Shown here in pieces: positions 1 through 64,000 of a stretch of 64,000 nucleotides of DNA. The stretch is from positions 1,054,001-1,118,000 of the forward strand of contig NZ_CP119559.1 in assembly GCF_029278565.1 (NCBI RefSeq), read 5' to 3'. A model generated the notes under the pieces. The model was not told the origin of the DNA, did not search any database, and saw only the letters and a program-made list of their open reading frames with translations. This DNA comes from Haloarcula halophila. GTDB lineage: Archaea > Halobacteriota > Halobacteria > Halobacteriales > Haloarculaceae. Position numbers and translations under genes: made by a program. The stretch's first letter is position 1; each line of letters opens with the position of its first letter.

Positions 1-707
1 TGATCGTTGACGCCGGGTCGGGAGTGATCGACCAGTGCGAAGCCCTCGAAGGCGTCGAGGGCGGCCGGCTCGTCGGGATCGAGTTCGACGAGATCGTAGT
101 CGAGTAAGTTGACGAACGCGCGGTTCTCTTGGTGGGAGATCGATCCGTAGTAGCACAACGTGGTCTCACAGCCCGCCCGCTCGGCGAGCAGCCCCAGCGC
201 GACGGCGCTGGCGATCGCGTCCGGGTCCGGATTGTCGTGGGTGACGATCGCCATCGTCTCCAGGTCACGCAGGACACGCTGGAGCTGTCGGACCCGCGAA
301 CTCTCGCCGCCGACGACCTGTGTGAGCCGATCGGTGATCGCGGCGGCCGGATCGACGACCCGATCTGCGACCGACGAGAGTTCGCGTAGCTGTGCCGCTG
401 TGGGATCGGCTCCCGCGTACGCCAGTACGAACGCGGCCGGGAACCGCTCGACTGCTGCGATCGTCGCCGCGAGGTTCCGAGCCGGATCGTCGCTGGTAAC
501 TGCGACGGTATCGGGATCGATGTCCAGTCCGTCCAGCATCGACCGATCGGTCGGGTCCTGGATCTCGACTGCGATCCCGTCCTCCCGGAGTGCCGACGCC
601 TGGTGGTCGTTGTCGGTAACGACAACTAACTCGTCACTGTCGGATCGAATCTCCGCGAGAAGCGGGAGACCGATCGACCCGGAGCCCAACACCAGCCGAG
701 AACGCAT
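1..707 (-). CDS. DHH-family phosphoesterase with N-terminal nucleotide-binding (TrkA-N-like) domain, 3' end beyond window
   Basis: The start is the CAT at 705-707, giving an N-terminus MRSRLVLGSGSIGLPLLAEI, which is a Rossmann-type GxGxxG nucleotide-binding motif like that of TrkA-N/RCK domains. About 125 residues later the chain reads VTHDNPDPDAIASA, the first DHH/RecJ-family metal-binding motif, and near the window edge LVDHSRPG, the second (DHH-like) motif. Known haloarchaeal proteins of this layout are annotated as DHH phosphoesterases that hydrolyse nucleotides or short oligonucleotides; the substrate here is unknown. The stop lies to the left of the window, so only about 235 residues are visible. 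The family call is firm, the function is not. Confidence 0.85.
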   Translation of the reverse strand, partial: MRSRLVLGSGSIGLPLLAEIRSDSDELVVVTDNDHQASALREDGIAVEIQDPTDRSMLDGLDIDPDTVAVTSDDPARNLAATIAAVERFPAAFVLAYAGADPTAAQLRELSSVADRVVDPAAAITDRLTQVVGGESSRVRQLQRVLRDLETMAIVTHDNPDPDAIASAVALGLLAERAGCETTLCYYGSISHQENRAFVNLLDYDLVELDPDEPAALDAFEGFALVDHSRPGVND

Positions 708-751
708 AGCAGTCTGTCGGCACCGGAGCGTCTAAAAACCCGCTATGTCGA

Positions 752-1180
752 TCACTTCAACCGTTCCTGGAGGAACGAGGGGTGTGCGGCCGTGACACCG
801 TCGATACTGAGAATCTCGTCCTCGATAGCGGCAGCCAGCGAGTCCCCGTCGCTCGCGCGGAGTTCCGCCATCAGCATGTGGTCCCCGCTTGAGGTGTAGA
901 GCTCCTCCAAGCCGGGGATCTCTTTGAGTTGCCGAGTCGCCTCGACGTAGCAGTCGCTGGCGACGTCGATCCCGACCATCGCGATCGACTGCCCGGCGAG
1001 TTTCTTCGGGTCGATGTCCGCCGAATAGCCGACGATGACACCCTCTTCTTCGAGTTTCTTGATATACTTTCGCACAGTGGGCTTCGAGACGTCTGCCCGT
1101 TGTGCGATCTCGGCGTAGGAGGCCTGTGCGTCGTCCTCCAGAACCGAGAGGATTCGACGCTCCGTAGACTCAGCGCTCAT
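752..1180 (-). CDS. Lrp/AsnC family transcriptional regulator
   Basis: A 142-residue protein starting MSAESTERRILSVLEDDAQA. Residues about 8-60 form a winged helix-turn-helix (YAEIAQRADVSKPTVRKYIKKLEEEGVIVGYSA) and residues about 65-142 an Lrp-type RAM effector/oligomerisation domain (VGIDVAS...TSSGDHMLMAELRA). An in-frame ATG lies 21 nt upstream (1201), but a TATA-like AT run at 1203-1212 sits about 27 nt from the ATG at 1180, so a leaderless start at 1180 is preferred. It lies 79 nt downstream of korB on the same strand. Haloarchaeal Lrp proteins often control amino-acid or 2-oxoacid metabolism; control of korAB is an inference from position only. Confidence 0.93.
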   Translation of the reverse strand: MSAESTERRILSVLEDDAQASYAEIAQRADVSKPTVRKYIKKLEEEGVIVGYSADIDPKKLAGQSIAMVGIDVASDCYVEATRQLKEIPGLEELYTSSGDHMLMAELRASDGDSLAAAIEDEILSIDGVTAAHPSFLQERLK

Positions 1181-1202
1181 AGATGATTGTTTCGGGTGCA
1201 TA

Positions 1203-1212
1203 AAAAAATATC
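1203..1212 (-). promoter_or_regulatory. TATA-like box for the Lrp-type regulator
   Basis: On the minus strand this reads GATATTTTTT, centred about 27 nt before the chosen ATG at 1180. This is the spacing expected for a leaderless haloarchaeal transcript. Confidence 0.5.
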
Positions 1213-1259
1213 TTCCGAACCACAAACCCGAGTTAGGCCCTGTCGGCGTTGTCGGGAGC

Positions 1260-2198
1260 TTACTTGTGATGCTGGAGCAGCTTGTCGTAGGTCCGCTCCC
1301 ACTCGGCGTCTTCGTCGAAGTACCGCTCGGCCAGCGGTTCGTCGGGCATCTCGCCGATCTGGCGCTTCTCCTCGCCGTAGGAGGGACGGGCGTCCTCGAC
1401 GTACATACGACCGGTGAGCACCTCACCCTCGTAGAGCTTCTCCTCGGTCTGTCGCATCATCTCGGCCGCCTCTTTGCGGTCCGAGACGTCGAAGTCGTAG
1501 TCGTCGGACTGCTGGACGTCCGTGTACGGGACGTAGTGTTTCGCGTCCTTGTTCCAGGTCGGACACTGGGTCAGGAAGTCGATGTGCGCGAAGCCGTCGT
1601 GCTCGATCGCTTCGGCGATGATCTCCTTCGCCTGGTTGGGGTTGACCGCCGCGGTCCGGGCGACGTAGGTCGCGCCCGCGTTGAGCGACTGGCTCAGCGG
1701 ACGGATCGGCGACTTCGCCGAGCCGTGAGGTTGCGTCTTGGACTTGTGGCCCTTCGGCGAGGTCGGCGACGTCTGGCCCTTGGTGAGCCCGAAGATCTCG
1801 TTGTTGAACACGATGTAGGTCATGTCGTGGTTCTCACGAGCCGTGTGGATCAGATGGTTCCCACCGATCCCGTAGCCGTCGCCGTCGCCGCCGGCGGCGA
1901 TGACTTCCAGTTCGGGGTTGGCCAGCTTCGCGGCCCGGGCGACGGGCAGCGAGCGGCCGTGGATGGTGTGGAAGCCGTAGCTGTTGAAGTAGCTGTTGAG
2001 CTTGCCGGAACAGCCGATCCCGGTAAACAGCGCGACTTCGTCGGGGTTGCGCCCGACTTCCGGCATGGCCTGTTTCAGCGCCTTGAGGACGCCGAAGTCA
2101 CCACAGCCGGGACACCAGGTCGCCTGGGGTTCGATCCCGGGTGTGAACTCGTCTCGGTCGATCTCGCGGTCGTCGCCGATTGCACTGAATGCACTCAT
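1260..2198 (-). CDS. korB: 2-oxoacid:ferredoxin oxidoreductase beta subunit (KorB type)
   Basis: The 312-residue thiamine-diphosphate subunit of a haloarchaeal 2-oxoacid:ferredoxin oxidoreductase, which decarboxylates 2-oxoglutarate or a related 2-oxoacid to the acyl-CoA and reduces ferredoxin. The N-terminus carries cluster-ligand cysteines (WCPGCGDFG, then GIGCSGK), followed by the ThDP/Mg motif (AAGGDGDGYGIGGNHLIH) and FNNEIFGLTKGQTSPTS. It begins 2 nt after the korA stop, so the subunits are translationally coupled. 2-Oxoglutarate is the likely substrate by similarity to halobacterial KorAB, but the sequence alone cannot exclude another 2-oxoacid. Confidence 0.95.
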   Translation of the reverse strand: MSAFSAIGDDREIDRDEFTPGIEPQATWCPGCGDFGVLKALKQAMPEVGRNPDEVALFTGIGCSGKLNSYFNSYGFHTIHGRSLPVARAAKLANPELEVIAAGGDGDGYGIGGNHLIHTARENHDMTYIVFNNEIFGLTKGQTSPTSPKGHKSKTQPHGSAKSPIRPLSQSLNAGATYVARTAAVNPNQAKEIIAEAIEHDGFAHIDFLTQCPTWNKDAKHYVPYTDVQQSDDYDFDVSDRKEAAEMMRQTEEKLYEGEVLTGRMYVEDARPSYGEEKRQIGEMPDEPLAERYFDEDAEWERTYDKLLQHHK

Positions 2199-2200
2199 GG

Positions 2201-4099
2201 TTAGTCACCTGCTGCGGGGAGGAATTTCATGTTGGAAGCGGCGAGGTCCTCGCCGTTGATACTGGATTCGAACCCGTCGACGATCTCGGCGGGTTCGAAG
2301 GGGTTGCCGTTGTACTTCAGGAGGCTCGACAGCTTGTCGCCGTACTTGCCGATCTCCTTCTGGGTCAGCCCGCGGAACTGGGCCGTCGCGTTCATCTCGA
2401 CGACCAGTGCCTCGTCGACGGAGTCGAGCCACTCGCTGACGGCTTCGACGGGGTAGGGCATCATATCCGAGACGCCCAGGGCTTTGACGCTATGCCCGTT
2501 CTCGTTGAGCCGGTCGACGGCCTCGAAGACGGTGTCCTGCTGGCTCCCCCAGACGAGGATACCGTAGTCGGCGTCTTCCGGGCCGTAGTAGGTCTGGTGG
2601 CTCGCGTTCTCGTCTAAGTCCGCACGGATGTCGTCGAGCTTGCCGAGCCGACGGTTCATCTGTGCGATGCGGTTCTGTGGGTCCTCGCTGATGTGTCCCG
2701 AAGGGTTGTGCTCGTTCCCGGTCGCGAGGTAGCGACCGTCCTTCTGGCCGGGCACCGACCGCGGGCTGACGTTCGAGCCGTCCTCCGGTTCGTGGAGGAA
2801 CCGCTGGAACTTGCCCGAGGAGTGGTGGGCCGCGTCCTGGATCTCGTCTTCGGTCAGCACCGAACCGGGGTCGGCGTTTGGCTCCTCGTCGAAGTGGCTG
2901 GCCGGCAGGTTCCGGAGTTCGCCCTGGATCTTCTGGTCGTAGACGACGATCGCCGGGATCTGGTACTCGTAGGCGATCCGGAAGGCGGCCCGGGTCTGGG
3001 TGTAACACTCGCGGATGTTCGCCGGAGCGAAGACGACGCGGGCCGAGTCCCCCTGTGAGGTGTACAGGACGTGTTCGAGGTCGGCCTGCTCGGGTTTGGT
3101 CGGCATCCCGGTCGACGGGCCGGCACGCATCGCTTCGACCAGCACGAGCGGCGTCTCGGTCATCTCGGCCAGACCGAGCGGTTCGGACATCAGCGCGAAG
3201 CCACCGCCGGAGGAACCGGACATGGCCTTCACTCCGGCGTGGGACGCCCCCAGCGCCAGCGCCGCCGCGGCGATCTCGTCCTCGACCTGCTCGGAGATCC
3301 CGCCGAACTCCGGCAGGTGTTGGGACATGATCGTGAAGACGTCGGTCCAAGGCGTCATCGGATACCCGGAGATGAACCGACAACCCTCGTCGAGCGCACC
3401 GTAGGAGATCGCGTTCGACCCCGAGAGGATGACCTGCTCTTCCTCGTGGGAACTCTCTGGGACCTCGATGTCGTGGTCGATGTCGAGTTCGGCGGCCGCG
3501 TCGTAAGCGTCCTGCAGGACGTTGAGGTTTGCCTCCTGCATGTCCCCGGACATGTTCTGCTTGATCAGTTCCTCGAACTCCTCGGTCCCGATGTCGAGGA
3601 TAGCAGCGGTCGCACCGATCCCGGCGGTGTTGCGCATGATCTCGCGGCCGTGTTCCTTGGCGATACCACGCAGGTCCATCGGAACGACGTGCCAGCCGTT
3701 CTCCTCGGCGGCGGCTTCGAGATCCGTCTCGTCGACGTCTTCCTGATCGAGCAGGCCCTCGTCGTACAGCAGAACGCCGCCCTCACGGAGGTCGTCGAAG
3801 TTCTCGTACAGCGGTTTCAGCTCTTCTTTACCGTAGTAGGCTTCTTCCTGTGGGTTCCGTGCGAACGAGTCCCCCAGCGCGAGCAGGAAGTTGTAGCCGT
3901 CACCGCGTGACTGTACCGGTTCGTCTTTCGCCCGTACCTCTACGTAGGTGTGGCCGCCCCGGATGCGCGACGGGTAGTGGCGATGTGTGAACACGTGAAG
4001 TCCCGATCGCATCAGGGCCTTCGCGAAGTTCTGGCTCGTCGAGTCGATCCCGTCACCGGAACCACCTGCGATTCGCCAGATTAATTCGTTATCTGTCAT
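2201..4099 (-). CDS. korA: 2-oxoacid:ferredoxin oxidoreductase alpha subunit, gamma-alpha fusion (KorA type)
   Basis: A 632-residue subunit beginning MTDNELIWRIAGGSGDGIDS. Residues 1 to about 200 are the gamma domain (GGxGxG, then HRHYPSRIRGGHTYVEVR), and from about 215 the alpha domain begins (ILSGSNAISYGALDEGCRFISGYPMTPWTD), as is usual for haloarchaea, where gamma and alpha are fused. An upstream in-frame ATG at 4141 adds 14 residues, but the internal start matches the family N-terminus and has GAGG about 11 nt upstream. First gene of korAB; cytoplasmic, feeding ferredoxin reduction and the TCA cycle. Its promoter is the AT-rich stretch just upstream. Confidence 0.95.
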   Translation of the reverse strand: MTDNELIWRIAGGSGDGIDSTSQNFAKALMRSGLHVFTHRHYPSRIRGGHTYVEVRAKDEPVQSRGDGYNFLLALGDSFARNPQEEAYYGKEELKPLYENFDDLREGGVLLYDEGLLDQEDVDETDLEAAAEENGWHVVPMDLRGIAKEHGREIMRNTAGIGATAAILDIGTEEFEELIKQNMSGDMQEANLNVLQDAYDAAAELDIDHDIEVPESSHEEEQVILSGSNAISYGALDEGCRFISGYPMTPWTDVFTIMSQHLPEFGGISEQVEDEIAAAALALGASHAGVKAMSGSSGGGFALMSEPLGLAEMTETPLVLVEAMRAGPSTGMPTKPEQADLEHVLYTSQGDSARVVFAPANIRECYTQTRAAFRIAYEYQIPAIVVYDQKIQGELRNLPASHFDEEPNADPGSVLTEDEIQDAAHHSSGKFQRFLHEPEDGSNVSPRSVPGQKDGRYLATGNEHNPSGHISEDPQNRIAQMNRRLGKLDDIRADLDENASHQTYYGPEDADYGILVWGSQQDTVFEAVDRLNENGHSVKALGVSDMMPYPVEAVSEWLDSVDEALVVEMNATAQFRGLTQKEIGKYGDKLSSLLKYNGNPFEPAEIVDGFESSINGEDLAASNMKFLPAAGD

Positions 4100-4177
4100 A
4101 GTGAAATCCTCGGCCCCAGCAGTGGTGCCGTACTGTGGCAAATGGGGGGCCGTGACTAAAGATTTTTCACTGTATTA

Positions 4178-4190
4178 ATCCATATAAATC
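4178..4190 (-). promoter_or_regulatory. TATA-box region of korAB
   Basis: On the minus strand an ATTTATATGGATT element lies in the AT-rich spacer between hyuB and korA. A start site about 27 nt downstream would give a leader of roughly 60 nt to the korA ATG at 4099, consistent with the Shine-Dalgarno-like GAGG before that ATG. The rest of 4142-4302 holds no further gene. Confidence 0.5.
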
Positions 4191-4302
4191 GTTATCGTTG
4201 GTCTCGGACCATTCAGATTCCGGATTTCAGAATTTAGACCAATCATTTGATATATGATACCATACGTCCAACCGGTGTGGCCTGTTCTGGAGAGAACCCT
4301 CC

Positions 4303-5865
4303 TCACTGCTCCGGTTCGCCGTGACCGCCACCGCCCGGCGTCTCGATACGGACGGTCGTCCCCGCCGGAACGTCGCGTGTGACCTTCGCCGGAACCGACT
4401 CGCCGTCGATGTAGTTGTGACCCGTTGACCCGTCCCCGCCGCCGTCGAGCCCCCAGGGAGCGTGGCGTCGCCGTTCGGTCACCAGTGAGACGGTTGCGTC
4501 GGTCTCGACGGTGAACGCGCGGACCAGTCCGTCACCGCCGCGGTGTCGGCCGACGCCACCGCTGTCGGCCCGCAGGCTGTACTCGTCGACCCGGATCGGA
4601 TAGGCCGCCTCCAGGGCCTCGACAGGGGTGTTCAGCGTGTTCGTCATCCCGACCTGGACACCCGAGAGACCGTCGGTGTCGCTGCTCGCGCCCATCCCGC
4701 CGCCGACCGTCTCGTAGTAGCTGAAGTCGGGCGCACCGACGACGACGTTGTTCATCGTCCCCTGGCCGGCCGCCGGCACCCGTTCGGGGACCGCCTCCGC
4801 CAGCGCACGGAAGACCACGTCGGCGATCCGCTGGCTCGTCTCGACGTTGCCGCCGACGACCGCGGCCGGCGGTTCGGGGTTGACCAGCGATCCGGGCGGT
4901 GCGTGGACCGAGACGGGGTCGTAACAGCCCTCGTTGGGCGGTACGTCGGGATCGGTGACCGACCGGACGACGAAGTAGACGGCGCTCTTGGCGACCGACA
5001 GCGGCGCGTTGACGTTGCCGTCGACCTGGGGCGCGGTCCCGGCGAAGTCCACGTCCAGATGAGCCCCGTCGATCGTGACGGAAACCTCGATCGGGATGTC
5101 CGTATCGACGACGCCGTCGCCCTCCATGAGATCGCGGGCGGTGTAGGTGCCGTCCGGCATCGCCGTCAGCTCCGCCTCGACACGCTTGCGCGAGTAGTTC
5201 TGGACGGCCTCGAAGGCCCCGAGCAGGCGGTCGCCGTGGTCCGAGAGGAGGTCGCCCACACGCTCCCGTCCGCGCTGGTTCGCCCCTCGCTGGGCACGGA
5301 GGTCGGCGCGTCGCTGTGCCGGGTTGCGGACGTTCGCCAGCAACAGCTCCAGGATATCATCGCGTATCTCGCCGTCGGAGACGAGTCGCGTCGGCGGGAT
5401 ACGGACGCCCTCCTGGTGGATCTCCCGGGCACCGGCCGGCATACTTCCCGGTGCCATCCCACCGACATCGGCGTGGTGTGCCCGCGAGACGGTGTAGCCG
5501 ACGATGTCGCCGTCGTCGGTGATCGGCGAGACCAGCGTTACGTCCGGGAGGTGGGTCCCACCCTCGAAGGGGTCGTTCAGGACGAACACGTCGCCCGGTC
5601 GTGGATCGTGTGCCAGCACCGCGTCGACGGCCTCCGGCATCGCCCCCAGGTGGACCGGGATGTGTTCGGCCTGTGCGACGAGGTCGCCGTCGGCGTCGAA
5701 CAGCGCCGTCGAGCAGTCCCGGCGCTCGGTGATGTTCGGCGAGAACGCCCCGCGGATCAGGACCTGTCCCATCTCCTCGGCGACGCTCTCCAGTTGGGTC
5801 CGCAGTATCTCCAGTTCGACGGCGTCGAGATCGGCGTCCGCCGTCCGTGTGTCCCCGTCTGTCAT
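4303..5865 (-). CDS. hyuB: Hydantoinase B/oxoprolinase family protein (HyuB)
   Basis: A 520-residue protein starting MTDGDTRTADADLDAVELEI. It shows the HyuB core: LESVAEEMGQVLIRGAFSPNITERRDCSTALFD near the N-terminus, VLNDPFEGGTHLPD, HHADVGGMAPGSMP and the C-terminal glycine-rich RIETPGGGGHGEPEQ, all typical of the family. With HyuA it forms an ATP-dependent hydantoinase/5-oxoprolinase-type enzyme opening cyclic amides; acetone carboxylase is a more distant relative. Its ATG overlaps the hyuA stop by ATGA (5862-5865), so the pair is coupled. Longer upstream starts exist but would extend deep into hyuA. The actual substrate cannot be read from the sequence. Confidence 0.92.
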   Translation of the reverse strand: MTDGDTRTADADLDAVELEILRTQLESVAEEMGQVLIRGAFSPNITERRDCSTALFDADGDLVAQAEHIPVHLGAMPEAVDAVLAHDPRPGDVFVLNDPFEGGTHLPDVTLVSPITDDGDIVGYTVSRAHHADVGGMAPGSMPAGAREIHQEGVRIPPTRLVSDGEIRDDILELLLANVRNPAQRRADLRAQRGANQRGRERVGDLLSDHGDRLLGAFEAVQNYSRKRVEAELTAMPDGTYTARDLMEGDGVVDTDIPIEVSVTIDGAHLDVDFAGTAPQVDGNVNAPLSVAKSAVYFVVRSVTDPDVPPNEGCYDPVSVHAPPGSLVNPEPPAAVVGGNVETSQRIADVVFRALAEAVPERVPAAGQGTMNNVVVGAPDFSYYETVGGGMGASSDTDGLSGVQVGMTNTLNTPVEALEAAYPIRVDEYSLRADSGGVGRHRGGDGLVRAFTVETDATVSLVTERRRHAPWGLDGGGDGSTGHNYIDGESVPAKVTRDVPAGTTVRIETPGGGGHGEPEQ

Positions 5866-7844
5866 CGATCTGCCTCCATCGTGAGCGTCCCCTGGGCGTC
5901 GACCGTCAGTCGCCACGCGGGCGGGACGACGACGGTGCTCTCGCCGCCCTCGACGATCGCCGGTCCCGACCTGCTGTGTCCGGGGCCGAGCGCGTCCCAG
6001 TCCAGAACTGGCGTCTCCCGGGGAGAGTCGAAATGGACCTCCCGACGGCCGCTGACGGGGTCGCCCTCGGCGTGGTGTCTCGCGGTCGGCATCTCGTGGG
6101 AGACCGTCGCCGTCGCTCTGAGCGTCACCAGTTCCACCGGCTGTTCGGGCAGGTTGTACCCACGAGCCTGATCGTGGACGGCGTGGAACCGGGCGGCTAC
6201 GCTGGCTCGGTCGAACTCCGCCAGGCCGACACCGAGTTCGTAGCTCTGGCCGGCGTAGCGACAGTCCGCCCGGAACGTGACCGTCGCTGCCTCGGGGTCG
6301 CTCGTGTCCGCGAGCACCGTCGATTCGAGGTCCGCGAGCACGTCGCGGACCGCGTCCGGATCGACCGTCCCCAGTTCGGCCCGGTACGTCCGGGCAGCGT
6401 CGTGGCGCTCGTCGGCAGCCAGCAGTCCGCGCGCCGAGAGGACACCACTCGCTCGGGGGACGACGACCGTCGAGACGTCGAGTCCGTCGGCGAGCGCGGC
6501 GGCGTGCATCGGCCCCGCGCCACCGAAGGCAGCAAGCGCGAACTCGCGAGGGTCGTGGCCCCGCTCGACAGTCACGCTCCGGACCGCCCGTGTCATCGCC
6601 GCGTTAGCGACCTCGTAGACACCCTGAGCGGCCTCGACCGGACCGTCCAGGGCCGCCTCCTCGGCCAGCGCCGCGAGCGCGTCGGTCGCCGCGTCGACGT
6701 CGAGGGCCAGGTCCTCGCCCAGTGTGGTGTCGGCCCCGAGATAGCCCAGTACCAACGCGGCGTCGGTCACCGTCGGGTCGGCCCCACCCTTGCCGTAACA
6801 GGCCGGACCCGGCTCCGCACCGGCCGACCGGGGGCCGACCCGGAGCGCGCCGCCGGCGTCGACCCACGCGATCGATCCGCCGCCGGCTCCGACCGTCTCC
6901 ACGTCGACCATCGGCACGCGGACCGGCCGGCTGCCCACGTCAGCCTCGGTCGTCCGCTCGACCGTCCCCTCCCGAACCAGCGAAACGTCACTGGAGGTCC
7001 CACCCATGTCGAAGGTGATCAGGCCGTCGACGCCGTCGGGTTCGAACGCACTGGCCCCGACGACGCCCGCCGCCGGTCCCGACAGCGCCGTCGTCACGGC
7101 GTTGTCCCGGACGGTCTCGGCGTCGGTGATCCCGCCGTTTGACTGCATGATCCGCGGGGCCGGCAGTCCGCGCTCGGTCGCACCGGCTACCAGTCGCCCG
7201 ACGTAGTCGTCGATGACCGGTGTCAGGACGGCGTCGGCGACGGTCGTCGCGGTCCGCTCGTACTCGCGGAACTCCCCCAGCACCTCGTGACTCGCCGACA
7301 CCGGCACGTCCAGTTCCGCCCGCAACGTTTCCGCCGCCGTTCGCTCGTTCTCCGGGTGTGCGTAGGCGTGGAGGAACGCGACCGCGACGGCCTCCGCCTC
7401 GATCGACTCGGCCAACGCCCGGATCTCCGCCGTGTCGATGTCCCGCTCGATCCCTCCGGTAGTCGCTCGCTCGTCCACCTCGTATCGCCGCTCGGCCGGG
7501 ACGAGGGGGTCGGGACGCTCGGCACGCTGGTCGTACAGCGACGGCCGGTCCTGTCGGCCGATCGCCAGCGCGTCGGCGAACCCCTCGGTCGTGACGAGCG
7601 CCGTCTCTGCGCCCGTCCCCTCCAGCAACGCGTTCGTCGCGACCGTCGTCGCGTGCCGGAACTGACCCACGTCCGCCGGATCAGTGTCAGCGGCGTCCAG
7701 CGCTACGCTGATACCGTCGAGAACGCCTTCGTGTTGTGGGACCGTCGAAGGAACTTTCGCCGTCGTGAGACCGCGATCCGTGGCGAGGACGACATCGGTG
7801 AAGGTCCCGCCGACGTCGACGCCCAGCCGGACCGTCTCGTTCAT
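5862..7844 (-). CDS. hyuA: Hydantoinase A/oxoprolinase family protein (HyuA)
   Basis: A 660-residue ATPase subunit of the hydantoinase/oxoprolinase family. The N-terminus VRLGVDVGGTFTDVVL is the actin-fold phosphate-binding loop, LITFDMGGTSSDVSLV the second, and the middle region carries the glycine-rich AFGGAGPMHA typical of the family. ATP hydrolysis drives opening of hydantoin or 5-oxoproline-like rings. A TATA-like box at 7867-7874 lies about 27 nt before the ATG, suggesting a leaderless hyuAB transcript separate from the GtrA/sulfatase genes upstream. Substrate undetermined. Confidence 0.93.
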   Translation of the reverse strand: MNETVRLGVDVGGTFTDVVLATDRGLTTAKVPSTVPQHEGVLDGISVALDAADTDPADVGQFRHATTVATNALLEGTGAETALVTTEGFADALAIGRQDRPSLYDQRAERPDPLVPAERRYEVDERATTGGIERDIDTAEIRALAESIEAEAVAVAFLHAYAHPENERTAAETLRAELDVPVSASHEVLGEFREYERTATTVADAVLTPVIDDYVGRLVAGATERGLPAPRIMQSNGGITDAETVRDNAVTTALSGPAAGVVGASAFEPDGVDGLITFDMGGTSSDVSLVREGTVERTTEADVGSRPVRVPMVDVETVGAGGGSIAWVDAGGALRVGPRSAGAEPGPACYGKGGADPTVTDAALVLGYLGADTTLGEDLALDVDAATDALAALAEEAALDGPVEAAQGVYEVANAAMTRAVRSVTVERGHDPREFALAAFGGAGPMHAAALADGLDVSTVVVPRASGVLSARGLLAADERHDAARTYRAELGTVDPDAVRDVLADLESTVLADTSDPEAATVTFRADCRYAGQSYELGVGLAEFDRASVAARFHAVHDQARGYNLPEQPVELVTLRATATVSHEMPTARHHAEGDPVSGRREVHFDSPRETPVLDWDALGPGHSRSGPAIVEGGESTVVVPPAWRLTVDAQGTLTMEADR

Positions 7845-7866
7845 ACCGACAGTCGAGGGCGCCGAC

Positions 7867-7874
7867 TCTTAAAA
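7867..7874 (-). promoter_or_regulatory. TATA-like box of hyuAB
   Basis: On the minus strand GTTTTAAG, centred 26-27 nt before the hyuA ATG at 7844, in the 44-nt gap after the GtrA-like gene. Confidence 0.5.
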
Positions 7875-7888
7875 CGGTCGTGCTCGGC

Positions 7889-8299
7889 TCAGCCCCAGGT
7901 CCACCGGGCATCGAGGACGTACCGGTAGATGCCCGTCAGCGCGATCGCACCGCCGTTTGCGAGGAGCGGGACCGCAGCGGCCCAGTTGACGAAGGCATAC
8001 AGGAGTCCGAGCTGGAGCGGGATCGCCGACCCGCGGACCAGGTTGGTCTTGCTCATCCCGACCAGATACTCCCAGCGGGACGTGTGCCTGTCGTGGCTGA
8101 ACGTCCAGGCGTTGTTGAGGACGTACTGGAGCAGGATCGTGATCTCGATCGCGATAGCCGCACCCACGAGGTAGTTCAGGCCGCCGAACTCGATGAACAA
8201 CCACAGCAGGACCGTCTGGATCGACGCCGCGGTGAGGCCGACGAGAAAAAACCGGATCAGCCGTGGGTTCCGGACGAGCGATCCTTCGGCGAGCGCCAT
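7889..8299 (-). CDS. GtrA-like membrane protein
   Basis: A 136-residue protein with four predicted membrane helices (roughly 17-37, 42-62, 85-107, 112-130). It carries the GtrA-family signature pattern: RFFLVGLTAASIQTVLLW in helix 1 and VLNNAWTFSHDR in the loop after helix 2 (usual form NF.W.F). GtrA-like proteins are thought to flip or pass lipid-linked sugars across the membrane during surface glycosylation. It lies 6 nt downstream of the sulfatase-family gene, suggesting an operon concerned with surface polysaccharide or glycoprotein; the partner glycosyltransferase is not in this window. Confidence 0.85.
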   Translation of the reverse strand: MALAEGSLVRNPRLIRFFLVGLTAASIQTVLLWLFIEFGGLNYLVGAAIAIEITILLQYVLNNAWTFSHDRHTSRWEYLVGMSKTNLVRGSAIPLQLGLLYAFVNWAAAVPLLANGGAIALTGIYRYVLDARWTWG

Positions 8300-8305
8300 C
8301 GGAGA

Positions 8306-9706
8306 CTATTGGTAGCCCAAGGCTTGTAAGCGTGCCGCTATCTCGTCGCTCTCTTCCAGTTCGTCGTCGGTCGAACCGTCGCCGAGCGCCCCGACGTGGT
8401 CCGAGACGACGGCCGAGAGGCGGTCGACGACGTCGGTGGTATCCACCCCGTCGTGTTCGGCCTCGGAGATATCGGTCTGTTCGCCGGGGTCGGTCCGACG
8501 GTCGTACAACTCGTGGTGATCCGACTCCGTGTGCTCGATGTAAGTCCAGCGCTCGTCCCGGACGCCGACGAGTAGCTCCCCGTCGTCACGGCGGCGCGGG
8601 ATCGGCTGGCTCGTGACCGACTCGCCCCGCACGGCGACCGAGACGACGGGACTGTCGTCGATCGGCTCGCCCTCGAAGGCAGGAACGACTGACTGGCCCG
8701 CCCACTCCGGTGCGGGATCGACACCGAGGAGGTCACACACTGTCGGCGCAACGGTGTCGAGTCCGACCGGTTCCCTCACCCGACGGCTCGGTCCGCCGGG
8801 GACGGAGACGAAGTACGGGACTTCGAGGAGTTCGCGATAGAGTTTCGGGTAGTGAGCGAGGTGCCCGTGTTCGAGGAACTCCTCGCCGTGGTCCCCCGCG
8901 ACGACGATGGCCGTCTCGTCGGCGACTCCCTCGGCCGCCAGCGCGTCGAGGATGCGGCTGACGCTCTCGTCGACCTGGCGAACGGTGCCGTCGTACAGCG
9001 TCCGCAGCGTCGCGAGCCGGCCCTCGTCGACGTCCCAGCCCAGCCCGGTCCGGAGGTGTGAGCCGAGCATCCGTGCGACGCCGAGTCGGTTGTCCGAGAC
9101 TTCACGGAGGTGCCGTGGTGCCGGGACGTACGGCGTGTGGGTGTCCATGTAGTGGACCCACAGGAAGAAGCGGTCGTCCGTCCGTCCGACGAACGACTTG
9201 GCGTGGTCCTCAACGTCGGTCAGTCGCGACACGTCGGCGAAGGGGCGGTCGTCGTCACCGCCCCGGAGTTTCGTCGCCGCCCGCCGGAACGGTGAGAGGC
9301 CGAGTTGGACCCACGCCTGGACGGTCGGATGTGCTGCCAGGTACTTGCTGTACCCGCTACTGTCGACGAACGGTTCGAACTCGTCGAACCCGCGGTCGTA
9401 CCCCCAGTGGTCGGTGAGAAAGCCGTTGGCGGCGTTGAACCCCCCCGTAGCGAACCCGGCGTCGGAGAGCCGCTCGGCCAGGGTCGGGGACGACGCGACC
9501 CCGATCGAGGGTCCCTCGTCGAACACCGGCCGTGAGCCGAGGATCGACGGGAAGGAAAACGGCGTCCAGTTCCCGTGTGCGATAGCGTCTTCGAAGACGA
9601 CGCCGTCGTCGGCCAGGCGATCGAGGGTCGGTGACGCCCCCGCATTCAGTGCGTCCGCCCGCAGCGAGTCCACCGTGACGAGGACGACGTTCGACGGGTC
9701 GGTCAT
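8306..9706 (-). CDS. Sulfatase-family hydrolase (alkaline phosphatase superfamily)
   Basis: A 466-residue protein opening with the metal-binding motif NVVLVTVDSLRADALNAGAS. Later come YMDTHTPYVPAPRHLREV and AIVVAGDHGEEFLEHGHLAHYPKLYRE, the second metal-binding and HG motifs of sulfatases. At the nucleophile position the chain has a NWTPFSFPSILGSRPVF segment, in which Thr or Ser replaces the Cys of classical C-x-P-x-R sulfatases. Haloarchaeal members of this type are common near S-layer glycosylation genes and may transfer or remove sulfate or phosphate groups on glycans. No signal peptide is evident, so a cytoplasmic location is likely. Confidence 0.88.
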   Translation of the reverse strand: MTDPSNVVLVTVDSLRADALNAGASPTLDRLADDGVVFEDAIAHGNWTPFSFPSILGSRPVFDEGPSIGVASSPTLAERLSDAGFATGGFNAANGFLTDHWGYDRGFDEFEPFVDSSGYSKYLAAHPTVQAWVQLGLSPFRRAATKLRGGDDDRPFADVSRLTDVEDHAKSFVGRTDDRFFLWVHYMDTHTPYVPAPRHLREVSDNRLGVARMLGSHLRTGLGWDVDEGRLATLRTLYDGTVRQVDESVSRILDALAAEGVADETAIVVAGDHGEEFLEHGHLAHYPKLYRELLEVPYFVSVPGGPSRRVREPVGLDTVAPTVCDLLGVDPAPEWAGQSVVPAFEGEPIDDSPVVSVAVRGESVTSQPIPRRRDDGELLVGVRDERWTYIEHTESDHHELYDRRTDPGEQTDISEAEHDGVDTTDVVDRLSAVVSDHVGALGDGSTDDELEESDEIAARLQALGYQ

Positions 9707-9882
9707 CGCTCACCGTCCCACGTCGACTGTGACGGGACGAGGGCCGCTGGCGGCGGCCGCACTGTCCCGGAGAGCCGATCGTACATACCCGCACGTGGGG
9801 ACACACAGTACTGAACGTTCTGGTCGCGGTCGCGGGCGAGCGAGCCAGGGACGACGGTTGCGCCTGCTGTCGATCAGTCCAC

Positions 9883-10407
9883 TCAGAGGATCGGTCCAGG
9901 GCGGAGAAACAGGAAGATCACCACGTTCACGACGAGCCCCGCCAGCATCAACACGCCGGCGACGGCGAGCAGTAGCGAGCCCTGCCGGCGGTGATACGCC
10001 GACCGGACCCGGTAGCCACAGCCCAGCGCGATCGGTCCCGTCAGAAACGGGGCCACGACCAGCGAGAGGGCGGCGGCGGCGATGCCCAGCCCGTACAAGC
10101 CACCGTGTCCCAACAACCCGTCTTTCGAGGGTCTGACTGCCCGATGACGGCCGATCGCGTAGCCGAGCCCCGCCAGGACGTTCACCACCGGGAGTTCCAG
10201 GGCGACGATCAACGGCCAGGAGAGCGCGCCTGTCCCCTCGCCGTCCGCGACGACGAGCGGGACGAGCGGAAAGGAGAGCGTCCAGCAGGCGGCCAGCAGT
10301 TGTATCGGGGTCGCGAGGTCGAGGAGAAAGCCGACGGCGAGTCCGTCCAGCCACAGCGTCGACAGCACGGTCACGGCAACGAGCGGCGTGTCTGATCGAT
10401 CTGCCAT
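9883..10407 (-). CDS. Hypothetical multi-spanning membrane protein
   Basis: The start ATG at 10405-10407 gives a 174-residue product beginning MADRSDTPLVAVTVL. Four or five hydrophobic segments are visible: PLVAVTVLSTLWLDGLAVGFLL, IQLLAACWTLSFPLVPLVV, WPLIVALELPVVNVLAGL, GLYGLGIAAAALSLVVAPFL and SLLLAVAGVLMLAGLVVNVVIFLF. No family is recognised. A longer in-frame reading exists upstream but would cross the promoter of the divergent gene at 10506, so it is not used. The 176-nt gap between this gene and the sulfatase gene holds nothing recognisable. Confidence 0.7.
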   Translation of the reverse strand: MADRSDTPLVAVTVLSTLWLDGLAVGFLLDLATPIQLLAACWTLSFPLVPLVVADGEGTGALSWPLIVALELPVVNVLAGLGYAIGRHRAVRPSKDGLLGHGGLYGLGIAAAALSLVVAPFLTGPIALGCGYRVRSAYHRRQGSLLLAVAGVLMLAGLVVNVVIFLFLRPGPIL

Positions 10408-10475
10408 AGTGACGACTGTCGGGACTGTTTGCCCCGTTCCGATAAAAAAGCGCCCCACGATGCCGCGACACAAAC

Positions 10476-10486
10476 GGCTAAATACG
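10476..10486 (+). promoter_or_regulatory. TATA-like box for the Yip1-like operon
   Basis: GGCTAAATACG is centred about 26 nt before the ATG at 10506, so the Yip1-like gene is probably leaderless. Confidence 0.5.
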
Positions 10487-10505
10487 TCTTCGAAAACAAC
10501 CACGT

Positions 10506-11303
10506 ATGGTCGCGAGGGGTGTGGGACCGGTCGTCCGGGCGGCCTTCGACGCGGTGGTTCGACCCCGCCGGTTCGTCGCGTTCCAGCAGAGTGCCTACGG
10601 CGACTCGCTGACCGCGACCGCCCGACAGCTGGCGTCACTGGTGGTCGTCTATCTCGTCAACCTCGTGTTGTACGCCCTGCCGCTGACCGTCGCCGGTGTC
10701 GGGCTTCAGCAAGCGGGGTCGCCTCCCGCTGTCTTCGTCGCGGTCGCGGCACCACTGCTCGGTGATCCGGCCGCGGGCTGGGCGATCGCCGTGGCGTTCG
10801 TCCAGAACTGTGCGTTTATCACCGTCGCGACGGGGATCACGCTGTTGACCTTCCACCTGGGCGTCGTCGCGACAGGCGGTGCACGCGGCCTCGTCCAGAG
10901 TGTCCACACCGTTGTCTATACGACCAGCGCGTACCTCGTAGCGCTGTTCTCCGGCGTCTGGTATCTCACCAACACCGACGGGCTGGCGGCGGCGCGCGCG
11001 CTCGTCCGGAACGTCCAGGCGGCGTTCGTCTACTGGGTCATCGACCTGCTGGGGTCGAGCCTGGAACTGCCCGGGGGCCGGCCCGATTCGCTGGTCGCCG
11101 GGCCGCTGACGACACAGGGTCGGTGGGTACTGGCACTGCTGTGTGTCACGACGCTGTATTACCTCCTGTCGCTGTATCTCGGTGCGCGAATCAACCACCG
11201 GACCGGCAGAACCGACGCGGCGACCACGGTCGTCGCCGTGGCGCTCTCGCCGGTGCTGTACGTCGCCGGATCGGTCGTCGCGACGACGATGGGGCTGATC
11301 TGA
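10506..11303 (+). CDS. Yip1-like integral membrane protein
   Basis: A 265-residue protein with five or six membrane helices, beginning MVARGVGPVVRAAFDAVVRP followed by a PRRFV segment just before the first helices. That layout (short cytoplasmic N-terminus with a PxxF/V element, then a bundle of helices with HLGVVATGGARGLVQSVHTVVYTTS in the middle) is that of haloarchaeal Yip1-domain proteins. Their function is unknown; eukaryotic Yip1 proteins act in membrane traffic. The next gene starts one base after its stop, so the two form an operon. Family assignment is by overall pattern, so moderate confidence. Confidence 0.72.
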   Translation: MVARGVGPVVRAAFDAVVRPRRFVAFQQSAYGDSLTATARQLASLVVVYLVNLVLYALPLTVAGVGLQQAGSPPAVFVAVAAPLLGDPAAGWAIAVAFVQNCAFITVATGITLLTFHLGVVATGGARGLVQSVHTVVYTTSAYLVALFSGVWYLTNTDGLAAARALVRNVQAAFVYWVIDLLGSSLELPGGRPDSLVAGPLTTQGRWVLALLCVTTLYYLLSLYLGARINHRTGRTDAATTVVAVALSPVLYVAGSVVATTMGLI

Positions 11304-11304
11304 C

Positions 11305-11808
11305 ATGCAACGAACTGCTATCAGAACCGACGGCGGAGAACAGAGCGGGGACGGGGAGCTACTGCGGACGAACCCGACCACGAAACCGACGCTGCTCAGG
11401 CTAGCGGTGTTTCTGCTACTGGGGCTCGCAGTCGTTGTCGCCCTCCAGCAACGGCCGGAACTGCTCGGCGATCCGGAGGTGACGAACACCGTCGGGCTCG
11501 TGGTCCTGCTCGTGACCGTGTTGGTCGCGCTCAGACTGCTGGTCCGGACTGTCGTCCTCGTCAAGACGACCTACGTCGTGACCCGCGACCGGGTCGAACG
11601 GGAGTACCAGTTCCTCTTCCGGACCCGGACGAAGGGTGTCCGTTTCGAGCAGGTCCGGAGCCACCGGCTGAACCAGAACCGCTTCCAGAATGCCCTGGGG
11701 TTCGGGACCATCACGATGAACCTCGGCCTCGGGAGCATCCGACTGGAGAACGTCGAGAACCCCGAACGCGTCTACAACATCGTTCGGGAGTGTGTCCGGC
11801 GGGCGTGA
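11305..11808 (+). CDS. Bacterial-PH-domain membrane protein (DUF304 type)
   Basis: A 167-residue protein with two membrane helices (about 31-47 and 62-86: LRLAVFLLLGLAVVVAL and GLVVLLVTVLVALRLLV) followed by a bPH2/DUF304-like domain: TTYVVTRDRVEREYQFLFRTRTKGVRFEQVRSHRLNQNRFQNALGFGTI, where the T-x-x-R-hydrophobic pattern and the F-x-x-x-LGFG(T/D) element are characteristic. Starts one base after the Yip1-like gene. Such proteins are membrane-anchored with unknown ligand. Start chosen because the preceding gene ends immediately upstream. Confidence 0.8.
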   Translation: MQRTAIRTDGGEQSGDGELLRTNPTTKPTLLRLAVFLLLGLAVVVALQQRPELLGDPEVTNTVGLVVLLVTVLVALRLLVRTVVLVKTTYVVTRDRVEREYQFLFRTRTKGVRFEQVRSHRLNQNRFQNALGFGTITMNLGLGSIRLENVENPERVYNIVRECVRRA

Positions 11809-11875
11809 CCGGTGTGGCCGACGGATCGGCGGGAAGCCGACACCCTGAAGCCGTTGCCAGTCCGAACCCCGGCAG

Positions 11876-12406
11876 ATGGCAGCCGTCCAGTTCCGCCGGT
11901 ATCGCCGTGAAGACGCCGACGCCGTGTGGAAGCTCCACGAGTGGGCGATGCGGGCCGCGGGGACCGAGCCGGCAGACGTACCCGGGACCGACGACCTCAG
12001 AGACGTCGAGGGCCGGTATCTCGACACCGGCGGCGAGTTTCTGGTCGGTGTTCTCACAGGCGAGACCGCCGAGTCGGACCTCCCGCGGACAGTCGACGGC
12101 CGGGTCGCCGCCATCGGCGGCTACCTCCCCAACGAGGTCGGTCACCCAGACGAGCGGAGGGTCCCCGGTGCCGTCGAACTCCACCGGATGCGGGTCGCTC
12201 CCCCCTGTCAGCGACGCGGCGTCGGCCGGGAACTCCTCCACCGACTGGAGGCCCGCGCCGCCGAGGACGGGTACGAGTTGCTCCTGGCGACGACGGCACG
12301 GCGACAGGCCGCAGCGGTCGAGTTCTACCACGAAGAGGGGTACGAGAACGTCAGCGAATCGATCGAGGGCGAGTACGAACTCCTCCACTTCGAGAAGTCG
12401 CTGTGA
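11876..12406 (+). CDS. GNAT-family N-acetyltransferase
   Basis: A 176-residue GNAT protein. Motif A is present as VELHRMRVAPPCQRRGVGRELLHRLEARA (acetyl-CoA pyrophosphate loop QRRGVG), and motif B as AAAVEFYHEEGYENV near the C-terminus. The N-terminal half (RRYRREDADAVWKLHEWAM) matches the alpha1-alpha2 part of the fold. It transfers an acetyl group from acetyl-CoA to an amine; the substrate is unknown. It ends three bases before the convergent gene at 12410. Confidence 0.9.
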   Translation: MAAVQFRRYRREDADAVWKLHEWAMRAAGTEPADVPGTDDLRDVEGRYLDTGGEFLVGVLTGETAESDLPRTVDGRVAAIGGYLPNEVGHPDERRVPGAVELHRMRVAPPCQRRGVGRELLHRLEARAAEDGYELLLATTARRQAAAVEFYHEEGYENVSESIEGEYELLHFEKSL

Positions 12407-12409
12407 CGG

Positions 12410-12805
12410 TCAGCCCGACATCCGTTCGAGAATCGCGTCCCGGGCCTGCTGTGCGCAGTCCCGGCCATCCCGACCGAAGTGGACCGTGTACGCGTTGACC
12501 GGGTCGCTGAACAGGCCGCCCGCGTCCGGTTCGACGCCGACGACTTCGAGTTGGACGTAGCCGATGGTGATGCCACGCTCGTGGTCGACACCCCGGATGT
12601 CCGCCAGCGGAACCGTCGTGTCGTCGAACCGCGAGCGCTCGACGCGCTCGATCACTACATCGTCTTCGTAGACGGCCAGTGTCCCGTCCTGAAACGAGCA
12701 GACGACGACCGCATCGGGGTGAGCGTCGTGGCTCCCGACGGACCCGCCGGGACCACCGCTCTCGGTGGGTTCGTCCGGGTCGTCGCGCCACGGGAGGCGG
12801 ACCAT
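12410..12805 (-). CDS. Hypothetical protein with PH-like fold pattern
   Basis: The ATG at 12803-12805 gives 131 residues (MVRLPWRDDPDEPTESGGPG). After a low-complexity acidic/Gly N-terminus of about 30 residues there is a beta-rich stretch (VVCSFQDGTLAVYEDDVVIERVERSRFDDTTVPLADIRGVDHERGITIGYVQLEV), then an ending helix (CAQQARDAILERMSG). That strand pattern ending in a helix resembles short-chain PH-like domains (DUF4429 type), but no signature motif proves it. A further in-frame ATG at 12832 adds nine residues. No function can be assigned. Confidence 0.6.
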   Translation of the reverse strand: MVRLPWRDDPDEPTESGGPGGSVGSHDAHPDAVVVCSFQDGTLAVYEDDVVIERVERSRFDDTTVPLADIRGVDHERGITIGYVQLEVVGVEPDAGGLFSDPVNAYTVHFGRDGRDCAQQARDAILERMSG

Positions 12806-12891
12806 ATCCGCGGTTACCACACGTCGGCGCAAAAGTCTTCGGCCGGCTCAGGCCGGATCGAACTTCTCGGTGGACAAAAACCGCCCGTCGA

Positions 12892-13533
12892 TCACAGGGA
12901 CAGCGACGTGTCCCACTCGACGGTCGTGTACCCCTGTGCGGCCAGGGCCTGCTCGCGGTATCGGCCCGCAAGCAGTGTCTGCGGAAGCCGTCGGAGGGCG
13001 AACCGTCTGTCCGCCGACCACTCGACGTCGACGGTCGTCCCGTCCTCGGTCTCGTGGATCGTGACGTCGTAGGTCGCCCAATCCTGCTCCCCGGCGGTAA
13101 CCACGAGTTCGAGCGTGTCCTCGCCCGTCACCGCCGTCTCGACGGTCATCGTTACTGACCGGAGTCCGAAGAGATAGGAGACGTCGTAGGCGGCCCCGCC
13201 GTCGATCGTCCGGACGGTGTCGGCGATCCCCCACTGGAAGGGGAGCACGGGCGGTGTCGGACCGGCGAACGCCGCACGCACAGCGGCCGGCTCAGCCTCG
13301 GTCGACAGCGTGGCCGTCCCCGCGGTCCGGAACACCGGGAACCGAAACACTACGAGCAGGAGGACGACGACGCCGAGCGCCCGGAGCAACGGCAACAACA
13401 ACACTGCGACGGCCCCGAGGAGGCCGACCGAGATCGCCATCGTCCCACTGAGCAGGCGTTCGCGCCGGAGGTACCGATCGGCGACTGCGCGTGCGTCGCT
13501 GGGGACCGCTGGGCTGTTGGTAGGAGGGCTCAT
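12892..13533 (-). CDS. Hypothetical membrane protein with C-terminal SRPBCC-like region
   Basis: A 213-residue product starting MSPPTNSPAVPSDARAVADR. Two hydrophobic segments follow (TMAISVGLLGAVAVLLLPLL and GVVVLLLVVFRFPVF), then about 140 soluble residues with repeated beta strands (SVTMTVETAVTGEDTLELVVTAGEQDWATYDVTIHETEDGTTVDVEW) and a final helix, a pattern seen in START/SRPBCC-type domains anchored to the membrane. It starts 22 nt after the end of the sensor-domain gene at 13556-14341, so the two are likely co-transcribed. Function unknown. Confidence 0.65.
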   Translation of the reverse strand: MSPPTNSPAVPSDARAVADRYLRRERLLSGTMAISVGLLGAVAVLLLPLLRALGVVVLLLVVFRFPVFRTAGTATLSTEAEPAAVRAAFAGPTPPVLPFQWGIADTVRTIDGGAAYDVSYLFGLRSVTMTVETAVTGEDTLELVVTAGEQDWATYDVTIHETEDGTTVDVEWSADRRFALRRLPQTLLAGRYREQALAAQGYTTVEWDTSLSL

Positions 13534-13555
13534 GGGTCGAGATATCGGCGTCTCC

Positions 13556-14341
13556 TCACCTATTTGTTGTGTTTCCAACGTCGTCGAGGTGATCACGGAG
13601 CCGGGCGAGCGGCCGGAGATCGTCCGAGAGCATCAGCCGTGCGTACTGTCCCCAGAGCCACCCGATCCCATCGACGAGGGTGAGCGTCACGAACAACAGG
13701 GCGAACCCGACGAGCGACATCGCCATCGCGTCGGGAAGCGAGTCGACAGCCCACTCGCTCATCGTGAGCCCGACTTCCGCACCGACCAGGAGGTCACCCC
13801 AGGGGATATACAGCGACTGTGTGAGTCCGATCGGCTCCCCGGGAAAGATACCGACCCGTCCCGGAGCGCTGTCGTAGTACAGCGGCGTCGCCACGAAGGT
13901 CAGGGACATCGCGAGGGAGCTGACCAAGAAGACGAACGATCCCATCCCGAACGCGAACACGCTGAACAGGTAGAGCAGTTCGGTCCAGGTAAACCGATCG
14001 ACCACGAGTGCGACCACGCGTTCGCGGACCGACCCATCCAGGAAGCCGTAGGCCGGGGCCGGAACGTCGACACCGAGGAGTGCGGTGACGAGGTGTCGCT
14101 CGACCAGTCCGAGTCCGCGGGCGAGCAACAGGACGCCAACGCACAACGGGACGCCGACGAGAACGAGCACCGTCGGGACGGCCGCCGTCACGCCCGTCAC
14201 CAGCACGACGAAGTAGACGGTTCCCAGCGGAAAGGCGACGAAGAGATACAGTGCTCGGAGGTACGGTCGGGGACGAACGGGGGCCAGGAGGAGCGATCTG
14301 AGGGTCGGAAGACGCTCGCGGAGTTGACGACCGGCGGACAT
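13556..14341 (-). CDS. Stand-alone membrane 'sensor' domain protein (PF13796-like), copy 1
   Basis: Start at the ATG 14339-14341 (MSAGRQLRERLPTLRSLLLA), 261 residues. It shows the arrangement of the putative sensor domain otherwise found in front of bacterial histidine kinases: two N-terminal helices (YLFVAFPLGTVYFVVLVTGV, VLVLVGVPLCVGVLLLARGL), a loop with RHLVTALLG, two later helices (ELLYLFSVFAFGMGSFVFLVSSLAMSLTF and ALLFVTLTLVDGIGWLWG) and an extracellular segment with PLYYDSAP. No kinase is attached. It is divergent from the winged-helix gene at 14447 and shares its 105-nt promoter region. Homologous to the protein at 15515-16183. Confidence 0.78.
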   Translation of the reverse strand: MSAGRQLRERLPTLRSLLLAPVRPRPYLRALYLFVAFPLGTVYFVVLVTGVTAAVPTVLVLVGVPLCVGVLLLARGLGLVERHLVTALLGVDVPAPAYGFLDGSVRERVVALVVDRFTWTELLYLFSVFAFGMGSFVFLVSSLAMSLTFVATPLYYDSAPGRVGIFPGEPIGLTQSLYIPWGDLLVGAEVGLTMSEWAVDSLPDAMAMSLVGFALLFVTLTLVDGIGWLWGQYARLMLSDDLRPLARLRDHLDDVGNTTNR

Positions 14342-14446
14342 ACCGTGCGTTGACCGTCGGTCGGGCACCGACAAAAAACATGCCGAGGACGACGGTTCTG
14401 AGACACTGGCGGGGGGTTAATATGGCCTACCCCGCAAACACGGACG

Positions 14447-14809
14447 ATGCCCTCGGTCGTCGGCGAGGTCCGCGATGTCGACGAAGAGCTCCTCGCTTTG
14501 CTCGACGACGAGTACGCCCGGACGATACTCGTCGCGACACGCGAGGAGAGCAGGTCCGCCCAGGCCCTGAGCGAACTCTGTGACGCCGACGACTCGACGA
14601 TCTATCGCCGGATCGAGCGGTTACAGGACCGGGACCTGCTGGACGCACACCAGCAGCTCGATCCGAACGGGAACCACTACAAGACCTATTCGGCCCGACT
14701 CGAACGGGTCGAGATCGAGTTCCACGACGACGGCGTCACCATCGACGTCGACAGACGCGAACCGGCGGCCGACCGGTTCACCAGACTGTACGAGGAGTTC
14801 ACAGGATGA
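14447..14809 (+). CDS. Winged-helix transcriptional regulator (ArsR-like), copy 1
   Basis: A 120-residue DNA-binding protein. Residues about 13-70 form a winged helix: DEELLALLDDEYARTILVAT, recognition helix DDSTIYRRIERLQDRDLL, then a wing with NGNHYKTYSARLERVEIEF. The same architecture and many of the same residues occur in the regulator at 16186. It overlaps the following membrane-protein gene by ATGA (14806-14809), so the regulator and its membrane neighbours are made together. It probably reads a signal via the membrane proteins or represses this locus; both are inferences. Confidence 0.85.
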   Translation: MPSVVGEVRDVDEELLALLDDEYARTILVATREESRSAQALSELCDADDSTIYRRIERLQDRDLLDAHQQLDPNGNHYKTYSARLERVEIEFHDDGVTIDVDRREPAADRFTRLYEEFTG

Positions 14810-15159
14810 CCGCACACCCACCTACACTCCGTGTCGGGGCCGACCCCTACACACAGGTCACGGTCGAAGGTGGCGGGACCGTCGTCGGTCTGCTCGCGAT
14901 CGCGACGTTCCTCGTCGCGACGGTGCTGTCAGTACTCGTGACCTATCGGTTCGTCCAGGGGTATCGCCGGTCCAGAGCCACGCCGATCCTGTTGCTCGCG
15001 GTCGGGATGTTCCTGCTCGCGCCCGCACCGATGTTCGTCCGGTTCGTCGCCGGGAACCTCGTCGTCGTCCCCTCGGCGGTCAGAGTCCTGACCACCTCCC
15101 TGCTCGAATCGGCCGGTCTGCTGACCATCCTCGTCGTCGTCTACGGAGGGAGCCGATGA
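14806..15159 (+). CDS. DUF7521-like small membrane protein A
   Basis: A 117-residue protein with three hydrophobic segments: TVVGLLAIATFLVATVLSVLVTYRF, ATPILLLAVGMFLLAPAPMFV and LTTSLLESAGLLTILVVVYG, with the YRFVQGYRRS segment between the first two. Haloarchaeal proteins of this pattern occur next to winged-helix regulators. It overlaps the gene before it and the gene after it by four bases each (ATGA), so all three are translationally coupled. It looks like a paralogue of the next gene, which carries FQGYRRNDSPTMRALAVG at the same place. Function unknown. Confidence 0.75.
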   Translation: MTAHPPTLRVGADPYTQVTVEGGGTVVGLLAIATFLVATVLSVLVTYRFVQGYRRSRATPILLLAVGMFLLAPAPMFVRFVAGNLVVVPSAVRVLTTSLLESAGLLTILVVVYGGSR

Positions 15160-15434
15160 GCTGGCTCGATCTGCTCGCGACGGGGAGCTCGCTCGTGACC
15201 GCAACACTGGGAACCGTCGTCGCTATCCTGGCGTTCCAGGGCTACCGGCGCAACGACAGCCCCACGATGCGAGCGCTCGCGGTCGGCATCATCGCGATCG
15301 CGGTCGTCCCGTACCTCCTCGCGTCGGTAATCGCTCCGTTCGTGGCCCTCAGCGACGCACAGGCGTTGCTCGCCGCCACGCTCTCACACACTATCGGGCT
15401 GCTCGCGATCTACCGGACGTTCGATTCTGGGTAA
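15156..15434 (+). CDS. DUF7521-like small membrane protein B
   Basis: A 92-residue protein (MSWLDLLATGSSLVTATLGT) whose ATG overlaps the preceding stop (15156-15159). Three hydrophobic segments, with FQGYRRNDSPTMRALAVGII after the first, mirror the protein encoded directly upstream, so the two are a tandem pair, possibly forming a heteromer. An alternative longer reading in the same frame would overlap two genes and is rejected. Function unknown. Confidence 0.75.
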   Translation: MSWLDLLATGSSLVTATLGTVVAILAFQGYRRNDSPTMRALAVGIIAIAVVPYLLASVIAPFVALSDAQALLAATLSHTIGLLAIYRTFDSG

Positions 15435-15476
15435 TAAAACTACCGGCCATCTGTCGGCTCACCAGCCGGTTGACCC

Positions 15477-15486
15477 CTTATACCGT
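15477..15486 (+). promoter_or_regulatory. TATA-like box for the second sensor/regulator pair
   Basis: CCCTTATACC is centred about 28 nt before a GTG at 15509 and 34 nt before the ATG at 15515, giving a leaderless or very short-leader transcript. Confidence 0.45.
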
Positions 15487-15514
15487 CCCAGGCCTCGTCC
15501 GTGGAACTGTGACG

Positions 15515-16183
15515 ATGACGACCCGATCGACCTCAGACACGTTCGCACAGTTTGTCCGTATCCCCTTCGAGGAGACGACCTACAGACGCCTCGCCTATCT
15601 CCTACTGGCCGGTCCGCTCGGTTTCGTGTACTTCGTCGGTGCGACCACCGGCATCTCGACGGGCCTGAGCCTCTCGACGATACTGATCGGCCTCCCGATC
15701 CTCGGCCTGACGCTGCTGGCCGTGACGGGTGCGGCCTGGCTGGAGGCACACCTCTCCCGGGCGCTGTTGGACCAGGAGACGCCAGTCCCGACCGCACTGT
15801 CGACGTTCCAGCGGGGGCTGGACGATCCCGAGACGGACGTACTAGCAGCCTGCAAGGCGTTTCTCGTCGACCCGACGACCTGGACGAGCCTCGTCGTCGT
15901 GCTGTTGAAGTCGGTGTTCGGCCTGGTTGCCTTCGTCGCACTCGTGATAGCCGGTTCGGTCGTCCCCGCACTGCTTGCCGCCCCACTGCTGTACGACGAT
16001 CCGACGGTCACCTATCAGGCCGGGAGTCTCACCGTCACCACCCTGCCCGCAGCGCTCGGCCTGGCTGGACTCGGCGTGCTCCTCGGACTGGTGGCGTTGC
16101 ACGTCCTGACCGCGCTGGCCGATCTGGGCGGGTATCTGACCGACGCGCTGCTCTCGGTCGAACAGACCGACCCCACGGAGTAA
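15515..16183 (+). CDS. Stand-alone membrane 'sensor' domain protein (PF13796-like), copy 2
   Basis: Start taken at the ATG 15515 (MTTRSTSDTFAQFVRIPFEE), 222 residues; a GTG two codons upstream and an ATG at 15470 are alternatives, but the TATA-like box at 15477-15486 excludes the latter. The order of elements matches the protein at 13556-14341: TTYRRLAYLLLAGPLGFVYFVGATTGI, a second helix with GLPILGLTLLAVTGAAW, then EAHLSRALLDQE, two long helices and APLLYDDP (PLYYDSAP in copy 1). No kinase domain is attached. It is followed after 2 nt by a winged-helix regulator, so one operon. Proposed role: membrane signal input to that regulator (inference). Confidence 0.78.
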   Translation: MTTRSTSDTFAQFVRIPFEETTYRRLAYLLLAGPLGFVYFVGATTGISTGLSLSTILIGLPILGLTLLAVTGAAWLEAHLSRALLDQETPVPTALSTFQRGLDDPETDVLAACKAFLVDPTTWTSLVVVLLKSVFGLVAFVALVIAGSVVPALLAAPLLYDDPTVTYQAGSLTVTTLPAALGLAGLGVLLGLVALHVLTALADLGGYLTDALLSVEQTDPTE

Positions 16184-16185
16184 CC

Positions 16186-16539
16186 ATGGCACAGACACAC
16201 CACCCACAGACCGCCGACAGAGCCACAGAGGCACCCGAGGAGACGATCAAGGCGACCGAACTCGTCGCGCTGCTCGACGACGACCACGCCCGCGAGATCA
16301 TCACTGCGATCACCGACGAGGCGAAGTCCGCCCGCGAGATCGTCAGGGAGTGCAACAGCTCCCGGCCGACGGTCTACCGGCGGCTCAACCGTCTTCAAGA
16401 GGCTGGGCTGGTCACCACGGAGATGCGCTACGACAGCGACGGCCACCACTGCAAGACGTTCAGACTCCGGTACGACTCCGCGTCGATCCGCCTCGGTACC
16501 GACGGACTGTGTTGTACTGTCGAAGCCAGTGACGCCTGA
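16186..16539 (+). CDS. Winged-helix transcriptional regulator (ArsR-like), copy 2
   Basis: A 117-residue protein. After a polar N-terminus the winged helix reads TELVALLDDDHAREIITAIT, recognition helix SSRPTVYRRLNRLQEAGLV and a wing with SDGHHCKTFRLRYDSASIRL. The pattern LLDD.(Y/H)AR...(S/P)T.YRR..RLQ....L......(N/D)G.H.KT is shared with the regulator at 14447, so the two are paralogues. Two bases separate it from the sensor-domain gene. DNA target and signal are unknown. Confidence 0.85.
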   Translation: MAQTHHPQTADRATEAPEETIKATELVALLDDDHAREIITAITDEAKSAREIVRECNSSRPTVYRRLNRLQEAGLVTTEMRYDSDGHHCKTFRLRYDSASIRLGTDGLCCTVEASDA

Positions 16540-16571
16540 TCGGTCTCCCTGTACCGCCGTCTCCGTTCGTC

Positions 16572-17399
16572 TTACAGCTCCTCACGCTCCGCATCGAAGA
16601 ACTCCGAATCGGCATCGACAGCGCCGATGTCGTCGTCCTCGTCCTCGTCCGTCCGAAGCTGGAGGAACGCGTCCGTCGCAACCGCGATCCCGAAGACCAG
16701 AACGACCGCGTTGACGACGACACCGACCAGTGCCCCGGCGATCGGGCTCACGAAGTTGAGTATCGTCGCCGGGATCGACGCGAGCAGCGAGATGAACCAC
16801 ACGAGGACCAGCAACAGGAACAGGTCGATACGGTTGCCGGTCGCGAGTTCCCAGGACCTTGAGAGCGCGTCGAGCCCCTTGTCCTCCAGCGCGATCGCCG
16901 GGCGGACGAAATAAAACGACACGGCCAGGAAGACACCCGGGAGGAGCAGGAACACGAGTCCGATCCCGACAGCGAGGTTGACGACCAGCCCCAGCAGGAA
17001 CGCGGTCACCGTCGCCATCCCGATGTTCCGCGTCGCGGTGTCGGGGATCGTCGCTCGCTCGTCGCTGGCGACCACCCGGATGGTGACGATGCGAAGCGCC
17101 TCCGAGAGGACGGCGAGTCCGAGCGACAGTGCCGCAACCACCGGGAGCGACAACGGCAGCGCGAGGGGCATCGACTGGCCTCCGGGTGCGAACGGGAACG
17201 GCTGCTCTCCCATCCCCGGGCCGCCGGGCATCGTCTCGAAGGACGATCGGACGAACTCCAGATACGACGTGAAAAGCGATTGCCCGACGACGGTGTTGAC
17301 CAAGCCGAAGGCGACGAACACCCCGAGCAGGAGCAACCCGTTCCGGTCGGTGAGCCGTTCGACTCCGTTCGAGATGGCGTCACCGATGTCGAGACTCAC
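16572..17399 (-). CDS. Multi-spanning membrane protein of unknown function
   Basis: A 275-residue protein with about six hydrophobic helices: GLLLLGVFVAFGLVNTVVG, LALPLSLPVVAALSLGLAVL, GMATVTAFLLGLVVNLAVGIGLVFLLLPGVFLAVSF, LFLLLVLVWFISLLAS and AGALVGVVVNAVVLVFGIAV. The element YFVRPAIALEDKGLDALSRSWELATGN, between two helices, is typical of the DUF975/glycerophosphodiester-phosphodiesterase membrane-domain group of YciC-like proteins. The C-terminal tail is strongly acidic. In the 153-nt gap upstream (17400-17552) a TTATTAC element near 17513 is a possible promoter. Function unknown. Confidence 0.7.
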   Translation of the reverse strand: MSLDIGDAISNGVERLTDRNGLLLLGVFVAFGLVNTVVGQSLFTSYLEFVRSSFETMPGGPGMGEQPFPFAPGGQSMPLALPLSLPVVAALSLGLAVLSEALRIVTIRVVASDERATIPDTATRNIGMATVTAFLLGLVVNLAVGIGLVFLLLPGVFLAVSFYFVRPAIALEDKGLDALSRSWELATGNRIDLFLLLVLVWFISLLASIPATILNFVSPIAGALVGVVVNAVVLVFGIAVATDAFLQLRTDEDEDDDIGAVDADSEFFDAEREEL

Positions 17400-17552
17400 C
17401 GGTGGACACCTCCCGCAGCGTCGGCCTGTACCGACGCCGTACGATCGTCGTCCGATACGAATTGGATCGAGCCGCTGGGGGGGACCATACAGGGGGATCG
17501 TCTCCCCTCGTCGTAATAAATCACCGGCTCCCGTCGGCGACGACCGGCGAGT

Positions 17553-19133
17553 TCACACCTCGTCGAGGGAGAACCCGTCGAAGCGTCGGACCGCGTAGCT
17601 GTAGCCGCCCACCCCGATGCCGACGATGACGAGAAGATAGACGGCCCAGACGCCCGCGAGCAGGGTAGTCTCGTCACTGTTGACCGTCAGATCGACCAGG
17701 AAGTGCCCGCCGATCGCCGGGACCAACCCGCCAAGCGAGTAGCCGAACAACACGAACATCGAGGGGTGTGCCCGCTCGACGTTCATGTATTCGCGGCGCT
17801 CGAAGGCCGGTACCGCTGCACCGAACCACAGCGCCGTCCCCGCCCCGCAGCCGGCCAACACCAGCGCGTGTGCAGCGTGTGCGATCGCCAGTTCTCCCCC
17901 GACGGCGTAGACGTCGAGCGGGAACCCGACAGCCAAGACGAGACCGGCACCGACTGTCGTCCCGGCGACGATTCGGCCACGGAGGAGCACCGCCGTCGAT
18001 CGCGCACTCGTCAACAGGACGGGCAGTTGCTCCCGTTCGTCACCAAGCGGGTTCAGCCCGAACGTCGCCCCCGCGAGCAGGACGGCCACGACGTAGACGG
18101 TTCCTGGCCCGAGCGACACCAACAGTCCCGGGTCGGTCGCGAAACTGGCAAGGAGGCTAAACAGCCCGAACGCCACGGGGAACAGGTGGCTCAGGATCGC
18201 CGGGTTCCGCCGCGCTCGCAGCAGATACCGCCAGCCGATCCGCGCCGCCGGCGTCCGATCGAACGGCCACGGGACCGTCCCGCTTCCGGCGGCGGTCCCG
18301 TCTTCCTCAACGACGAGCAGTGCGTGCTCGGCACTGGTCGCGACTGCTACACTGAGGACCGCGATAGCGGCGATCCCGACCGCTACTGCGGTGCCAGTGA
18401 CGGTGACCGACCCCCCCAACGGGGCGACGACGAGTCGGGCGTACGCCTGCAGCGGTGCCCCGGGTACGACGGCTGTCTCCGGATACCCGCTCCCGGACCC
18501 CTCGACAGCTCCCCTGACGGCGACCTGTGACCCGACGTACAGCGCCGCCACAGCGACGAGGCCTAGCGTGACTCGTGTCCACCCGCCGACGCCGAGTCGG
18601 TGGCCGACGAGACGCCCCGTCGACCCGAGCGCACGGCCCCCAACCAGGGACGCGAATAAGACCGGGAGCAGTCCGACGCCGACGAGTATCGGTGCCAGCA
18701 ACCCCCGAGCACCGACCGAGATCGCAGCCAAGCCGACGCCACAGAACGGGACGACGAAGACGCCGACCTGGAGGAGTTCACTCCCCGCACGTCCGACGAC
18801 GACCGCCCGCGGGGCCGTCGCAGTCCGGACGAGCGGTCCGACGCGGCCGAGCTCGCTCTGGCTCATCGCTGTCGCACCGCCGAGGTAGAGTCCGCCACCT
18901 GCGACGCCGGCGACGGCTACCCCCAGGCGGCCGATCGGGGGGTCCCCCGCCCCCAGTTCCTGCCCGACAGCCATCGCCGGACCGATCAGTCCCAGCGGCG
19001 CGAGGACCCCGAACAGCACCACCAACAGGACCGTCGACAGGAGTTTTCGCGGCTGTTTCCGTATCCCGCGCACCCGACACCGGAGTTCGGTCGTCGCGAG
19101 TGCGCGCGCTGCGTGCAGTTCGTGGCGTCTCAT
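17553..19133 (-). CDS. ABC transporter permease (ABC-2 like)
   Basis: A 526-residue polytopic membrane protein with about a dozen hydrophobic segments and a short basic N-terminus (ATTELRCRVRGIRKQPRKLL). A central soluble stretch EEDGTAAGSGTVPWPFDRTPAARIGWRYLLRARRNPA splits it into two halves, and GATFGLNPLGDEREQLPVLLTS lies in the second half, as in haloarchaeal ABC-2 export permeases. Its start overlaps the ATPase gene by four bases (19130-19133). With that ATPase it forms an exporter; the cargo is unknown. Confidence 0.88.
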   Translation of the reverse strand: MRRHELHAARALATTELRCRVRGIRKQPRKLLSTVLLVVLFGVLAPLGLIGPAMAVGQELGAGDPPIGRLGVAVAGVAGGGLYLGGATAMSQSELGRVGPLVRTATAPRAVVVGRAGSELLQVGVFVVPFCGVGLAAISVGARGLLAPILVGVGLLPVLFASLVGGRALGSTGRLVGHRLGVGGWTRVTLGLVAVAALYVGSQVAVRGAVEGSGSGYPETAVVPGAPLQAYARLVVAPLGGSVTVTGTAVAVGIAAIAVLSVAVATSAEHALLVVEEDGTAAGSGTVPWPFDRTPAARIGWRYLLRARRNPAILSHLFPVAFGLFSLLASFATDPGLLVSLGPGTVYVVAVLLAGATFGLNPLGDEREQLPVLLTSARSTAVLLRGRIVAGTTVGAGLVLAVGFPLDVYAVGGELAIAHAAHALVLAGCGAGTALWFGAAVPAFERREYMNVERAHPSMFVLFGYSLGGLVPAIGGHFLVDLTVNSDETTLLAGVWAVYLLVIVGIGVGGYSYAVRRFDGFSLDEV

Positions 19134-19894
19134 CGATCCGGTGCCGGCTGCTCGCTCGTCAGTTCGAGGAAGACGTCTTCGAGGCCCGCGCCGGTCGGCA
19201 CGTCCGTTCCCGCGGCGCTGTCGGCCAGTTCGTCCGGTGGCCCCTCGGCGACGAGGCGTCCCTCGTGGAGGACGCCGACGGTGTCGGCGATGGCTTCGAC
19301 GACCGGGAGGATGTGCGTCGAGAGGAACACCGTCGTCCCGCTGTCGGCCAGTTCCGTGACTAGAACCCGCAGCGTCTTCGCCGCCCGCGGGTCCAATCCG
19401 CTCGTCGGCTCGTCCAGAAAGACGACCGTCGGGTCGTGCTGGACCGCCTGGACGAACGCGAGCTTCTGGGACATCCCCTTCGAATAGCCCTCGATACGCT
19501 GGTCCAGATCGGGTGCGAGTCCGAGCCGCTCGACGAGTTCCAGTGCCCGGTCCGCGACGGCGTCCCAGTCGAGCGAGCGTACGTCGGCCGCAAACTGGAG
19601 CTGTTCGCGTCCCGAAAGGTCGTCGTACAGCGGTGGCTCCTCCGGCAACAACCCGATCTCACCGACCAGTTCCGGTCGGTTCCGGCTGTCGACCCCGGCG
19701 ACGCGTGCCTGTCCGCCGGTCGGTTCGACGAGGCCGGTGAGCATCTCCATCGTCGTCGTCTTCCCGGCCCCGTTGGGACCCAGGAAACCGTATACCGTCG
19801 CCGAACCGACAGTGAGATCGAGCCCGTCGACGGCCGTCGTCGAGCCATACGTCTTCTGGAGGGACTCCGTCTCGATCGCTGGAGGACCACTCAT
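19130..19894 (-). CDS. ABC transporter ATP-binding protein
   Basis: A 254-residue ATPase with Walker A (GFLGPNGAGKTTTM), Q-loop region (IGLLPEEPPLYDDL), signature (YSKGMSQKLAFVQAV; S-K-G-M-S-Q replaces LSGGQ as is common in this ABC-2/drug-export class), Walker B (VVFLDEPTSGLDP) and the H-loop (FLSTHIL). It drives the permease encoded directly downstream. The upstream 96 nt to secY hold a possible promoter and the end of the ribosomal operon. Confidence 0.94.
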   Translation of the reverse strand: MSGPPAIETESLQKTYGSTTAVDGLDLTVGSATVYGFLGPNGAGKTTTMEMLTGLVEPTGGQARVAGVDSRNRPELVGEIGLLPEEPPLYDDLSGREQLQFAADVRSLDWDAVADRALELVERLGLAPDLDQRIEGYSKGMSQKLAFVQAVQHDPTVVFLDEPTSGLDPRAAKTLRVLVTELADSGTTVFLSTHILPVVEAIADTVGVLHEGRLVAEGPPDELADSAAGTDVPTGAGLEDVFLELTSEQPAPDR

Positions 19895-19963
19895 CGACAG
19901 TCCGTTCGACGGGCTGCCAGGAATGTGTGGCGGTGCGATATCGAGCCGCTTCCGAAAGAACGG

Positions 19964-19987
19964 CGAACCGCGAAGAAAGAGCGTTCG
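19964..19987 (-). terminator. Possible transcription stop of the ribosomal super-operon
   Basis: Immediately after the secY stop the minus strand can form a CGAAC/GTTCG stem around a loop containing CTCTTTCTTCG. The stem is short and the T-rich part is interrupted, so this is a weak call. Confidence 0.25.
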
Positions 19988-19990
19988 GCG

Positions 19991-21472
19991 TTACCCGAAC
20001 ATCTGGCGCATCATCGGGTGCATCTCCATGAGCTGCTCCTCGGCGATCTCCTCGTACAGTTTGTACGTGATCGAGACCGTCAGCAGCAGCCCGGTTCCGG
20101 AGACACCGCCGATGGTGCCCATCATGTTCGCCAGGACCGCCAGCAGCCCGACCAGGGCACCGCCGATGACGGTGACCTGGGGGATGTAGCGTTCCAGCAC
20201 TTTCTCGATGACACCGACGTTCTGTCGGAACCCGGGGATCTGCATCCCGGAGTTGTGGATCTGCTGGGCCGTCGCTTCCGGCCCCATGTCCGTGGTCTCC
20301 ACCCAGAAGATGGCGAAGACAGCACCGCCGACGAGCATGAACGTCAGGTCGATCCCGATACGGATCAGGATCTGCCAGATCGGCTGGGTCGCGCCCTGGA
20401 GCCACCACATCCAGTCTCCTGGGGCCTGGATCGGTGCCAGGAAGTAGAACAGCCCACCGGTGGGCTGGCTACACTGGCCGCCGTAGGTCCCCAGGCCGAA
20501 GGGGAGCGTGTTCCCGACCTGGGAACAGAGGATCCGTCCGAGGAACTGGATGTTGGCCTGCAGCGCACGCACGAGGATCATCGGCAGGACGCTGGCGTAG
20601 ATGAGCTTCACGGGGAAGCGACCACGCGCGCCCTTCACCCGGGCGTTCGAGAGTGGAATCTCGACCCGGACCGACTCGGCGTAGACGACCACCGCGAAGA
20701 TGAGGATGGTCGTGATCAGCGCCAGCAGCCGCCCGCCACCCGGCGTGACAAACAGCGTCTGGAGTCCCTGTGGTGCCAGGACCGGGCCGATCGCCCGCTC
20801 GCCCGTCGCGAACAGGAACCAGGTGTGGAGGATGCCGCTCTGGTTGCCGATAAACGGCGTCGAGAGCACTCCACCGAGCAGTCGCTGACTCACGCCGGCG
20901 ACGATGAACAGCCCGATACCGGAGCCGACGCCCCACTTGGAGATGACCTCGTCCATGAACAGGATGAGGACACCGCCGACGAAGATCTGCGCGAAGATCA
21001 GCCCCTGCACGGCCGTCGTACCGACACCGAGCGTGCTCGCGACCGCCTGGTCCGGCGGGAGGAAGTTCCCGGCGAAGACCATCGGCAGCCCGGTCAGACA
21101 GATCATCACCAGCACCAACAGCTTCTGGAGGCCCTGATAGAGGATCTGATCACGGGGGTCGTTCTGGGTGTCGAGCCCGAGCAGGTCGGCCCCGCCGAGC
21201 AACTGCAGGACGATCGACGCCGTGACGATGGGCCCGATGCCCAGTTGCATGATGCTCCCTTGCCCGGAGGCAAGGATGGATCCGAAACGACCGAAGATGT
21301 TCTGGCTAGCGTCGATGTCCAGCCCGAACAGCTTCACGTTCGTCAGGAAGAAGTAGAGGACCAGCACGCCGGCTGTCCACAGCAGCTTCCGTTTGAACGG
21401 GACGTGCCCCTCCGGCCGGCGGACTGCCGGCATCCGGACGAGCAGTGGTTCGGCGGTATCCTTCCAACTCAT
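19991..21472 (-). CDS. secY: Preprotein translocase subunit SecY
   Basis: A 493-residue channel subunit of the Sec translocon. The N-terminus reads RRPEGHVPFKRKLLWTAGVLVLYFFLTNV (first helix), followed by the plug region and SIVLQLLGGADLLGLD; about ten membrane helices are visible, and the cytoplasmic loop SVRVEIPLSNARVKGARGRFPVKLIYASV is the conserved C5-type/C4 loop that contacts the ribosome. It is longer than bacterial SecY because of an extended loop around SQVGNTLPFGLGTYGGQCSQPTG. It closes the ribosomal operon, six bases after uL15. In many archaea adenylate kinase follows; here an ABC exporter does. Confidence 0.97.
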   Translation of the reverse strand: MSWKDTAEPLLVRMPAVRRPEGHVPFKRKLLWTAGVLVLYFFLTNVKLFGLDIDASQNIFGRFGSILASGQGSIMQLGIGPIVTASIVLQLLGGADLLGLDTQNDPRDQILYQGLQKLLVLVMICLTGLPMVFAGNFLPPDQAVASTLGVGTTAVQGLIFAQIFVGGVLILFMDEVISKWGVGSGIGLFIVAGVSQRLLGGVLSTPFIGNQSGILHTWFLFATGERAIGPVLAPQGLQTLFVTPGGGRLLALITTILIFAVVVYAESVRVEIPLSNARVKGARGRFPVKLIYASVLPMILVRALQANIQFLGRILCSQVGNTLPFGLGTYGGQCSQPTGGLFYFLAPIQAPGDWMWWLQGATQPIWQILIRIGIDLTFMLVGGAVFAIFWVETTDMGPEATAQQIHNSGMQIPGFRQNVGVIEKVLERYIPQVTVIGGALVGLLAVLANMMGTIGGVSGTGLLLTVSITYKLYEEIAEEQLMEMHPMMRQMFG

Positions 21473-21478
21473 GATCTG

Positions 21479-21967
21479 TTACTCCTCGGTGCTCTCGTTG
21501 TCAGTCTTCTGGGCCTGGCGTTCCTGCCCGCGCTCGGTCAGTTCGGTCTCGCCGCCTGCGGCCTCGATCTTCTCGCGAGCGCCCTCGGAGAAGTCGTCGG
21601 CCACGAGGCTGAGTTCGTTGCGGACCTGACCGGCGCCCAGCACTTTCACGGCGTCAACGTCGTGACCGTCCTCGACGACCTCGCGGACGTCGATGTGGTA
21701 GGTGTCGCCGTCTTGCTCGGCGACGCCGTCGGCGGCCAGCAACGCGGCGTCCTCGTCGAGTTCGCGGACGTCGACCGTCTCGACCTCCTCCTGAACCTTC
21801 TGGGGACGCTTGAACCCGCTCTTGCCCAGCGGCGGGTGGTTGTGCATCTCGTGCTTGTCGCGACCGGCCGCACCGCGACCACCGCGGTGACCGGCCCCGC
21901 GGTTGTTCTTGTGTGAGCCGCCGCCGTGCGTGCGCGAACCGCGCTGTCGTCGTTTCTTGCTCGTCAT
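21479..21967 (-). CDS. rpl15: Large ribosomal subunit protein uL15
   Basis: A 162-residue protein starting MTSKKRRQRGSRTHGGGSHK, the basic Gly/Arg-rich N-terminus of uL15 that enters 23S rRNA, and with RNELSLVADDFSEGAREKIEAAGGE near the C-terminus, which matches the conserved C-terminal S-x-x-A-x-x-x-I-x-x-x-GG motif. The acidic C-terminal extension is halophilic. Its ATG overlaps the uL30 stop as TAATG. Confidence 0.97.
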   Translation of the reverse strand: MTSKKRRQRGSRTHGGGSHKNNRGAGHRGGRGAAGRDKHEMHNHPPLGKSGFKRPQKVQEEVETVDVRELDEDAALLAADGVAEQDGDTYHIDVREVVEDGHDVDAVKVLGAGQVRNELSLVADDFSEGAREKIEAAGGETELTERGQERQAQKTDNESTEE

Positions 21968-22431
21968 TATCGCATCGCCTCCAGGAGTTCGTCGATTCCC
22001 TCGGTGTCGTGTTTCCCGAGTTCGCCGCCCTCCTTGACGGGATGTTTGACGCCGTCGTGGCCGCCACGTGGCGGGTGCAGACGGAGCGTCGGGGAGAGTC
22101 CCTGCTCTTGCAGCGTCGTCTCCTCGGACATGAGCGCCCACGCGAGCCCAGCGATGTCGTCGTAGTCGGTGTTCTCGGCGACCCACTCGTCGTCGACATC
22201 GGCGTCACCCTCCTCGGGTTCCGCACGGGTCTCCAGGAGCAGTTCGAGCGTCTCCTGGCTGGGTTCGCCGTAGGCGACGTAGTCGTTGACCTTCGTCACC
22301 ATGCCGTTGTACGTGTCCGTCTCGGGGACGAGCGTACAGTGGTTGACGTGGTGGATGTTCAGCATCTTCAGCGTGTCGTGGATGTCCGTGTGCATGTTGA
22401 CGTCGCCACGGATCTGGACGAGCGCGTGCAT
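21967..22431 (-). CDS. rpl30: Large ribosomal subunit protein uL30
   Basis: A 154-residue archaeal-type uL30 ([20 protein letters not shown]), with the conserved LNIHHVNHCTLVPETDTYNGMV. The archaeal C-terminal extension includes GLSPTLRLHPPRGGHDGVKH. The ATG at 22429-22431 overlaps the uS5 stop (TGATG); a GTG one codon earlier is possible but less likely. Confidence 0.96.
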   Translation of the reverse strand: MHALVQIRGDVNMHTDIHDTLKMLNIHHVNHCTLVPETDTYNGMVTKVNDYVAYGEPSQETLELLLETRAEPEEGDADVDDEWVAENTDYDDIAGLAWALMSEETTLQEQGLSPTLRLHPPRGGHDGVKHPVKEGGELGKHDTEGIDELLEAMR

Positions 22432-23069
22432 CACTCGATCACCTCACGCTTCTCGAAGGTGCGCTGGGGGACACGGGCTTCGGCCGTGTTCTGGAGCGCG
22501 TTGAACGTCGCCTTCGCGAAGTTGACCGTGGTACGAGTGTTGCCCGACGAACGGGTCCAGATGTCCTCGATCCCGGCGAGTTCGAGCACCTTTCGGACGG
22601 TCTCTCCGCCCGCCAGGCCCAGCCCGCGCGGGGCGGGCTGAAGCTCGACTTCGACGCTGCCGGCCTTGCCCTTGGTGCGCAGCGCGACCGTGTGGGGACG
22701 GCCACAGCCACACTCCCAGGACCCACAGCCTCGCGAGACGTTGATGAGGTTCAGCTTGCCGATGTCGATCGCCTTCTGGATCGCCCCGCCGACCTGATCG
22801 TCACGCCCTTCTGCGTAGCCGATCAGGCCGTCGCGGTTGCCCACGGCGACGACACAGCGGAACTTCACACGCCGGCCGGAGTCAGTCATCCGCTGGACCA
22901 TGTTGATGTCCAGCACTTCGTCTTCCAGATCGGGAACGAGCTGGTCGACGACTTCCGATTCTTTCAGGGGAAGCCCAGAGTTCAGCGCCTCCTCCATGGA
23001 GTCGATCTCGCCCTCGGCAACCTTCTTGCCCAGGCGTGTCTTGGGTTCCCAGCCGTTGTCAGCACTCAT
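22431..23069 (-). CDS. rps5: Small ribosomal subunit protein uS5
   Basis: A 212-residue protein. The double-stranded-RNA-binding-like N-terminal domain has [32 protein letters not shown] and the C-terminal domain reads [15 protein letters not shown], both uS5 signatures. The [21 protein letters not shown] insertion with Cys residues is archaeal/eukaryotic. uS5 lies at the mRNA entry site and affects fidelity. It overlaps the uL18 gene by four bases. Confidence 0.97.
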
Positions 23070-23629
23070 AGTTCGATGTCACCTTCCAGTAGTGTCTCCC
23101 GGGTCTCGTCGAAGTGTTCCGGGAGGTCTGCAGCGTCGAAGTCGCCGCTGTACAGCGGATCGTCCAGCTGCTCGGCGTACTCGGCGATGTGGGCACCGCG
23201 CGTGCGCTGCCAGTCCGCGAGCACGTCGTCGTTGTGCGGGACTTCGAGGCCGGCGTCGATTGCGCCTTCCTGTATTGCGAATACTTTACATCCGGGGGTC
23301 GGGGTGTTGAGGCCGATGTCGAGGACCGCTTCCTCGACGCCCGCTTCCTGTGCGCGAAGCCCGGCCAGCAGACCGGTGAGGTACGCCGAGGGCATGTTGC
23401 CCGTCGGGGCCTCCCAGCCGTACTCGGCCAGGTCGCTTGAGTGAGCGGACGCGAGCGTGCGGTCACCGTCGGGGCCGACCGTCACCAGCTGCGCCCTGAC
23501 GTGCTTGTTGCTCTTTCGAGCAACGAGGCGGGGCTTACCGGATTTCAGCAGGCGCAACCGCTGATGGTAATCGGTACGGGCCTCGCGGCGTCGCCGCATC
23601 GGCACCTTGTATCGTGGTCCTGTCGCCAT
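23066..23629 (-). CDS. rpl18: Large ribosomal subunit protein uL18
   Basis: A 187-residue archaeal uL18, the 5S rRNA-binding protein. Visible elements: [49 protein letters not shown], and [24 protein letters not shown]. The C-terminal part ([24 protein letters not shown]) is the archaeal/eukaryotic extension. Start overlaps the eL19 stop (TAATG). Confidence 0.97.
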
Positions 23630-24078
23630 TATTCGTCACCGTGGTTTGCGTCGATATATCGTTCGAGATCGGCGACACTGTCGAACTCGCCACCGCCGGC
23701 CTTGTCGTAAAGGTCGCGGTACTGCGAGCTCGAAAGCGTGCCGTCGTCGCGGAGTTCGCGCAGCTTCTCGCGCTGTGCGCGGATGCGCGACTCCCATGCT
23801 TCCTTCTCGTTCTGTCGTGCGCCGGCCTTGCCCTTCCGGGAACCGGCTCCCTTCTGGTGGCCGTAGGCGCGTTTCTCCTGGCGCTCCCGGGCGCGGCCAC
23901 GGGAGTTGCCCTTCTCGTCTTTCGCCTGAATGGCGCCCTCGTCGACCAGTTCGCGAACGTCATCGCGGGTGATCGCGTCCGCGATGTCGCCCTGCCGGTC
24001 GGGGTTGAACCAGACGCGGTTCTTCCCGACGTCGAGGACGTCTGCCGCGAGTCGCTTCTGTGCGGAGAGATCAGTCAT
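23629..24078 (-). CDS. rpl19e: Large ribosomal subunit protein eL19
   Basis: A 149-residue protein restricted to archaea and eukaryotes. It begins [20 protein letters not shown] and contains [28 protein letters not shown] and the long basic helix [29 protein letters not shown], the eL19 signature. It lies at an inter-subunit bridge near the exit-tunnel side of the large subunit. Its ATG overlaps the eL32 stop by ATGA. Confidence 0.97.
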
Positions 24079-24773
24079 TCCGAAACCTCCACTTCGACGT
24101 AGGTAGGGTTGAGCACGCGGATGCCCGCGTCCTCTGCTGCTTCTTCGATTAGCTCGCGCTTGCGAGCGCCGACCTTCGAGGCGATACGGACCGCCTCGAC
24201 GTCGCCGTCGACGCCGTCGAGGTCGTCGACGTTGTGGACACGCACTTCCTCGAAGCCCGAGGGGTGCTTGCCACGGACCGCGGTCGGGGACCGGAAGCCG
24301 GCCTCGACCGTGTCGCCTTTCCCCTTGATGCCGCGGCGCTGTTTCGAAAGCTGGCCACGGGGGCGGCGCCACGAAGTCGAGACGCGGTTCTTCTTGTGGT
24401 GGTCCTGACGGTTGAACTGTGGCTTGCCGACCCGGTGTCGCTGGGTCAGCAGGCGAGCCTTCTCGTCGTCGAGGTCGGGCGTCTTGTCGGCGAGTCCACG
24501 AGCCTGGAGTTCCGTCTCCACGTCCGCGGATTCGTCCTCGTCGCCTTCCTCTTCGACTTCGGCCTCGGTCTCCTCTTCGACTTCGAGGCCACCGACATCG
24601 GCCTTGATTCGCGCTGCGAGCGCGTTTCCGATGCCACTGACCTCTGCGAGTGCCGACTGATCGGCACCGCGGATGTCGTCGACCGTCTCGAAGCCGGCCT
24701 CACGGAGCGAGTCCGCTTTGGCATCGCCGACGCCGCTGATGTCCGTCAGCTCGGTGAATTCGTCGTCCGCCAT
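24075..24773 (-). CDS. rpl32e: Large ribosomal subunit protein eL32 with N-terminal helix-hairpin-helix extension
   Basis: A 232-residue protein, about 100 residues longer than minimal eL32. Residues 1-65 contain two helix-hairpin-helix elements ([19 protein letters not shown] and [20 protein letters not shown]), followed by an acidic linker ([21 protein letters not shown]) and the eL32 core [34 protein letters not shown]. The HhH extension is known from haloarchaeal eL32; its purpose is unclear. It overlaps uL6 (TGATG) and eL19 (ATGA). Confidence 0.96.
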
Positions 24774-25309
24774 CAGGCGTCACCTCGGTTCGGTTTCTGG
24801 GTGATGTACACCCCGTCCTGGAACACCCGGACGTCCTTGTCGTTGACGCGGGTGAGCTGTTCGATGTCCGCTGCGGTCTGGCCGACAGATTCGATGTCGG
24901 GACCAGTGAGCGTGAGTTCCTCGCCGTCGATCTGGACCTCGGTGTCGCCGTGGACCGTCGTGCGACGGGCGGCCTTCTCGCCGAGGAAGTTCTCGATGAC
25001 GACCTCGTCACCCTCGACGTCGACCTGCATCGGGAAGTGAGAGTAGAAGACTTCCATCTCGTACTCCCAGCCCTCGGTCACGCCGTGGAACATGTTCTCT
25101 ACGTGGCTCTCGAAGGTCCCGACCGTCGAGTTCGTCTTCGCGTCTTCCGCCTCGGACGCGATGACGACCTCGTCACCGTCGACCGAGACGTCGATGTCGG
25201 GGTACCAGAGCCGTCGCGTGACGCTGCCGTTCGGACCCTCGACCGTGAGGTCGAGATGGTCCATCTCGGCGGTCACGTCTGCCGGAATCTCCAGTGCTAC
25301 TCGTGTCAT
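24773..25309 (-). CDS. rpl6: Large ribosomal subunit protein uL6
   Basis: A 178-residue protein with the tandem beta-barrel-like domains of uL6: [34 protein letters not shown] in the first and [50 protein letters not shown] in the second, including the final family motif R-x-F-x-DG-x-Y. It supports the factor-binding region beside the sarcin-ricin loop. Confidence 0.97.
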
Positions 25310-25311
25310 TG

Positions 25312-25704
25312 TTAGTAGACGTACGCGATTACTTGGCCACCGACGCCCTCCTCTCGGGCCTCGTAGTGGCTCATGACGCCGTGGCTGGTCGTGACGACGA
25401 GTGTCCCGTAGTCACGGGCGGGGAGGAACCGCTTCTCCCACTTCTCGAACTCGTCGGCCCCAGCGGAGTAGCGGGGCTTGACCGGGCCACATTCGTTGAT
25501 GGCGCCTTTCAGTTCGACCTCGAACTCACCGGACTTGCCGTCGTCGACGAAGCTGAACCCGTCGATGTACCCGCGGTCGTAGAAGACCTCGAGGACAGAG
25601 CCGATTTCGTTCGAGGCGGGCGATACTGTCTGTTCCAGATGGCCGACGCTCTCGGCGTTGTTGATGGCCGACAGCGCACTGGCGAATGGGTCGTTACCTG
25701 TCAT
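25312..25704 (-). CDS. rps8: Small ribosomal subunit protein uS8
   Basis: A 130-residue central-domain 16S rRNA binder. The start MTGNDPFASALSAINNAESVG is the canonical DPLA..L..I.NAE pattern; the C-terminus carries LVVTTSHGVMSHYEAREEGVGGQVIAYVY, the T-S-x-G-V/I-M motif. An upstream in-frame start would extend into the uS14 gene and is rejected. Two bases separate it from the uS14 stop. Confidence 0.97.
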   Translation of the reverse strand: MTGNDPFASALSAINNAESVGHLEQTVSPASNEIGSVLEVFYDRGYIDGFSFVDDGKSGEFEVELKGAINECGPVKPRYSAGADEFEKWEKRFLPARDYGTLVVTTSHGVMSHYEAREEGVGGQVIAYVY

Positions 25705-25706
25705 GG

Positions 25707-25889
25707 TTAGTTGAATTTCTTGAAGCCCATTCCCCGCGAGATCTCGCGGAAGCACTGGCGACACAGCCAGATATCGTACTTGCCGACCAGCCCCTGCTCG
25801 CGCCCGCAGCGCTGGCAGGATTCGAGCTGGCCGGTCCGTTCCGTGTCGGCCTCGGCGTCGGGCTCGTCCGTGGTTTCACTTTCGCTCAT
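25707..25889 (-). CDS. rps14: Small ribosomal subunit protein uS14 (zinc-binding form)
   Basis: A 60-residue zinc-type uS14. Zinc ligands are visible as [22 protein letters not shown], followed by [14 protein letters not shown], the conserved ending FRE.A...GF.K. The first 20 residues are an acidic halophile-specific extension. It overlaps the uL5 stop by four bases. Confidence 0.97.
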
Positions 25890-26416
25890 TCGCTCACCTC
25901 AACGTCGAAGGTCGACTCGATGAACGCGGTCGCGTCCGCGGGGTCGAGTCGATGGTTCGAGGGGATCGATCGGGACGCCTTGTCGCGCTTGGCGACGCGG
26001 TAGCCGGGCCGGACGAGGTTGACCGTCACGTCCAGTCCGTAGATCCCGATGCTCGGGTCGTACTCCTGGCTCGGGAACTCCGTGTGTTCCTCGACGCCGA
26101 AGCTGAAGTTGCCGGTGTCGTCGAACTGCGTCTCCGAGAGTTCCGCGAGCGGCAGCGCCGTCTCCAGGAACTCGTGGGCCTCGTCGGCCCGAAGCGTGAC
26201 CTTCGCACCGATGGGGTCACCCTCGCGGATGTCGAACTCGCCGACGGTCTTCTTGGCCCGCGTTCGGACCGGGCTCTGACCGGTGATCTCGGTGATGATG
26301 TCCTCGGCGTTTGCCAGGTCCTGGCCACCGTGGCCGATCCCCATGTGGACGACGACCTTCTCGACGCGCGGTTCGCGCATCTCGTGGAAGTCGGCCGACT
26401 CGCTCTCGGAACTCAT
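25886..26416 (-). CDS. rpl5: Large ribosomal subunit protein uL5
   Basis: A 176-residue protein that binds 5S rRNA. Characteristic segments: [55 protein letters not shown] and [27 protein letters not shown] (uL5 signature). The acidic start [10 protein letters not shown] is typical of halophiles. Overlaps the uS14 and eS4 genes by ATGA. Confidence 0.97.
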
Positions 26417-27150
26417 TCGTCGTCACCTCCGTCGCTCTCGGGTTCGTCAGAGGAGTCGTCGCCGGTGAAGTTCTCGTCGATCACGACGATGTACTCCTCG
26501 ACGGTCTCGAAGCCGCCGTCGTCCTGGGAGACGAGGACGTTGTTCTGGGATGACCCAGGGGTGACCTGGATCTCCTCGATCGTCCCGATCTCGCCCGCGT
26601 GGGCGCCGTCGACGGCGGTGACGAGCGCGCCCTCCTCGTACTCGAAGTGGGCGACGACCTCGTTGCTCTCGTTGTCGACGACGATCGAGTCGCCGCCGTT
26701 GTAGGCGTCACCGTCCTCGACGAGCAGCGTCTGCCCGTCGTGGAGCCCCAGCTGAACGTCGCCACCGGAGACGTTTGTCTTGGTGACGATCTTGCCCAGT
26801 TTGGAGTCGGCCGCGTCGCCGTCGATCGCGGTCAGCGCCAGCCGACCGCCCTCGCCGGGGAACACGCGGTAGTATTCGTCTCGCTCGGTGAAGGCCATGA
26901 TGTCGAACATCCCGACGGGGCGTTCCTCGTCGGAGACGGGCGTCCCGTTGATGAGGACGTTGTCCTCGTTGAGGGCGTACCGCGCTTCCTTTCGGTTGTC
27001 GGCGTAGCCCAGCACGTCCCGCAGGACGATGAGCAGGGGAACCCCCGACTCACCGTGCGGGCCGGCACCGGCCTTGACCGTGAACGTCGCTGTCTTGCGC
27101 TCTACGGGCCAACTGTTCGGCACCGAGAGGCGCTTCTGGTGGTTGCTCAT
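26413..27150 (-). CDS. rps4e: Small ribosomal subunit protein eS4
   Basis: A 245-residue archaeal/eukaryotic eS4. N-terminal S4-like RNA-binding segment: [33 protein letters not shown]; central domain with [31 protein letters not shown]-like C-terminal domain [26 protein letters not shown]. The tail [16 protein letters not shown] is acidic. It overlaps the uL24 gene by four bases. Confidence 0.97.
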
Positions 27151-27509
27151 GCTGTATCGTCCTCCGATTCGAGACGCGCCTGCCGCCTGTCGTCTTCGAG
27201 GTCCAGGTCGGTGACCCGGACGTTCGAAGTGTCGAGCGGGCGCGGCACTTCTTCGCCGTCGACTTTCTCGAGGGTGACGTCCTCGACGTGGATGGCCGCG
27301 TCGGCCAGATCCACGTCCAGCACTTCGCCCTCCTCGCCGGCGTCGTCGCCGCGCAGCACTTCCACCGTGTCACCGGCGTTGACGCGGACGTTGCGCTGAC
27401 CGTACTCCTCGCGGAGGTCGGCCGAGAGCGTGGCCCGCACCTGTTTGTGCCGCTCGTGCAGCGGCGCGCGTCGTTGACTCGTTCGCTGTTTGTCTGGTTT
27501 CTCGCTCAT
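27147..27509 (-). CDS. rpl24: Large ribosomal subunit protein uL24
   Basis: A 120-residue assembly-initiator protein. It shows [51 protein letters not shown], i.e. the KOW motif (V.RGDD.G.EG.V), as in other archaeal uL24. The C-terminal part is acidic. The start lies 4 nt downstream of the uL14 stop. Confidence 0.97.
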
Positions 27510-27513
27510 GGTT

Positions 27514-27912
27514 CTATACTATCATCGTCGCTGCGGAAGCGACACTGCCGAATCGTTCGGCGACCTCACGCGCGATCGGGCCCTTGAGCTCGGTCCCGCG
27601 GGGGTCCTCGTTCTCGTCGACGATGACGGCCGCGTTGTCCTGGAACTTCACGCGCGTGCCGTCGGGTCGACGGATCGGCTTTCGCTGGCGGATGACCACG
27701 GCTTCGAGCACCTGGCGACGCATCTCCGGCGTCCCCTTGGTGACCGAGACCGTGATCTTGTCGCCCAGGCCCGCCTTGGGGTGGCGGTTCTTGGTCCCGG
27801 AGTAGCCGTGGACCGAGATTACCTTGAGCTCGCGTGCGCCCGTGTTGTCGGCACACGTGATGAGCGACCCCTTTTCGAGACCCTGCGTGACGTCAGCGTT
27901 GAGCGCTTCCAT
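27514..27912 (-). CDS. rpl14: Large ribosomal subunit protein uL14
   Basis: A 132-residue protein at the subunit interface. The signature [23 protein letters not shown] lies near the N-terminus, then [51 protein letters not shown], the conserved core, and [22 protein letters not shown]. The ATG overlaps the uS17 stop by one base. Confidence 0.97.
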
Positions 27913-28250
27913 CAGTTGTCACCGCCCTGTTCGTCTGCGACCACGCCAACGACGACGTGGCTCTTTGTCTTCGAGAGTGGTCGACACTCTGCGATCGTGA
28001 CCGTGTCGCCCTCCGCGAGGTCGAGACAGTCGGGTGCGTGTGCCGGAATCCGGCTACGCCGCTTCATGAAGCGGTCGTATTTGGGCACCTTCACGTCGTA
28101 CTCGCGCTCGACGACGACGGTCTTCTCCATGTCAGTGGAGGCGACTGCACCGTCCAGTGTCTGTCCGCGAACGGAGAGCTCTCCGTGGAACGGACAGTTC
28201 TGGTCGGTACAGGTCTCCTCCGGCTCCTGTACGTTCAGTCCTAGCGCCAT
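27912..28250 (-). CDS. rps17: Small ribosomal subunit protein uS17
   Basis: A 112-residue OB-fold protein. Conserved core: [74 protein letters not shown]. The N-terminal [10 protein letters not shown] segment is an archaeal feature. Its start lies inside the last codons of the RNase P gene, a 10-nt overlap. Confidence 0.97.
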
Positions 28251-28534
28251 TGTGAATCTCCTGTAGTTTCTGTGCGTCGAGCGGGACGGGCAACGAGTCG
28301 TTCGCCGTCGATTCGGACCCGCGTTCGGGACTCGTCATCGAGCGTGAACAGGAACGTCGCCGCGTCCTTCGGCACGTGCCACACCCGGTCGGCTCCCTCG
28401 ACAGAGAGCAGCTTCGTCGTCTCCATGACGACGCTGCCGCTGATACCGACGGCGTCCGGGTTGGACGCCGCGACGACCTCGACGTCGAGGCCGACGAGTT
28501 CGTGTCGTGGGAGCGTCTCGGGGGTCAGTGGCAT
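28241..28534 (-). CDS. rnp1: Ribonuclease P protein component 1 (Rpp29/POP4 homologue)
   Basis: A 97-residue protein. RHELVGLDVEVVAASNPDAVGISGSVVMETTKLLSV is the Sm-like barrel of the Rpp29 family (usual form: HELIGL...S....VGI.G.V..ET...L). It is part of the archaeal RNase P holoenzyme that trims tRNA 5' leaders. Encoding it between uL29 and uS17 is a conserved archaeal arrangement. It overlaps uS17 by ten bases and uL29 by one. Confidence 0.95.
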   Translation of the reverse strand: MPLTPETLPRHELVGLDVEVVAASNPDAVGISGSVVMETTKLLSVEGADRVWHVPKDAATFLFTLDDESRTRVRIDGERLVARPARRTETTGDSQWR

Positions 28535-28749
28535 TATTCGCTCTCCTGAAGGTCGCCTTCTTCGCGTTGTATCGTCTTGATGCGCGCGATGGCCTTCTTC
28601 AGTTCCTTGATACGCCCCGGATTGTCCGGCGCGCCACCCGCGGCCTTGACGGCTCGGGTGTTCAGCAGTTCCGTCTTGAGGTCATCGAGCTCTGCCTCCC
28701 GCTCGGCGGGCGTCATGTCGCGGATCTCGGTGACGTGCAGGACGGTCAT
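28534..28749 (-). CDS. rpl29: Large ribosomal subunit protein uL29
   Basis: A 71-residue two-helix hairpin protein near the tunnel exit. It shows IRDMTPAEREAELDDLKTELLNTRAV and PGRIKELKKAIARIKTIQRE, the two family helices. It overlaps the uS3 stop by four bases. Confidence 0.96.
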   Translation of the reverse strand: MTVLHVTEIRDMTPAEREAELDDLKTELLNTRAVKAAGGAPDNPGRIKELKKAIARIKTIQREEGDLQESE

Positions 28750-29657
28750 TCGTCATCCTCCTCGTCCATCTCGTCCATCAGTTCCTCGGCTTCCGCCTCG
28801 GTCTCCTCGTCGAGTTCCTCGTCGACGGCCGCCTCGATGTCGTCGACGTCGACTTCCTCGACGTCGTCGTCGGTCGGGACGTCGACCTCTTCCTCGACGA
28901 CCTCCTCGTCGACGACTTCCTCGTCGACATCGGTTTCAGTGTCGTCGTCGGCCTCGTCGGCGTCGGCCTCGACGGGCGCCGCGTCGGCGTCGTCGGGTTC
29001 GCCTTCGAGGAGTTCCTCGACGGAGTCGCCCTCGGTGTCCGGGACGTAGTCCTCGATCTCGACGTCCTCGTAGATCTCGAAGTCGTCGGGGAGTTGGGCG
29101 TTCGGCGGGATGATCTTGACCCGGACACCGATGGTGCCCAGCTTCATCACCGCGACGCCGACACCGGAGTCGACGATCTCCTCGGCGGGTTCGCCGTTGT
29201 GCTTGACGTAGCCGCGGTTGAACTTCTCGACGCGCGAGCGGGCGCCCGTGACCTTCCCCGAAAGGACGATCTCGGCACCCAGCGCGCCGGCTTCCATGAT
29301 CCGGTCGATCGTGGTGTGACCGGCCTTCCGGAAGTACCAGCCACGTTCGAGCGCGTTGGCCAGTCGGTCCGCGACGATGCGGGCGTTCAGGTCCGGTTCC
29401 TCGACCTCTTGAACGTCGATCTGCGGGTCGTCGAGATTGAACCGCTCTTCGAGCTGGGTCGTGATCTTCCGGATGTTCTTCCCGCCCTTGCCGATGACCA
29501 TCCCTGGTTTCTCGGCTTTGAGGACGATCTGGGTCCCCATCGGGGTCTTGGCGACGTCCATGCCACCGTAGCCCGCTCGGCCGAGCTCTTCCGAGAAGAA
29601 CTCGTCGATCTGGGTCCGCTGGAGGCCGTCTTCGATGAACTGCTGTTCGTCCGCCAT
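28746..29657 (-). CDS. rps3: Small ribosomal subunit protein uS3 with very long acidic tail
   Basis: A 303-residue protein starting MADEQQFIEDGLQRTQIDEF. The KH domain carries PGMVIGKGGKNIRKITTQLEERF (GxxG loop), and the C-terminal domain IVLSGKVTGARSRVEKFNRGYVKHNGEPAEEIVDSGVGVAVMKLGTIGVRVKI. From about residue 195 to the end about 110 residues are almost purely Asp, Glu, Val and Ala (e.g. DEEVVDEEVVEEEVDVPTDD), much longer than bacterial uS3. The ATG overlaps the uL22 stop (TAATG). Confidence 0.97.
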   Translation of the reverse strand: MADEQQFIEDGLQRTQIDEFFSEELGRAGYGGMDVAKTPMGTQIVLKAEKPGMVIGKGGKNIRKITTQLEERFNLDDPQIDVQEVEEPDLNARIVADRLANALERGWYFRKAGHTTIDRIMEAGALGAEIVLSGKVTGARSRVEKFNRGYVKHNGEPAEEIVDSGVGVAVMKLGTIGVRVKIIPPNAQLPDDFEIYEDVEIEDYVPDTEGDSVEELLEGEPDDADAAPVEADADEADDDTETDVDEEVVDEEVVEEEVDVPTDDDVEEVDVDDIEAAVDEELDEETEAEAEELMDEMDEEDDE

Positions 29658-30118
29658 TATTCCTCGACCTCCTCGAGGATGAGTTCGACGTCGACCTGTG
29701 GCGTGTTCCAGGCGCTCGCTCGCCCCATCGCTCGGGGTTTGCGGCCCTGTTGTTCGCCGACCTTGTGGGCGGCGACGTGCATGATCCGCATCGACTCGCC
29801 GTCGAAGCCCTGATGGTCGGCGTTGCCGACGGCGTTCTCGAGCAGGTCGAGGAACGCCTCGCTTGCCTTCTGCGGGTAGCGACCGGCGTCCCAACCGTCG
29901 ACCTTGCTCTTGTGACCGACGCCCGAGTTGTGTTGTTTGAACGGAACGGGCTGGTCGCCCTCGATAACCGCTTCGAGGTACGCGACAGCCTCGCCGGCCG
30001 TCTTGCCCTTGATCTCCCGGGCGATGGCCTTGCTGTGCTTGTGGCTCATCTGCCGCTCCCGGAGCATGGCTTTGGCCGTCGTGTCCGGGTCGGCGTCGAC
30101 TGAGTAGCTGATTCCCAT
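29657..30118 (-). CDS. rpl22: Large ribosomal subunit protein uL22
   Basis: A 153-residue tunnel-wall protein. Visible: MGISYSVDADPDTTAKAMLR, KHSKAIAREIKGKTAGEAVAYLEAVIEGDQPVPFKQHN and the archaeal family ending RIMHVAAHKVGEQQGRKPRAMGRASAWNTPQVDVELILEE. Its start lies 2 nt after the uS19 stop. Confidence 0.97.
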   Translation of the reverse strand: MGISYSVDADPDTTAKAMLRERQMSHKHSKAIAREIKGKTAGEAVAYLEAVIEGDQPVPFKQHNSGVGHKSKVDGWDAGRYPQKASEAFLDLLENAVGNADHQGFDGESMRIMHVAAHKVGEQQGRKPRAMGRASAWNTPQVDVELILEEVEE

Positions 30119-30120
30119 GA

Positions 30121-30543
30121 TTACTTGAGCGGTACGAACTTCGAGGAGCGTGTCGCGCCGATGCCGGCCTGACCGTGTTCGACGTCGGTGCGGGTAAGCT
30201 GGAACTCACCGAGGTAGTGGCCGAGCATCTCCGGCTCGACGTTGACTCGCTCGAAGCTCTGGCCGTTATGGACGGCGAAGGTCAGCCCGACCATCGCGGG
30301 GACGATCGGCATGTCCCGCAGATGTGTCCGGATCGGGTTGTTCGCCGTCTCCTCTTCTTCGGCCTCGCGCGCCTTCTCAAGGAGTTTCTGCTTTTCCTCG
30401 GTCAGACCGCGTGTGATAGTTCGCCGCTGGCGTGCGGGAAGCAGTTCCGCGACTTCGTCGAGCTCCATCTCCTGCAGCTCGTCGAGCGTGTGGCCGCGGA
30501 AGGAGAAGTCTCCTTCGTGGCCGATTTGATATTCAGAACTCAT
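30121..30543 (-). CDS. rps19: Small ribosomal subunit protein uS19
   Basis: A 140-residue protein of the 30S head. The N-terminal archaeal part ([29 protein letters not shown]) precedes the core [50 protein letters not shown]. Its first codons ATG AGT TCT G are repeated at the start of the small reading frame directly upstream, whose TGA overlaps this ATG (ATGA). Confidence 0.97.
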
Positions 30544-30606
30544 TTGTCGTCACCTCGGGTGACACCAACGAGGTTGTTGCGCGCGAAGCGTGCAACAGAA
30601 CTCATT
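30534..30606. repeat. 11-bp direct repeat flanking two hairpins
   Basis: CAGAACTCATT occurs at 30534-30544 and 30596-30606, 62 bases apart, at the start of uS19 and at the end of uL2. Between the copies lie two inverted repeats: GTCACC-tcg-GGTGAC (30549-30563, perfect six-base stem) and GTTGC-g-CGC-gaa-GCG-t-GCAAC (30576-30596). The layout suggests a small duplication or insertion in the operon. Confidence 0.75.
30540..30605 (-). CDS. Possible 21-residue peptide between uL2 and uS19
   Basis: A 21-codon reading frame fills the whole gap between uL2 and uS19. It starts [12 protein letters not shown] and ends GVTRGDDK. Its ATG overlaps the uL2 stop (ATGA, 30602-30605) and its TGA overlaps the uS19 ATG (ATGA, 30540-30543), so it could be translated by coupled termination-reinitiation, as the other genes here are. 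The same DNA forms two hairpins, so it may instead be an RNA structure that happens to be open. No homologue is recognised. Confidence 0.4.
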
Positions 30607-31324
30607 CCTTGCCACCTCGACCGGTTCGCTTCGAGGCGATGTCCCCGACCTTCCGGCCCGGCGGGGCGTTGCGCGAGATCGACTTGGGTTTGCCGGGGTG
30701 TTGACGGCCACCGCCACCGAATGGGTGGTCGACGGCGTTCATCGCAACACCGCGGACGCGCGGGTACTTCGTCCCTCGCGCTTTCATCTTGTGGTGCTTG
30801 TTACCTGCCTTCACGAACGGCTTGTCGGTCCGACCGCCACCGGCGACGACGCCGATGGTGGCGCGGCACTGCGGGTCGAGCCGCTTCATCTCCCCGGAGG
30901 GGAGCTTGACGACCGCGACGTTGCGGTCGTGGGTCAGCAGCGTCGCGTTGACTCCGGACGCGCGGGCGAAGCGCCCACCGTCGCCGGGGCTGGACTCGAC
31001 GTTACAGACCGGAACGCCCTCGGGGATCTCCGCGAGCGGGAGCGTGTTCCCGGGAGCGATCTCGGCGCTGACGCCGACCTGCAGTTCGTCGCCCACGCCG
31101 ACGCCTTCGGGCGCCAGCACGAGCCGGTGGTCGCCGTCCTCGAACTCGACTGCCGCGAGCGGCGCCGAGCGGGCGGGGTCGTGTTCGATGTCCACGACCG
31201 TTCCGGCGACGACGTCGCCGTCTTCGACCTTACGGTGCTGAAGGTCTGCCTTGTAGCGGTGCGAGGGCGCCCGGAACGTGGACGTCCCGCGACCGCGTCG
31301 TTGTCCCTGAATTCGTCGTCCCAT
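30602..31324 (-). CDS. rpl2: Large ribosomal subunit protein uL2
   Basis: A 240-residue protein starting MGRRIQGQRRGRGTSTFRAP. It has the OB-fold/SH3-like core and the catalytic-centre segment GVAMNAVDHPFGGGGRQHPGKPKSISRNAPPGRKVG, with His in VDHPFGG as in other uL2. uL2 is needed for peptidyl-transferase activity and subunit joining. An upstream in-frame extension would run into uL23 and uL4 and is rejected. Confidence 0.97.
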   Translation of the reverse strand: MGRRIQGQRRGRGTSTFRAPSHRYKADLQHRKVEDGDVVAGTVVDIEHDPARSAPLAAVEFEDGDHRLVLAPEGVGVGDELQVGVSAEIAPGNTLPLAEIPEGVPVCNVESSPGDGGRFARASGVNATLLTHDRNVAVVKLPSGEMKRLDPQCRATIGVVAGGGRTDKPFVKAGNKHHKMKARGTKYPRVRGVAMNAVDHPFGGGGRQHPGKPKSISRNAPPGRKVGDIASKRTGRGGKE

Positions 31325-31326
31325 CG

Positions 31327-31584
31327 TTAGAACACCCCGATCCTGGAGGCGACTTCCTGGGCGTCGTCGTCCTCGGAGAGGCGAACGACCGCCTTCTTCT
31401 CGCCGTCCATCGTGTTCTGTGTGTTCACGTCGACGACCTCGACCTCGTACTGGTCCTCGACGGCGTCGACGACATCGTTCTTCGTCGCCGCGTCGTCGAC
31501 GACGAACTGGAGCTTGTTCTGGAAGTCCATGTCGTTCATGGCCTTCTCGGTGACGTGGGGGAACTTGATGACGTCCCAGCTCAT
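31327..31584 (-). CDS. rpl23: Large ribosomal subunit protein uL23
   Basis: An 85-residue protein at the exit of the nascent-peptide tunnel. It reads VIKFPHVTEKAMNDMDFQNKLQFVVDDAATKNDVVDAVEDQYEVEVVDVNTQNTMDGEKKAVVRL, the uL23 core with the V-T-E-K-A start. It overlaps the uL4 stop by four bases. Confidence 0.97.
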   Translation of the reverse strand: MSWDVIKFPHVTEKAMNDMDFQNKLQFVVDDAATKNDVVDAVEDQYEVEVVDVNTQNTMDGEKKAVVRLSEDDDAQEVASRIGVF

Positions 31585-32321
31585 CTGTCGGCCACCTCCG
31601 CGAGTGCGGATTCGGTAAAGACCGTGAGTCGACCCGGCTGTGCACCGGGTGCGAGGTCTTCGGTGTTGACCTCGCTGGCCGTCGCCACGTCGGCGCCCGC
31701 GAGGTTGCGGGCGGCCGTCGACGGCTCCCCGCTCGTCACGAACAGGATCGAGGACGGCCGGCGGTACTTGCGCCCGCGGGCCTTCCCCTGTCCGGCCTTG
31801 ATCTTTGTCTCGTCTGCGCGCTCGATGTCCGCGTGGACGTCGAGCGCTTCCAGCAAGGAGACGACCTCCTGGGTCTTGACGAGGTCCTCGAAGTCGTCGG
31901 AGACGACGACGGGCACCTCATCGCGGTCGAACTCGTGGCCGCGCTCGGCGACGAGTTCGGCGTCGGTGGTCGCCGCCAGCGCCGAACGGACGGCGAGCTG
32001 GCGTTCCTTGTCGTTGATGTCGATCGAACGGTCCTTCTCGGCTTTGGGCGGGTGGGCCGGACGCCCTTTCACCGCCTGCGGGACGCGGCGGGCACGACCG
32101 TCCTGTTTGGGGACGTGTGCCTGGCCGCGACCGCTTCCGAACGACTCGGCCGGCGTGCGGAGGCCGGCGTACTCGTCGGAGCCGTAGTCCTGTTTCCGGT
32201 TTGCCTGTGCGGCGTGGACAGCCTTCTGGATGAGGTCGCTCCGGACCGGCGTCTCGAAGACGTCCGGCAGATCGACCTCACCGTCGGCGTCGCCGTCCAG
32301 GTCGTAGCGTGTTACCTGCAT
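31581..32321 (-). CDS. rpl4: Large ribosomal subunit protein uL4
   Basis: A 246-residue protein. Typical segments are RSDLIQKAVHAAQANRKQDYGSDEYAGLRTPAESFGSGRGQAHVPKQDGRARRVPQAVKGRPAHPPKAEKDRSIDIN (the tunnel-lining loop) and RGRKYRRPSSILFVTSGE. Three bases separate it from uL3. Confidence 0.97.
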   Translation of the reverse strand: MQVTRYDLDGDADGEVDLPDVFETPVRSDLIQKAVHAAQANRKQDYGSDEYAGLRTPAESFGSGRGQAHVPKQDGRARRVPQAVKGRPAHPPKAEKDRSIDINDKERQLAVRSALAATTDAELVAERGHEFDRDEVPVVVSDDFEDLVKTQEVVSLLEALDVHADIERADETKIKAGQGKARGRKYRRPSSILFVTSGEPSTAARNLAGADVATASEVNTEDLAPGAQPGRLTVFTESALAEVADR

Positions 32322-32324
32322 AGA

Positions 32325-33341
32325 TTATCCCTGGTTCGATTCCGTGGAGACGTAGCGCACCTCGGGGTCGAGGCGCGGTTGGTCGTTCGGGCGCACTGCG
32401 GGCCGGAAGCGAACCAGTCGCTGGTCCGGACCGGGCACCGAGCCCTTCACGAGCGTGTAGTGGCCGTCGACCTCGCCGTAGTTGACGAACCCGCCGTCGA
32501 CGCTGGGGTCGTCGCCCTCGCCGATGTCGATGACACGCTTGTTGAGTTCGGTGCGCTGGTGGTAGCCGGTCTGACCCTGCTGGGGGACCGTCGAGCGCAC
32601 GCGGGACGGGTTCCACGGACCGAGGTTGCCGATCCGTCGGCGCCATCCCTGCCGAGCGTGTTTGCCCTTCCGTTTCTGGACGCCCCAGCGCTTGACGGGA
32701 CCCTGGGTCCCCTTCCCGGTAGTGACGGCACCCACGTCGGCGTACTCGCCGGCGCGGAAGACGTCGTTCATCGAGTGCTCGCCGCCGTCTCCGACGAGGT
32801 CGAGCGCGTGATCGAAGCGGTCCGACAGCGTGCCGCCGCCGACGCGAGTCTCCATCACGTCGGGCTTTTTCTTCGGGACGTTCGGGACGTCGTCGGGGAC
32901 GGTGTGGGTGATCAGTCGGATGTCGCCCAGGTCACCGGCCTCGAGTGCGTCGCGTACCTGTTCCTCTGCAGCGTCCGGGTCGTGGTCCTCCGGCAGGTCC
33001 AGTGTGCGATCAAGTTCCCCGTGGAACTCGTCGGTCCAGACCTCCGTCAGCGGACGCTTCCCGTACGGCGTGTCTTCGTAGGCTCGCAGCGCGACGGCGC
33101 GCATCGGCGGCGTCTCGACGACCGTCACGGGGACGGTCTCCTCCATCCCTTCGCGGGGGGAGTTGGGTTCGTCGTTGACGAGCACGACGTGTGTCATGCC
33201 CGCCTTGTAGCCGGCGAACCCCTGGACGCCCGGCTGGCCGTCGTCGTCGGGCCAGCTGTTGAAGCGAGGCGTCTCGCTCGTCGAGCGCTTGCGCGGGCCG
33301 AAGCCCAGCGAGCCTTTGCGTGGTCTGCTTGGTTGTGGCAT
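32325..33341 (-). CDS. rpl3: Large ribosomal subunit protein uL3
   Basis: A 338-residue archaeal uL3. It starts MPQPSRPRKGSLGFGPRKRS and shows GFAGYKAGMTHVVLV, then GAVTTGKGTQGPVKRWGVQKRKGKHARQGWRRRIGNLGPWNPSRVRSTVPQQGQTGYHQRTELNKRVIDI, the W-finger and central extension near the peptidyl-transferase centre. It begins 4 nt after the SPOUT methyltransferase stop. Confidence 0.97.
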   Translation of the reverse strand: MPQPSRPRKGSLGFGPRKRSTSETPRFNSWPDDDGQPGVQGFAGYKAGMTHVVLVNDEPNSPREGMEETVPVTVVETPPMRAVALRAYEDTPYGKRPLTEVWTDEFHGELDRTLDLPEDHDPDAAEEQVRDALEAGDLGDIRLITHTVPDDVPNVPKKKPDVMETRVGGGTLSDRFDHALDLVGDGGEHSMNDVFRAGEYADVGAVTTGKGTQGPVKRWGVQKRKGKHARQGWRRRIGNLGPWNPSRVRSTVPQQGQTGYHQRTELNKRVIDIGEGDDPSVDGGFVNYGEVDGHYTLVKGSVPGPDQRLVRFRPAVRPNDQPRLDPEVRYVSTESNQG

Positions 33342-33345
33342 TCGT

Positions 33346-34188
33346 TTACTCCGTGAGGGTTAGACAGGCGAGAGAGGCGAACAGTGCTTCTTCCGTTCGC
33401 ACGACCTCGCTGCCCTGGTTCGGAACCGTATTCAGCCAGAGGTCGAACCCTGCTGGATCGTCGGTGTGGTCTCCCCCGGCGGCGTCCGGGTCCACGTCGA
33501 GTATCGACGGTAACCCGCGCTCGGGTGCGCCAAAGGCGACTGTCATGTCGCCCGCGGCGTCGCGGCGCTCGGCTATCCGGCCGAGCCGCGCCGTCGAAAC
33601 CGGCTCACCGTATCGCGATGACGCGATAGTGAGCCCGGCGTCGTCACGCGAGAGTGCCATATCGAGGTCCGCGGAAACGACGTCGAACCCCGTGGTGGGG
33701 GCGTCGACGAGTTTCGCCCGGACCGGCCGTCGCGAAGAGACCCTGACGGTCACGCGCTCCCCTGCTTCCACGTCCAGACCGTCTGGAACGGGAAGGGAGA
33801 TCGGGTGTTGCAGTCCGCAATTGACCCGTACGCGCCCATCAGCTCCGACCTCGGTCACGATTCCCTGTCTTAACGACCCCGAACCCTCGGATCCGGAGCC
33901 GGTCTGTGAACGCACGCGGAGCGGCGGCAGGACGCCGACGTACTCCAGTTCGCCCCGCTTGCCCCACATCTCCTTTCGGAGGTGTGGCGGCGTCGCGGCG
34001 TACCGTAACACGGTTTCGACGAACCCGTCTTCGAACTTTCCCGCCCCGTCGGGGTCGGGAAAGACGGTCAGCCGATCGACCCGGAAGACCGTGGCCGCGC
34101 GGGCCACGTATCCGAGCTTGCGAGTCGCCTCGCGTTTGTCCTCGGCTTCGCGTGTGAGCGAAGACGGCACGAGTACGCTGGTCGTCAT
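33346..34188 (-). CDS. SPOUT-type putative RNA methyltransferase (DUF171/COG2106)
   Basis: A 280-residue protein at the head of the ribosomal operon. Visible elements: VLVPSSLTREAEDKREATRKLGYVARAATVFRVDRLTVF at the N-terminus, RYAATPPHLRKEMWGKRGELEYVGVLPPLR (an OB-fold insertion follows), and the C-terminal knotted part TVAFGAPERGLPSILDV...FDLWLNTVPNQGSEVVRTEEALFASLACLTL, where GAPERG and NTVPNQGSEVVRTEEA are the SAM-binding knot. Family members are predicted rRNA or tRNA base methyltransferases. Its place ahead of uL3 is common in haloarchaea. Confidence 0.9.
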   Translation of the reverse strand: MTTSVLVPSSLTREAEDKREATRKLGYVARAATVFRVDRLTVFPDPDGAGKFEDGFVETVLRYAATPPHLRKEMWGKRGELEYVGVLPPLRVRSQTGSGSEGSGSLRQGIVTEVGADGRVRVNCGLQHPISLPVPDGLDVEAGERVTVRVSSRRPVRAKLVDAPTTGFDVVSADLDMALSRDDAGLTIASSRYGEPVSTARLGRIAERRDAAGDMTVAFGAPERGLPSILDVDPDAAGGDHTDDPAGFDLWLNTVPNQGSEVVRTEEALFASLACLTLTE

Positions 34189-34245
34189 GCCGTGACGCTT
34201 CCACGTCGCGCCACTAGACTGTGCCGATATGTCCCCTTCCCGGGC

Positions 34246-34254
34246 TTAAAAAGA
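34246..34254 (-). promoter_or_regulatory. TATA-like box of the S10-spc super-operon
   Basis: On the minus strand CTTTTTAAG lies about 60 nt before the SPOUT methyltransferase ATG at 34188, so a leader of about 30 nt is expected. This is the only clear promoter upstream of the roughly 14-kb gene series. Confidence 0.5.
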
Positions 34255-34541
34255 CCCCGCTTCACGCGCGCGTTGAGACGCGTTCACATGGTCCATCACT
34301 GCTGTTTGCAGAAGATTCGGCCACCAGTCGTTTGCCGCTTCCGAAAGGACGGCCCACGTGAGCGAGACCCACGAACCTCCCCGACGGCGGGCCGTCGGAT
34401 GCCCCCACAGCACACGGTTTTCCCCATGAAACGGAAGGCTTTTTACTGTCACCCTCACCAGATTGGGATGCAGAGAAGCGCGGTGCGCGCTGGTACCGAG
34501 CGGGCGTGAAACGGCCGCGAGGGTCAGGGCGAACGAAGTGA
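34255..34541. other. Intergenic region between the ribosomal operon and tRNA-Gly
   Basis: No supported protein gene is seen in these 287 bases. On the plus strand a GGCTTTTTACTG element at 34437-34448 looks like a TATA box, so a transcript starting near 34470 could carry a 70-nt GC-rich leader (with GCGCGGTGCGCGC) into the tRNA. The last 14 bases, GAACGAAGTGAGCG, are a semi-palindromic motif repeated downstream of the tRNA. Confidence 0.4.
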
Positions 34542-34612
34542 GCGCTGGTAGTGTAGTGGTATCACGTGACCTTGCCATGGTCACAACAGGGGTTCAAATC
34601 CCCTCCAGCGCA
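34542..34612 (+). tRNA. tRNA-Gly (anticodon GCC)
   Basis: A 71-nt cloverleaf. The acceptor stem GCGCTGG (34542-34548) pairs with CCAGCGC (34605-34611), with discriminator A at 34612. The D-arm contains GTGTAGTGGTATCAC, the anticodon arm reads TGACC-TTGCCAT-GGTCA with anticodon GCC, and the T-arm GGGG-TTCAAAT-CCCC. No intron is seen and CCA is not encoded. Confidence 0.96.
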
Positions 34613-34676
34613 CTTCTCCGAATTCAAACTGCAAGCGGCGCGTCTCGTCGCGTCCTGTATGCAGCGAATGCGGTAC

Positions 34677-34842
34677 TGGGATTTGAGCCCTGGAAGTCGC
34701 AGCCCGCGCAGTCGAACGAAGTGAGACGAGCAGGACCGTCTTCCTCCGGTTCAAACCCCTTCCAGCGCATTTCTGTCGACACCAACCGACGAGCGGAGCG
34801 AGTTGCGTTGCGAGACGAAAAGTTCCTGGATTTGAACCACGG
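34677..34842. repeat. Degenerate tRNA T-arm/3'-end copies downstream of tRNA-Gly
   Basis: At 34748-34769 the sequence GGTTCAAACCCCTTCCAGCG followed by CA matches the last 22 bases of the tRNA-Gly gene (34591-34612) at 20 of 22 positions. Two further stretches, TGGGATTTGAGCCCTGG (34677-34693) and TGGATTTGAACCACGG (34827-34842), resemble the same T-arm on the opposite strand. Between them lie GAACGAAGTGAGACGAG and GCGAGCGAAGCGAGCG semi-palindromes. The array covers most of the non-coding gap to 34896. Confidence 0.75.
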
Positions 34843-34896
34843 AAACGCGAGCGAAGCGAGCGTTTGCATCGGCTTTAAACACCGACAAACGGCGTC

Positions 34897-35337
34897 TCAC
34901 AGCCCCTCAGCAGTGTGAGAGCGCAGAACCTGGATGCCACGCCAGCCGAGGCCAACCACCAACAGGACTGGACCGATGCCGACGGCGACGTAGAATCCGT
35001 ACACGTACAGCTGCGGGTGAGAGAAGAGGACCGGGAATCCGACCACCGGTACGACGGCACCGAGAGCTCCAGCAACCGCCGCGAGCGCGAACAGTCGGCG
35101 TTGGGTTCCCGTGAATCCAGCACTGTACCCGTTACCTGGGGGCATCGCCAGTCCCGTCGCAGAGAGAACGAACCCGCCCCACAGCGCCAGGTAGAGGATG
35201 ATGATCGCAAATCCTGCACCGTGCCCACTGGGTCCGTCACCGAATGGTCGAAGCAACAGTGCAGCGCCAATAATCGTAAACAGCCCTGTAATCACGAGGG
35301 CCGGACGAAAGAAATCGGAAAGTGAATCGGAGCCCAT
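34897..35337 (-). CDS. Hypothetical four-helix membrane protein
   Basis: The ATG at 35335-35337 gives 146 residues (MGSDSLSDFFRPALVITGLF). Four membrane segments are visible: ALVITGLFTIIGAALLL, GAGFAIIILYLALWGGFVLSATGLAM, LFALAAVAGALGAVVPVVGFPVLF and LYVYGFYVAVGIGPVLLVVGLGW. A second possible ATG 39 nt upstream is less likely because a TTATGC TATA-like element at about 35360 sits 25 nt before 35337. No family is recognised. Confidence 0.65.
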   Translation of the reverse strand: MGSDSLSDFFRPALVITGLFTIIGAALLLRPFGDGPSGHGAGFAIIILYLALWGGFVLSATGLAMPPGNGYSAGFTGTQRRLFALAAVAGALGAVVPVVGFPVLFSHPQLYVYGFYVAVGIGPVLLVVGLGWRGIQVLRSHTAEGL

Positions 35338-35465
35338 ATGATGGCTGATCGACAGGCCAGCATAAGTTTTGTTCATAGCTGTAGGAGTTGATACTTCGGT
35401 CTATCTATCGATACCAGGAAAACGGCCGACGAAGGCTTATTCAGGTCCAGGGTGTGCCGAATCGC

Positions 35466-35740
35466 ATGTCCATGGCCATCGCTCACTTTGCGTTCGGTGC
35501 AGCGAAAACTACAGTTCTCGTGACCCTGTTCGTCCCGTCGTCGTGGTACCGACGAACGCTGACACTGATCGGCGGCGGGTGGGCGATGGTGCCCGACGTC
35601 CACCAGGTCAGTCCCGTGGCGACCGAGCAGTTGAAAGCGTCCCACGGTGCGTCATCGTGGGGCGACCTGTTCTGGTTCCACCGGACACCGAAACGGTGCG
35701 GGACGCCTACGAGACCTACCTCGACGTTGACGTGAAGTGA
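35466..35740 (+). pseudogene. Small membrane-protein gene with probable frameshift near 35690
   Basis: The reading frame from ATG 35466 gives MSMAIAHFAFGAAKTTVLVT, then VPSSWYRRTLTLIGGGWAMVPDVHQVSP and WGDLFWFHR, which matches a haloarchaeal family of small membrane proteins. After FWFHRT the frame runs into low-complexity TPKRCGTPTRPTSTLT and stops at 35735, whereas the +1 frame continues with well-formed DTETVRDAYETYLDVDVK to a stop at 35740. A one-base loss near 35685-35695 would join them. Family members are also longer, so it is probably decaying or truncated. A TATA-like GCTTATTCAG about 27 nt upstream is intact. Confidence 0.5.
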
Positions 35741-35791
35741 TCGCGGGCCTGGAGCAACAGGATTAGGGCCGCCCTGTTCGACGACCCTGAT

Positions 35792-36115
35792 ATGACCTGT
35801 ATCGGGTTCCTCTCGGTCGCACCGGTCGTCGAGGAGAGCATGGCGCCCTACGTCGCCGACGCCGTCGCGGCGTTGGACGACTTCGACGTGGAGTACGAGA
35901 CCACACCGATGGGGACGATCATCGAAGCCGACGACAGCGAGGAACTGTTCGCGGCCGCACACGCCGCCCACGAAGCCGTCGGAGCACAGTCCGACCGCGT
36001 CGAGACGTTCCTGAAGATCGACGACAAACGAGCCGTCGAACAACGGGCCAGCGAGAAGGTCGACGCCGTCGAGGAGCAACTGGGTCGTGAAGCCCGGAGC
36101 GACGGCAGGGAGTGA
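35792..36115 (+). CDS. Thiamine-binding protein (MTH1187/YkoF-type, DUF77)
   Basis: A 107-residue protein: MTCIGFLSVAPVVEESMAPYVADAVAALDDFDVEYETTPMGTIIEADDSEELFAAAHAAHEAV. This is the family core with the ferredoxin-like fold, with T-P-M-G-T as the thiamine-site loop. Family members bind thiamine and form tetramers; the role (carrier or sensor) is unsettled. The C-terminal helix is charged. A weak TATA-like GGATTAGGGC lies about 28 nt upstream. Confidence 0.87.
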   Translation: MTCIGFLSVAPVVEESMAPYVADAVAALDDFDVEYETTPMGTIIEADDSEELFAAAHAAHEAVGAQSDRVETFLKIDDKRAVEQRASEKVDAVEEQLGREARSDGRE

Positions 36116-36194
36116 CGGCCGCCGTTCCCGAGGCGTGGGAACAGTTGACAGGGTTTATCATGTGACAGACCGTTACTCCGAGTCGGAGGGAAAG

Positions 36195-36389
36195 ATGGCC
36201 GACACAGATCTAACTCCGCCGTGCCGACCCGTACCGGACCGGACGGGCGCGATCGTGACGCGGGGACTACCCGCGACGCCCGCCGACGCGAGCATCGAGA
36301 CGGCCAGCGAGATCGTGGCCGTCACCGAGAGCGGCGGGGCGATCGTCCCCGTCGAGGAGCGGCCCGCAACGCTGGTCGTCACCGACTGA
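36195..36389 (+). CDS. Hypothetical 64-residue protein
   Basis: Start at ATG 36195, preceded by GGAGGGAAAG (a good Shine-Dalgarno-like site). The product (MADTDLTPPCRPVPDRTGAI...) has 64 residues and two short beta-like strands (ETASEIVAVTESGGAIVPVEERPATLVV). It has no recognised family and lies 49 nt before mch. A longer in-frame reading upstream lacks a plausible signal. Codon use (GC-rich third positions) supports it being real. Confidence 0.55.
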   Translation: MADTDLTPPCRPVPDRTGAIVTRGLPATPADASIETASEIVAVTESGGAIVPVEERPATLVVTD

Positions 36390-36438
36390 CGGGGCCGAGA
36401 GGGGAACGTGTTTACCCGTCCCCCACCAGGCTGGCGAC

Positions 36439-37380
36439 ATGGAGAGTCTCAACCGAATGGCCACGGAACTTATCGACGAGGCCATCGACTTCGCCGAGGA
36501 GCTGACGATCGACGTCCACGCCTTAGAGGGTGACGCCGCAGTCCTGGACTTCGGGGTCGAGGTCCCCGGTGCCGTCGAAGCCGGGCTCTTGCTGGCGGAG
36601 ATCCAGACCGCCGGGCTGGCGACGGTCCAGTCGACGATGGGGACCGTCGCCGGCGCACCCCTGACCCACGTCGAACTGTCGACCGATCACCCGGCGCTGG
36701 CCCTGCTGTGCTCGCAAAAAGGTGGCTGGGAACTCTCGACCGAGGACTTCGAGGGGCTGGGGAGCGGTCCCGCACGCGCGTTGGTCGCCGAGGAGGAGAT
36801 CTTCGAACGGGTCGGCTACCGCGAGTCCGACGATTTCGCCGTCCTGGCGGTCGAGTCCGATCGACTACCCGACGAGCGTGTCGCGGAGGCCGTCGCCGAG
36901 CGGACCGGCGTCCCCGAGACCGGCGTGTTCCTCCCGACGTTCGCGACGGCGAGTCTCACCGGGAGCGTCGTCGCTGCCGCTCGGGCGGCCGAACTCGCGG
37001 TGTTCCGGCTCACGGAACTCGGATTCGATCCCGTTTCGGTGCTGTCGGCGAACGCGAGCGCTCCGGTCGCACCGGTGGCCGGCGACGAGGAGACAGCGAT
37101 GGCCCGGACGACCGACGCCCTGGCGTACGGCGGGGAAGTCCACCTGACCGTCGACGAGTCGTTCGACCGCTTCGACGAGGTGGCCTCCGTCGCCGCCACG
37201 GAGTACGACCGGCCGCTGGCCGGCGTCTTCGAGGACGCCGACTGGGAGTTCACGGAGCTACCGGTCGAACTGTTCGCCCCCGCACAGGTGACAATCGACG
37301 TGGTCGGCGGGGATACACACGTGGTCGGGTCGACGAGCGAAGACGTTCTCGCCGAGAGTTTCGGCCTCGACGGTCAGTAG
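36439..37380 (+). CDS. mch: Methenyltetrahydromethanopterin cyclohydrolase
   Basis: A 313-residue enzyme that interconverts N5,N10-methenyl- and N5-formyl-tetrahydromethanopterin. The pattern MESLNRMATELIDEAIDFAEE, then AGLATVQSTMGTVAGAPLTHVELSTDHPALALLCSQKGGWEL, is the family hallmark. Haloarchaea are not methanogens and use folates; in them Mch homologues are thought to act on a tetrahydrofolate-type C1 carrier, which is established only by inference. A TATA-like GTTTACCC about 28 nt before the ATG suggests a leaderless message. Its last seven bases overlap the convergent SDR gene. Confidence 0.93.
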   Translation: MESLNRMATELIDEAIDFAEELTIDVHALEGDAAVLDFGVEVPGAVEAGLLLAEIQTAGLATVQSTMGTVAGAPLTHVELSTDHPALALLCSQKGGWELSTEDFEGLGSGPARALVAEEEIFERVGYRESDDFAVLAVESDRLPDERVAEAVAERTGVPETGVFLPTFATASLTGSVVAAARAAELAVFRLTELGFDPVSVLSANASAPVAPVAGDEETAMARTTDALAYGGEVHLTVDESFDRFDEVASVAATEYDRPLAGVFEDADWEFTELPVELFAPAQVTIDVVGGDTHVVGSTSEDVLAESFGLDGQ

Positions 37381-37988
37381 GCGATGCCGACCCGTTCGCG
37401 GTGGTAGCGATCCTCGATCAGCACCTCATAGACGCAGGCGGCCACGTCACCCGAGGATACCGATTGGCCGCCGTCCGGGAGGTACTCCGCGGTCGTCCGG
37501 TAGTGGTTGGTCGGCTCCCCGTCGGGCATGAACGGTGGACAGACCAGCGTCCAGTCGAGATTCGAGGCTCGGATCGCCTCGTAGGCGGCCCGATGGGCGG
37601 CGGCGATATCCCGGAGTCGGGCCGGGAACTCCGGCGTGTCCAACCGGAGGTGCCGGGGTGTCGCCTGGAGGACGCCGGCCGCACCGACGGCGACGAGCCT
37701 CGCGACGCCGGTCGCTTCCATGGCGTCGACCACGTTCCTGACCCCATCGGTCAGGACAGCGCAGTCGTCGCCGTCGGTCGGCCCGAGCGCACTGACGACG
37801 GCGTCGTGGTCTGGGACCGCAGCGGCGACCGCGTCGGAGTCGGTGACGTCGCCCTCGACGACGGAGACGTCCGACGGGAGGTCGGACGGATCACGGACGA
37901 AGGCGGTCACGGGATGGCCGTCGGCTAGAGCGAGTTCGAGAAAGCGGCTCCCGGACCGACCCGTGGCCCCGAAGAGGAGAATGTCCAT
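37374..37988 (-). CDS. NAD(P)-binding atypical SDR (NmrA/BVR-B-like)
   Basis: A 204-residue protein starting MDILLFGATGRSGSRFLELA, the Rossmann GATGxxG motif. It continues VTAFVRDPSDL, VVEGDVTDSDAVAAAV and AVVSALGP, then GVARLVAVGAAGVLQ, and NLDWTLVCPPFMPDGEPT, which is the substrate-side segment of the SDR_a5 subgroup. It has no Tyr-x-x-x-Lys catalytic pair, as is usual in this subgroup. The substrate is unknown. Convergent with mch and overlapping it by seven bases. Confidence 0.85.
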   Translation of the reverse strand: MDILLFGATGRSGSRFLELALADGHPVTAFVRDPSDLPSDVSVVEGDVTDSDAVAAAVPDHDAVVSALGPTDGDDCAVLTDGVRNVVDAMEATGVARLVAVGAAGVLQATPRHLRLDTPEFPARLRDIAAAHRAAYEAIRASNLDWTLVCPPFMPDGEPTNHYRTTAEYLPDGGQSVSSGDVAACVYEVLIEDRYHRERVGIAY

Positions 37989-38079
37989 GCTAGTTGGGAG
38001 GACCTTCGGTAGCGACGGTAAAATAGCCGATACCTAACAGTGGGTCCGCGGGGTGCTGTCGTGGCTTCCCGGGCGACGG

Positions 38080-39729
38080 CTACTCCGCCGGCGTCACGTC
38101 GGTGACGGTCCCGACGCCCTTCGAGCGGCCCTCCCGGAAGACGAACTTCTGGCCTTCCTCGACGAGGTACGACCGGAACTTGAACCGGACACGCGTCTGG
38201 CCGGCATCGCCCGGGAGCAACTGCCCACCCTCGGGGTGGAAGACGCCGGCTTCGCTGATCGTCTCGAGATGGATCACGGGTTCGTAGCCGTCGCCGATCC
38301 GGGTCGGGTGGTTCAACACCATCACTTCGGCCTCGAACTCCCGGACCGGGGTCGGATCGGCGTCCCGTGGCAGCAGGACCATCCCGCGCTGGATGTCGGC
38401 CTCGCGGACGCCTTTCAGTGCGATCCCGACGATCCGGCCCGCCTTGGCCTCGTCGACCCGATGGTAGTGCATCTCGATCGAGCGGACCTCGACCTCACGG
38501 AAAGCCCCGTCCTGCATCGGTCCGAGCAGGAGTTCGTCACCGGCCTCGACCTCGCCGGCCTTGATGGTTCCCGAGGCGACCGCGCCGACACCCTGGACGT
38601 TGTAGGTCCGGTCGATGTACATCCGGAACTCGCCGACTTCGCCGGTCGTCTTCGGCAGGGCCTCGAACATCGCGTCCAGATCGTCCAGCCCTTCCTGGGT
38701 GACCGCACTGGTCGTCAGCACCGGGACGACCGTCTCGGAGATCTCCTCGATCGCCGTCCGGACGCCGTGGCGCTCGACACGTAGCGGGGTCTTGTCGACC
38801 TCCCGCAGCGCTCGCTCGACCTCGCGTTCGACCTCGGCGACACGCTCCTCGGAGACGATATCGGCCTTCGTGATCGTGACGATAGTCGGTAGATCCGTCG
38901 CCAGCAGGATACCGAGATGCTCGCGGGTGGTCTCGGTCACGCCGTCGTCGGCCGCGACCGTCAGCAAGCCGTAGTCGAGTTTCTGCCCGACCAGGCCACG
39001 GATCGTCGTCCGGAGCCAGGGCTCGTGGCCGACGGTGTCGACGAAGCTGACCAGGCGGTCGGCCTCCTCGACGACGCGCGCCCGGTCGGTCTTGCGGTGC
39101 GGGTTGTCCATCCGGATCGGCCCGTCGTCGTCGAAGCCGTAAACGCCGTAGGACAGGTCCGCCGAAAGGCCCCGCTCGACCTCGTGGGGCTGAACGTCGA
39201 GGAACCCGCGGGTCGACCCCTCGCCGTCGTCGGCCTCGCCGGTGACCAGCGAGCCCACGAGCGTGGACTTGCCGTGGTCGACGTGACCGGCGGTGCCGAC
39301 GACGATGTGGTCGTCGTCCTGGAGGACCGCACCTTCTCGGACGGTCGCGACACCGACGATGCCCTCCGGGGCTTCCTCGCTGTCGTCGGCCGATGGCGCC
39401 CCGTCGTCGGTGACGCCGTCGACGCCCCACGTCTGGACCGCCTCGATGTGTGCGCCGGCCTCCTCGGCCAGCAGGCTCAACACGTCCATCGATTCGGAGA
39501 ACTCCCCCGGCGAGATGCCGGCGATGCCGCCGTCGTCAGTGACGCCGACGACGTAGGTCGCCTCGCCGTCCCCCGAGAGGACGCGATGTCGCAACTGGGC
39601 TGTAAGCGACTCCAGGCGGCCCTCCGAGAGGTGAAGGTTCTCCGTGAGCCGCTCCTTGAACTCGACGCTGCCGCCCTCTTCCTCGCCGCGGTCAAGCGCG
39701 CGTCTGAGGACGGCCTGGTCGGGGCTCAT
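38080..39729 (-). CDS. GTPBP1-like translational GTPase
   Basis: A 549-residue GTPase of the eEF1A-like GTPBP1 family. Residues 1 to about 75 (EFKERLTENLHLSEGRLESLTAQLRHRVLSGDGEATYVVGVTDDGGIAG) resemble the AlbA_2/Schlafen-type nucleotide-binding fold found in front of these GTPases. The G domain has GTAGHVDHGKSTLVGSLVTG (G1, near residue 145), DTVGHEPW (G3) and TKAD (G4); the beta-barrel domains 2 and 3 follow (YNVQGVGAVASGTIKAGEVEAGDELLLGP). GTPBP1 proteins are linked to ribosome rescue or mRNA quality control in eukaryotes; the archaeal role is not settled. A strong TATA box lies 27 nt upstream. Confidence 0.92.
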   Translation of the reverse strand: MSPDQAVLRRALDRGEEEGGSVEFKERLTENLHLSEGRLESLTAQLRHRVLSGDGEATYVVGVTDDGGIAGISPGEFSESMDVLSLLAEEAGAHIEAVQTWGVDGVTDDGAPSADDSEEAPEGIVGVATVREGAVLQDDDHIVVGTAGHVDHGKSTLVGSLVTGEADDGEGSTRGFLDVQPHEVERGLSADLSYGVYGFDDDGPIRMDNPHRKTDRARVVEEADRLVSFVDTVGHEPWLRTTIRGLVGQKLDYGLLTVAADDGVTETTREHLGILLATDLPTIVTITKADIVSEERVAEVEREVERALREVDKTPLRVERHGVRTAIEEISETVVPVLTTSAVTQEGLDDLDAMFEALPKTTGEVGEFRMYIDRTYNVQGVGAVASGTIKAGEVEAGDELLLGPMQDGAFREVEVRSIEMHYHRVDEAKAGRIVGIALKGVREADIQRGMVLLPRDADPTPVREFEAEVMVLNHPTRIGDGYEPVIHLETISEAGVFHPEGGQLLPGDAGQTRVRFKFRSYLVEEGQKFVFREGRSKGVGTVTDVTPAE

Positions 39730-39750
39730 GCGCGTCCGTAACGGGGGGTG

Positions 39751-39760
39751 AAATATAAGC
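39751..39760 (-). promoter_or_regulatory. TATA box of the GTPBP1-like gene
   Basis: On the minus strand GCTTATATTT, centred 27 nt before the ATG at 39729, a strong match to the haloarchaeal promoter consensus for leaderless genes. Confidence 0.65.
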
Positions 39761-39840
39761 CTTCTCCGGGTTTGGGAGCCGCTACCGGCTATTGAGCGGT
39801 TCGGATGAGTCTATCACGCACAATAACTGGGCGGTTCCGA

Positions 39841-39969
39841 TCAGTCGGCGCTGTGTCGCGGGACGTAGGTGCAGTCGGTACACTCCCAGCTGCCGTCGGC
39901 GAAGGTGATCTCGCCGTGACAGTCGGGACAGCGGTACGCGTCGACGGTCGTGGACTGGTTGATAGCCAT
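39841..39969 (-). CDS. 42-residue zinc-ribbon protein
   Basis: The ATG at 39967-39969 gives MAINQSTTVDAYRCPDCHGE and a second half reading SWECTDCTYVPRH; CPDC and CTDC are two Cys-x-x-Cys knuckles, 16 residues apart (position 14 to 30), as in a zinc ribbon. TTATAAC at about 40003-40009 could be the TATA box. Haloarchaeal genomes encode many such one-domain zinc proteins below 70 residues, several with roles in biofilm or swarming. The function of this one is unknown. Confidence 0.75.
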   Translation of the reverse strand: MAINQSTTVDAYRCPDCHGEITFADGSWECTDCTYVPRHSAD

Positions 39970-40213
39970 TACCGGAGCAGAGTCGGTCAGCGATCAAGAA
40001 GGTTGTTATAATACCGACATGAGAATACTAGGTAATTGAAGCGCCCACACGACCGGCTGTTTCGCGAGCGTTCGTCTCGCGTACGATCGACGGCCTCGCG
40101 TGGGAGACACGGTATCGAACGCCGAAATATTGTATAAGGGACATCAAACCACAACCACCGAACTATGTACTCTAGCGATCAGATTGAAGTGTCAGTTCGG
40201 CTCACGGCGACGT
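39970..40213. other. Divergent spacer with hairpin and promoter elements
   Basis: The 244-bp gap holds a TTATAAC element for the minus-strand zinc-ribbon gene, a CGCGAG-cgttcgt-CTCGCG hairpin (about 40063-40081) and an ATATTGTATAA TATA-like box (40127-40137) for plus-strand transcription. A start site near 40160 would give the next gene a leader of about 54 nt containing a short upstream reading frame (40165-40239). Confidence 0.45.
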
Positions 40214-40390
40214 ATGGCAACGACCGAAACGTGGACTGACCCGGACCGCTGTCCGTTCTGTGGCGCGAGACTCTCCTCGCCCGGCGCCGGCTTCGTCGAC
40301 CACGTCCAGACGACTCCGGAGTGCGAAGACGCGTTCGGTACCTGGCGGGACCGCGTCGACGACGATCTCGTGCGGGGCTGGACCGGGTGA
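40214..40390 (+). CDS. 58-residue zinc-binding protein (DUF7501 type)
   Basis: Begins MATTETWTDPDRCPFCGARL. The chain has one CPFC knuckle, then VDHVQTTPECEDAF providing a His and a Cys, a C2HC arrangement typical of the haloarchaeal DUF7501 proteins. It is a one-domain protein likely to bind one zinc; function unknown. It ends one base before the convergent phosphatase gene. An in-frame longer reading from 40100 lacks a promoter at the right distance. Confidence 0.75.
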   Translation: MATTETWTDPDRCPFCGARLSSPGAGFVDHVQTTPECEDAFGTWRDRVDDDLVRGWTG

Positions 40391-40391
40391 C

Positions 40392-41075
40392 TCACTCACG
40401 ATACGGCGCTACCGCTTCGAGGAAGCCGTCGGCGTAGCTCGCCTCGGTGACCCGATCGGCACGCTCACGGGCGGTGGGATCGGCGTTCGCGACCGCGACG
40501 GACTCACCGGCGACATCGAACAGTTGGGCGTCGTTCTCGGAGTCCCCGACGGCCAAGAAGTCGCCCGGTTCGTGGTCCAGTTCCGCACAGACCGTTTCGA
40601 GTCCGGTCCCCTTGTCGACGCTGGGGTCGGTGACGTGGTAGGCATAGCCCGTATCGAGGACGACCAGACCGTGGTCCTCGGCCAGTACCTCCAGGGGCGC
40701 GACTGGCTGGTCGATCTGGACGACGATCTCGGTCTCGCGCCAGCGGTTGGCGAGGTCCACAGTCCCGAAGCCCAGGTCGTACCCCTGGTCGCGGTAGGCG
40801 GCCGCCACCGCGTCCGCGGCCGCCTTGTCGCCGACCAACTCCAGCCGGTCGGTCGACTCGACGAAGACGACGCCGCCGTTCTCGGCGATCACCGTCCGCT
40901 CGATCCCCAGGAACTCACACAGCGCGATCGGGAACGGCATCGCCTTCCCGGTGGCGACGACGACCCGCTCGGGCCAGTTCCGGATCACCGGGATCACCCG
41001 CGGGTTGAGCGCCCGCCTGTCGTCGGTCAGCGTTCCGTCGATATCGACCGCCAGCGGCGGCGTCTCGGGAGACAT
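40392..41075 (-). CDS. pgp: Phosphoglycolate phosphatase, archaeal HAD type
   Basis: A 227-residue HAD hydrolase. The nucleophile motif is LAVDIDGTLTDDRRAL (Asp10 in the D-x-D-G-T-L), followed by the C2-type cap and motif IV GDFLAVGDSENDAQLF near the C-terminus; Lys in VDKGTGLETV is motif III. This is the Cof-like archaeal phosphoglycolate phosphatase, which removes phosphate from 2-phosphoglycolate formed by DNA repair or oxygenation. Length matches the family. Confidence 0.92.
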   Translation of the reverse strand: MSPETPPLAVDIDGTLTDDRRALNPRVIPVIRNWPERVVVATGKAMPFPIALCEFLGIERTVIAENGGVVFVESTDRLELVGDKAAADAVAAAYRDQGYDLGFGTVDLANRWRETEIVVQIDQPVAPLEVLAEDHGLVVLDTGYAYHVTDPSVDKGTGLETVCAELDHEPGDFLAVGDSENDAQLFDVAGESVAVANADPTARERADRVTEASYADGFLEAVAPYRE

Positions 41076-41115
41076 AGCTCACTCTCGCGGGCGGACGGGT
41101 TTTGCCGTTGCGGTG

Positions 41116-41703
41116 TCAGTCGTCGGTCAGCCGTTCGTAGGCCGCCTTGACCTGCTTGAACTCCCGCTCGGTGCCGGAGTCGGTGTCCGGGTGGACCTCC
41201 TTGACCTTCTCGCGGTAGGCCGTTTTGACGGCGCTCTCGTCGGCACCCTGTTCCAGATCGAGTCGTTGGTACGCCTCCGCGACACTGGGGCCGTCGTCCC
41301 GCCGGGCGCGCCGGGTACGCTGGCGCTGTCGGCCGGCCTGACGCTGCTGTCGCTGACGCCGACCCCCGTTGCTGGCCCGCCGGCGTGCCTCACGGGCCAC
41401 GTCACGGACGTTCCGGCCGTCCCGTGGTCCCGTCCACTCCTCGCGCGGGCCGGCACCGAACCCACCGCGGCGAGCACTGCTGCGGCGGTCGGCACCGCCA
41501 CGAGCGGCCCGCCGTTCCACGCGCTCGTAGACGCCGGCTGCCAGCTTCCCGCTCGCGTGGTAGTACATGAAATACGTCGACGCACCGAACATCAGCGCCA
41601 GGAAGAGCACCGCCGGGTTCACGAGGAGCCCAACCACCGTGAGCATGCCAGTCAGGACGGCAAACACCGCAGCGACACCCGTGATGAGCCGGTCGTACTG
41701 CAC
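41116..41703 (-). CDS. Membrane-anchored J-domain protein
   Basis: A 195-residue protein taken from a GTG at 41701-41703 because a GCTTACGG element about 27-30 nt upstream fits a leaderless start and longer readings run into the divergent zinc-finger gene. Two membrane helices lie at about 7-28 and 30-48 (ITGVAAVFAVLTGMLTVVGLL, AVLFLALMFGASTYFMYY), followed by a basic, Arg/Gln-rich linker and a C-terminal J domain, SVAEAYQRLDLEQGADESAVKTAYREKVKEVHPDTDSG, with the HPD motif near residue 171. J domains stimulate DnaK; this one would recruit it to the membrane. Canonical DnaJ zinc and G/F regions are absent. Confidence 0.82.
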   Translation of the reverse strand: MQYDRLITGVAAVFAVLTGMLTVVGLLVNPAVLFLALMFGASTYFMYYHASGKLAAGVYERVERRAARGGADRRSSARRGGFGAGPREEWTGPRDGRNVRDVAREARRRASNGGRRQRQQRQAGRQRQRTRRARRDDGPSVAEAYQRLDLEQGADESAVKTAYREKVKEVHPDTDSGTEREFKQVKAAYERLTDD

Positions 41704-41790
41704 GCCGGATCGTTCGGTCCAGAGCACCGTAAGCGTCTCGCCTGCCCGACCGCCAGAGGGTTCAAACGGCTCGGCGTAGTACGCTCTGGT

Positions 41791-41991
41791 ATGAGCGTCG
41801 CCGGTCTCTGTGAGATCTGTGAACGCCCGGACGTCGACCACACCTGCGACCGCTGTGGCCGACTCGTCTGTGACCGCCACTGGGACCGTGAGCGGGGCCT
41901 CTGTGTCGAGTGTGCGAGCGAGGTCGGCGGTCCCGGTGACCGCGTCGACCCCGAGAACCTGCCCGACGGTGTCGACACGTATCGGTTCTAG
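41791..41991 (+). CDS. 66-residue zinc-finger protein
   Basis: Reads MSVAGLCEICERPDVDHTCD, then RCGRLVCDRHWDRERGLCVECASEVGG. Four Cys-x-x-Cys pairs/knuckles (CEIC, CDRC, VCDRH, CVEC) give a treble-clef or B-box-like two-zinc arrangement. Its stop codon overlaps the pyrF stop (convergent, 41988-41991). Haloarchaeal small zinc proteins of this sort are common; no function is assigned. The start coincides with a well-spaced upstream AT element. Confidence 0.78.
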   Translation: MSVAGLCEICERPDVDHTCDRCGRLVCDRHWDRERGLCVECASEVGGPGDRVDPENLPDGVDTYRF

Positions 41992-42815
41992 CGGTACTGG
42001 TTCAGCCGGGCGCTGAGCTGCTTGGCCGCCTGGCCGGCCGCGTCGAAGAAGGCCGTTTCGTCACCGCGGTCGGCGGCTCCCTCGCCGGCGAAGATAATCC
42101 CGCGCGAGGAGTTGACGAGGCCGACGCCGTCGGCCAGCCCGTGTTCGACGGCAGCCTCGGCGTCACCCCCCTGGGCACCGACACCGGGGACGAGAAACGG
42201 GATCTCCGGGACGAGTTCGCGGATCGACTCCAGTTCCTCGGGCGCAGTCGCACCCACGACGAGGCCGACGTTGCCGTTGTCGTTCCACAGGTCCGCCAGG
42301 TGGACGACCCGTTCGTAGAGCGGTTCCCCGGAGGCCAGTTCGAGGTTCTGGAGGTCGGCACCGCCGGGGTTCGACGTCCGTCCGAGGACGAACACGCCCT
42401 TGTCCTCACGCTGGAGGAACGGTTCGAGCGAGTCCCGTCCCAGGAAGGGGTTGACCGTGATGGCGTCGGCCGCCGGCCCGTGATCGTCGTCCAGGATGCG
42501 AGCGTACTGGCGGGCGGTGTTACCGATGTCGGCCCGCTTGGCGTCAAGCAGGACCGGGACGTCCTTGCCGTGGGCGTAGGCGATGGTCTCACGGAGCGCA
42601 CGCCAGCCGTCGGGGTCCTCGTAGAAGGCGGCGTTGGGTTTGTAACAGGCCGTGTGGTCGTGGGTCGCGTCGATGATCCGGCGGTTGAACTGGAACCGCG
42701 GGAGGTCGGCGTCAGCGACGGCGTCGGGGAGCCGGTCGGGGTCGGGGTCCAGTCCCACCGAGAGGACACTGTCGACGGCGTCGATACGGTCGGCGAGGCG
42801 ATCGAAGAACTGCAT
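41988..42815 (-). CDS. pyrF: Orotidine 5'-phosphate decarboxylase
   Basis: A 275-residue TIM-barrel enzyme catalysing OMP to UMP, the last step of pyrimidine synthesis. The start MQFFDRLADRIDAVDSVLSV is followed by GLDPDPDRLP and the catalytic loop PVLLDAKRADIGNTA (Asp-x-Lys-x-x-Asp), then GLVVGATAPEELESIREL and FLVPGVGAQGGD, the phosphate-binding loop. It is the longer PyrF subgroup 2. An alternative start at 42860 is upstream but lacks a family match. Its promoter is in the AT-rich stretch shared with the next, divergent gene. Confidence 0.95.
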   Translation of the reverse strand: MQFFDRLADRIDAVDSVLSVGLDPDPDRLPDAVADADLPRFQFNRRIIDATHDHTACYKPNAAFYEDPDGWRALRETIAYAHGKDVPVLLDAKRADIGNTARQYARILDDDHGPAADAITVNPFLGRDSLEPFLQREDKGVFVLGRTSNPGGADLQNLELASGEPLYERVVHLADLWNDNGNVGLVVGATAPEELESIRELVPEIPFLVPGVGAQGGDAEAAVEHGLADGVGLVNSSRGIIFAGEGAADRGDETAFFDAAGQAAKQLSARLNQYR

Positions 42816-42867
42816 ACCTACGCTCCCGCGAGGTGGGGGTACAAACGTTTCCCTCTCCACCAGTTAT

Positions 42868-42898
42868 CATATATAATAATCAGAGGGGCGAATATATG
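42868..42898. promoter_or_regulatory. Divergent AT-rich promoter between pyrF and a membrane-protein gene
   Basis: TCATATATAATAATC (42872-42886) carries a TATA box readable on the minus strand for pyrF (leader of about 30 nt), and GCGAATATATGTG (42888-42900) lies about 30 nt before the plus-strand ATG at 42923. Confidence 0.55.
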
Positions 42899-42922
42899 TG
42901 AGTTTGTCAAAACCTCACAGCT

Positions 42923-43402
42923 ATGGACCGTCCCCTAGATGTCGGCCACGTCGCCGACACGTTACCGGACCTCGGGGAGGCGATCGAGAACCCGCGGCTC
43001 CGGCCGGTCGGAGTCGTCGGCGGACTCGTCTTGCTGGTCGTCGGCGCGGGGCTGTCGGTCGCACCGACGACCGGCGGCTGGGCGCTGTGGACGAACGCCG
43101 TCGCCGCTACGCTGGTCTTCGTCGCCGTCCCGCTGTTCTGTCTCGGACTGGCCGCACCGGAGCCGGCCGAGAGCCGGTTCCAACTCGGGATCGATCTCAC
43201 ACACAGACAGCGACAGGCGGTCGCGGCCGGCGCGCTCTGTATCGTCGTCGCCCCGATCGTGATGGCACTCGGCCAGCCGATCGGCTTCACGCTCCCCGTC
43301 TTGCTCGCGGCGGCCGGCCTCGCGTTCGTCGGCTCGGCGCTCGTCCTGACGGGCTTTATCGCCTGGACGTCACAGGTTCTGGCGGAACCGGGCCACGCCT
43401 AA
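42923..43402 (+). CDS. Hypothetical four-helix membrane protein
   Basis: A 159-residue protein. Four helices are visible: RPVGVVGGLVLLVVGAGLSV, WTNAVAATLVFVAVPLFCLGLA, RQRQAVAAGALCIVVAPIVMAL and TLPVLLAAAGLAFVGSALVLTGFIAWTSQ. The soluble N-terminus LDVGHVADTLPDLGEAIENP is amphipathic. The family is not recognised; similar proteins are widespread in Halobacteria but uncharacterised. Its end overlaps the convergent gene by four bases. Confidence 0.7.
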   Translation: MDRPLDVGHVADTLPDLGEAIENPRLRPVGVVGGLVLLVVGAGLSVAPTTGGWALWTNAVAATLVFVAVPLFCLGLAAPEPAESRFQLGIDLTHRQRQAVAAGALCIVVAPIVMALGQPIGFTLPVLLAAAGLAFVGSALVLTGFIAWTSQVLAEPGHA

Positions 43403-43764
43403 TCGGCCCGCTCCAGCAGCTGTTCGACGACGCCGACCAGTTGCTTGACCGCGGCACCGCTGTGAGCGACCAGGACCGTCCCCGACTCGGTCTGTTCGAC
43501 CGTGACAGCAGCGTGCTCCGGAAGGTCCGGACGAACTGTCGTCGACAGCGCCAGCCGGGCAGTCTCGGGAGTCACGTGGACTTCGCCGACCGACGTTTCG
43601 CCGGCAGTGATCCGGTAGGCGAGTCCGCCTTCGAGCACCGGTTCGACATCGGGATCGGCGTCGACGACCGAGACGGTGCTGAGCGGTCCCCGGTCGAGTC
43701 CAGTAAGTTCCGACGCCAGGAGCTGTCCGATCCGTTTCCCGTCGGTGATCCGATCCTCGACCAT
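43399..43764 (-). CDS. Hypothetical protein downstream of DUF2240 gene
   Basis: A 121-residue alpha/beta protein (MVEDRITDGKRIGQLLASELTG) with a KRIGQLL helix and beta strands LSTVSVVDADPDVEPVLEGGLAYRITAGETSVGEVHV, and a second helix AAVKQLVGVVEQLLER. Its start overlaps the stop of the DUF2240 gene by one base (TGATG), so both act in one operon. No family is recognised; the conserved linkage makes it likely real. Confidence 0.7.
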   Translation of the reverse strand: MVEDRITDGKRIGQLLASELTGLDRGPLSTVSVVDADPDVEPVLEGGLAYRITAGETSVGEVHVTPETARLALSTTVRPDLPEHAAVTVEQTESGTVLVAHSGAAVKQLVGVVEQLLERAD

Positions 43765-44204
43765 CAGAGTTCCTCCCGAACGTCGGCCGCCAGGTCCGCC
43801 ACCTCGATCCCCTCCCGGCGTGCGTACAGGACTGCCGCGGTCTCGACGGTGACGCCGATCTCGGACTGGAGTGCGTTGATCTCGCCGACGGCGGTTCGCT
43901 TCTCGATGCCTGTCGAGACGACGGCTTCGAGGAGCCGTTCGAACGTCGACCGGGACTGGAGCACGTCCTCCGAAGGGACGAACCCGTCGGGGATGTCGAC
44001 CGTCCCCGGGTCGAACCCGACGACGAGGTCGTCGCCGTCCCGGGTGACGAACCCCTCTCCCTCGGCGACATCGACCAGCGTCTTCGCCTGGTCCGGCGAG
44101 AACCAGTCCCGGTCCAGCGAGAGCGCGACGACGAACTCGCTCTCGCCCATTCTGTCGGTCCCGCGCTGTCGGAACGGGGCGGCGACGGCCGTCTTCAGAC
44201 TCAT
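43764..44204 (-). CDS. DUF2240-family protein
   Basis: A 146-residue protein: MSLKTAVAAPFRQRGTDRMG followed by SEFVVALSLDRDWFSPDQAKTLVDVAEGEGFVTRDGDDLVVGFDPGTVDIPDGFVPSEDVL, the family core of conserved haloarchaeal DUF2240 proteins, and a C-terminal helix pair (TAVGEINALQSEIGVTVETAAVLYARREGIEVADLAADVREEL). Length and start match the family; an alternative ATG at 44150 is internal. It may be a winged-helix nucleic-acid binder, but this is not established. Confidence 0.82.
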   Translation of the reverse strand: MSLKTAVAAPFRQRGTDRMGESEFVVALSLDRDWFSPDQAKTLVDVAEGEGFVTRDGDDLVVGFDPGTVDIPDGFVPSEDVLQSRSTFERLLEAVVSTGIEKRTAVGEINALQSEIGVTVETAAVLYARREGIEVADLAADVREEL

Positions 44205-44294
44205 CGTTCCCTCCGGGGGCCGGCCCGGGCCTAACCGTTACGGTCCCGAGTCGGCATCGAACGGTTCAAGTGTACCCTGGGTCATCTCTGAGGT

Positions 44295-44666
44295 ATGAAA
44301 GACCAGGGACGCTCCCCACGCAAGCGGACAGGCGGCCGACGGCGGCCCAACCACAAGAAGAAGAAACACGAACTGGGCACCGAGTCCACCGAGACCCAGG
44401 TCGGCGAGCCGAAACTGAAGGTCGTCGACTCCCGCGGCAACACCCAGAAAGTCCGTGCGGTCACCACCGACATCGCGAGCGTCGCCGACGGCGCGACGAC
44501 CCACGAGGCGACCATCGAGAACGTCGTCGAGAACCCCTCGAACCCCAACTACGCCCGCCGGAACATCATCACCAAGGGCGCGATCATCGACACCTCCCAA
44601 GGCCGAGCGCGCGTCACCTCCCGCCCCGGACAGGACGGGCAGGTCAACGCCGTCGCCGTCGAGTAA
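44295..44666 (+). CDS. rps8e: Small ribosomal subunit protein eS8
   Basis: A 123-residue archaeal/eukaryotic protein. It starts MKDQGRSPRKRTGGRRRPNHKKKKHELGTESTETQVGEPKLKVVDSRGNTQKVRA, the typical basic N-terminus with the KRTGGRR motif, and ends with NIITKGAIIDTSQGRARVTSRPGQDGQVNAVAV, the eS8 signature. It stands alone, not in a ribosomal cluster. Confidence 0.96.
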   Translation: MKDQGRSPRKRTGGRRRPNHKKKKHELGTESTETQVGEPKLKVVDSRGNTQKVRAVTTDIASVADGATTHEATIENVVENPSNPNYARRNIITKGAIIDTSQGRARVTSRPGQDGQVNAVAVE

Positions 44667-44785
44667 CGCCGCAGGCGCTTTTCGAGACGCAGCGTCCCCA
44701 GCGACTGCAACGTGTCGGAGCCATCGAAAACCCGTACAGACCCGATCGCACGACAGCAGTTCGATCGGTGTGTCAAAGGGCCGAT

Positions 44786-44830
44786 CGTTACTATAGCAGT
44801 ATATATCCGTATAGACGGCTATTATAAACC
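44786..44830 (+). promoter_or_regulatory. AT-rich promoter region of the phosphatase-polyphosphate kinase operon
   Basis: In a 219-bp gap the stretch from CGTTACTATAGCAGTATATA through CGGCTATTATAAACCCG contains several TATA-like elements (ACTATAG at 44790, GTATATAT at 44799, TATTATAA at 44820). The last would place transcription start near 44850, giving a leader of about 35 nt before ATG 44886. ACTATAG also occurs upstream of pstS. Confidence 0.5.
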
Positions 44831-44885
44831 CGTTAAGCCGAGTACGGCCCACTACGGACAAGCGCCCCCTCGGGCGGAACTCCAG

Positions 44886-45593
44886 ATGGTATCGACACCG
44901 ACACTCGATCCGGCTATCGACGCGGAGCACAGACATATCGACAGCGATCAGTGGGCGAACATCTACGTCGTCGGCGACGTCCACGGCTGTCGGAGGACGT
45001 TGGAACGGCTCCTCGACGAACTCGACCCGGCGACCGACGAACTCGTCGTCTTCGTCGGCGATCTGGTCAGGAAAGGCCCCGACAGCAAGGGCGTCCTCGA
45101 TATCGTCCGCGAGCGCGAGAACCTCCTGAGCGTCCGTGGGAACAACGAACAGAAACTGATCGACGGCCGCAAGTCCATCGACGCGCTCACGGACGGGGAC
45201 CTGGCGTATATCGAGTCCCTACCCGTACTGCTCTCCTGGGACGGCGCCGTCGTCGTCCACGGCGGTATCGACCACCGCAAACCCGTCGTCGAACACAGTC
45301 TCACGGAACTGCTGAACAACCGGTCGCTGGTCCCCGACGGGAGCTACGACCGACCCTACTGGTTCGAGACACGCCGGGAAGGCCCCCGTGTGTTCTTCGG
45401 CCACACCGTCCTCTCGGAGCCACTGGTCACCGACTGGGCCGTCGGTCTCGATACGGGCTGTGTCTACGGCGGCCAGCTGACCGCCTACGACACCGCGGCG
45501 GACGAACTCGTCACCGTCGACCCGCCGGAGACGTACCAGTCCCGGTCGGCCGACAGCATCGTCGATCCGCAACTCCAGTCCGTTCCGCAGTGA
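44886..45593 (+). CDS. PPP-type metallophosphatase, polyphosphate-linked
   Basis: A 235-residue calcineurin-like phosphoesterase. Motifs: GDVHG (YVVGDVHGCRRTLERLLDELDP), GDLVRKGPDS, GNNEQ at residues 85-89, and VVVHGGID. The canonical motif is GNH(E/D); here its His is replaced by Asn87. The gene lies one base before ppk, so they are translated together. PPP members dephosphorylate proteins or diadenosine polyphosphates; a polyphosphate-related role is inferred from linkage only. The first ATG at 44712 is too far upstream, and 44886 matches the start of the conserved region with a good promoter. Confidence 0.85.
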   Translation: MVSTPTLDPAIDAEHRHIDSDQWANIYVVGDVHGCRRTLERLLDELDPATDELVVFVGDLVRKGPDSKGVLDIVRERENLLSVRGNNEQKLIDGRKSIDALTDGDLAYIESLPVLLSWDGAVVVHGGIDHRKPVVEHSLTELLNNRSLVPDGSYDRPYWFETRREGPRVFFGHTVLSEPLVTDWAVGLDTGCVYGGQLTAYDTAADELVTVDPPETYQSRSADSIVDPQLQSVPQ

Positions 45594-45594
45594 G

Positions 45595-47997
45595 ATGGAC
45601 GAGTTACCGCCACCCTACGAGCCCGATCGGGACGTCGACCTGCAGGACCCCGAACTGTATCTGAACCGGGAACTGAGCGAACTCTCCTTCCAGCGCCGGG
45701 TCATGCACGAGGCGTTAGACGACCGCAATCCGCTGTTGGAGCGTGTCAGGTTCCTCTCGATCGTGACGCGGAACCTCGACGAGTTCGTGATGAAACGTAT
45801 CGGCGGACTGAAACAACAGATCGAGGCCGGCATCACCGAGGCGGCCGCCGACGGGCGGACGCCACAGGAACAGTGGACGGAAGTCCACGACGTTCTGGGA
45901 CCGATGCTAGAGAAGCAGGCCGACTGTTACCGGTCGATGCTCCGCCCGGCGCTTGCCGACGCTGGGATCGACATCCTCGCGTACGAGGACCTGACCGCCG
46001 CCGAACAGACCCGGATGCGGGAGTACTTCGAGGAGTCGGTACTGCCGACCCTGACCCCGCTATCGTTCGACCCCGCCCACCCGTTCCCGTTTATCTCCAA
46101 CCGGTCGCTGTCGCTCGCGGTGTTGACCCGCTCGCCCGACACCGAGGAGCCGACGTTCACCCGGGTGAAGATCCCACCCAACCGTCCGCGGCTGGTCCAG
46201 GTCGGCGAGGACAGCCGGTACGTCCTCGTCGAGGAGGTCATCGAACGGAACCTCGATCTCCTGCTGTCGAACGTCGAGATCGTCGACACGGCCCTGTTCC
46301 GACTGACCCGGAACGCGGAGGTCCGGCGCGACGAGGAGATCGCCGAAGACCTCATCGAGATGATCGAGGAGGTCCTCGAACAGCGGCGGTTCGCGACGGT
46401 CGTCCGGATGGAGATCGAACGGGACGCCCACCCGCGGATACGCCAGACGCTCAAACGACAACTCGAACTCGACGAGCGGGAGATCTACGACCTTCCCGGG
46501 CCGCTCGACTACCGGGAGTTCATGTCCCTGACCGAGTTGGATCGACCGGAACTGAAACTCGAACCCTGGACCCCCCAGCCACATCCCCGGCTGGAAGACA
46601 CCGCCTGGTCGGCCTTCGAGCAGGACGACAGCAGCGACGACATCTTCGAACAGATCGACGAGCGTGACATCCTGTTGCACCACCCGTACCACGATTTCGG
46701 GACCACCGTCCAGCGGTTCCTCTCGGAGGCCGCGAGCGATCCGGACGTGCTCGCGGTGAAGGCGGCGATCTACCGGACAGCCAGCGATTCCCAGGTGATC
46801 CAGTCGCTGATCGACGCCGCCGAGAACGGTAAACAGGTCGCGGTGATGGTCGAACTGAAGGCCCGTTTCGACGAGCAGAACAACCTCGAATGGATTCGCC
46901 GACTGGAGGAAAACGGCATCCACGTCGCCTACGGGACGATCGGGCTCAAGACCCACACCAAGACGGCACTCGTCGTCCGTGAAGAGGACGACAGCGTCGA
47001 GTTGTACTCTCACGTCGGGACCGGGAACTACCACTCGGAGACGGCCAAGGGCTACGTCGATCTGGGGCTTTTGACCGCCGACCGGGACATCGGCCAGGAC
47101 CTCGTGACGCTGTTCAACTCCTTTACCGGCCCCGGCCTCGACGAGGAGTTCCGGAAGCTGCTCGTCGCGCCTGTCACGATGCGACGGGAGTTTACCCGCT
47201 ACATCCGTCGGGAGGCCCGCCACGCACAGGCCGGGCGCCCCGCACGTATCGTCGTGAAGGTCAACGGCCTCGAAGACCCGAAGATTGTCGAAGAGCTGTA
47301 CCGCGCGTCGATGGCTGGCGTCGAGATCGACCTGATCGTCCGGGACATCTGTCGGCTCCGGCCGGGACTAGCGGTCAGTCAAAACGTCACCGTCCACTCG
47401 ATCGTCGGTCGCTTCCTCGAACACTCCCGGATCTTCTACTTCCGCAACGGTGCTCCCGCGCCCGGTGAGACAGTCACCGGTGGTGGCGAGCCGGAGTACT
47501 ACATCGGCAGTGCCGACTGGATGACCCGCAACCTCGACAGCCGGGTCGAAGCGGTCACGCCGGTCGAGAACCCCGAGATCCGTCGCCAACTGAAGTTCGT
47601 CCTCGAACTGCTGCTGTCGGACAACCGCAAACGCTGGACGATGAACGAGGACGGGAGCTACGACCAGCAGTACCCCGACGACGGCGAACCCGTCGTCAAC
47701 GTCCAGGCGATCCTGATGCGCGAAGCGCTGAAAGCCAGCCGCAACGACAACGTCACCGACGGGATCCCGAGCGACTACCCGGTCGACGGTGAGCTACTCG
47801 TCGGCGGGGAGACGGCTGCCTCCGTCTCGTCTTCGACCGCAGACGGCGGTCGAGACACCTTGGAACGGTACGCTGACCACTGGTACCGTCCGGACAGTGA
47901 GACGTACGCGTACGCAGTCAGAACTCCGGCAGGCGATCGGCGGTACTACGAGAGCCGAGCGGGTGCGGTGGACGCGCTCGAACGGTTCTACGGTTAG
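45595..47997 (+). CDS. ppk: Polyphosphate kinase 1
   Basis: An 800-residue PPK1, which polymerises the gamma-phosphate of ATP into polyphosphate and can run in reverse. The order is N domain (YLNRELSELSFQRRVMHEALDD), head, and two PLD-like catalytic domains: GTIGLKTHTKTALVVRE with catalytic His454, VGTGNYHSETAKGYVDLGLLT, then the second-site FLEHSRIFYFRNG with His610. These correspond to His435 and His592 of the E. coli enzyme. The C-terminus from about residue 745 (GRDTLERYADHWYRPDSETYAYAVRTPAGDRRYYESRAGAVDALERFYG) is an added small domain. Downstream are the convergent phoU and pstSCAB. Confidence 0.95.
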   Translation: MDELPPPYEPDRDVDLQDPELYLNRELSELSFQRRVMHEALDDRNPLLERVRFLSIVTRNLDEFVMKRIGGLKQQIEAGITEAAADGRTPQEQWTEVHDVLGPMLEKQADCYRSMLRPALADAGIDILAYEDLTAAEQTRMREYFEESVLPTLTPLSFDPAHPFPFISNRSLSLAVLTRSPDTEEPTFTRVKIPPNRPRLVQVGEDSRYVLVEEVIERNLDLLLSNVEIVDTALFRLTRNAEVRRDEEIAEDLIEMIEEVLEQRRFATVVRMEIERDAHPRIRQTLKRQLELDEREIYDLPGPLDYREFMSLTELDRPELKLEPWTPQPHPRLEDTAWSAFEQDDSSDDIFEQIDERDILLHHPYHDFGTTVQRFLSEAASDPDVLAVKAAIYRTASDSQVIQSLIDAAENGKQVAVMVELKARFDEQNNLEWIRRLEENGIHVAYGTIGLKTHTKTALVVREEDDSVELYSHVGTGNYHSETAKGYVDLGLLTADRDIGQDLVTLFNSFTGPGLDEEFRKLLVAPVTMRREFTRYIRREARHAQAGRPARIVVKVNGLEDPKIVEELYRASMAGVEIDLIVRDICRLRPGLAVSQNVTVHSIVGRFLEHSRIFYFRNGAPAPGETVTGGGEPEYYIGSADWMTRNLDSRVEAVTPVENPEIRRQLKFVLELLLSDNRKRWTMNEDGSYDQQYPDDGEPVVNVQAILMREALKASRNDNVTDGIPSDYPVDGELLVGGETAASVSSSTADGGRDTLERYADHWYRPDSETYAYAVRTPAGDRRYYESRAGAVDALERFYG

Positions 47998-48992
47998 GGT
48001 CGCGGTGCGGCCTTCTGGAGGGCGCTCTCGGCGATGTTGCCGCCGTAGTCGGCGGTCCGTGACAGCGAGTCCACGACCCGACCGAGGATCTGTGCGCTCT
48101 GTGGGTCCAGTTCTCTGACCTCGCTGTCGACCTCCCGAGCGGTCTCGTCGACGCCGGGGATGCGAGCGCGGGCGTCGTTCGCCAGTTCGACGGCCTCGTC
48201 GCCGTCGTCGGTCAGGAGTGCGTCCATCGCCGTCTCGGAGACCGTCGTCGCCTCCGATTCGAGTTGTCGGAGCAGGTCGGCCGTCTCGCCCGTGATCTCA
48301 CCGACCTCCTGGGAGAGTCCGGCGATCTTCGTCGCGTGGTCGGCGATCCGTTCCAGTTGGCGGGCACTGGACTGGTAATCGAAGACCGTCTCCCGGGGGA
48401 AGCCGATCTCGTTTGCCGCCGTCGGGTTCCGCAGGACGGTCCGGAACACCCGCGAGACCATGTACCAGAGCCGGTCGACGTCGTCGTCGCGCTGGATGAT
48501 GTCCTGTGCGAGGTCGTCGTCGTCCTCGATGAGGGCCTCGACGGCGTCCGAGAGCATCGTCAACGAGACCAGCCGCATCCGGGTGATGGCGTTGTGGACC
48601 GACAGCTCCGAGGAGTCCAACAGATCCTGGAGGACGACGCGGTCGGACGTCTCCTCGATCACTTCCAGTCCGACGAGTCCCTGTGTCGCGTCCCGGACGA
48701 TCCGTCGCTGCTCGGCAGTGATCCGGGTCGCCTCGAGCCGGATGACGTCGAACCCGCTGACGTACATCGTCATCACCGCACGCGTGAGTTCGTGGCGGTT
48801 GTCCAGTCCGTCGACGTCGAGTGTCCCCTCGACCCGGTCGTCGTCACGCTGTGGTGCCAGCAACAGCAGGTCGTCTTCGGCGTGGAACTCGACGACGCTG
48901 CCCGCGCTGACGCCGTTGTCGGTCGCCCAGTCTTTGGGAAGCGAGACGGTGTACGTCGAACCGCCGGTCACCTGCACCTTGCGTGTCTCCAT
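47994..48992 (-). CDS. phoU: Phosphate uptake regulator PhoU with N-terminal AbrB domain
   Basis: A 332-residue protein from ATG 48992 (METRKVQVTGGSTYTVSLPK). Residues 1-45 form an AbrB/SpoVT DNA-binding-like domain (TYTVSLPKDWATDNGVSAGSVVEF), followed by two PhoU repeats (LSVHNAITRMRLVSLTMLSDAVEALIEDD and QSSARQLERIADHATKIAGL). A TATA-like GATTTATGGT lies 28 nt before the ATG, so the message is leaderless. Its end overlaps ppk by four bases (convergent). PhoU proteins signal Pst transporter activity to phosphate regulation; an AbrB fusion suggests direct DNA binding. Confidence 0.95.
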   Translation of the reverse strand: METRKVQVTGGSTYTVSLPKDWATDNGVSAGSVVEFHAEDDLLLLAPQRDDDRVEGTLDVDGLDNRHELTRAVMTMYVSGFDVIRLEATRITAEQRRIVRDATQGLVGLEVIEETSDRVVLQDLLDSSELSVHNAITRMRLVSLTMLSDAVEALIEDDDDLAQDIIQRDDDVDRLWYMVSRVFRTVLRNPTAANEIGFPRETVFDYQSSARQLERIADHATKIAGLSQEVGEITGETADLLRQLESEATTVSETAMDALLTDDGDEAVELANDARARIPGVDETAREVDSEVRELDPQSAQILGRVVDSLSRTADYGGNIAESALQKAAPRP

Positions 48993-49313
48993 GTACCTCG
49001 GTATCGGCACCCGGAAACCATAAATCTACCCCAATCTATATACTATCCTCGCTAACCCAGATATCCGTCGTTGATACCGCTATATCCAGATGTTTCGGTA
49101 TTTCGCCGCAGAAACACGGTCGACACGCCGCAGACAGACCGTGAGCAGAAACCGACTGTAGTTCGAGTTAGCACCGCTTTGTCGGCGTATCCGAGTATGA
49201 GAGGGAGAATTAGTGATAAATAGGGAGAATATCTTAATATAGTTCTATATAGTCTTGGTACCCAACTATAGAAATCATAGTAGCGTACTTACTCACCCAT
49301 AGTCTCCATACTG
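48993..49313. promoter_or_regulatory. Shared regulatory region between phoU and pstS
   Basis: This 321-bp spacer, AT-rich to the right of 49200, holds no gene. Next to phoU is a minus-strand TATA-like box (49017-49026). The pstS side has GGGAGAAT repeats at 49203-49210 and 49223-49230, an imperfect palindrome at 49245-49271 (CTATATAGT-CTT-GGTACC-CAA-CTATAG), and a weak TATA-like TACTTACT at 49285-49292, about 27 nt before the pstS ATG. These are strong candidates for phosphate-responsive control sites; which protein binds them is unknown. Confidence 0.7.
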
Positions 49314-50339
49314 ATGATGACGGACAAACCGACCCGCGGTATCTCGCGTCGTCGCTTCCTGACAGGTACTGGCGCCGCCGGCGCCATCGCACTGGCCGGC
49401 TGTACGGAAGGCCCCTCGGGTAGCGGAGACGGTGGCGGCAGCGGTAACGGTGGAAGCTCCGGATCGGGATCGAGCGGACTCTCGGGCGAAATTACGATCA
49501 CCGGAAGCAGCACGGTGTACCCGGTCGCAGTCGCCGTGGCCAACCGGTTCCAGCAGGAACACGACGGTGTCGACATCAGCGTCTCCCCCACTGGGTCCGG
49601 CGGCGGCTTCAGCAACCACTTCTGTGTCGGTAACGCGGAGTTCAACAACGCCTCGCGGCCGATCAAGAGCGAAGAGGAAGAACTCTGTTCGGAGAACGGA
49701 ATCGAATACCACGAGATCAACGTCGCAACAGATGCGCTGACGGTCATCGTCAACAACGAGAACGACTGGGTCGACTGCATGACCCCGGACCAGCTCAGAC
49801 AGATCTGGCGGGCCGACGGCGCCTCCCAGTGGTCGGATGTCGACAGTAGCTGGCCCGACCAGCCGATCAACCGGTTCGGCGCGGCCGACACCTCGGGAAC
49901 CTTCGACTATTTCAACGAGGCGATCCTGGGCGAGGAAGCCAACCACACCAGCGACTACGAGGCCACCGAGCAGGACAACATCATCCTCCAGGGCGTCCAG
50001 CAGGACCAGTACGGGATCGGCTACTTCGGGTTCGCCTACTACCAGGGCAACACCGACTCGGTCAAGGCCCTGGGCATCGACGACGGCAGCGGCTGTGTGA
50101 AACCATCGCTCCAGACCGCCAAGGAAGGGTCCTACCAGCCCCTCTCGCGGCCGTTGTTCACCTACCCGCGAAAGAGCGCTCTGGCCGAGGAACACGTCGC
50201 CGAGTTCGCCCGTTACTACGTCGAACAGAGCGCCAACTCCTCGCTCATCGCCGACGAGATCGGCTACGTCCCCAAGACCCAGGAGACGATGCAGTCCGAA
50301 CTCGACGCGCTCAACAGCGTCATCGACGAAGTCCAGTAG
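49314..50339 (+). CDS. pstS: Phosphate ABC transporter substrate-binding lipoprotein PstS
   Basis: A 341-residue Tat-exported lipoprotein: twin-arginine signal SRRRFLTG and lipobox ALAGC near residue 24, followed by a Gly/Ser linker. The PBP2-like phosphate-binding domain has GEITITGSSTVYPVAVAVANRFQQ, where the GSST-V loop binds phosphate, then VSPTGSGGGF and ASRPIK, and AADTSGTFDYF. It hands phosphate to PstCA on the outside of the membrane. ATG pairs at 49314 and 49317 are equivalent choices. Its promoter lies in the spacer shared with phoU. Confidence 0.95.
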   Translation: MMTDKPTRGISRRRFLTGTGAAGAIALAGCTEGPSGSGDGGGSGNGGSSGSGSSGLSGEITITGSSTVYPVAVAVANRFQQEHDGVDISVSPTGSGGGFSNHFCVGNAEFNNASRPIKSEEEELCSENGIEYHEINVATDALTVIVNNENDWVDCMTPDQLRQIWRADGASQWSDVDSSWPDQPINRFGAADTSGTFDYFNEAILGEEANHTSDYEATEQDNIILQGVQQDQYGIGYFGFAYYQGNTDSVKALGIDDGSGCVKPSLQTAKEGSYQPLSRPLFTYPRKSALAEEHVAEFARYYVEQSANSSLIADEIGYVPKTQETMQSELDALNSVIDEVQ

Positions 50340-50448
50340 ACCCGCCCTTCGGCCAACCGTATCATAGCCAGCTATACAGCCACAATAGAACTATGGACAC
50401 ACTTCGAGCCCTTTTTGCCACGACCAGATATAGGGACCAACGAGTACG
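50340..50448 (+). promoter_or_regulatory. pstS-pstC spacer with inverted repeat and T-run
   Basis: Immediately after pstS come ATAGC-CA-GCTAT (50364-50375) and, 36 nt later, a CCTTTTTGCC T-run (about 50410-50419). Such an arrangement could lower transcription of pstCAB relative to pstS, whose product is needed in excess. AACTATGG at 50389-50396 resembles the ACTATAG elements upstream of pstS and ppk. Confidence 0.4.
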
Positions 50449-51459
50449 ATGAGCAACGAGGGACAGACCCCGGACCTGTCGGGCGACCGGGGATTCAGGA
50501 CGGTCCGGGAGTCGGCCTACAAATACGCTCTGGCGGGCTGTGCTGTGTTATCTATTCTGACGACGGTGAGTATCATCGCTGTCCTGTTGCTCGATGCGAC
50601 GGAGTTTTTCGCGGCCTATCCGATCGTGGATTTCCTGACGGGAACGACCTTCCAGCCCAATCTCGAACCGATCGCGTTCGGTGTCCTCCCGCTCGTTCTC
50701 GGGACGTTACTCATCACAGTCGGGGCGGCAGTGCTCGCGCTCCCGATCGGGCTGTTGACGGCGATCTACATCAGCGAGTACGCCAGCGATCGAACCCGGT
50801 CGATCCTCAAACCGATGCTGGAGGTGCTTGCCGGCGTCCCGACGGTCGTCTACGGCTACTTCGCGCTGGTCTACATCACCCCTGCACTGAACGTTCTCAT
50901 CAACGCTCTGAACGGGTTCCTCGGGCTCGGGCTGCCGACGCTTGGCCTGTTCAACGCGCTGTCGGCCTCGATCGTCGTCGGTATCATGATCATCCCGATG
51001 GTCTCCTCGATCAGCGAGGACGCGATGAGCTCCGTCCCCGACTCGCTGCGGGAGGCCGGTTACGGGCTCGGCGCGACGAAGTTCAACGTCTCGCTGACCA
51101 TCGTGGTCCCGGCGGCCGTCTCTGGCATCGCCTCCTCGTTCATCCTCGCGGTCTCGCGGGCCATCGGCGAGACGATGGCCGTCGTCGTCGCTGCGGGCTC
51201 ACAGCCGCCGGATATCCCGCCGGTCAAGTCCGCGTTCGGCGTCCCCTACGTCGCGCCGGCGGACATCCTCGGGTTGTACGCCGAGAGTTCGGCGACGATG
51301 ACCGCCTCGATGGTCCAGATCGCCGGTGGCGACATCGGCGGCGGGTCGACGGCCTACCAGTCGCTGTTCGCCATCGGGATCACCCTCTTCGTGATCACGC
51401 TGTCGATGAACGTCGTCAGTAACCTCGTCGCCAGTCGGTACCGGGAGGTCTACGAGTAA
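50449..51459 (+). CDS. pstC: Phosphate ABC transporter permease PstC
   Basis: A 336-residue permease with about six membrane helices. The ABC-permease EAA loop is visible as [51 protein letters not shown], containing the RAIGET sequence characteristic of PstC/PstA. The acidic N-terminus is [20 protein letters not shown]. The stop overlaps the pstA start (TAATG). Confidence 0.95.
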
Positions 51460-53105
51460 TGGCTACACAGACACAGACAGAGACAGAGTTCGGGGAGGTC
51501 AGTCGCGTCAAGGATATCGTCTTCAAGACCGTCGCGTTCGTCGCGTCGATCGTCGGAATCCTCGCGCTGGGCGCGTTACTGGCGTACGTTTTCTGGGACG
51601 CGATGGGGCTAGATAGCGCCGGTGTCGGCTGGTATCTCGCCTACACCGCGACACTGCTGGTGCCGCTGGTGGGCTTCGGGCTGTACGCGAGAGCACGGCC
51701 GGCGGTCGCGGTCGGTGCCTTCGAACTGGTCAGCCTCGCACTGGGGGGACTCATGCTGACCGTCGCGGCCGTCATCGTCCTCGATATCATCACCTCGCCG
51801 GCGGTCTGGTTCGCGTACTTCCTGACCGTCCTCGGCCCGACCCTCGGACTGTTCGTCTACGGCCAGTACGACCGGGGCGCGACCTGGGTCGGCCTGGGGA
51901 TGCTCGGAACGGTCGTCCTCGGCCCGATCGTCGGGACGCTCGCGCTCGGTCCGCTGTCGGGCCTGGGGGCGATGCTCGGTGGCCCCGGCGTCTACTTCCT
52001 CTCGCTCGTCCTCCCCGCATCGGGGGTCGTCGCGTTCCTGGCTGAGGACCGACTCGGCCTCGGTCGCCGTCGGAGTCTCCTGGCCGGGGCCACACTGCCC
52101 GTGCTCGCGATCGGCGCCGTCCCGATCGTCGATATGGTTCCGGTCGTCTCTCGCTCCGTCTGGCTCATCGCCCTCGTGATGTTCGGGCTCCCGGTCGGCT
52201 TCGCGATTGCCAACACGGTCCGTCAGCGCGAACGGTGGGGGGCCTTCGCACTGCCCGTCATCGCCGTCGTCGGCTTCCTGCTGGGTGAGACTGTCGTGGA
52301 TACCATCGGCGCGACCGAGCCGTCACCCTGGTTCGACTGGCAGTTCGTCACCAGTCCGCCGGCGATCACGAACGCCGCCGAAGCCGGTCTCTACCCGGCG
52401 ATCATCGGCTCGGTGTTCCTGATCGCGCTCGTCAGCGTGTTCACGTTCGTCTTCGGAGTCGGGACGGCAATCTACCTCGAAGAGTACGCGCCCGCGAACG
52501 GGCTCCTCGGGACCCTCACCCGGATCGTCAACGTGAACATCTCGAACCTGGCCGGCGTCCCCTCGGTCGTCTACGGACTGCTCGGACTGGGCGTGTTCGT
52601 CAACATCAACGCCCAGTTCGGTCCGGTGTCCTACGGCGGGTTCGGCGTCGGAACGGTGCTGACGGCCTCGATGACGATTTCGCTGTTGATCCTCCCGATC
52701 GTCGTCATCTCCGCCCAGGAGGCGATCCGGTCGGTGCCGGACTCGCTCCGACAGGCCTCCTACGGGATGGGGGCGACCCGGTGGCAGACGATCCGGAACG
52801 TCGTCCTCCCACGGTCACTGCCGGGCATTCTGACCGGAACGATCCTCGCGTTGGGTCGGGCCATCGGAGAGACAGCCCCGCTGATCATGATCGGGGTGGC
52901 GACGACGAAATTCACTCCGCCCTCGGGCCTGTTCGGGAAACTCACCGCGATGCCGATGCAGATCTACGCCTGGGCGTTCCAGCCCTCTGCTGACTTCCGA
53001 TACGGGGTCGTCGCCGCTGGGGTCGTGACGCTGTTGATCGTCCTGCTGACGATGAACTCCGTCGCGATCCTCGTACGCAACAAATACCAACAGGAGGCCA
53101 ACTAA
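51459..53105 (+). CDS. pstA: Phosphate ABC transporter permease PstA with long N-terminal membrane domain
   Basis: A 548-residue permease. The C-terminal third is normal Pst[64 protein letters not shown]. The first 270 residues or so add seven or more membrane helices (for example [44 protein letters not shown]) that are absent from the 296-residue E. coli protein. It is coupled to pstC before it and pstB after it (TAATG both times). Whether the extra helices are regulatory is unknown. Confidence 0.93.
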
Positions 53106-53974
53106 TGACACAACAAGACATGGCAAGCGACACGGACGGGGAGACAGACGAGAGCGGGTTCGTCGAAACCGAGCCCGGAACCGGCGGTCTCGACGAGACG
53201 ACCCGCGAGCGACCGCCGTCGACCGCGACGGTCATCGAATCTCGGGATCTGGACGTCTTCTACGGTGAGACCCAGGCGCTCCAGGCGGTCGATCTCGCGA
53301 TCCCCGAGAACCGGGTCACCGCGATGATCGGTCCCTCGGGTTGTGGGAAGTCGACGTTCCTGCGGTGTATCAACCGCATGAACGACCTCATCGACATCGC
53401 GCGCGTCGAAGGCGAACTCACCTTCAAGGGGAAAAACGTCTACGACAGCGACGTCGATCCGGTGGCCCTGCGCCGCCGGATCGGGATGGTCTTCCAACAC
53501 CCCAACCCCTTCCCCAAGAGCATCTACGACAACGTCGCCTACGGGCTGCGCATCCAGGACAAGACCGACGATATCGACGCGGTCGTCGAGGAGTCCCTGA
53601 AGAAGGCCGCGCTGTGGGACGAGGTCAAGGACCGCCTCGACGACTCCGCGCTGGATCTCTCCGGGGGGCAACAACAGCGGCTCTGTATCGCCCGCGCGAT
53701 CGCCGTCGACCCGGAGGTCGTCCTGATGGACGAACCCGCCTCCGCGCTCGATCCCATCGCCACCTCACAGATCGAGGACCTCATCGAGGAACTCGCGACG
53801 GAGTACACCGTCGTCATCGTCACCCACAACATGCAGCAGGCCGCCCGGATCTCGGATAAAACGGCCGTCTTCCTCACCGGCGGCGAACTCGTCGAGTTCG
53901 ACGACACCGACAAGATCTTCGAGAACCCCGAGAGCCAGCGCGTTGAGGACTACATCACCGGCAAGTTCGGCTGA
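53105..53974 (+). CDS. pstB: Phosphate ABC transporter ATP-binding protein PstB
   Basis: A 289-residue ATPase. After an acidic N-terminal extension of about 40 residues, it shows Walker A ([20 protein letters not shown]), the PstB-type signature [35 protein letters not shown] and the H-loop [20 protein letters not shown]. It energises PstCA. Starts on the pstA stop (TAATG). No second phoU follows; phoU is upstream and divergent. Confidence 0.96.
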
Positions 53975-53977
53975 TCG

Positions 53978-54823
53978 TCAGTCCGCGAGCGTCGCCTCCG
54001 TGTCGATGCCGTAGACCGCTTTCGGCGTCTCCACGCAGGCAGTTCTGACCGCGTCGTCCTGTCCGTTCTCCAAGAGCCACCGCACTCGTCGAGGGACCGT
54101 CTTCGGCCCCAGTACCGCACCCGGCCGTTCCGGATCGTCGATGTAGTCGGTCTCTAAGAAGAACGGATCGTCCTCCTCGATGGCCGTCTCGATCTCGTCT
54201 TTGTCCGCGAGCACCGACTTGGTCGGCCCGCGCAACCGCCCACCGGAGTAGTGTTTGACGACCTGGCGGCGGTCGAGTCCTTCTGCCTCCGCCCACTGTG
54301 CGACAGCCTCGAAGTCCTCGCCGCCCTCGGTGTGGAGCTGGATGGCGAACTCCCCGTCGGCCGCGAGCGCGAACCCGTGGCGCATCACCTCGTTCGAGGC
54401 CGCCCAGACGTCGTCGTCGACGTCGTAGTGCGGTCGGCCGGACTTGATCGCCAGGGCCGGGCCGTCGGTGACGTACTCGGCGGCCACGTCGAGTCCGGCC
54501 TGCATGATGTCCCGTGCCTCCTCGGGCGTGTATCCCTCGTCGACGAGCCGCGAGATCAGCGCCGGGTGGACGCCCAGGACCGGCCAGGCCCGCCCCGGGA
54601 GGACGTCCGTCGCGTCCGCGACCGCCTCGACGGTCAGGTCGAACGCCTCGCGGAACGTCCCCTCGTCGGTCGCGGCCTCGACCAGATGCCAGGAGGGTTT
54701 GTTCAACACGAGCAGGTGAGTCCCGCCGTGGTCGGCGAACTCCTCGGCAGCCTCGGTGTTGCGCCCCTGGACTGGATCGAGATGCAAGTGGTTGTCCAGA
54801 ACCGGCGTCTCCTCGATCTCCAT
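53978..54823 (-). CDS. TatD-like metal-dependent hydrolase
   Basis: A 281-residue amidohydrolase-fold enzyme. The first metal motif is DNHLHLDPVQGRN, then LLVLNKPSW, GVHPALISRLVDEGY, IQLHTEGGEDF, VVKHYSGGRLRGPTKSVLA, and FFLETDYIDDPERP (final Asp). This is the archaeal TatD-like subgroup. TatD proteins have 3'-5' exonuclease activity on DNA; here a nuclease or other hydrolase role is unproven. It is convergent to pstB with a gap of three bases, so linkage to phosphate is probably coincidental. Confidence 0.88.
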   Translation of the reverse strand: MEIEETPVLDNHLHLDPVQGRNTEAAEEFADHGGTHLLVLNKPSWHLVEAATDEGTFREAFDLTVEAVADATDVLPGRAWPVLGVHPALISRLVDEGYTPEEARDIMQAGLDVAAEYVTDGPALAIKSGRPHYDVDDDVWAASNEVMRHGFALAADGEFAIQLHTEGGEDFEAVAQWAEAEGLDRRQVVKHYSGGRLRGPTKSVLADKDEIETAIEEDDPFFLETDYIDDPERPGAVLGPKTVPRRVRWLLENGQDDAVRTACVETPKAVYGIDTEATLAD

Positions 54824-54853
54824 GTTCGGGGGTCGGACGGCCCCAGGTAAAAC

Positions 54854-55315
54854 CTATTCGACGTCCCCGTCCAGCGAGAGGGCGTCCTGTGCGGCGTTCC
54901 GGAGGGCATCGGAGCGCCCGTGTTCGCCCGGTGCGACAGCCACAGTCCGAACGCCCTCTCGCGCGGCGGCTTCCATGACGGGCTTGAAATCCGTATCCCG
55001 GGAGGCGATCACCAACACGTCGATGCGATCGTCGACCGCCGCCGCCGTGGCGTCGACCGCGAGTCGCACGTCGACGTCGCCGCTCGTCGTGACGACCGCG
55101 AACCCCCGGGCCTCCCCGGCCTGGATGAGCCCCGGTGAGGCGTTCTCGTCGAGATAGAGTTGCGTCGTCACCAACGGCCCGTACGACTCCGCGAGGAGTC
55201 GCACGTCGTCTAAGTCCACGTCGAATTCGCTCCGGAGGACGTTGGGGCCGTCGACGAACAGCCCGACCCGTGTGCGCTCTTCGGCGGTGCCACGCAGTCG
55301 TCGCAACAGTCTCAT
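54854..55315 (-). CDS. NYN-domain (PIN-like) protein
   Basis: A 153-residue protein from ATG 55313-55315 (MRLLRRLRGTAEERTRVGLF). It contains VGLFVDGPNVLRSEFDVDLDDVRLLAESYG and VDVRLAVDATAAAVDDRIDVLVIASRDTDFKPVMEAAAREGVRTVAVAP, the acidic motifs (DGPN, D-V-x-L-x-x-D, SRDTDF) of the LabA/NYN PIN-like fold (TIGR00288 type). NYN domains cleave RNA in many settings. The RNA target is unknown. Upstream ATGs exist but lack conservation. Confidence 0.88.
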   Translation of the reverse strand: MRLLRRLRGTAEERTRVGLFVDGPNVLRSEFDVDLDDVRLLAESYGPLVTTQLYLDENASPGLIQAGEARGFAVVTTSGDVDVRLAVDATAAAVDDRIDVLVIASRDTDFKPVMEAAAREGVRTVAVAPGEHGRSDALRNAAQDALSLDGDVE

Positions 55316-55458
55316 ACGGCTCTCTCCCGCGTGGGCTGATTTCAATGTGCTGTTTCGCCCTGCCGTCGATAAATCGGTATTCGCGATAGCAAACGCAGTT
55401 ACCACCGGAAGACCGCGACGACAGTTGGTTCGAGCAGGAACGCAGGACGGCATAGAGA

Positions 55459-56523
55459 CTACGACCCAGCAACCCGAACAGAGACGTTCTGTGTCCGCCA
55501 GTCACCCGTCGCCTCGCGGGTGTCGACACCGACAGCCTCGGGCGAATCGTTCGTCGTGACTGCGGTGTCCCGGATCGTCCAGGGACCCCGGGTCCCGAAC
55601 GCGTAGACGCCGCGGATACCACCGCCGAGACGACTCCCTTCGATCGTCCAGGAACCGGTGGTCCGGCCGACGAAGACAGCGACACCGCTTCCCTGGACGT
55701 CGGCGTCGGTGATCGTCCACGCACCCGTCGCCTGCGGGGCCGTGATCCCGACGGGGCTGTCCCGGACGGTTACCGTCGTCGCTCGCCAATCGCCGTCCGA
55801 TCGGATGGCTTTCAGCCCGCGTTCGGCGTCGCTGATCCTGCTATCGGTCACTGCCCAGTCGCCCGTCGCGCCGGTGGCATCGATTCCGTCGGTCTCCGCC
55901 TGCGTGACGACAGCGTCGCCGACCCGCCAGTCCCCAGTTGTCCGGGTCGCGTCGATCCCGTCACCGCCGGGCGCGTCGAACCGGCTGTCAGTGATCGTCC
56001 ACTCGCCGCTCGACCGGGCGGCATACAGCGCGTCGTTAGTCGTGGCGGCGACAGTCGTGTTCGCGACCGTCCAGTCGCCGGTGGCGTTGCTGGCCTCGAT
56101 CCCGACCGTCCCGCCGATCACGCTGACGTTCGTGACGGTCCAATCGCCGGCGGTCCCGTTGGCCCAGATACCGACCGTGTAGTGCCGGATCGTGAACCCA
56201 CGGATCGTCGCGTCGGTCGAGTTCCCGAGGTTGACAGCCGTGCTGTTGGTGAACTGTCCGCCGTCGAGGACTGCACCGTCGGGTGCGACGAGCGTGACGG
56301 TATCGCTGACGGTCACGCGCTCGCGGTAGACACCGGGACGGACCTCGACGGTGTCACCGTCGTCGGCGACCGCGAGAGCACCACTGATCGTCCGGAACTC
56401 GCCGCCCCCGTCGGCCGCGACGACGTGTGTGTCGGTTTCGCTCGTCTGTGCTGTCGCGGGGCCGGCAGCGACGACGACCGAGAGGACGACGACCAGACAG
56501 AGGGCGAATTGTCGCAGTGACAT
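55459..56523 (-). CDS. Secreted parallel beta-helix repeat protein
   Basis: A 354-residue protein with a Sec-type signal peptide (RQFALCLVVVLSVVVAAGPATAQ). Residues 35-95 (FRTISGALAVADDGDTVEVRPGVYRERVTVSDTVTLVAPDGAVLDGG) are the entry turn of a pectin-lyase fold. From about residue 120 ten consecutive repeats of about 23 residues follow, each with a T-G-x-W-T/R-V/I core (TAGDWTV, ATGDWTV, SSGEWTI, TTGDWRV, ATGDWAV, SDGDWRA, ATGAWTI, TTGSWTI, TRGPWTI, ATGDWRT). No catalytic residues are apparent. It would stand on the cell surface or be released; function unknown. Confidence 0.82.
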   Translation of the reverse strand: MSLRQFALCLVVVLSVVVAAGPATAQTSETDTHVVAADGGGEFRTISGALAVADDGDTVEVRPGVYRERVTVSDTVTLVAPDGAVLDGGQFTNSTAVNLGNSTDATIRGFTIRHYTVGIWANGTAGDWTVTNVSVIGGTVGIEASNATGDWTVANTTVAATTNDALYAARSSGEWTITDSRFDAPGGDGIDATRTTGDWRVGDAVVTQAETDGIDATGATGDWAVTDSRISDAERGLKAIRSDGDWRATTVTVRDSPVGITAPQATGAWTITDADVQGSGVAVFVGRTTGSWTIEGSRLGGGIRGVYAFGTRGPWTIRDTAVTTNDSPEAVGVDTREATGDWRTQNVSVRVAGS

Positions 56524-56730
56524 AGCCGACTGTTCGGGCTCGACAGCCCTAAACCGTGTGTCGGCTCACCGTCACCGGTTTTCTATCGCGAAGAGCGGTT
56601 TATCCTTGACGACCATCGGGTTCGACTGTCCGCCGGACAGCGAACCGCAATACTGCGGGCCAACTTTCGGCGCTGATAACGACGCCGAGGAGTATATGTA
56701 TCTCGCGCTGCTCCTACGTGTATTCGCAGT

Positions 56731-59700
56731 ATGTCGGAGGAAGTCGATGTCCTGTACGTCCGGCCGTCGGACTGGGGGGCACCCACACTGTCGGTAGACG
56801 GGTTGGTAGTGGTTTCGTCGTCGGCAGCGGCGGTAGAACGTCTGTCCGAGGACTCTCCGGAGGTAATCGTCTGTGAACACGAACTCGACGGAGCCGAAAC
56901 CGGCCTCGACGTCGTGGCTTCCCTCCGGCAGACGGACGCGTCCGTCCCTATCCTCTACTGTACGGACCGCCCGGACGGTCGTGTCGCAGCCGAGGCGACC
57001 CGCGCCGGCGCAACCGAGTACGTGCCGCGAAACGAGACTGACCTCGCCGAACGCATCGATGCGCACCGCATCGGCGACGACGAGAGCCAACCCCTGCCTG
57101 CGACGTTCGACGACTCGTTCGAGGCGATCGCCGGGAGCATCAACGACGCAGTCGTCACGATCGACGCCGACAGCCGGATCACCTACGCGAACGACTCGCT
57201 GATCGAGTTGACCGGCTACGACCGGGACGAACTGATCGGCGAACCGTTCGTGAAGCTCATCCCCGGTCATCTACAGCAGGCCCACGAAGACGGCCTCGAC
57301 AGGTACGTCCGGACCGGGGAGCGAACGATCGACTGGGACTACCTGGAACTCCCCCTGGTCACCGCGTCAGGCGAGGAGTTGACCGTCGCCGTCTCCTTCG
57401 GCGACTTCGAACACAGCGACGACTGGTTCTGTACCGGCGTTCTCCGGGATATCTCGGACCGGAAAGAGCGTGAAGAGATCCTCGAAGAGACCAACAGACG
57501 CCTCGATCTCGCGCTCGACGGGACCGATACCGGCGTCTACGAGTGGAACCTCGGAACCGACGAGCTACTGTGGGACGATGCGACCGCTGCGCTGTTCGAT
57601 ACACCGTCTGAGACAGCGGGCGGGTCACTGGCCGAGTTCCTCGAACGCGTCCATCCCGACGACCGCCCGGGACTCCGCGAGGAGTTCCAGAAGGCACGCG
57701 AGGGGGGCGATCAGTTCGAATCGGAGTTCCGGGTCCACCTCGACGGCGAAAGTCGGTGGCTCTACACGAACGGCGTCATCGAGGAACGGGACGCCAAAGC
57801 GCCCCGGCTGGTCACCATCGCGACCGACATCACGGAACAGCGGGAGCGCGAGGCCGCGCTCAGAACGAACAACGAGTTCCTCCAGAAGCTCGCGCGACTG
57901 GCCGCAAACGACACGCTCACTCAGCAGGAGACGATCGAGCGTGTCCTCCGACTGGGTGCCGACCGGCTCGGCCTGTCGCTTGGCTACCTGAGCCGGATCG
58001 ACGGGAACGACTACGAGATCCAGACCCTCGTCGGGGACCACGACATCGTCCGGGAAGGGGTCACGGTCGACCTCGATCATACGTACTGTCGGCGCATCGT
58101 CGAAGACGGCGGGACCCTCGGCATCCGTGACGCTGCCGAGGAAGGGTGGGAAGACAGTATCCCGTACCGGACGGGCGGTATCGCCTGTTACATGGGCGGG
58201 GCGATCCACGTCGACGGCGAACTGTACGGGACACTGTGTTTCGCCGACGACGAACCACGCGCCGAACCGTTTTCCGACGCCGAGCAGACCTTCATCGAAG
58301 TCCTCATCCAGTGGGTGAGCCGCGAAGTCGAGCGCCGAGAGCACGAGACGGAACTCGAACGGTACGAGAACATCATCGAGGCGGTCGACGACGGCGTCTA
58401 CGCCCTCGACGACGAGGGCAACTTCGAGTTCGTCAACGAGGCGATGCTCGATCTGACAGGCTACTCCGAAGAAGCACTCCTGGGGTCACACACGAGCGTC
58501 GTCAAGACCGACGAGGTGGTCGAGCGGGCCGTGACTGTCGTCAGGGAGATGCTGTTTGGCACGCTCGACGACGAGGCCACCTTCGACCTCGAACTCCAGC
58601 GGGCCGACGGCGACAGTTTCCCGGCCGAAGACCACATGACTCTCCTGCGGGACGACGACGGCGAGTTCGTCGGGACGGCCGGCGTCATCCGCGACATCAG
58701 CGAGCGAAAGGAGCGCGAGAAGGAACTCGAACTGGCCCAGGAACGGACCGAGCAGATCCTCCGACGGGTCGGGGACGCGTTCTTCGCCGTCGACGACAGT
58801 TGGGAGCTGACCTTCTTCAACAGCCGTGCCGAGGAGGTGCTCGGAAAGGACGCGGAGACAGTGCTTGGCGAGAACCTCTGGGAGATGTTCCCGGACGCCG
58901 TCGACTCGAAGTTCTACCGCCATTACCACAACGCCATGGAGACACAGCGCCGGACCACCTTCGAGGCGTACTATCCGCCGATCGACAAGTGGTTCCAGGT
59001 CACCGTCTACCCCTCGGACAACGGTCTGTCGGTGTACTTCCACGACATCACGGAACAGCGCCGTCGCGACGAGGCGCTGTCGGGGCTGTTAGAGACGACC
59101 CGCGCGCTCATGCAGGCACATACCCCCGAAGAAGTCGCGGAGACAGTCATCGATGCGGCCAACCGTGATCTCGGCTTCGAGATGAATCTGGTCCGGCTGT
59201 ACGACGAGGACGAGGGGACACTCGAAGTCGTCGCGGCGACGGAGAAGGCACCGGGTCGGCCACTGTACGACGCCGACGAGGGGCTTCCCGGCCGGGCGTT
59301 CCAGCGGGGCGAGACAGTCAGGGTCGACGACTTCGACGAGTTCACCGACAGCCACCTCGTCGACGGGCCGATCCCCGTCACCGGCGCGATGTACGTTCCG
59401 CTGGGTGATCACGGGGTCATGAGCATCGGGACCGACGATGCCGAGGGCTTCGACGACACCGACGAATCGGTCGCGGAGATCCTCGCCTCGAACGCCGCCG
59501 CGGCACTGGACCGTGTCGCCCGCGAACAGGACCTGTTGCGCTACCAGACGGTCGTCGAGAACGTCCGGGACATGGTGTACGTCCTCGACACTGATGGCCG
59601 GTTCCAACTCGTGACGGACCCGCTGGCCGAGTGGCTGGGGTTCGATCCCGAGACGATGCTGGGCACACATCCCGACCAGATCCTCGACGATCGAGCGGTT

Positions 59701-60924
59701 GCGGCCTTCGAACGGGAGATCCGTGACCTGCGAGCGGGCGAGGCCGACGGGAGCAAACTGGAGACGGAACTGACGACGGCACAGGGGGACCGCCGTCCGG
59801 CCGAGGTCGAAGTCTCTCTCGTCGACGGCGAGAGCTTCCGGGGGACCGTCGGCGTCGTGCGGGACCTCACCGATCTCAAGCAGGCCCGCGAACAGCTCCA
59901 GGAGGAGCAGGACCGCTTTACCTATCTCTTCGACAATCTCCCGGACGCCGTCACCGAGAGCGAGTTCGTCGACGGTGAGCCGATCGTGAAGTCGCTCAAC
60001 GCCGCGTTCTCCGACGTGTTCGGCTTCAGCCGGACCGAGGTGATCGGGTCGAACATCAACGAGTTCATCCTCCCGCCGGGCGAGGAGGCCCGCGAGGAGG
60101 CCATTCACCTCGATGAGCTGGCCGAGAACGGCGAGACAGTCCAGGCGGAGGTCCGCCGGCAGACCGCAAACGGCGCTCGCGACTTCCTGTTCCGGGGTGT
60201 CCCCTACACCCAGTCGGACGACGACACCGTCGCTGGGTTCGGAATCTACACCGATATCACGGAACAACGCGAGCGCGAACGTCGCCTCGAAGTCCTCAAC
60301 AGAGTGTTGCGGCACAACCTCCGGAACGACCTGACGGTCGTGTTGGGGCTGGCAGAGGAGATAAGCGACCGGGTCGACGACGAGCAACTGACGTCGTTGC
60401 TGGATCGCCTCCAGCGGAAAGCCGAAGCAGTCGCCTCGCTCAGCGACCGGGCTCGCCAGATCGAGCAGTCGGTCCGCCGCGAGGACGCCGGCAGCAAGCC
60501 GGTCGACGTCCCGTCGGTCGCGGCGTCGGTCACGGACGCTGTCGCCGACCAGTACGGCGTCGACATCGATACGTCGCTCCCCGATCAGCCGGTAACCGCC
60601 GCCGACGGGCGCTTCAATCGGGTCCTCGAAGAGCTACTCGAAAACGCGATCGAGCACACCGGCCCCGCTTCGACGGTCCGGCTAGACGTCGCGGTCGCCC
60701 CGGAAACCGTGACGGTGACCGTCGTCGACGACGGTCCGGGAATTCCCGACCACGAACTGGACGTCCTCACCGGGGACGAGTCGATCACCCAGTTGACCCA
60801 CGGCAGCGGTCTGGGGCTGTGGCTCGTCATCTGGGTGACACACTCCTACGGCGGTTCGGTGGAGTTCGAGGCCGACGCCGACGGGACTACCGTTCGGCTC
60901 CGACTCCCGCGGACCGACAGTTAA
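56731..60924 (+). CDS. Multi-PAS/GAF sensor histidine kinase
   Basis: A 1397-residue soluble histidine kinase. Residues 1-115 form a receiver-like domain without the usual phospho-Asp pocket (VIVCEHELDGAETGLDVVASLRQTDASVPILYCTD). Then come PAS (about 128-245), PAS (255-375), GAF (383-540), PAS (545-660), PAS (677-780), GAF (785-930), PAS (937-1050) and PAS (1064-1180). The phosphoacceptor H-box is LNRVLRHNLRNDLTVVLGLA (His near 1194) and the ATPase has N-box LEELLENAIEHTG, G1 DDGPGIPD and G2 GSGLGLWLV. No membrane helix is seen, so signals are cytoplasmic. Its stop overlaps the convergent response regulator by four bases; a TATA-like GTATATGT lies about 34 nt upstream of the ATG. Confidence 0.95.
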   Translation: MSEEVDVLYVRPSDWGAPTLSVDGLVVVSSSAAAVERLSEDSPEVIVCEHELDGAETGLDVVASLRQTDASVPILYCTDRPDGRVAAEATRAGATEYVPRNETDLAERIDAHRIGDDESQPLPATFDDSFEAIAGSINDAVVTIDADSRITYANDSLIELTGYDRDELIGEPFVKLIPGHLQQAHEDGLDRYVRTGERTIDWDYLELPLVTASGEELTVAVSFGDFEHSDDWFCTGVLRDISDRKEREEILEETNRRLDLALDGTDTGVYEWNLGTDELLWDDATAALFDTPSETAGGSLAEFLERVHPDDRPGLREEFQKAREGGDQFESEFRVHLDGESRWLYTNGVIEERDAKAPRLVTIATDITEQREREAALRTNNEFLQKLARLAANDTLTQQETIERVLRLGADRLGLSLGYLSRIDGNDYEIQTLVGDHDIVREGVTVDLDHTYCRRIVEDGGTLGIRDAAEEGWEDSIPYRTGGIACYMGGAIHVDGELYGTLCFADDEPRAEPFSDAEQTFIEVLIQWVSREVERREHETELERYENIIEAVDDGVYALDDEGNFEFVNEAMLDLTGYSEEALLGSHTSVVKTDEVVERAVTVVREMLFGTLDDEATFDLELQRADGDSFPAEDHMTLLRDDDGEFVGTAGVIRDISERKEREKELELAQERTEQILRRVGDAFFAVDDSWELTFFNSRAEEVLGKDAETVLGENLWEMFPDAVDSKFYRHYHNAMETQRRTTFEAYYPPIDKWFQVTVYPSDNGLSVYFHDITEQRRRDEALSGLLETTRALMQAHTPEEVAETVIDAANRDLGFEMNLVRLYDEDEGTLEVVAATEKAPGRPLYDADEGLPGRAFQRGETVRVDDFDEFTDSHLVDGPIPVTGAMYVPLGDHGVMSIGTDDAEGFDDTDESVAEILASNAAAALDRVAREQDLLRYQTVVENVRDMVYVLDTDGRFQLVTDPLAEWLGFDPETMLGTHPDQILDDRAVAAFEREIRDLRAGEADGSKLETELTTAQGDRRPAEVEVSLVDGESFRGTVGVVRDLTDLKQAREQLQEEQDRFTYLFDNLPDAVTESEFVDGEPIVKSLNAAFSDVFGFSRTEVIGSNINEFILPPGEEAREEAIHLDELAENGETVQAEVRRQTANGARDFLFRGVPYTQSDDDTVAGFGIYTDITEQRERERRLEVLNRVLRHNLRNDLTVVLGLAEEISDRVDDEQLTSLLDRLQRKAEAVASLSDRARQIEQSVRREDAGSKPVDVPSVAASVTDAVADQYGVDIDTSLPDQPVTAADGRFNRVLEELLENAIEHTGPASTVRLDVAVAPETVTVTVVDDGPGIPDHELDVLTGDESITQLTHGSGLGLWLVIWVTHSYGGSVEFEADADGTTVRLRLPRTDS

Positions 60925-61289
60925 ACCACGTCGCGGATGTGGTCGGCCAGCACGCCGTACTGCTCGGTCCCGGTCCCCTTCTGCACGACGTTCGTGACGC
61001 CCGCCTTCGCGGCTGCACCCTCCAAGTCTTCGAGTTCACGGGCGGTAAACAGGAGGAAAGGGATGTCGTTTCCGCGGTCACGGAGCGCCGAACAGAGTTC
61101 CAGCCCGTCGAGTTTCGGCATCTTGTAGTCGCTGACGACCGCGTCGTACCCCTCGGTACCGATCCGTTCGAGCGCTGCTTCGGGATCGGTCTCGCCGGTC
61201 ACCTCGAACCCGTCTTCCTGCCCCAGGAACGTCTCGACGATTTCGAGCACGTCACGGTCTTCGTCGACCAGGAGCACGTCGATACTCAT
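60921..61289 (-). CDS. Single-domain response regulator
   Basis: A 122-residue REC domain. MSIDVLLVDEDRDVLEIVET gives the acidic pocket, VVSDYKMPKLDG the phospho-acceptor Asp54, FLLFTARELEDL the switch Thr, and VVQKGTG the conserved Lys. No output domain is attached, so it would act by protein contact or as a phosphate carrier. It is convergent with the large kinase gene (four-base overlap). Pairing of the two is suggested by position only. Start at 61289 matches the domain exactly; an earlier ATG is rejected. Confidence 0.93.
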   Translation of the reverse strand: MSIDVLLVDEDRDVLEIVETFLGQEDGFEVTGETDPEAALERIGTEGYDAVVSDYKMPKLDGLELCSALRDRGNDIPFLLFTARELEDLEGAAAKAGVTNVVQKGTGTEQYGVLADHIRDVV

Positions 61290-61326
61290 TACCCGTACGT
61301 CGTCACCATCGAATATAAATTCCCGG

Positions 61327-61533
61327 TCACCGCATGACGTCGCGGTCGACGAACGCGCTCCGGTCGGCACTGAGCCAGGTCGTGAGGCGGGCGGTCTCGG
61401 GGCAATCGGGCGGGTACACCGTACAGCGGTCCGGGCCGTCGCTGTAGTGGACGACCGTCGATCGCAGTTCGACGGTCGGCTCCTCGGGTGATTGCTGGCG
61501 GTCGTCGGTCACCCAGTCGGGATCGGAGTACAT
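61327..61533 (-). CDS. DUF7511-type small protein
   Basis: A 68-residue protein from ATG 61531-61533: MYSDPDWVTDDRQQSPEEPT then VELRSTVVHYSDGPDRCTVYPPDCPETARLTTWLSADRSAFVDRD, the pattern of haloarchaeal DUF7511 proteins (VELRS.VV.Y.DGPDRCT.YP......TTW..A). Function unknown. A TTTTGTTTG element about 28 nt upstream may be the TATA box. Confidence 0.75.
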   Translation of the reverse strand: MYSDPDWVTDDRQQSPEEPTVELRSTVVHYSDGPDRCTVYPPDCPETARLTTWLSADRSAFVDRDVMR

Positions 61534-61600
61534 GGCTCGTCCCGACCGTCGAACAGGGCAAACAAAACCGCTGCTAAGAGCCCTCAATAGCAGTATAGAA

Positions 61601-61771
61601 CTACGCGACCTGTGCAGTGTCGACCTCGCCGTCGATGCGGACGAACCCGTAGTCACACTCCGGACAGTGCCACTTGACTTTCCTGCCGAGATGCATCCGC
61701 GTGCTGGCGACTTTCCAGAAGTCACAGTACTGGTCACACTCCGGACAGTAGTGTTCGAGTTCCAGGCTCAT
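61601..61771 (-). CDS. 56-residue zinc-ribbon protein (DUF7838 type)
   Basis: Reads MSLELEHYCPECDQYCDFWK, then RMHLGRKVKWHCPECDYGFVRIDGEVDT. Two CPEC knuckles 27 residues apart make a zinc ribbon, matching a conserved haloarchaeal small-protein family. ATG at 61769-61771; longer in-frame readings upstream are spurious. No role is known. Confidence 0.78.
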   Translation of the reverse strand: MSLELEHYCPECDQYCDFWKVASTRMHLGRKVKWHCPECDYGFVRIDGEVDTAQVA

Positions 61772-61855
61772 ATCAGGCTGTTTCACGTCGGTACAATTGA
61801 AGCTCCCGGTTTCGGGAGCGAAGGACGGAACCGACACCGGTGCCAACGGAGGGAT

Positions 61856-62512
61856 ATGGGAACGACCGACCGGACGACTGCGCTCGCCCCGGACGAGGCA
61901 GCGCCGCCGCCCGGCGAGACGCGAACAGCGACGTTCGGACTGGGCTGTTTCTGGGGTCCCGACGCCCGCTTCGGCGCGATGGAGGGAGTGGTCCGGACTC
62001 GCGTGGGGTACGCCGGCGGCACCGAGCCAGCTCCCAGTTACTACTCGCTGGGCGACCACACCGAAGTCGTCCAGGTGGAGTACGATCCCGACGTACTCGA
62101 CTATCCAGACCTGCTGGACGTCTGCTGGCGCAGTCACGATCCGTTCTCGGCGGCCCGCAAACGCCAATACCGCGGGGTAATTCTCGTCCACGACGACGAC
62201 CAGCGGGCGGCCGCCGAACGGTCCCGGGACGAACTGGCCGACCGGACCGGCAAGTCCGTTCGGACGCCGATCGAACCCCTGGAGGCGTTCTTCCTCGCGG
62301 AGGAGACCCACCAGAAGTACGAACTCCGATCGACGCCGATCCTGGGCGACGAACTCGTCGAACAGTACGGTGACGGCTTCGTCGATTCGACGGTCGCCGC
62401 CCGCCTCAACGGCTTCGTCGCCGGCCACGGCGAACAGGCACAGCGCGACGCGTTCCTAGCGAGCGTCGACCTCCCGCCGGCCGCACTCTCGGAACTGGAG
62501 CGCCGCCTGTAA
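61856..62512 (+). CDS. msrA: Peptide-methionine (S)-S-oxide reductase MsrA
   Basis: A 218-residue enzyme that reduces methionine-S-sulfoxide in proteins. Catalytic motif GLGCFWGPDARFGAMEGVVRTRVGYAGGTEPAPSYYSLGDHTEVVQVEYDP (nucleophile Cys in GCFWG), followed by RSHDPFSAARKRQYRGVILVHD and AEETHQKYELR, all family landmarks. The start ATG has CGGAGGG about 4 nt upstream. An N-terminal stretch of about 25 residues precedes the domain. A longer in-frame reading from 61532 is not used. Confidence 0.93.
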   Translation: MGTTDRTTALAPDEAAPPPGETRTATFGLGCFWGPDARFGAMEGVVRTRVGYAGGTEPAPSYYSLGDHTEVVQVEYDPDVLDYPDLLDVCWRSHDPFSAARKRQYRGVILVHDDDQRAAAERSRDELADRTGKSVRTPIEPLEAFFLAEETHQKYELRSTPILGDELVEQYGDGFVDSTVAARLNGFVAGHGEQAQRDAFLASVDLPPAALSELERRL

Positions 62513-62536
62513 CCCGTCGGCTGGCCCGTCGACGCA

Positions 62537-62547
62537 CGGCTATAAGG
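62537..62547 (+). promoter_or_regulatory. TATA box of the cobalamin adenosyltransferase gene
   Basis: CGGCTATAAGG, centred about 28 nt before ATG 62571, an almost perfect leaderless-promoter spacing. Confidence 0.6.
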
Positions 62548-62570
62548 TCGTGGCAGCCCCAGTCTCGGCT

Positions 62571-63107
62571 ATGACGATCTACACCGGCCGCGGCGATCAG
62601 GGCCAGACCGACCTCCGGAACATGGAGCGCGTCTCGAAGGACAGCCGCCGCATCGAGGCCTACGGCACTGTCGACGAGGTAAACGCCCTCGTCGGCGTCG
62701 TGCGGCCGACCGGCCACGACGACATCGACGAGAAGCTCCGGGCGGTCCAGAACCACCTCCACATCATCCAGGCGGACTTCGCGAACCCCCAGCCAGAGGA
62801 GGGCGACCCGCGGCTCACCGAGGCCCACGTCGAGGAGATCGAGGCGATCATCGACGAGGCCGACGAGGAACTGGACCCCCTGGAGTCGTTTATCCTCCCT
62901 TCGGGATCGGTACCGGGCGCGAAGCTCCACCACGCACGAGCGGTCTGTCGCCGTGCGGAGCGACGGTCGGTCTCGCTGGCCGCCGAGGAGGCCGTCGTCA
63001 ACGAGACGGCGATCGTCTACCTCAACCGGCTCTCGGACGCGCTGTTTACCCTCGCGCGCCTGGTGAACAAGCGCGAAGGCGTCCGGGAGGAGAACCCCGA
63101 TTACTGA
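62571..63107 (+). CDS. Cob(I)yrinic acid a,c-diamide adenosyltransferase, PduO type
   Basis: A 178-residue enzyme that transfers the adenosyl group of ATP to cob(I)alamin, making coenzyme B12. It begins MTIYTGRGDQGQTDLRNMERVSKDSRRIEAYGTVDEVNALVGVV, the PduO signature, and ends FILPSGSVPGAKLHHARAVCRRAERR and NETAIVYLNRLSDALFTLARLVNKR. A three-helix N-terminal plus helical C-terminal bundle is expected. Leaderless start at 62571. The next small gene overlaps its stop. Confidence 0.94.
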   Translation: MTIYTGRGDQGQTDLRNMERVSKDSRRIEAYGTVDEVNALVGVVRPTGHDDIDEKLRAVQNHLHIIQADFANPQPEEGDPRLTEAHVEEIEAIIDEADEELDPLESFILPSGSVPGAKLHHARAVCRRAERRSVSLAAEEAVVNETAIVYLNRLSDALFTLARLVNKREGVREENPDY

Positions 63108-63252
63108 GCAGAGATCGGCCGACGACTGGCGGTGGCGGCTCCGTCACGACACCGGTACCATCATCGCCGACAGCTACGCCAGCAAGGCCGAACAGTGCAT
63201 CGAGAGCGGCAAGACCAACGCCCCCGACGCCGGGATCGAGGGACAGGACTGA
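63100..63252 (+). CDS. HVO_2922/YegP-like small protein with apparent ATT start
   Basis: A reading frame of 51 codons giving (M)TEQRSADDWRWRLRHDTGT then IIADSYASKAEQCIESGKTNAPDAGIEGQD, the pattern of haloarchaeal YegP/DUF1508-like proteins (WRWRL.HD.G.IIADS...S...A...I...K.NAPDA). No ATG, GTG or TTG lies between the in-frame stop at 63064 and the conserved region; the only codon at the expected place is ATT at 63100, inside the end of the preceding gene (GAT TAC TGA). It may start at ATT, or be a remnant with a mutated start. Confidence 0.6.
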   Translation: MTEQRSADDWRWRLRHDTGTIIADSYASKAEQCIESGKTNAPDAGIEGQD

Positions 63253-63308
63253 CCGAGCCGCCGGTAGCGGTTCGCAATAGCAAAGTGACCGGCCCGGAAG
63301 GGTGAGGT

Positions 63309-64000
63309 ATGAAAGCGACCGCGAAGGCCCACCCGATCCAGGGGTTGGTCAAGTACCACGGGATGCGCGACGAGGAGCTTCGCCTCCCGTACCACGACAG
63401 CATCTCCGTCTGTACGGCACCGAGTCACTCGAAGACGACCGTCGAGTTCGAGCCCGACCGGACCGAGGACAGCTACGTCATCGACGGCGAACCGGTCGAG
63501 GGCCGGGGCGCCGAGCGGATCGACGCCGTCGTCGACCACGTCCGGGAGGTGGCGGGCATCGACCACGGCGTCCGCTTCGAGTCGACGAACAACTTCCCGA
63601 CCAACATCGGCTTTGGCTCCTCGTCGTCGGGCTTCGCCGCGGCGGCGATGGCACTGGTCGAGGCCGCCGGCCTCGACATGACTCGCCCGGAGATCTCGAC
63701 GGTCGCCCGACGTGGCTCCTCCTCGGCCGCCCGGGCAGTCACGGGCGCGTTCTCGCACCTCCGGACGGGCATGAACGACAAGGACTGCCGGAGCGAGCGC
63801 ATCGAGACCGACCTGGACGACGACCTCCGGATCGTCGCCGGGATGGTCCCCTCGTACAAGGAAACGGAGGCCGCACACGAGGAGGCCGCCGACAGCCACA
63901 TGTTCGAGGCACGGATGGCCCACATCCACGGACAGATCTCGGACATGCGCGACGCGCTCTACGACACCGACTTCGACCGGGCGTTCGAGTTGGCCGAGCA
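63309..64000 (+). CDS. mvaD: Diphosphomevalonate/phosphomevalonate decarboxylase, cut at the window edge
   Basis: At least 230 residues, beginning MKATAKAHPIQGLVKYHGMR, a GHMP-kinase-fold start (AHPIQGLVKYHG replaces the usual APVNIAVKYWGKR). Further: ISVCTAPSHSKTTVEF, ESTNNFPTNIGFGSSSSGFAAAAMALVEAAGLDM (the glycine/serine loop), RGSSSAARAVTGAFSHL. Haloarchaea use an alternate mevalonate pathway in which the Haloferax homologue decarboxylates phosphomevalonate rather than diphosphomevalonate; this gene is expected to do likewise, giving isopentenyl phosphate for lipids. The 3' end lies outside the window. Confidence 0.9.
   Translation, partial: MKATAKAHPIQGLVKYHGMRDEELRLPYHDSISVCTAPSHSKTTVEFEPDRTEDSYVIDGEPVEGRGAERIDAVVDHVREVAGIDHGVRFESTNNFPTNIGFGSSSSGFAAAAMALVEAAGLDMTRPEISTVARRGSSSAARAVTGAFSHLRTGMNDKDCRSERIETDLDDDLRIVAGMVPSYKETEAAHEEAADSHMFEARMAHIHGQISDMRDALYDTDFDRAFELAE

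Follow-up and report, generated by a model that had tools for sequence, protein, structure and literature searches.

Sensor domains of the PF13796 family are described from Streptomyces, where they are fused to HisKA_3 kinases (PMC10663231). In Listeria, the regulator LltR is reported to repress its own operon (Hauf et al. 2019, PMC6624303), and SdpI of Bacillus subtilis is described as sequestering the repressor SdpR on signal (PMC1626106). The kinase-free transfer of envelope signals to genes in archaea is poorly known. The locus considered here lies in a window of 64,000 nucleotides from the Haloarcula halophila genome (contig NZ_CP119559.1, positions 1,054,001 to 1,118,000), and all six of its open reading frames were confirmed at the coordinates given in Table 1.

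An earlier sequence-only reading had recognised at this locus a pair each of Sensor (PF13796-like), DUF7521-like membrane and winged-helix proteins, an assignment borne out by the reading frames, Pfam searches and an AlphaFold model of HTH1, with the membrane proteins scoring best against the families it had named. SensA and SensB matched the PF13796 profile at positions 1-162 of 162, with E=5.7e-31 (108.2 bits) and E=3.4e-26 (92.6 bits) respectively, against a cut-off of 28.2 bits. DUF7521b matched PF24365 at E=1.1e-11 (45.3 bits) and DUF7521a at E=1.8e-5 (25.4 bits), just under the gathering cut-off of 27. HTH2 was identified as HTH_20 (E=1.7e-10), and the Pfam HTH matches of HTH1 all fell below cut-off (best E=1.8e-6). 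The tandem DUF7521 genes overlap by ATGA at 15156-15159, as had been noticed, and a further ATGA overlap joins HTH1 and DUF7521a at 14806-14809. Sequence identity was 33% between SensA and SensB (158 aa, E=1e-16), 33% between DUF7521a and DUF7521b (82 aa, E=2e-8, BLASTP) and 37% between HTH1 and HTH2 (89 aa, E=6e-21), the alignment of the latter two containing the LLDD..AR...YRR..RLQ...H.KT pattern that had been said to be common to them.

These genes had been interpreted as two paralogous sets, each of one sensor and one regulator. Comparison of 119 loci (120 plus the window, minus L126 and L133, in which gene caller and profile found no sensor), drawn from among the matches listed with 11 further distinct listed loci left out, instead shows a single ancestral cassette of SensA (divergent), HTH1, DUF7521a, DUF7521b and SensB, with both sensors placed around one HTH gene and two DUF7521 genes. 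SensA and SensB fall in two old paralogous clades in the tree, A and B respectively. HTH2 was seen in only five Haloarcula cassettes among the 119 loci; it lacks the regulator tail and is a genus-level addition to the ancestral cassette. Because everything except HTH2 recurs together across the order, the block is not a chance assembly.

Table 1. Coordinates of the cassette genes and associated elements within the window.
Feature	Position	Strand	Description
SensA	13556..14341	-	Stand-alone PF13796 Sensor protein, clade A
Dyad GTCGGT-N5-ACCGAC	14356..14372		Candidate operator in the divergent SensA/HTH1 region (repeat search)
GAGAC	14400..14404	+	Invariant in 6/6 Haloarcula divergent regions (alignment); 17 nt before the TATA-like box
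TTAATA	14417..14422	+	TATA-like box of the HTH1 operon, invariant in 6/6 Haloarcula loci (alignment)
HTH1	14447..14809	+	ArsR-like winged-helix regulator with C-terminal helix
HTH1 C-terminal helix	14765..14803	+	aa 107-119 (...ADRFTRLYEEF); helix in AlphaFold model; candidate docking tail
DUF7521a	14806..15159	+	3-TM protein; arginine-rich (QGYRR) TM1-TM2 loop (hydropathy)
DUF7521b	15156..15434	+	Small membrane protein, QGYRR loop
SensB	15515..16183	+	Stand-alone PF13796 Sensor protein, clade B; outside loop shorter than that of SensA (hydropathy)
HTH2	16186..16539	+	Winged-helix paralogue without tail, after SensB

The predicted topology of SensA comprises four transmembrane segments with both termini inside and a cytosolic C-terminal helix (hydropathy; AlphaFold pLDDT 87.5), and its acidic TM3-TM4 loop of 64 aa, predicted to lie outside, contains a predicted beta-hairpin. 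No fold match to SensA was found in the PDB (best Foldseek E 2.5), nor any sequence match to solved structures below E=0.026. A viral origin was discarded, no SensA relative being present in the viral contigs searched.

The linkage of sensor and regulator was strong but clade-specific. In clade A, 62/70 sensors had an HTH gene within 5 kb, and in clade B 43/47 (leaving eight and four, respectively, with none at this distance), whereas in a third clade only 3/42 did; no third-clade sensor had a DUF7521 gene nearby. HTH and DUF7521 genes were both present in 64 of the 77 A/B loci versus 0/42 third-clade loci, and the complete cassette (at least two Sensors, an HTH and at least two DUF7521 genes) was present in 41 of the 77. 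Third-clade sensors manage without the regulator, so the HTH is dispensable for the Sensor domain. Compared with the nearest relative, HTH1 is 93% and the DUF7521 proteins are 85-86% identical, whereas the Sensors reach 71-74% and flanking genes 70-73%. The flanks of the window cassette were common to G396 only among six loci compared, and the flanking ABC transporter (17553-19894) was not seen next to the cassette in either G177 or G201. A Toastrack (DUF4097) gene occurred within 5 kb of 40/70 clade-A and 29/47 clade-B sensors and was nearby in 43/77 A/B loci, with none labelled near the cassette of the window; 43 of 46 Toastrack proteins carried a Tat motif and lipobox, and are thus predicted to be exported.

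Pfam searches of the six cassette proteins revealed no kinase or receiver domain, which ruled out a kinase reading of the cassette, and no match to PspA/LiaH or PspC of the PSP/Lia envelope-stress system. Among 34 bacterial Sensor relatives, a sample skewed to sequences resembling the archaeal query, 14 were fused to a LuxR-type HTH, several of these originating from Chloroflexi MAGs, whilst six carried HisKA_3 and one a protein kinase domain. These relatives support direct coupling of sensor to DNA. The sequence-only reading had proposed a non-kinase membrane-to-DNA module, and this part of its interpretation stands, as judged from the missing kinase and receiver domains and the strong A/B linkage across the order; its two-set reading found no support, and its statement that the bacterial domain is usually fused to kinases does not fit the nearest bacterial relatives. 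The check that it had suggested, whether sensor and regulator always occur together, gave a negative answer because of the third clade.

The divergent SensA/HTH1 region harbours several candidate control elements. The TATA-like box sits 25-30 nt before the HTH1 start, a leaderless-type spacing, and probably represents the promoter element of the HTH1 operon, and the GAGAC element is a possible contact for the regulator or TFB. The dyad was not recovered as an order-wide motif: a palindromic motif search of 46 non-redundant divergent regions for an order-wide operator picked up for the most part an ATAA... promoter element of SensA, lying about 28 nt from the start of that gene. When this element was cut away, 45 regions yielded weak, inconsistent consensus patterns and no single consistent operator site, though the likelihoods of these patterns were still above those of six shuffles each.

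We propose, with belief and doubt in equal measure, that the locus encodes a switch from membrane to DNA that works without kinases, by retaining HTH1 or letting it go; topologies and folds are predictions, and we infer all physical contacts, which way control runs, and what the signal and the targets are. SensA and SensB, perhaps as a heterodimer, would monitor the condition of the membrane or envelope by way of the transmembrane bundle and outside loop of the Sensor. DUF7521a and DUF7521b would serve as small membrane adapters, the arginine-rich inner loop of which may grip the amphipathic C-terminal helix of HTH1. A signal would alter the Sensor/DUF7521 complex, with the result that HTH1 either stays at the membrane or is freed, and the state of HTH1 would switch the divergent SensA/HTH1-operon promoter along with other targets. 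The Toastrack lipoprotein, where present, could act as a partner on the outside or represent an output. In favour of the switch are the recurrent cassette, the A/B linkage, the pairing of HTH and DUF7521, the helix motif of HTHs that precede DUF7521, the bacterial Sensor-HTH fusions, the Toastrack neighbours with export signals, the higher identity of HTH1 and the DUF7521 proteins, and the double DUF7521 ORF of Salinarchaeum laminariae. Against it stand the failure to recover an order-wide operator, the A and B sensors with no HTH within 5 kb, the clade-A sensor and the DUF7521 gene of G000 described below, the third-clade sensors, and the chance that the helix correlation reflects subfamily membership.

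HTH1 could alternatively be an autorepressor in an SdpRI-like or self-protection operon, the membrane proteins being effectors against peptide, halocin or lipid stress and sensing being secondary. The best NCBIfam match of HTH2 is indeed the SdpR autorepressor family (NF033789, 4.8e-7), at 29.6 bits well under the cut-off of 100 (HTH1, 12.8 bits), the operon starts with a repressor and includes small membrane proteins, Toastrack and MMPL genes are among the neighbours, and the SdpR/SdpI membrane receptor is reported to double as an immunity protein (PMC1626106). Nevertheless, this is unlikely, in that neither DUF7521 protein matches SdpI (Pfam), bacterial members of the Sensor family come with signalling domains, and no toxin or peptide gene was seen in the ten commonest clusters of unlabelled neighbours, with genes called from 50 aa upwards.

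A role for HTH1 as a conventional ArsR-type regulator that responds to a ligand or metal, sharing an operon with the membrane proteins but not physically coupled to them, would accord with its fold. The AlphaFold model (pLDDT 84.4) is a clear ArsR-like winged helix (Foldseek E 1.1e-4) whose closest structures are Phr and CzrA/SmtB; VIA-align was applied to HTH1 only, and fold comparison gave Z 12.6 against Phr 2p4w (110 aligned, rmsd 5.6) and Z 11.3 against 2oqg (75 aligned, rmsd 1.8). Operons of regulator and transporter are moreover common in the ArsR-type family. Against this, the same partners recur throughout an order, bacterial Sensor-HTH fusions exist, and the presence of the C-terminal helix correlates with a neighbouring DUF7521 gene; this explanation is improbable. 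The helix motif was present in 123/123 HTHs followed by DUF7521 and in 2/14 without (after exclusion of duplicates, of HTH hits close to the ends of loci and of frames below 75 or above 160 aa). This correlation may reflect subfamily membership, since the pattern was defined post hoc from the same data on related sequences, and other HTH subfamilies account for most of the 14 controls. That the Sensors are part of a complex for lipid or transport maintenance (with MMPL, ABC transporters and Toastrack) and are targets of the HTH instead of inputs to it is very unlikely: MMPL-like genes lie within 5 kb of 6/70 clade-A and 2/47 clade-B sensors and adjoin kinase-sized Sensor proteins on Acidimicrobiia-type contigs (L198, L200, L233), and G000 itself has a third sensor (clade A, C1:786163, L145) that adjoins Toastrack with neither DUF7521 nor an adjacent family HTH, but MMPL and ABC genes are a minority among sensor neighbours and in bacterial kinases and HTH proteins the Sensor forms the N-terminus, on the input side.

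The HTH-DUF7521 pair is a wider conserved unit than the whole cassette. DUF7521 was found in 133 of 146 genomes of the order (120/122 good genomes), and this HTH lay upstream on the same strand in 42 of 43 DUF7521-centred loci (46 rows minus the Sensor-centred L001-L003), the exception being gene L007 of genome G000. In Salinarchaeum laminariae a single ORF carries two DUF7521 domains; Haloarcula amylolytica also has the cassette, and Haloferax elongans has a version with a single DUF7521. It is conceivable, if short of probable, that haloarchaea rely on the HTH-DUF7521 dyad, in several copies per genome, as their major system of kinase-free transmembrane signalling. An ArsR-like regulator would dock through its C-terminal helix onto the small membrane protein as adapter, and input modules would vary, being in this cassette the two PF13796 Sensors, frequently together with an exported Toastrack. 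The literature searched contained no paper naming DUF7521, nor one pairing "sensor domain-containing protein" with haloarchaea; the dyad is apparently unstudied, yet present in nearly all sampled haloarchaea, and the proposed contact between HTH C-terminal helix and DUF7521 inner loop is testable.

Compared with known systems, the cassette differs from two-component systems in that its proteins contain no histidine kinase or receiver domain (Pfam). It resembles the SdpR-SdpI system of B. subtilis, as described (PMC1626106), in combining a small putative autorepressor and a polytopic membrane protein in one operon, but the SdpR cut-off was far missed, the DUF7521 and Sensor proteins did not match SdpI, and no toxin ligand was seen. 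The HAAS-PadR systems with Toastrack/PspC, as presented by Ravi et al. (2024, PMC11237479), and the LltR operon are likewise kinase-free and unite a stand-alone winged-helix protein, a multi-pass membrane protein and DUF4097/Toastrack, the last being near 43 of the 77 A/B loci but labelled nowhere near the window cassette. In the cassette, however, no HAAS (DUF1700-like) match was obtained for the six proteins at E<=1 (Pfam; for HTH2, among the best 25 of 32 matches), PadR-like PF03551 scored 16.1 and 21.1 bits, under its cut-off of 27, the regulator fold is nearest to ArsR/Phr, and the membrane parts are two Sensors and two DUF7521 proteins; the Toastrack here is a predicted Tat lipoprotein, whereas an intracellular domain is favoured in the account of Ravi et al. 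(PMC11237479). Bacterial PF13796 fusions share the same Sensor family, located upstream of a signalling or DNA-binding output, whereas the cassette has two separate sensor polypeptides, accompanied by DUF7521 and an ArsR-like HTH.

The six-gene set that the sequence-only reading had proposed at 13556-16539 was found to be present, comprising two PF13796 sensor proteins (Pfam, E 5.7e-31 and 3.4e-26), two DUF7521 proteins, of which one was a clear Pfam match and the other fell slightly below the cut-off, and two small winged-helix (HTH) proteins sharing 37% identity. A DUF7544-like protein encoded beyond HTH2 had six matches in the window's own genome (G000); among 30 Haloarcula genomes, 28 contained a match to it.

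Coordinates of the features discussed (window positions unless another contig or locus is named)
Feature	Position	Strand	Remark
SensA	13556-14341	-	sensor, clade A
HTH1	14447-14809	+	
DUF7521a	14806-15159	+	
DUF7521b	15156-15434	+	
SensB	15515-16183	+	sensor, clade B
HTH2	16186-16539	+	
DUF7544-like	16572-17399		membrane protein; match below cut-off
L145	G000 C1:780500-792500		locus of third G000 sensor
L007	G000 C2:154623-154868		sole G000 DUF7521 gene without upstream HTH
L194	6110-6820		Salinarchaeum laminariae; one 236-aa ORF bearing both DUF7521 domains

Across the order, 229 of 392 genomes, representing 71 of 95 genera, contained PF13796. In 120 neighbourhoods taken from the best-scoring matches, with genes called by a codon model and labelled with iterated profiles, the recurring order was SensA divergent from HTH, DUF7521a, DUF7521b and SensB. 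Haloferax elongans and H. larsenii (L215, L241), from a separate scan of named genomes, have the cassette in its smallest version, with SensA facing away from an HTH gene and one DUF7521 gene. A tree of 159 sensors resolved clade A (70, including SensA), clade B (47, including SensB) and a third clade (42), with quick SH-like fork supports of 96, 81 and 99, respectively.

Linkage was measured by six-frame profile searches within 5 kb of each sensor, using profiles trained on the same loci, which biases the counts towards cassette members, and loci from the best-scoring part of the PF13796 matches. On this measure an HTH accompanied 62/70 clade A, 43/47 clade B and 3/42 third-clade sensors, DUF7521 63/70, 42/47 and 0/42, Toastrack (DUF4097) 40/70, 29/47 and 2/42, and MMPL 6/70, 2/47 and 1/42. 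HTH and DUF7521 occurred together in 64 of 77 A/B loci and the complete set in 41, and A and B sensors shared one locus in 40 cases. The third clade provides a control within the data set, in that the domain is kept and the regulator is mostly absent nearby (none within 5 kb of 39/42 sensors by six-frame profile search). Third-clade loci (for instance L104, L114 and L134) have different neighbours, and a 453-aa Nramp-type transporter cluster was seen in six. The third G000 sensor, at L145, belongs to clade A and adjoins a Toastrack protein, with neither DUF7521 nor an adjacent HTH of the HTH1 family at that locus; similar solitary sensor-Toastrack(-MMPL) loci were L052, L075, L098 and L119.

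A same-strand HTH lay upstream of 12 of the 13 DUF7521 genes in G000 and in 42 of 43 DUF7521-centred loci, and DUF7521 was found in 133 of 146 genomes (120/122 among good genomes), which together identify the HTH-DUF7521 pair as the wider unit, to which the sensors are one attachment. Toastrack lay within the 3.2 kb of 6/30 DUF7521 loci (E <= 0.01).

The predicted HTH1 fold is ArsR-like, with Phr, a heat-shock regulator from Pyrococcus, as the nearest structure (Z 12.6, 110 residues, rmsd 5.6), and ends in a predicted helix (aa 107-119, local pLDDT about 67-72). A tail motif, [FLI]xx[LMIFA][WYFV] in the final 22 residues, composed once the sequences had been seen, was present in 123/123 HTHs with DUF7521 downstream of them against 2/14 without, and in 285/1475 other called proteins; at one of the two exceptions, L010, Pfam does find DUF7521. 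An earlier, stricter pattern gave 114/122 against 2/22. HTH2 has no tail and clusters with the remaining tail-less proteins in a tree of few columns; it was found in five Haloarcula cassettes (the window, G396, G393, G201 and G177) but not at the G394 and G395 loci, where an HTH1-like match stood alone.

The SensA model comprised four long TM helices, a C-terminal helix and, on the outside, a beta-hairpin region modelled with low confidence (residues about 160-200, pLDDT 63-65), and no solved relative was found by structure and sequence comparison with solved structures. Hydropathy gave three TM segments for DUF7521a, with a positively charged first loop, and only two for DUF7521b at the same cut-off.

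Relative to G396, the closest genome that shares this locus, identities were 93% (HTH1), 85% (DUF7521a), 86% (DUF7521b), 85% (HTH2), 74% (SensB), 71% (SensA) and 70-73% (flanking genes). The cassette has a patchy distribution across Haloarcula, since 6 of the 30 genomes of the genus contained an HTH1 orthologue (>=70% identity). TTAATA and GAGAC were common to the divergent regions of six Haloarcula loci, and in many SensA genes (L055, L088, L115, L136, L161 and others) the start codon lies about 28 nt from a shared ATAA element, which suggests that their transcripts are leaderless.

A single scan of named genomes yielded 80 loci. Of 35 sensor pieces one 63-aa fragment was excluded, and among the remaining 34 bacterial proteins, sampled with a search pattern favouring archaeal-like sequences, 14 had a LuxR-type HTH, six had HisKA_3 and one had a protein kinase domain. 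The Sensor-HTH fusions show that this family can couple directly to a DNA-binding domain. In a Chloroflexi MAG (L225) the protein encoded after a stand-alone sensor matched LiaF-TM weakly (E 1.2e-4, below cut-off). Acidimicrobiia-type contigs (L198, L200, L233) carried an MMPL-like gene directly before a kinase-sized Sensor protein, echoing the MMPL near some haloarchaeal sensor-Toastrack loci.

Literature searches, with subscription papers and preprints outside their scope, found no description of DUF7521, only bacterial work on PF13796 and nothing linking haloarchaea with "sensor domain-containing protein"; as far as they reach, the cassette was previously undescribed. The accessible text of a study of bacterial and archaeal Psp systems (PMC9239133), which mentions neither PF13796 nor DUF7521, describes the DUF4097 part of LiaG as extracellular and PspC in Halobacterota as mainly a signalling protein. 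Haloarchaeal Toastrack proteins are exported, judging from a Tat motif and lipobox in 43 of 46. HAAS-PadR dyads with Toastrack are described as a kinase-free alternative to two-component systems (Ravi et al., PMC11237479), and a HAAS-PadR-type operon is autorepressed (Hauf et al., PMC6624303). The cassette is a real, conserved haloarchaeal variant of kinase-free membrane-to-DNA signalling, with putative contacts, signal and targets; it probably works like the HAAS-PadR/Toastrack modules, although the families differ.
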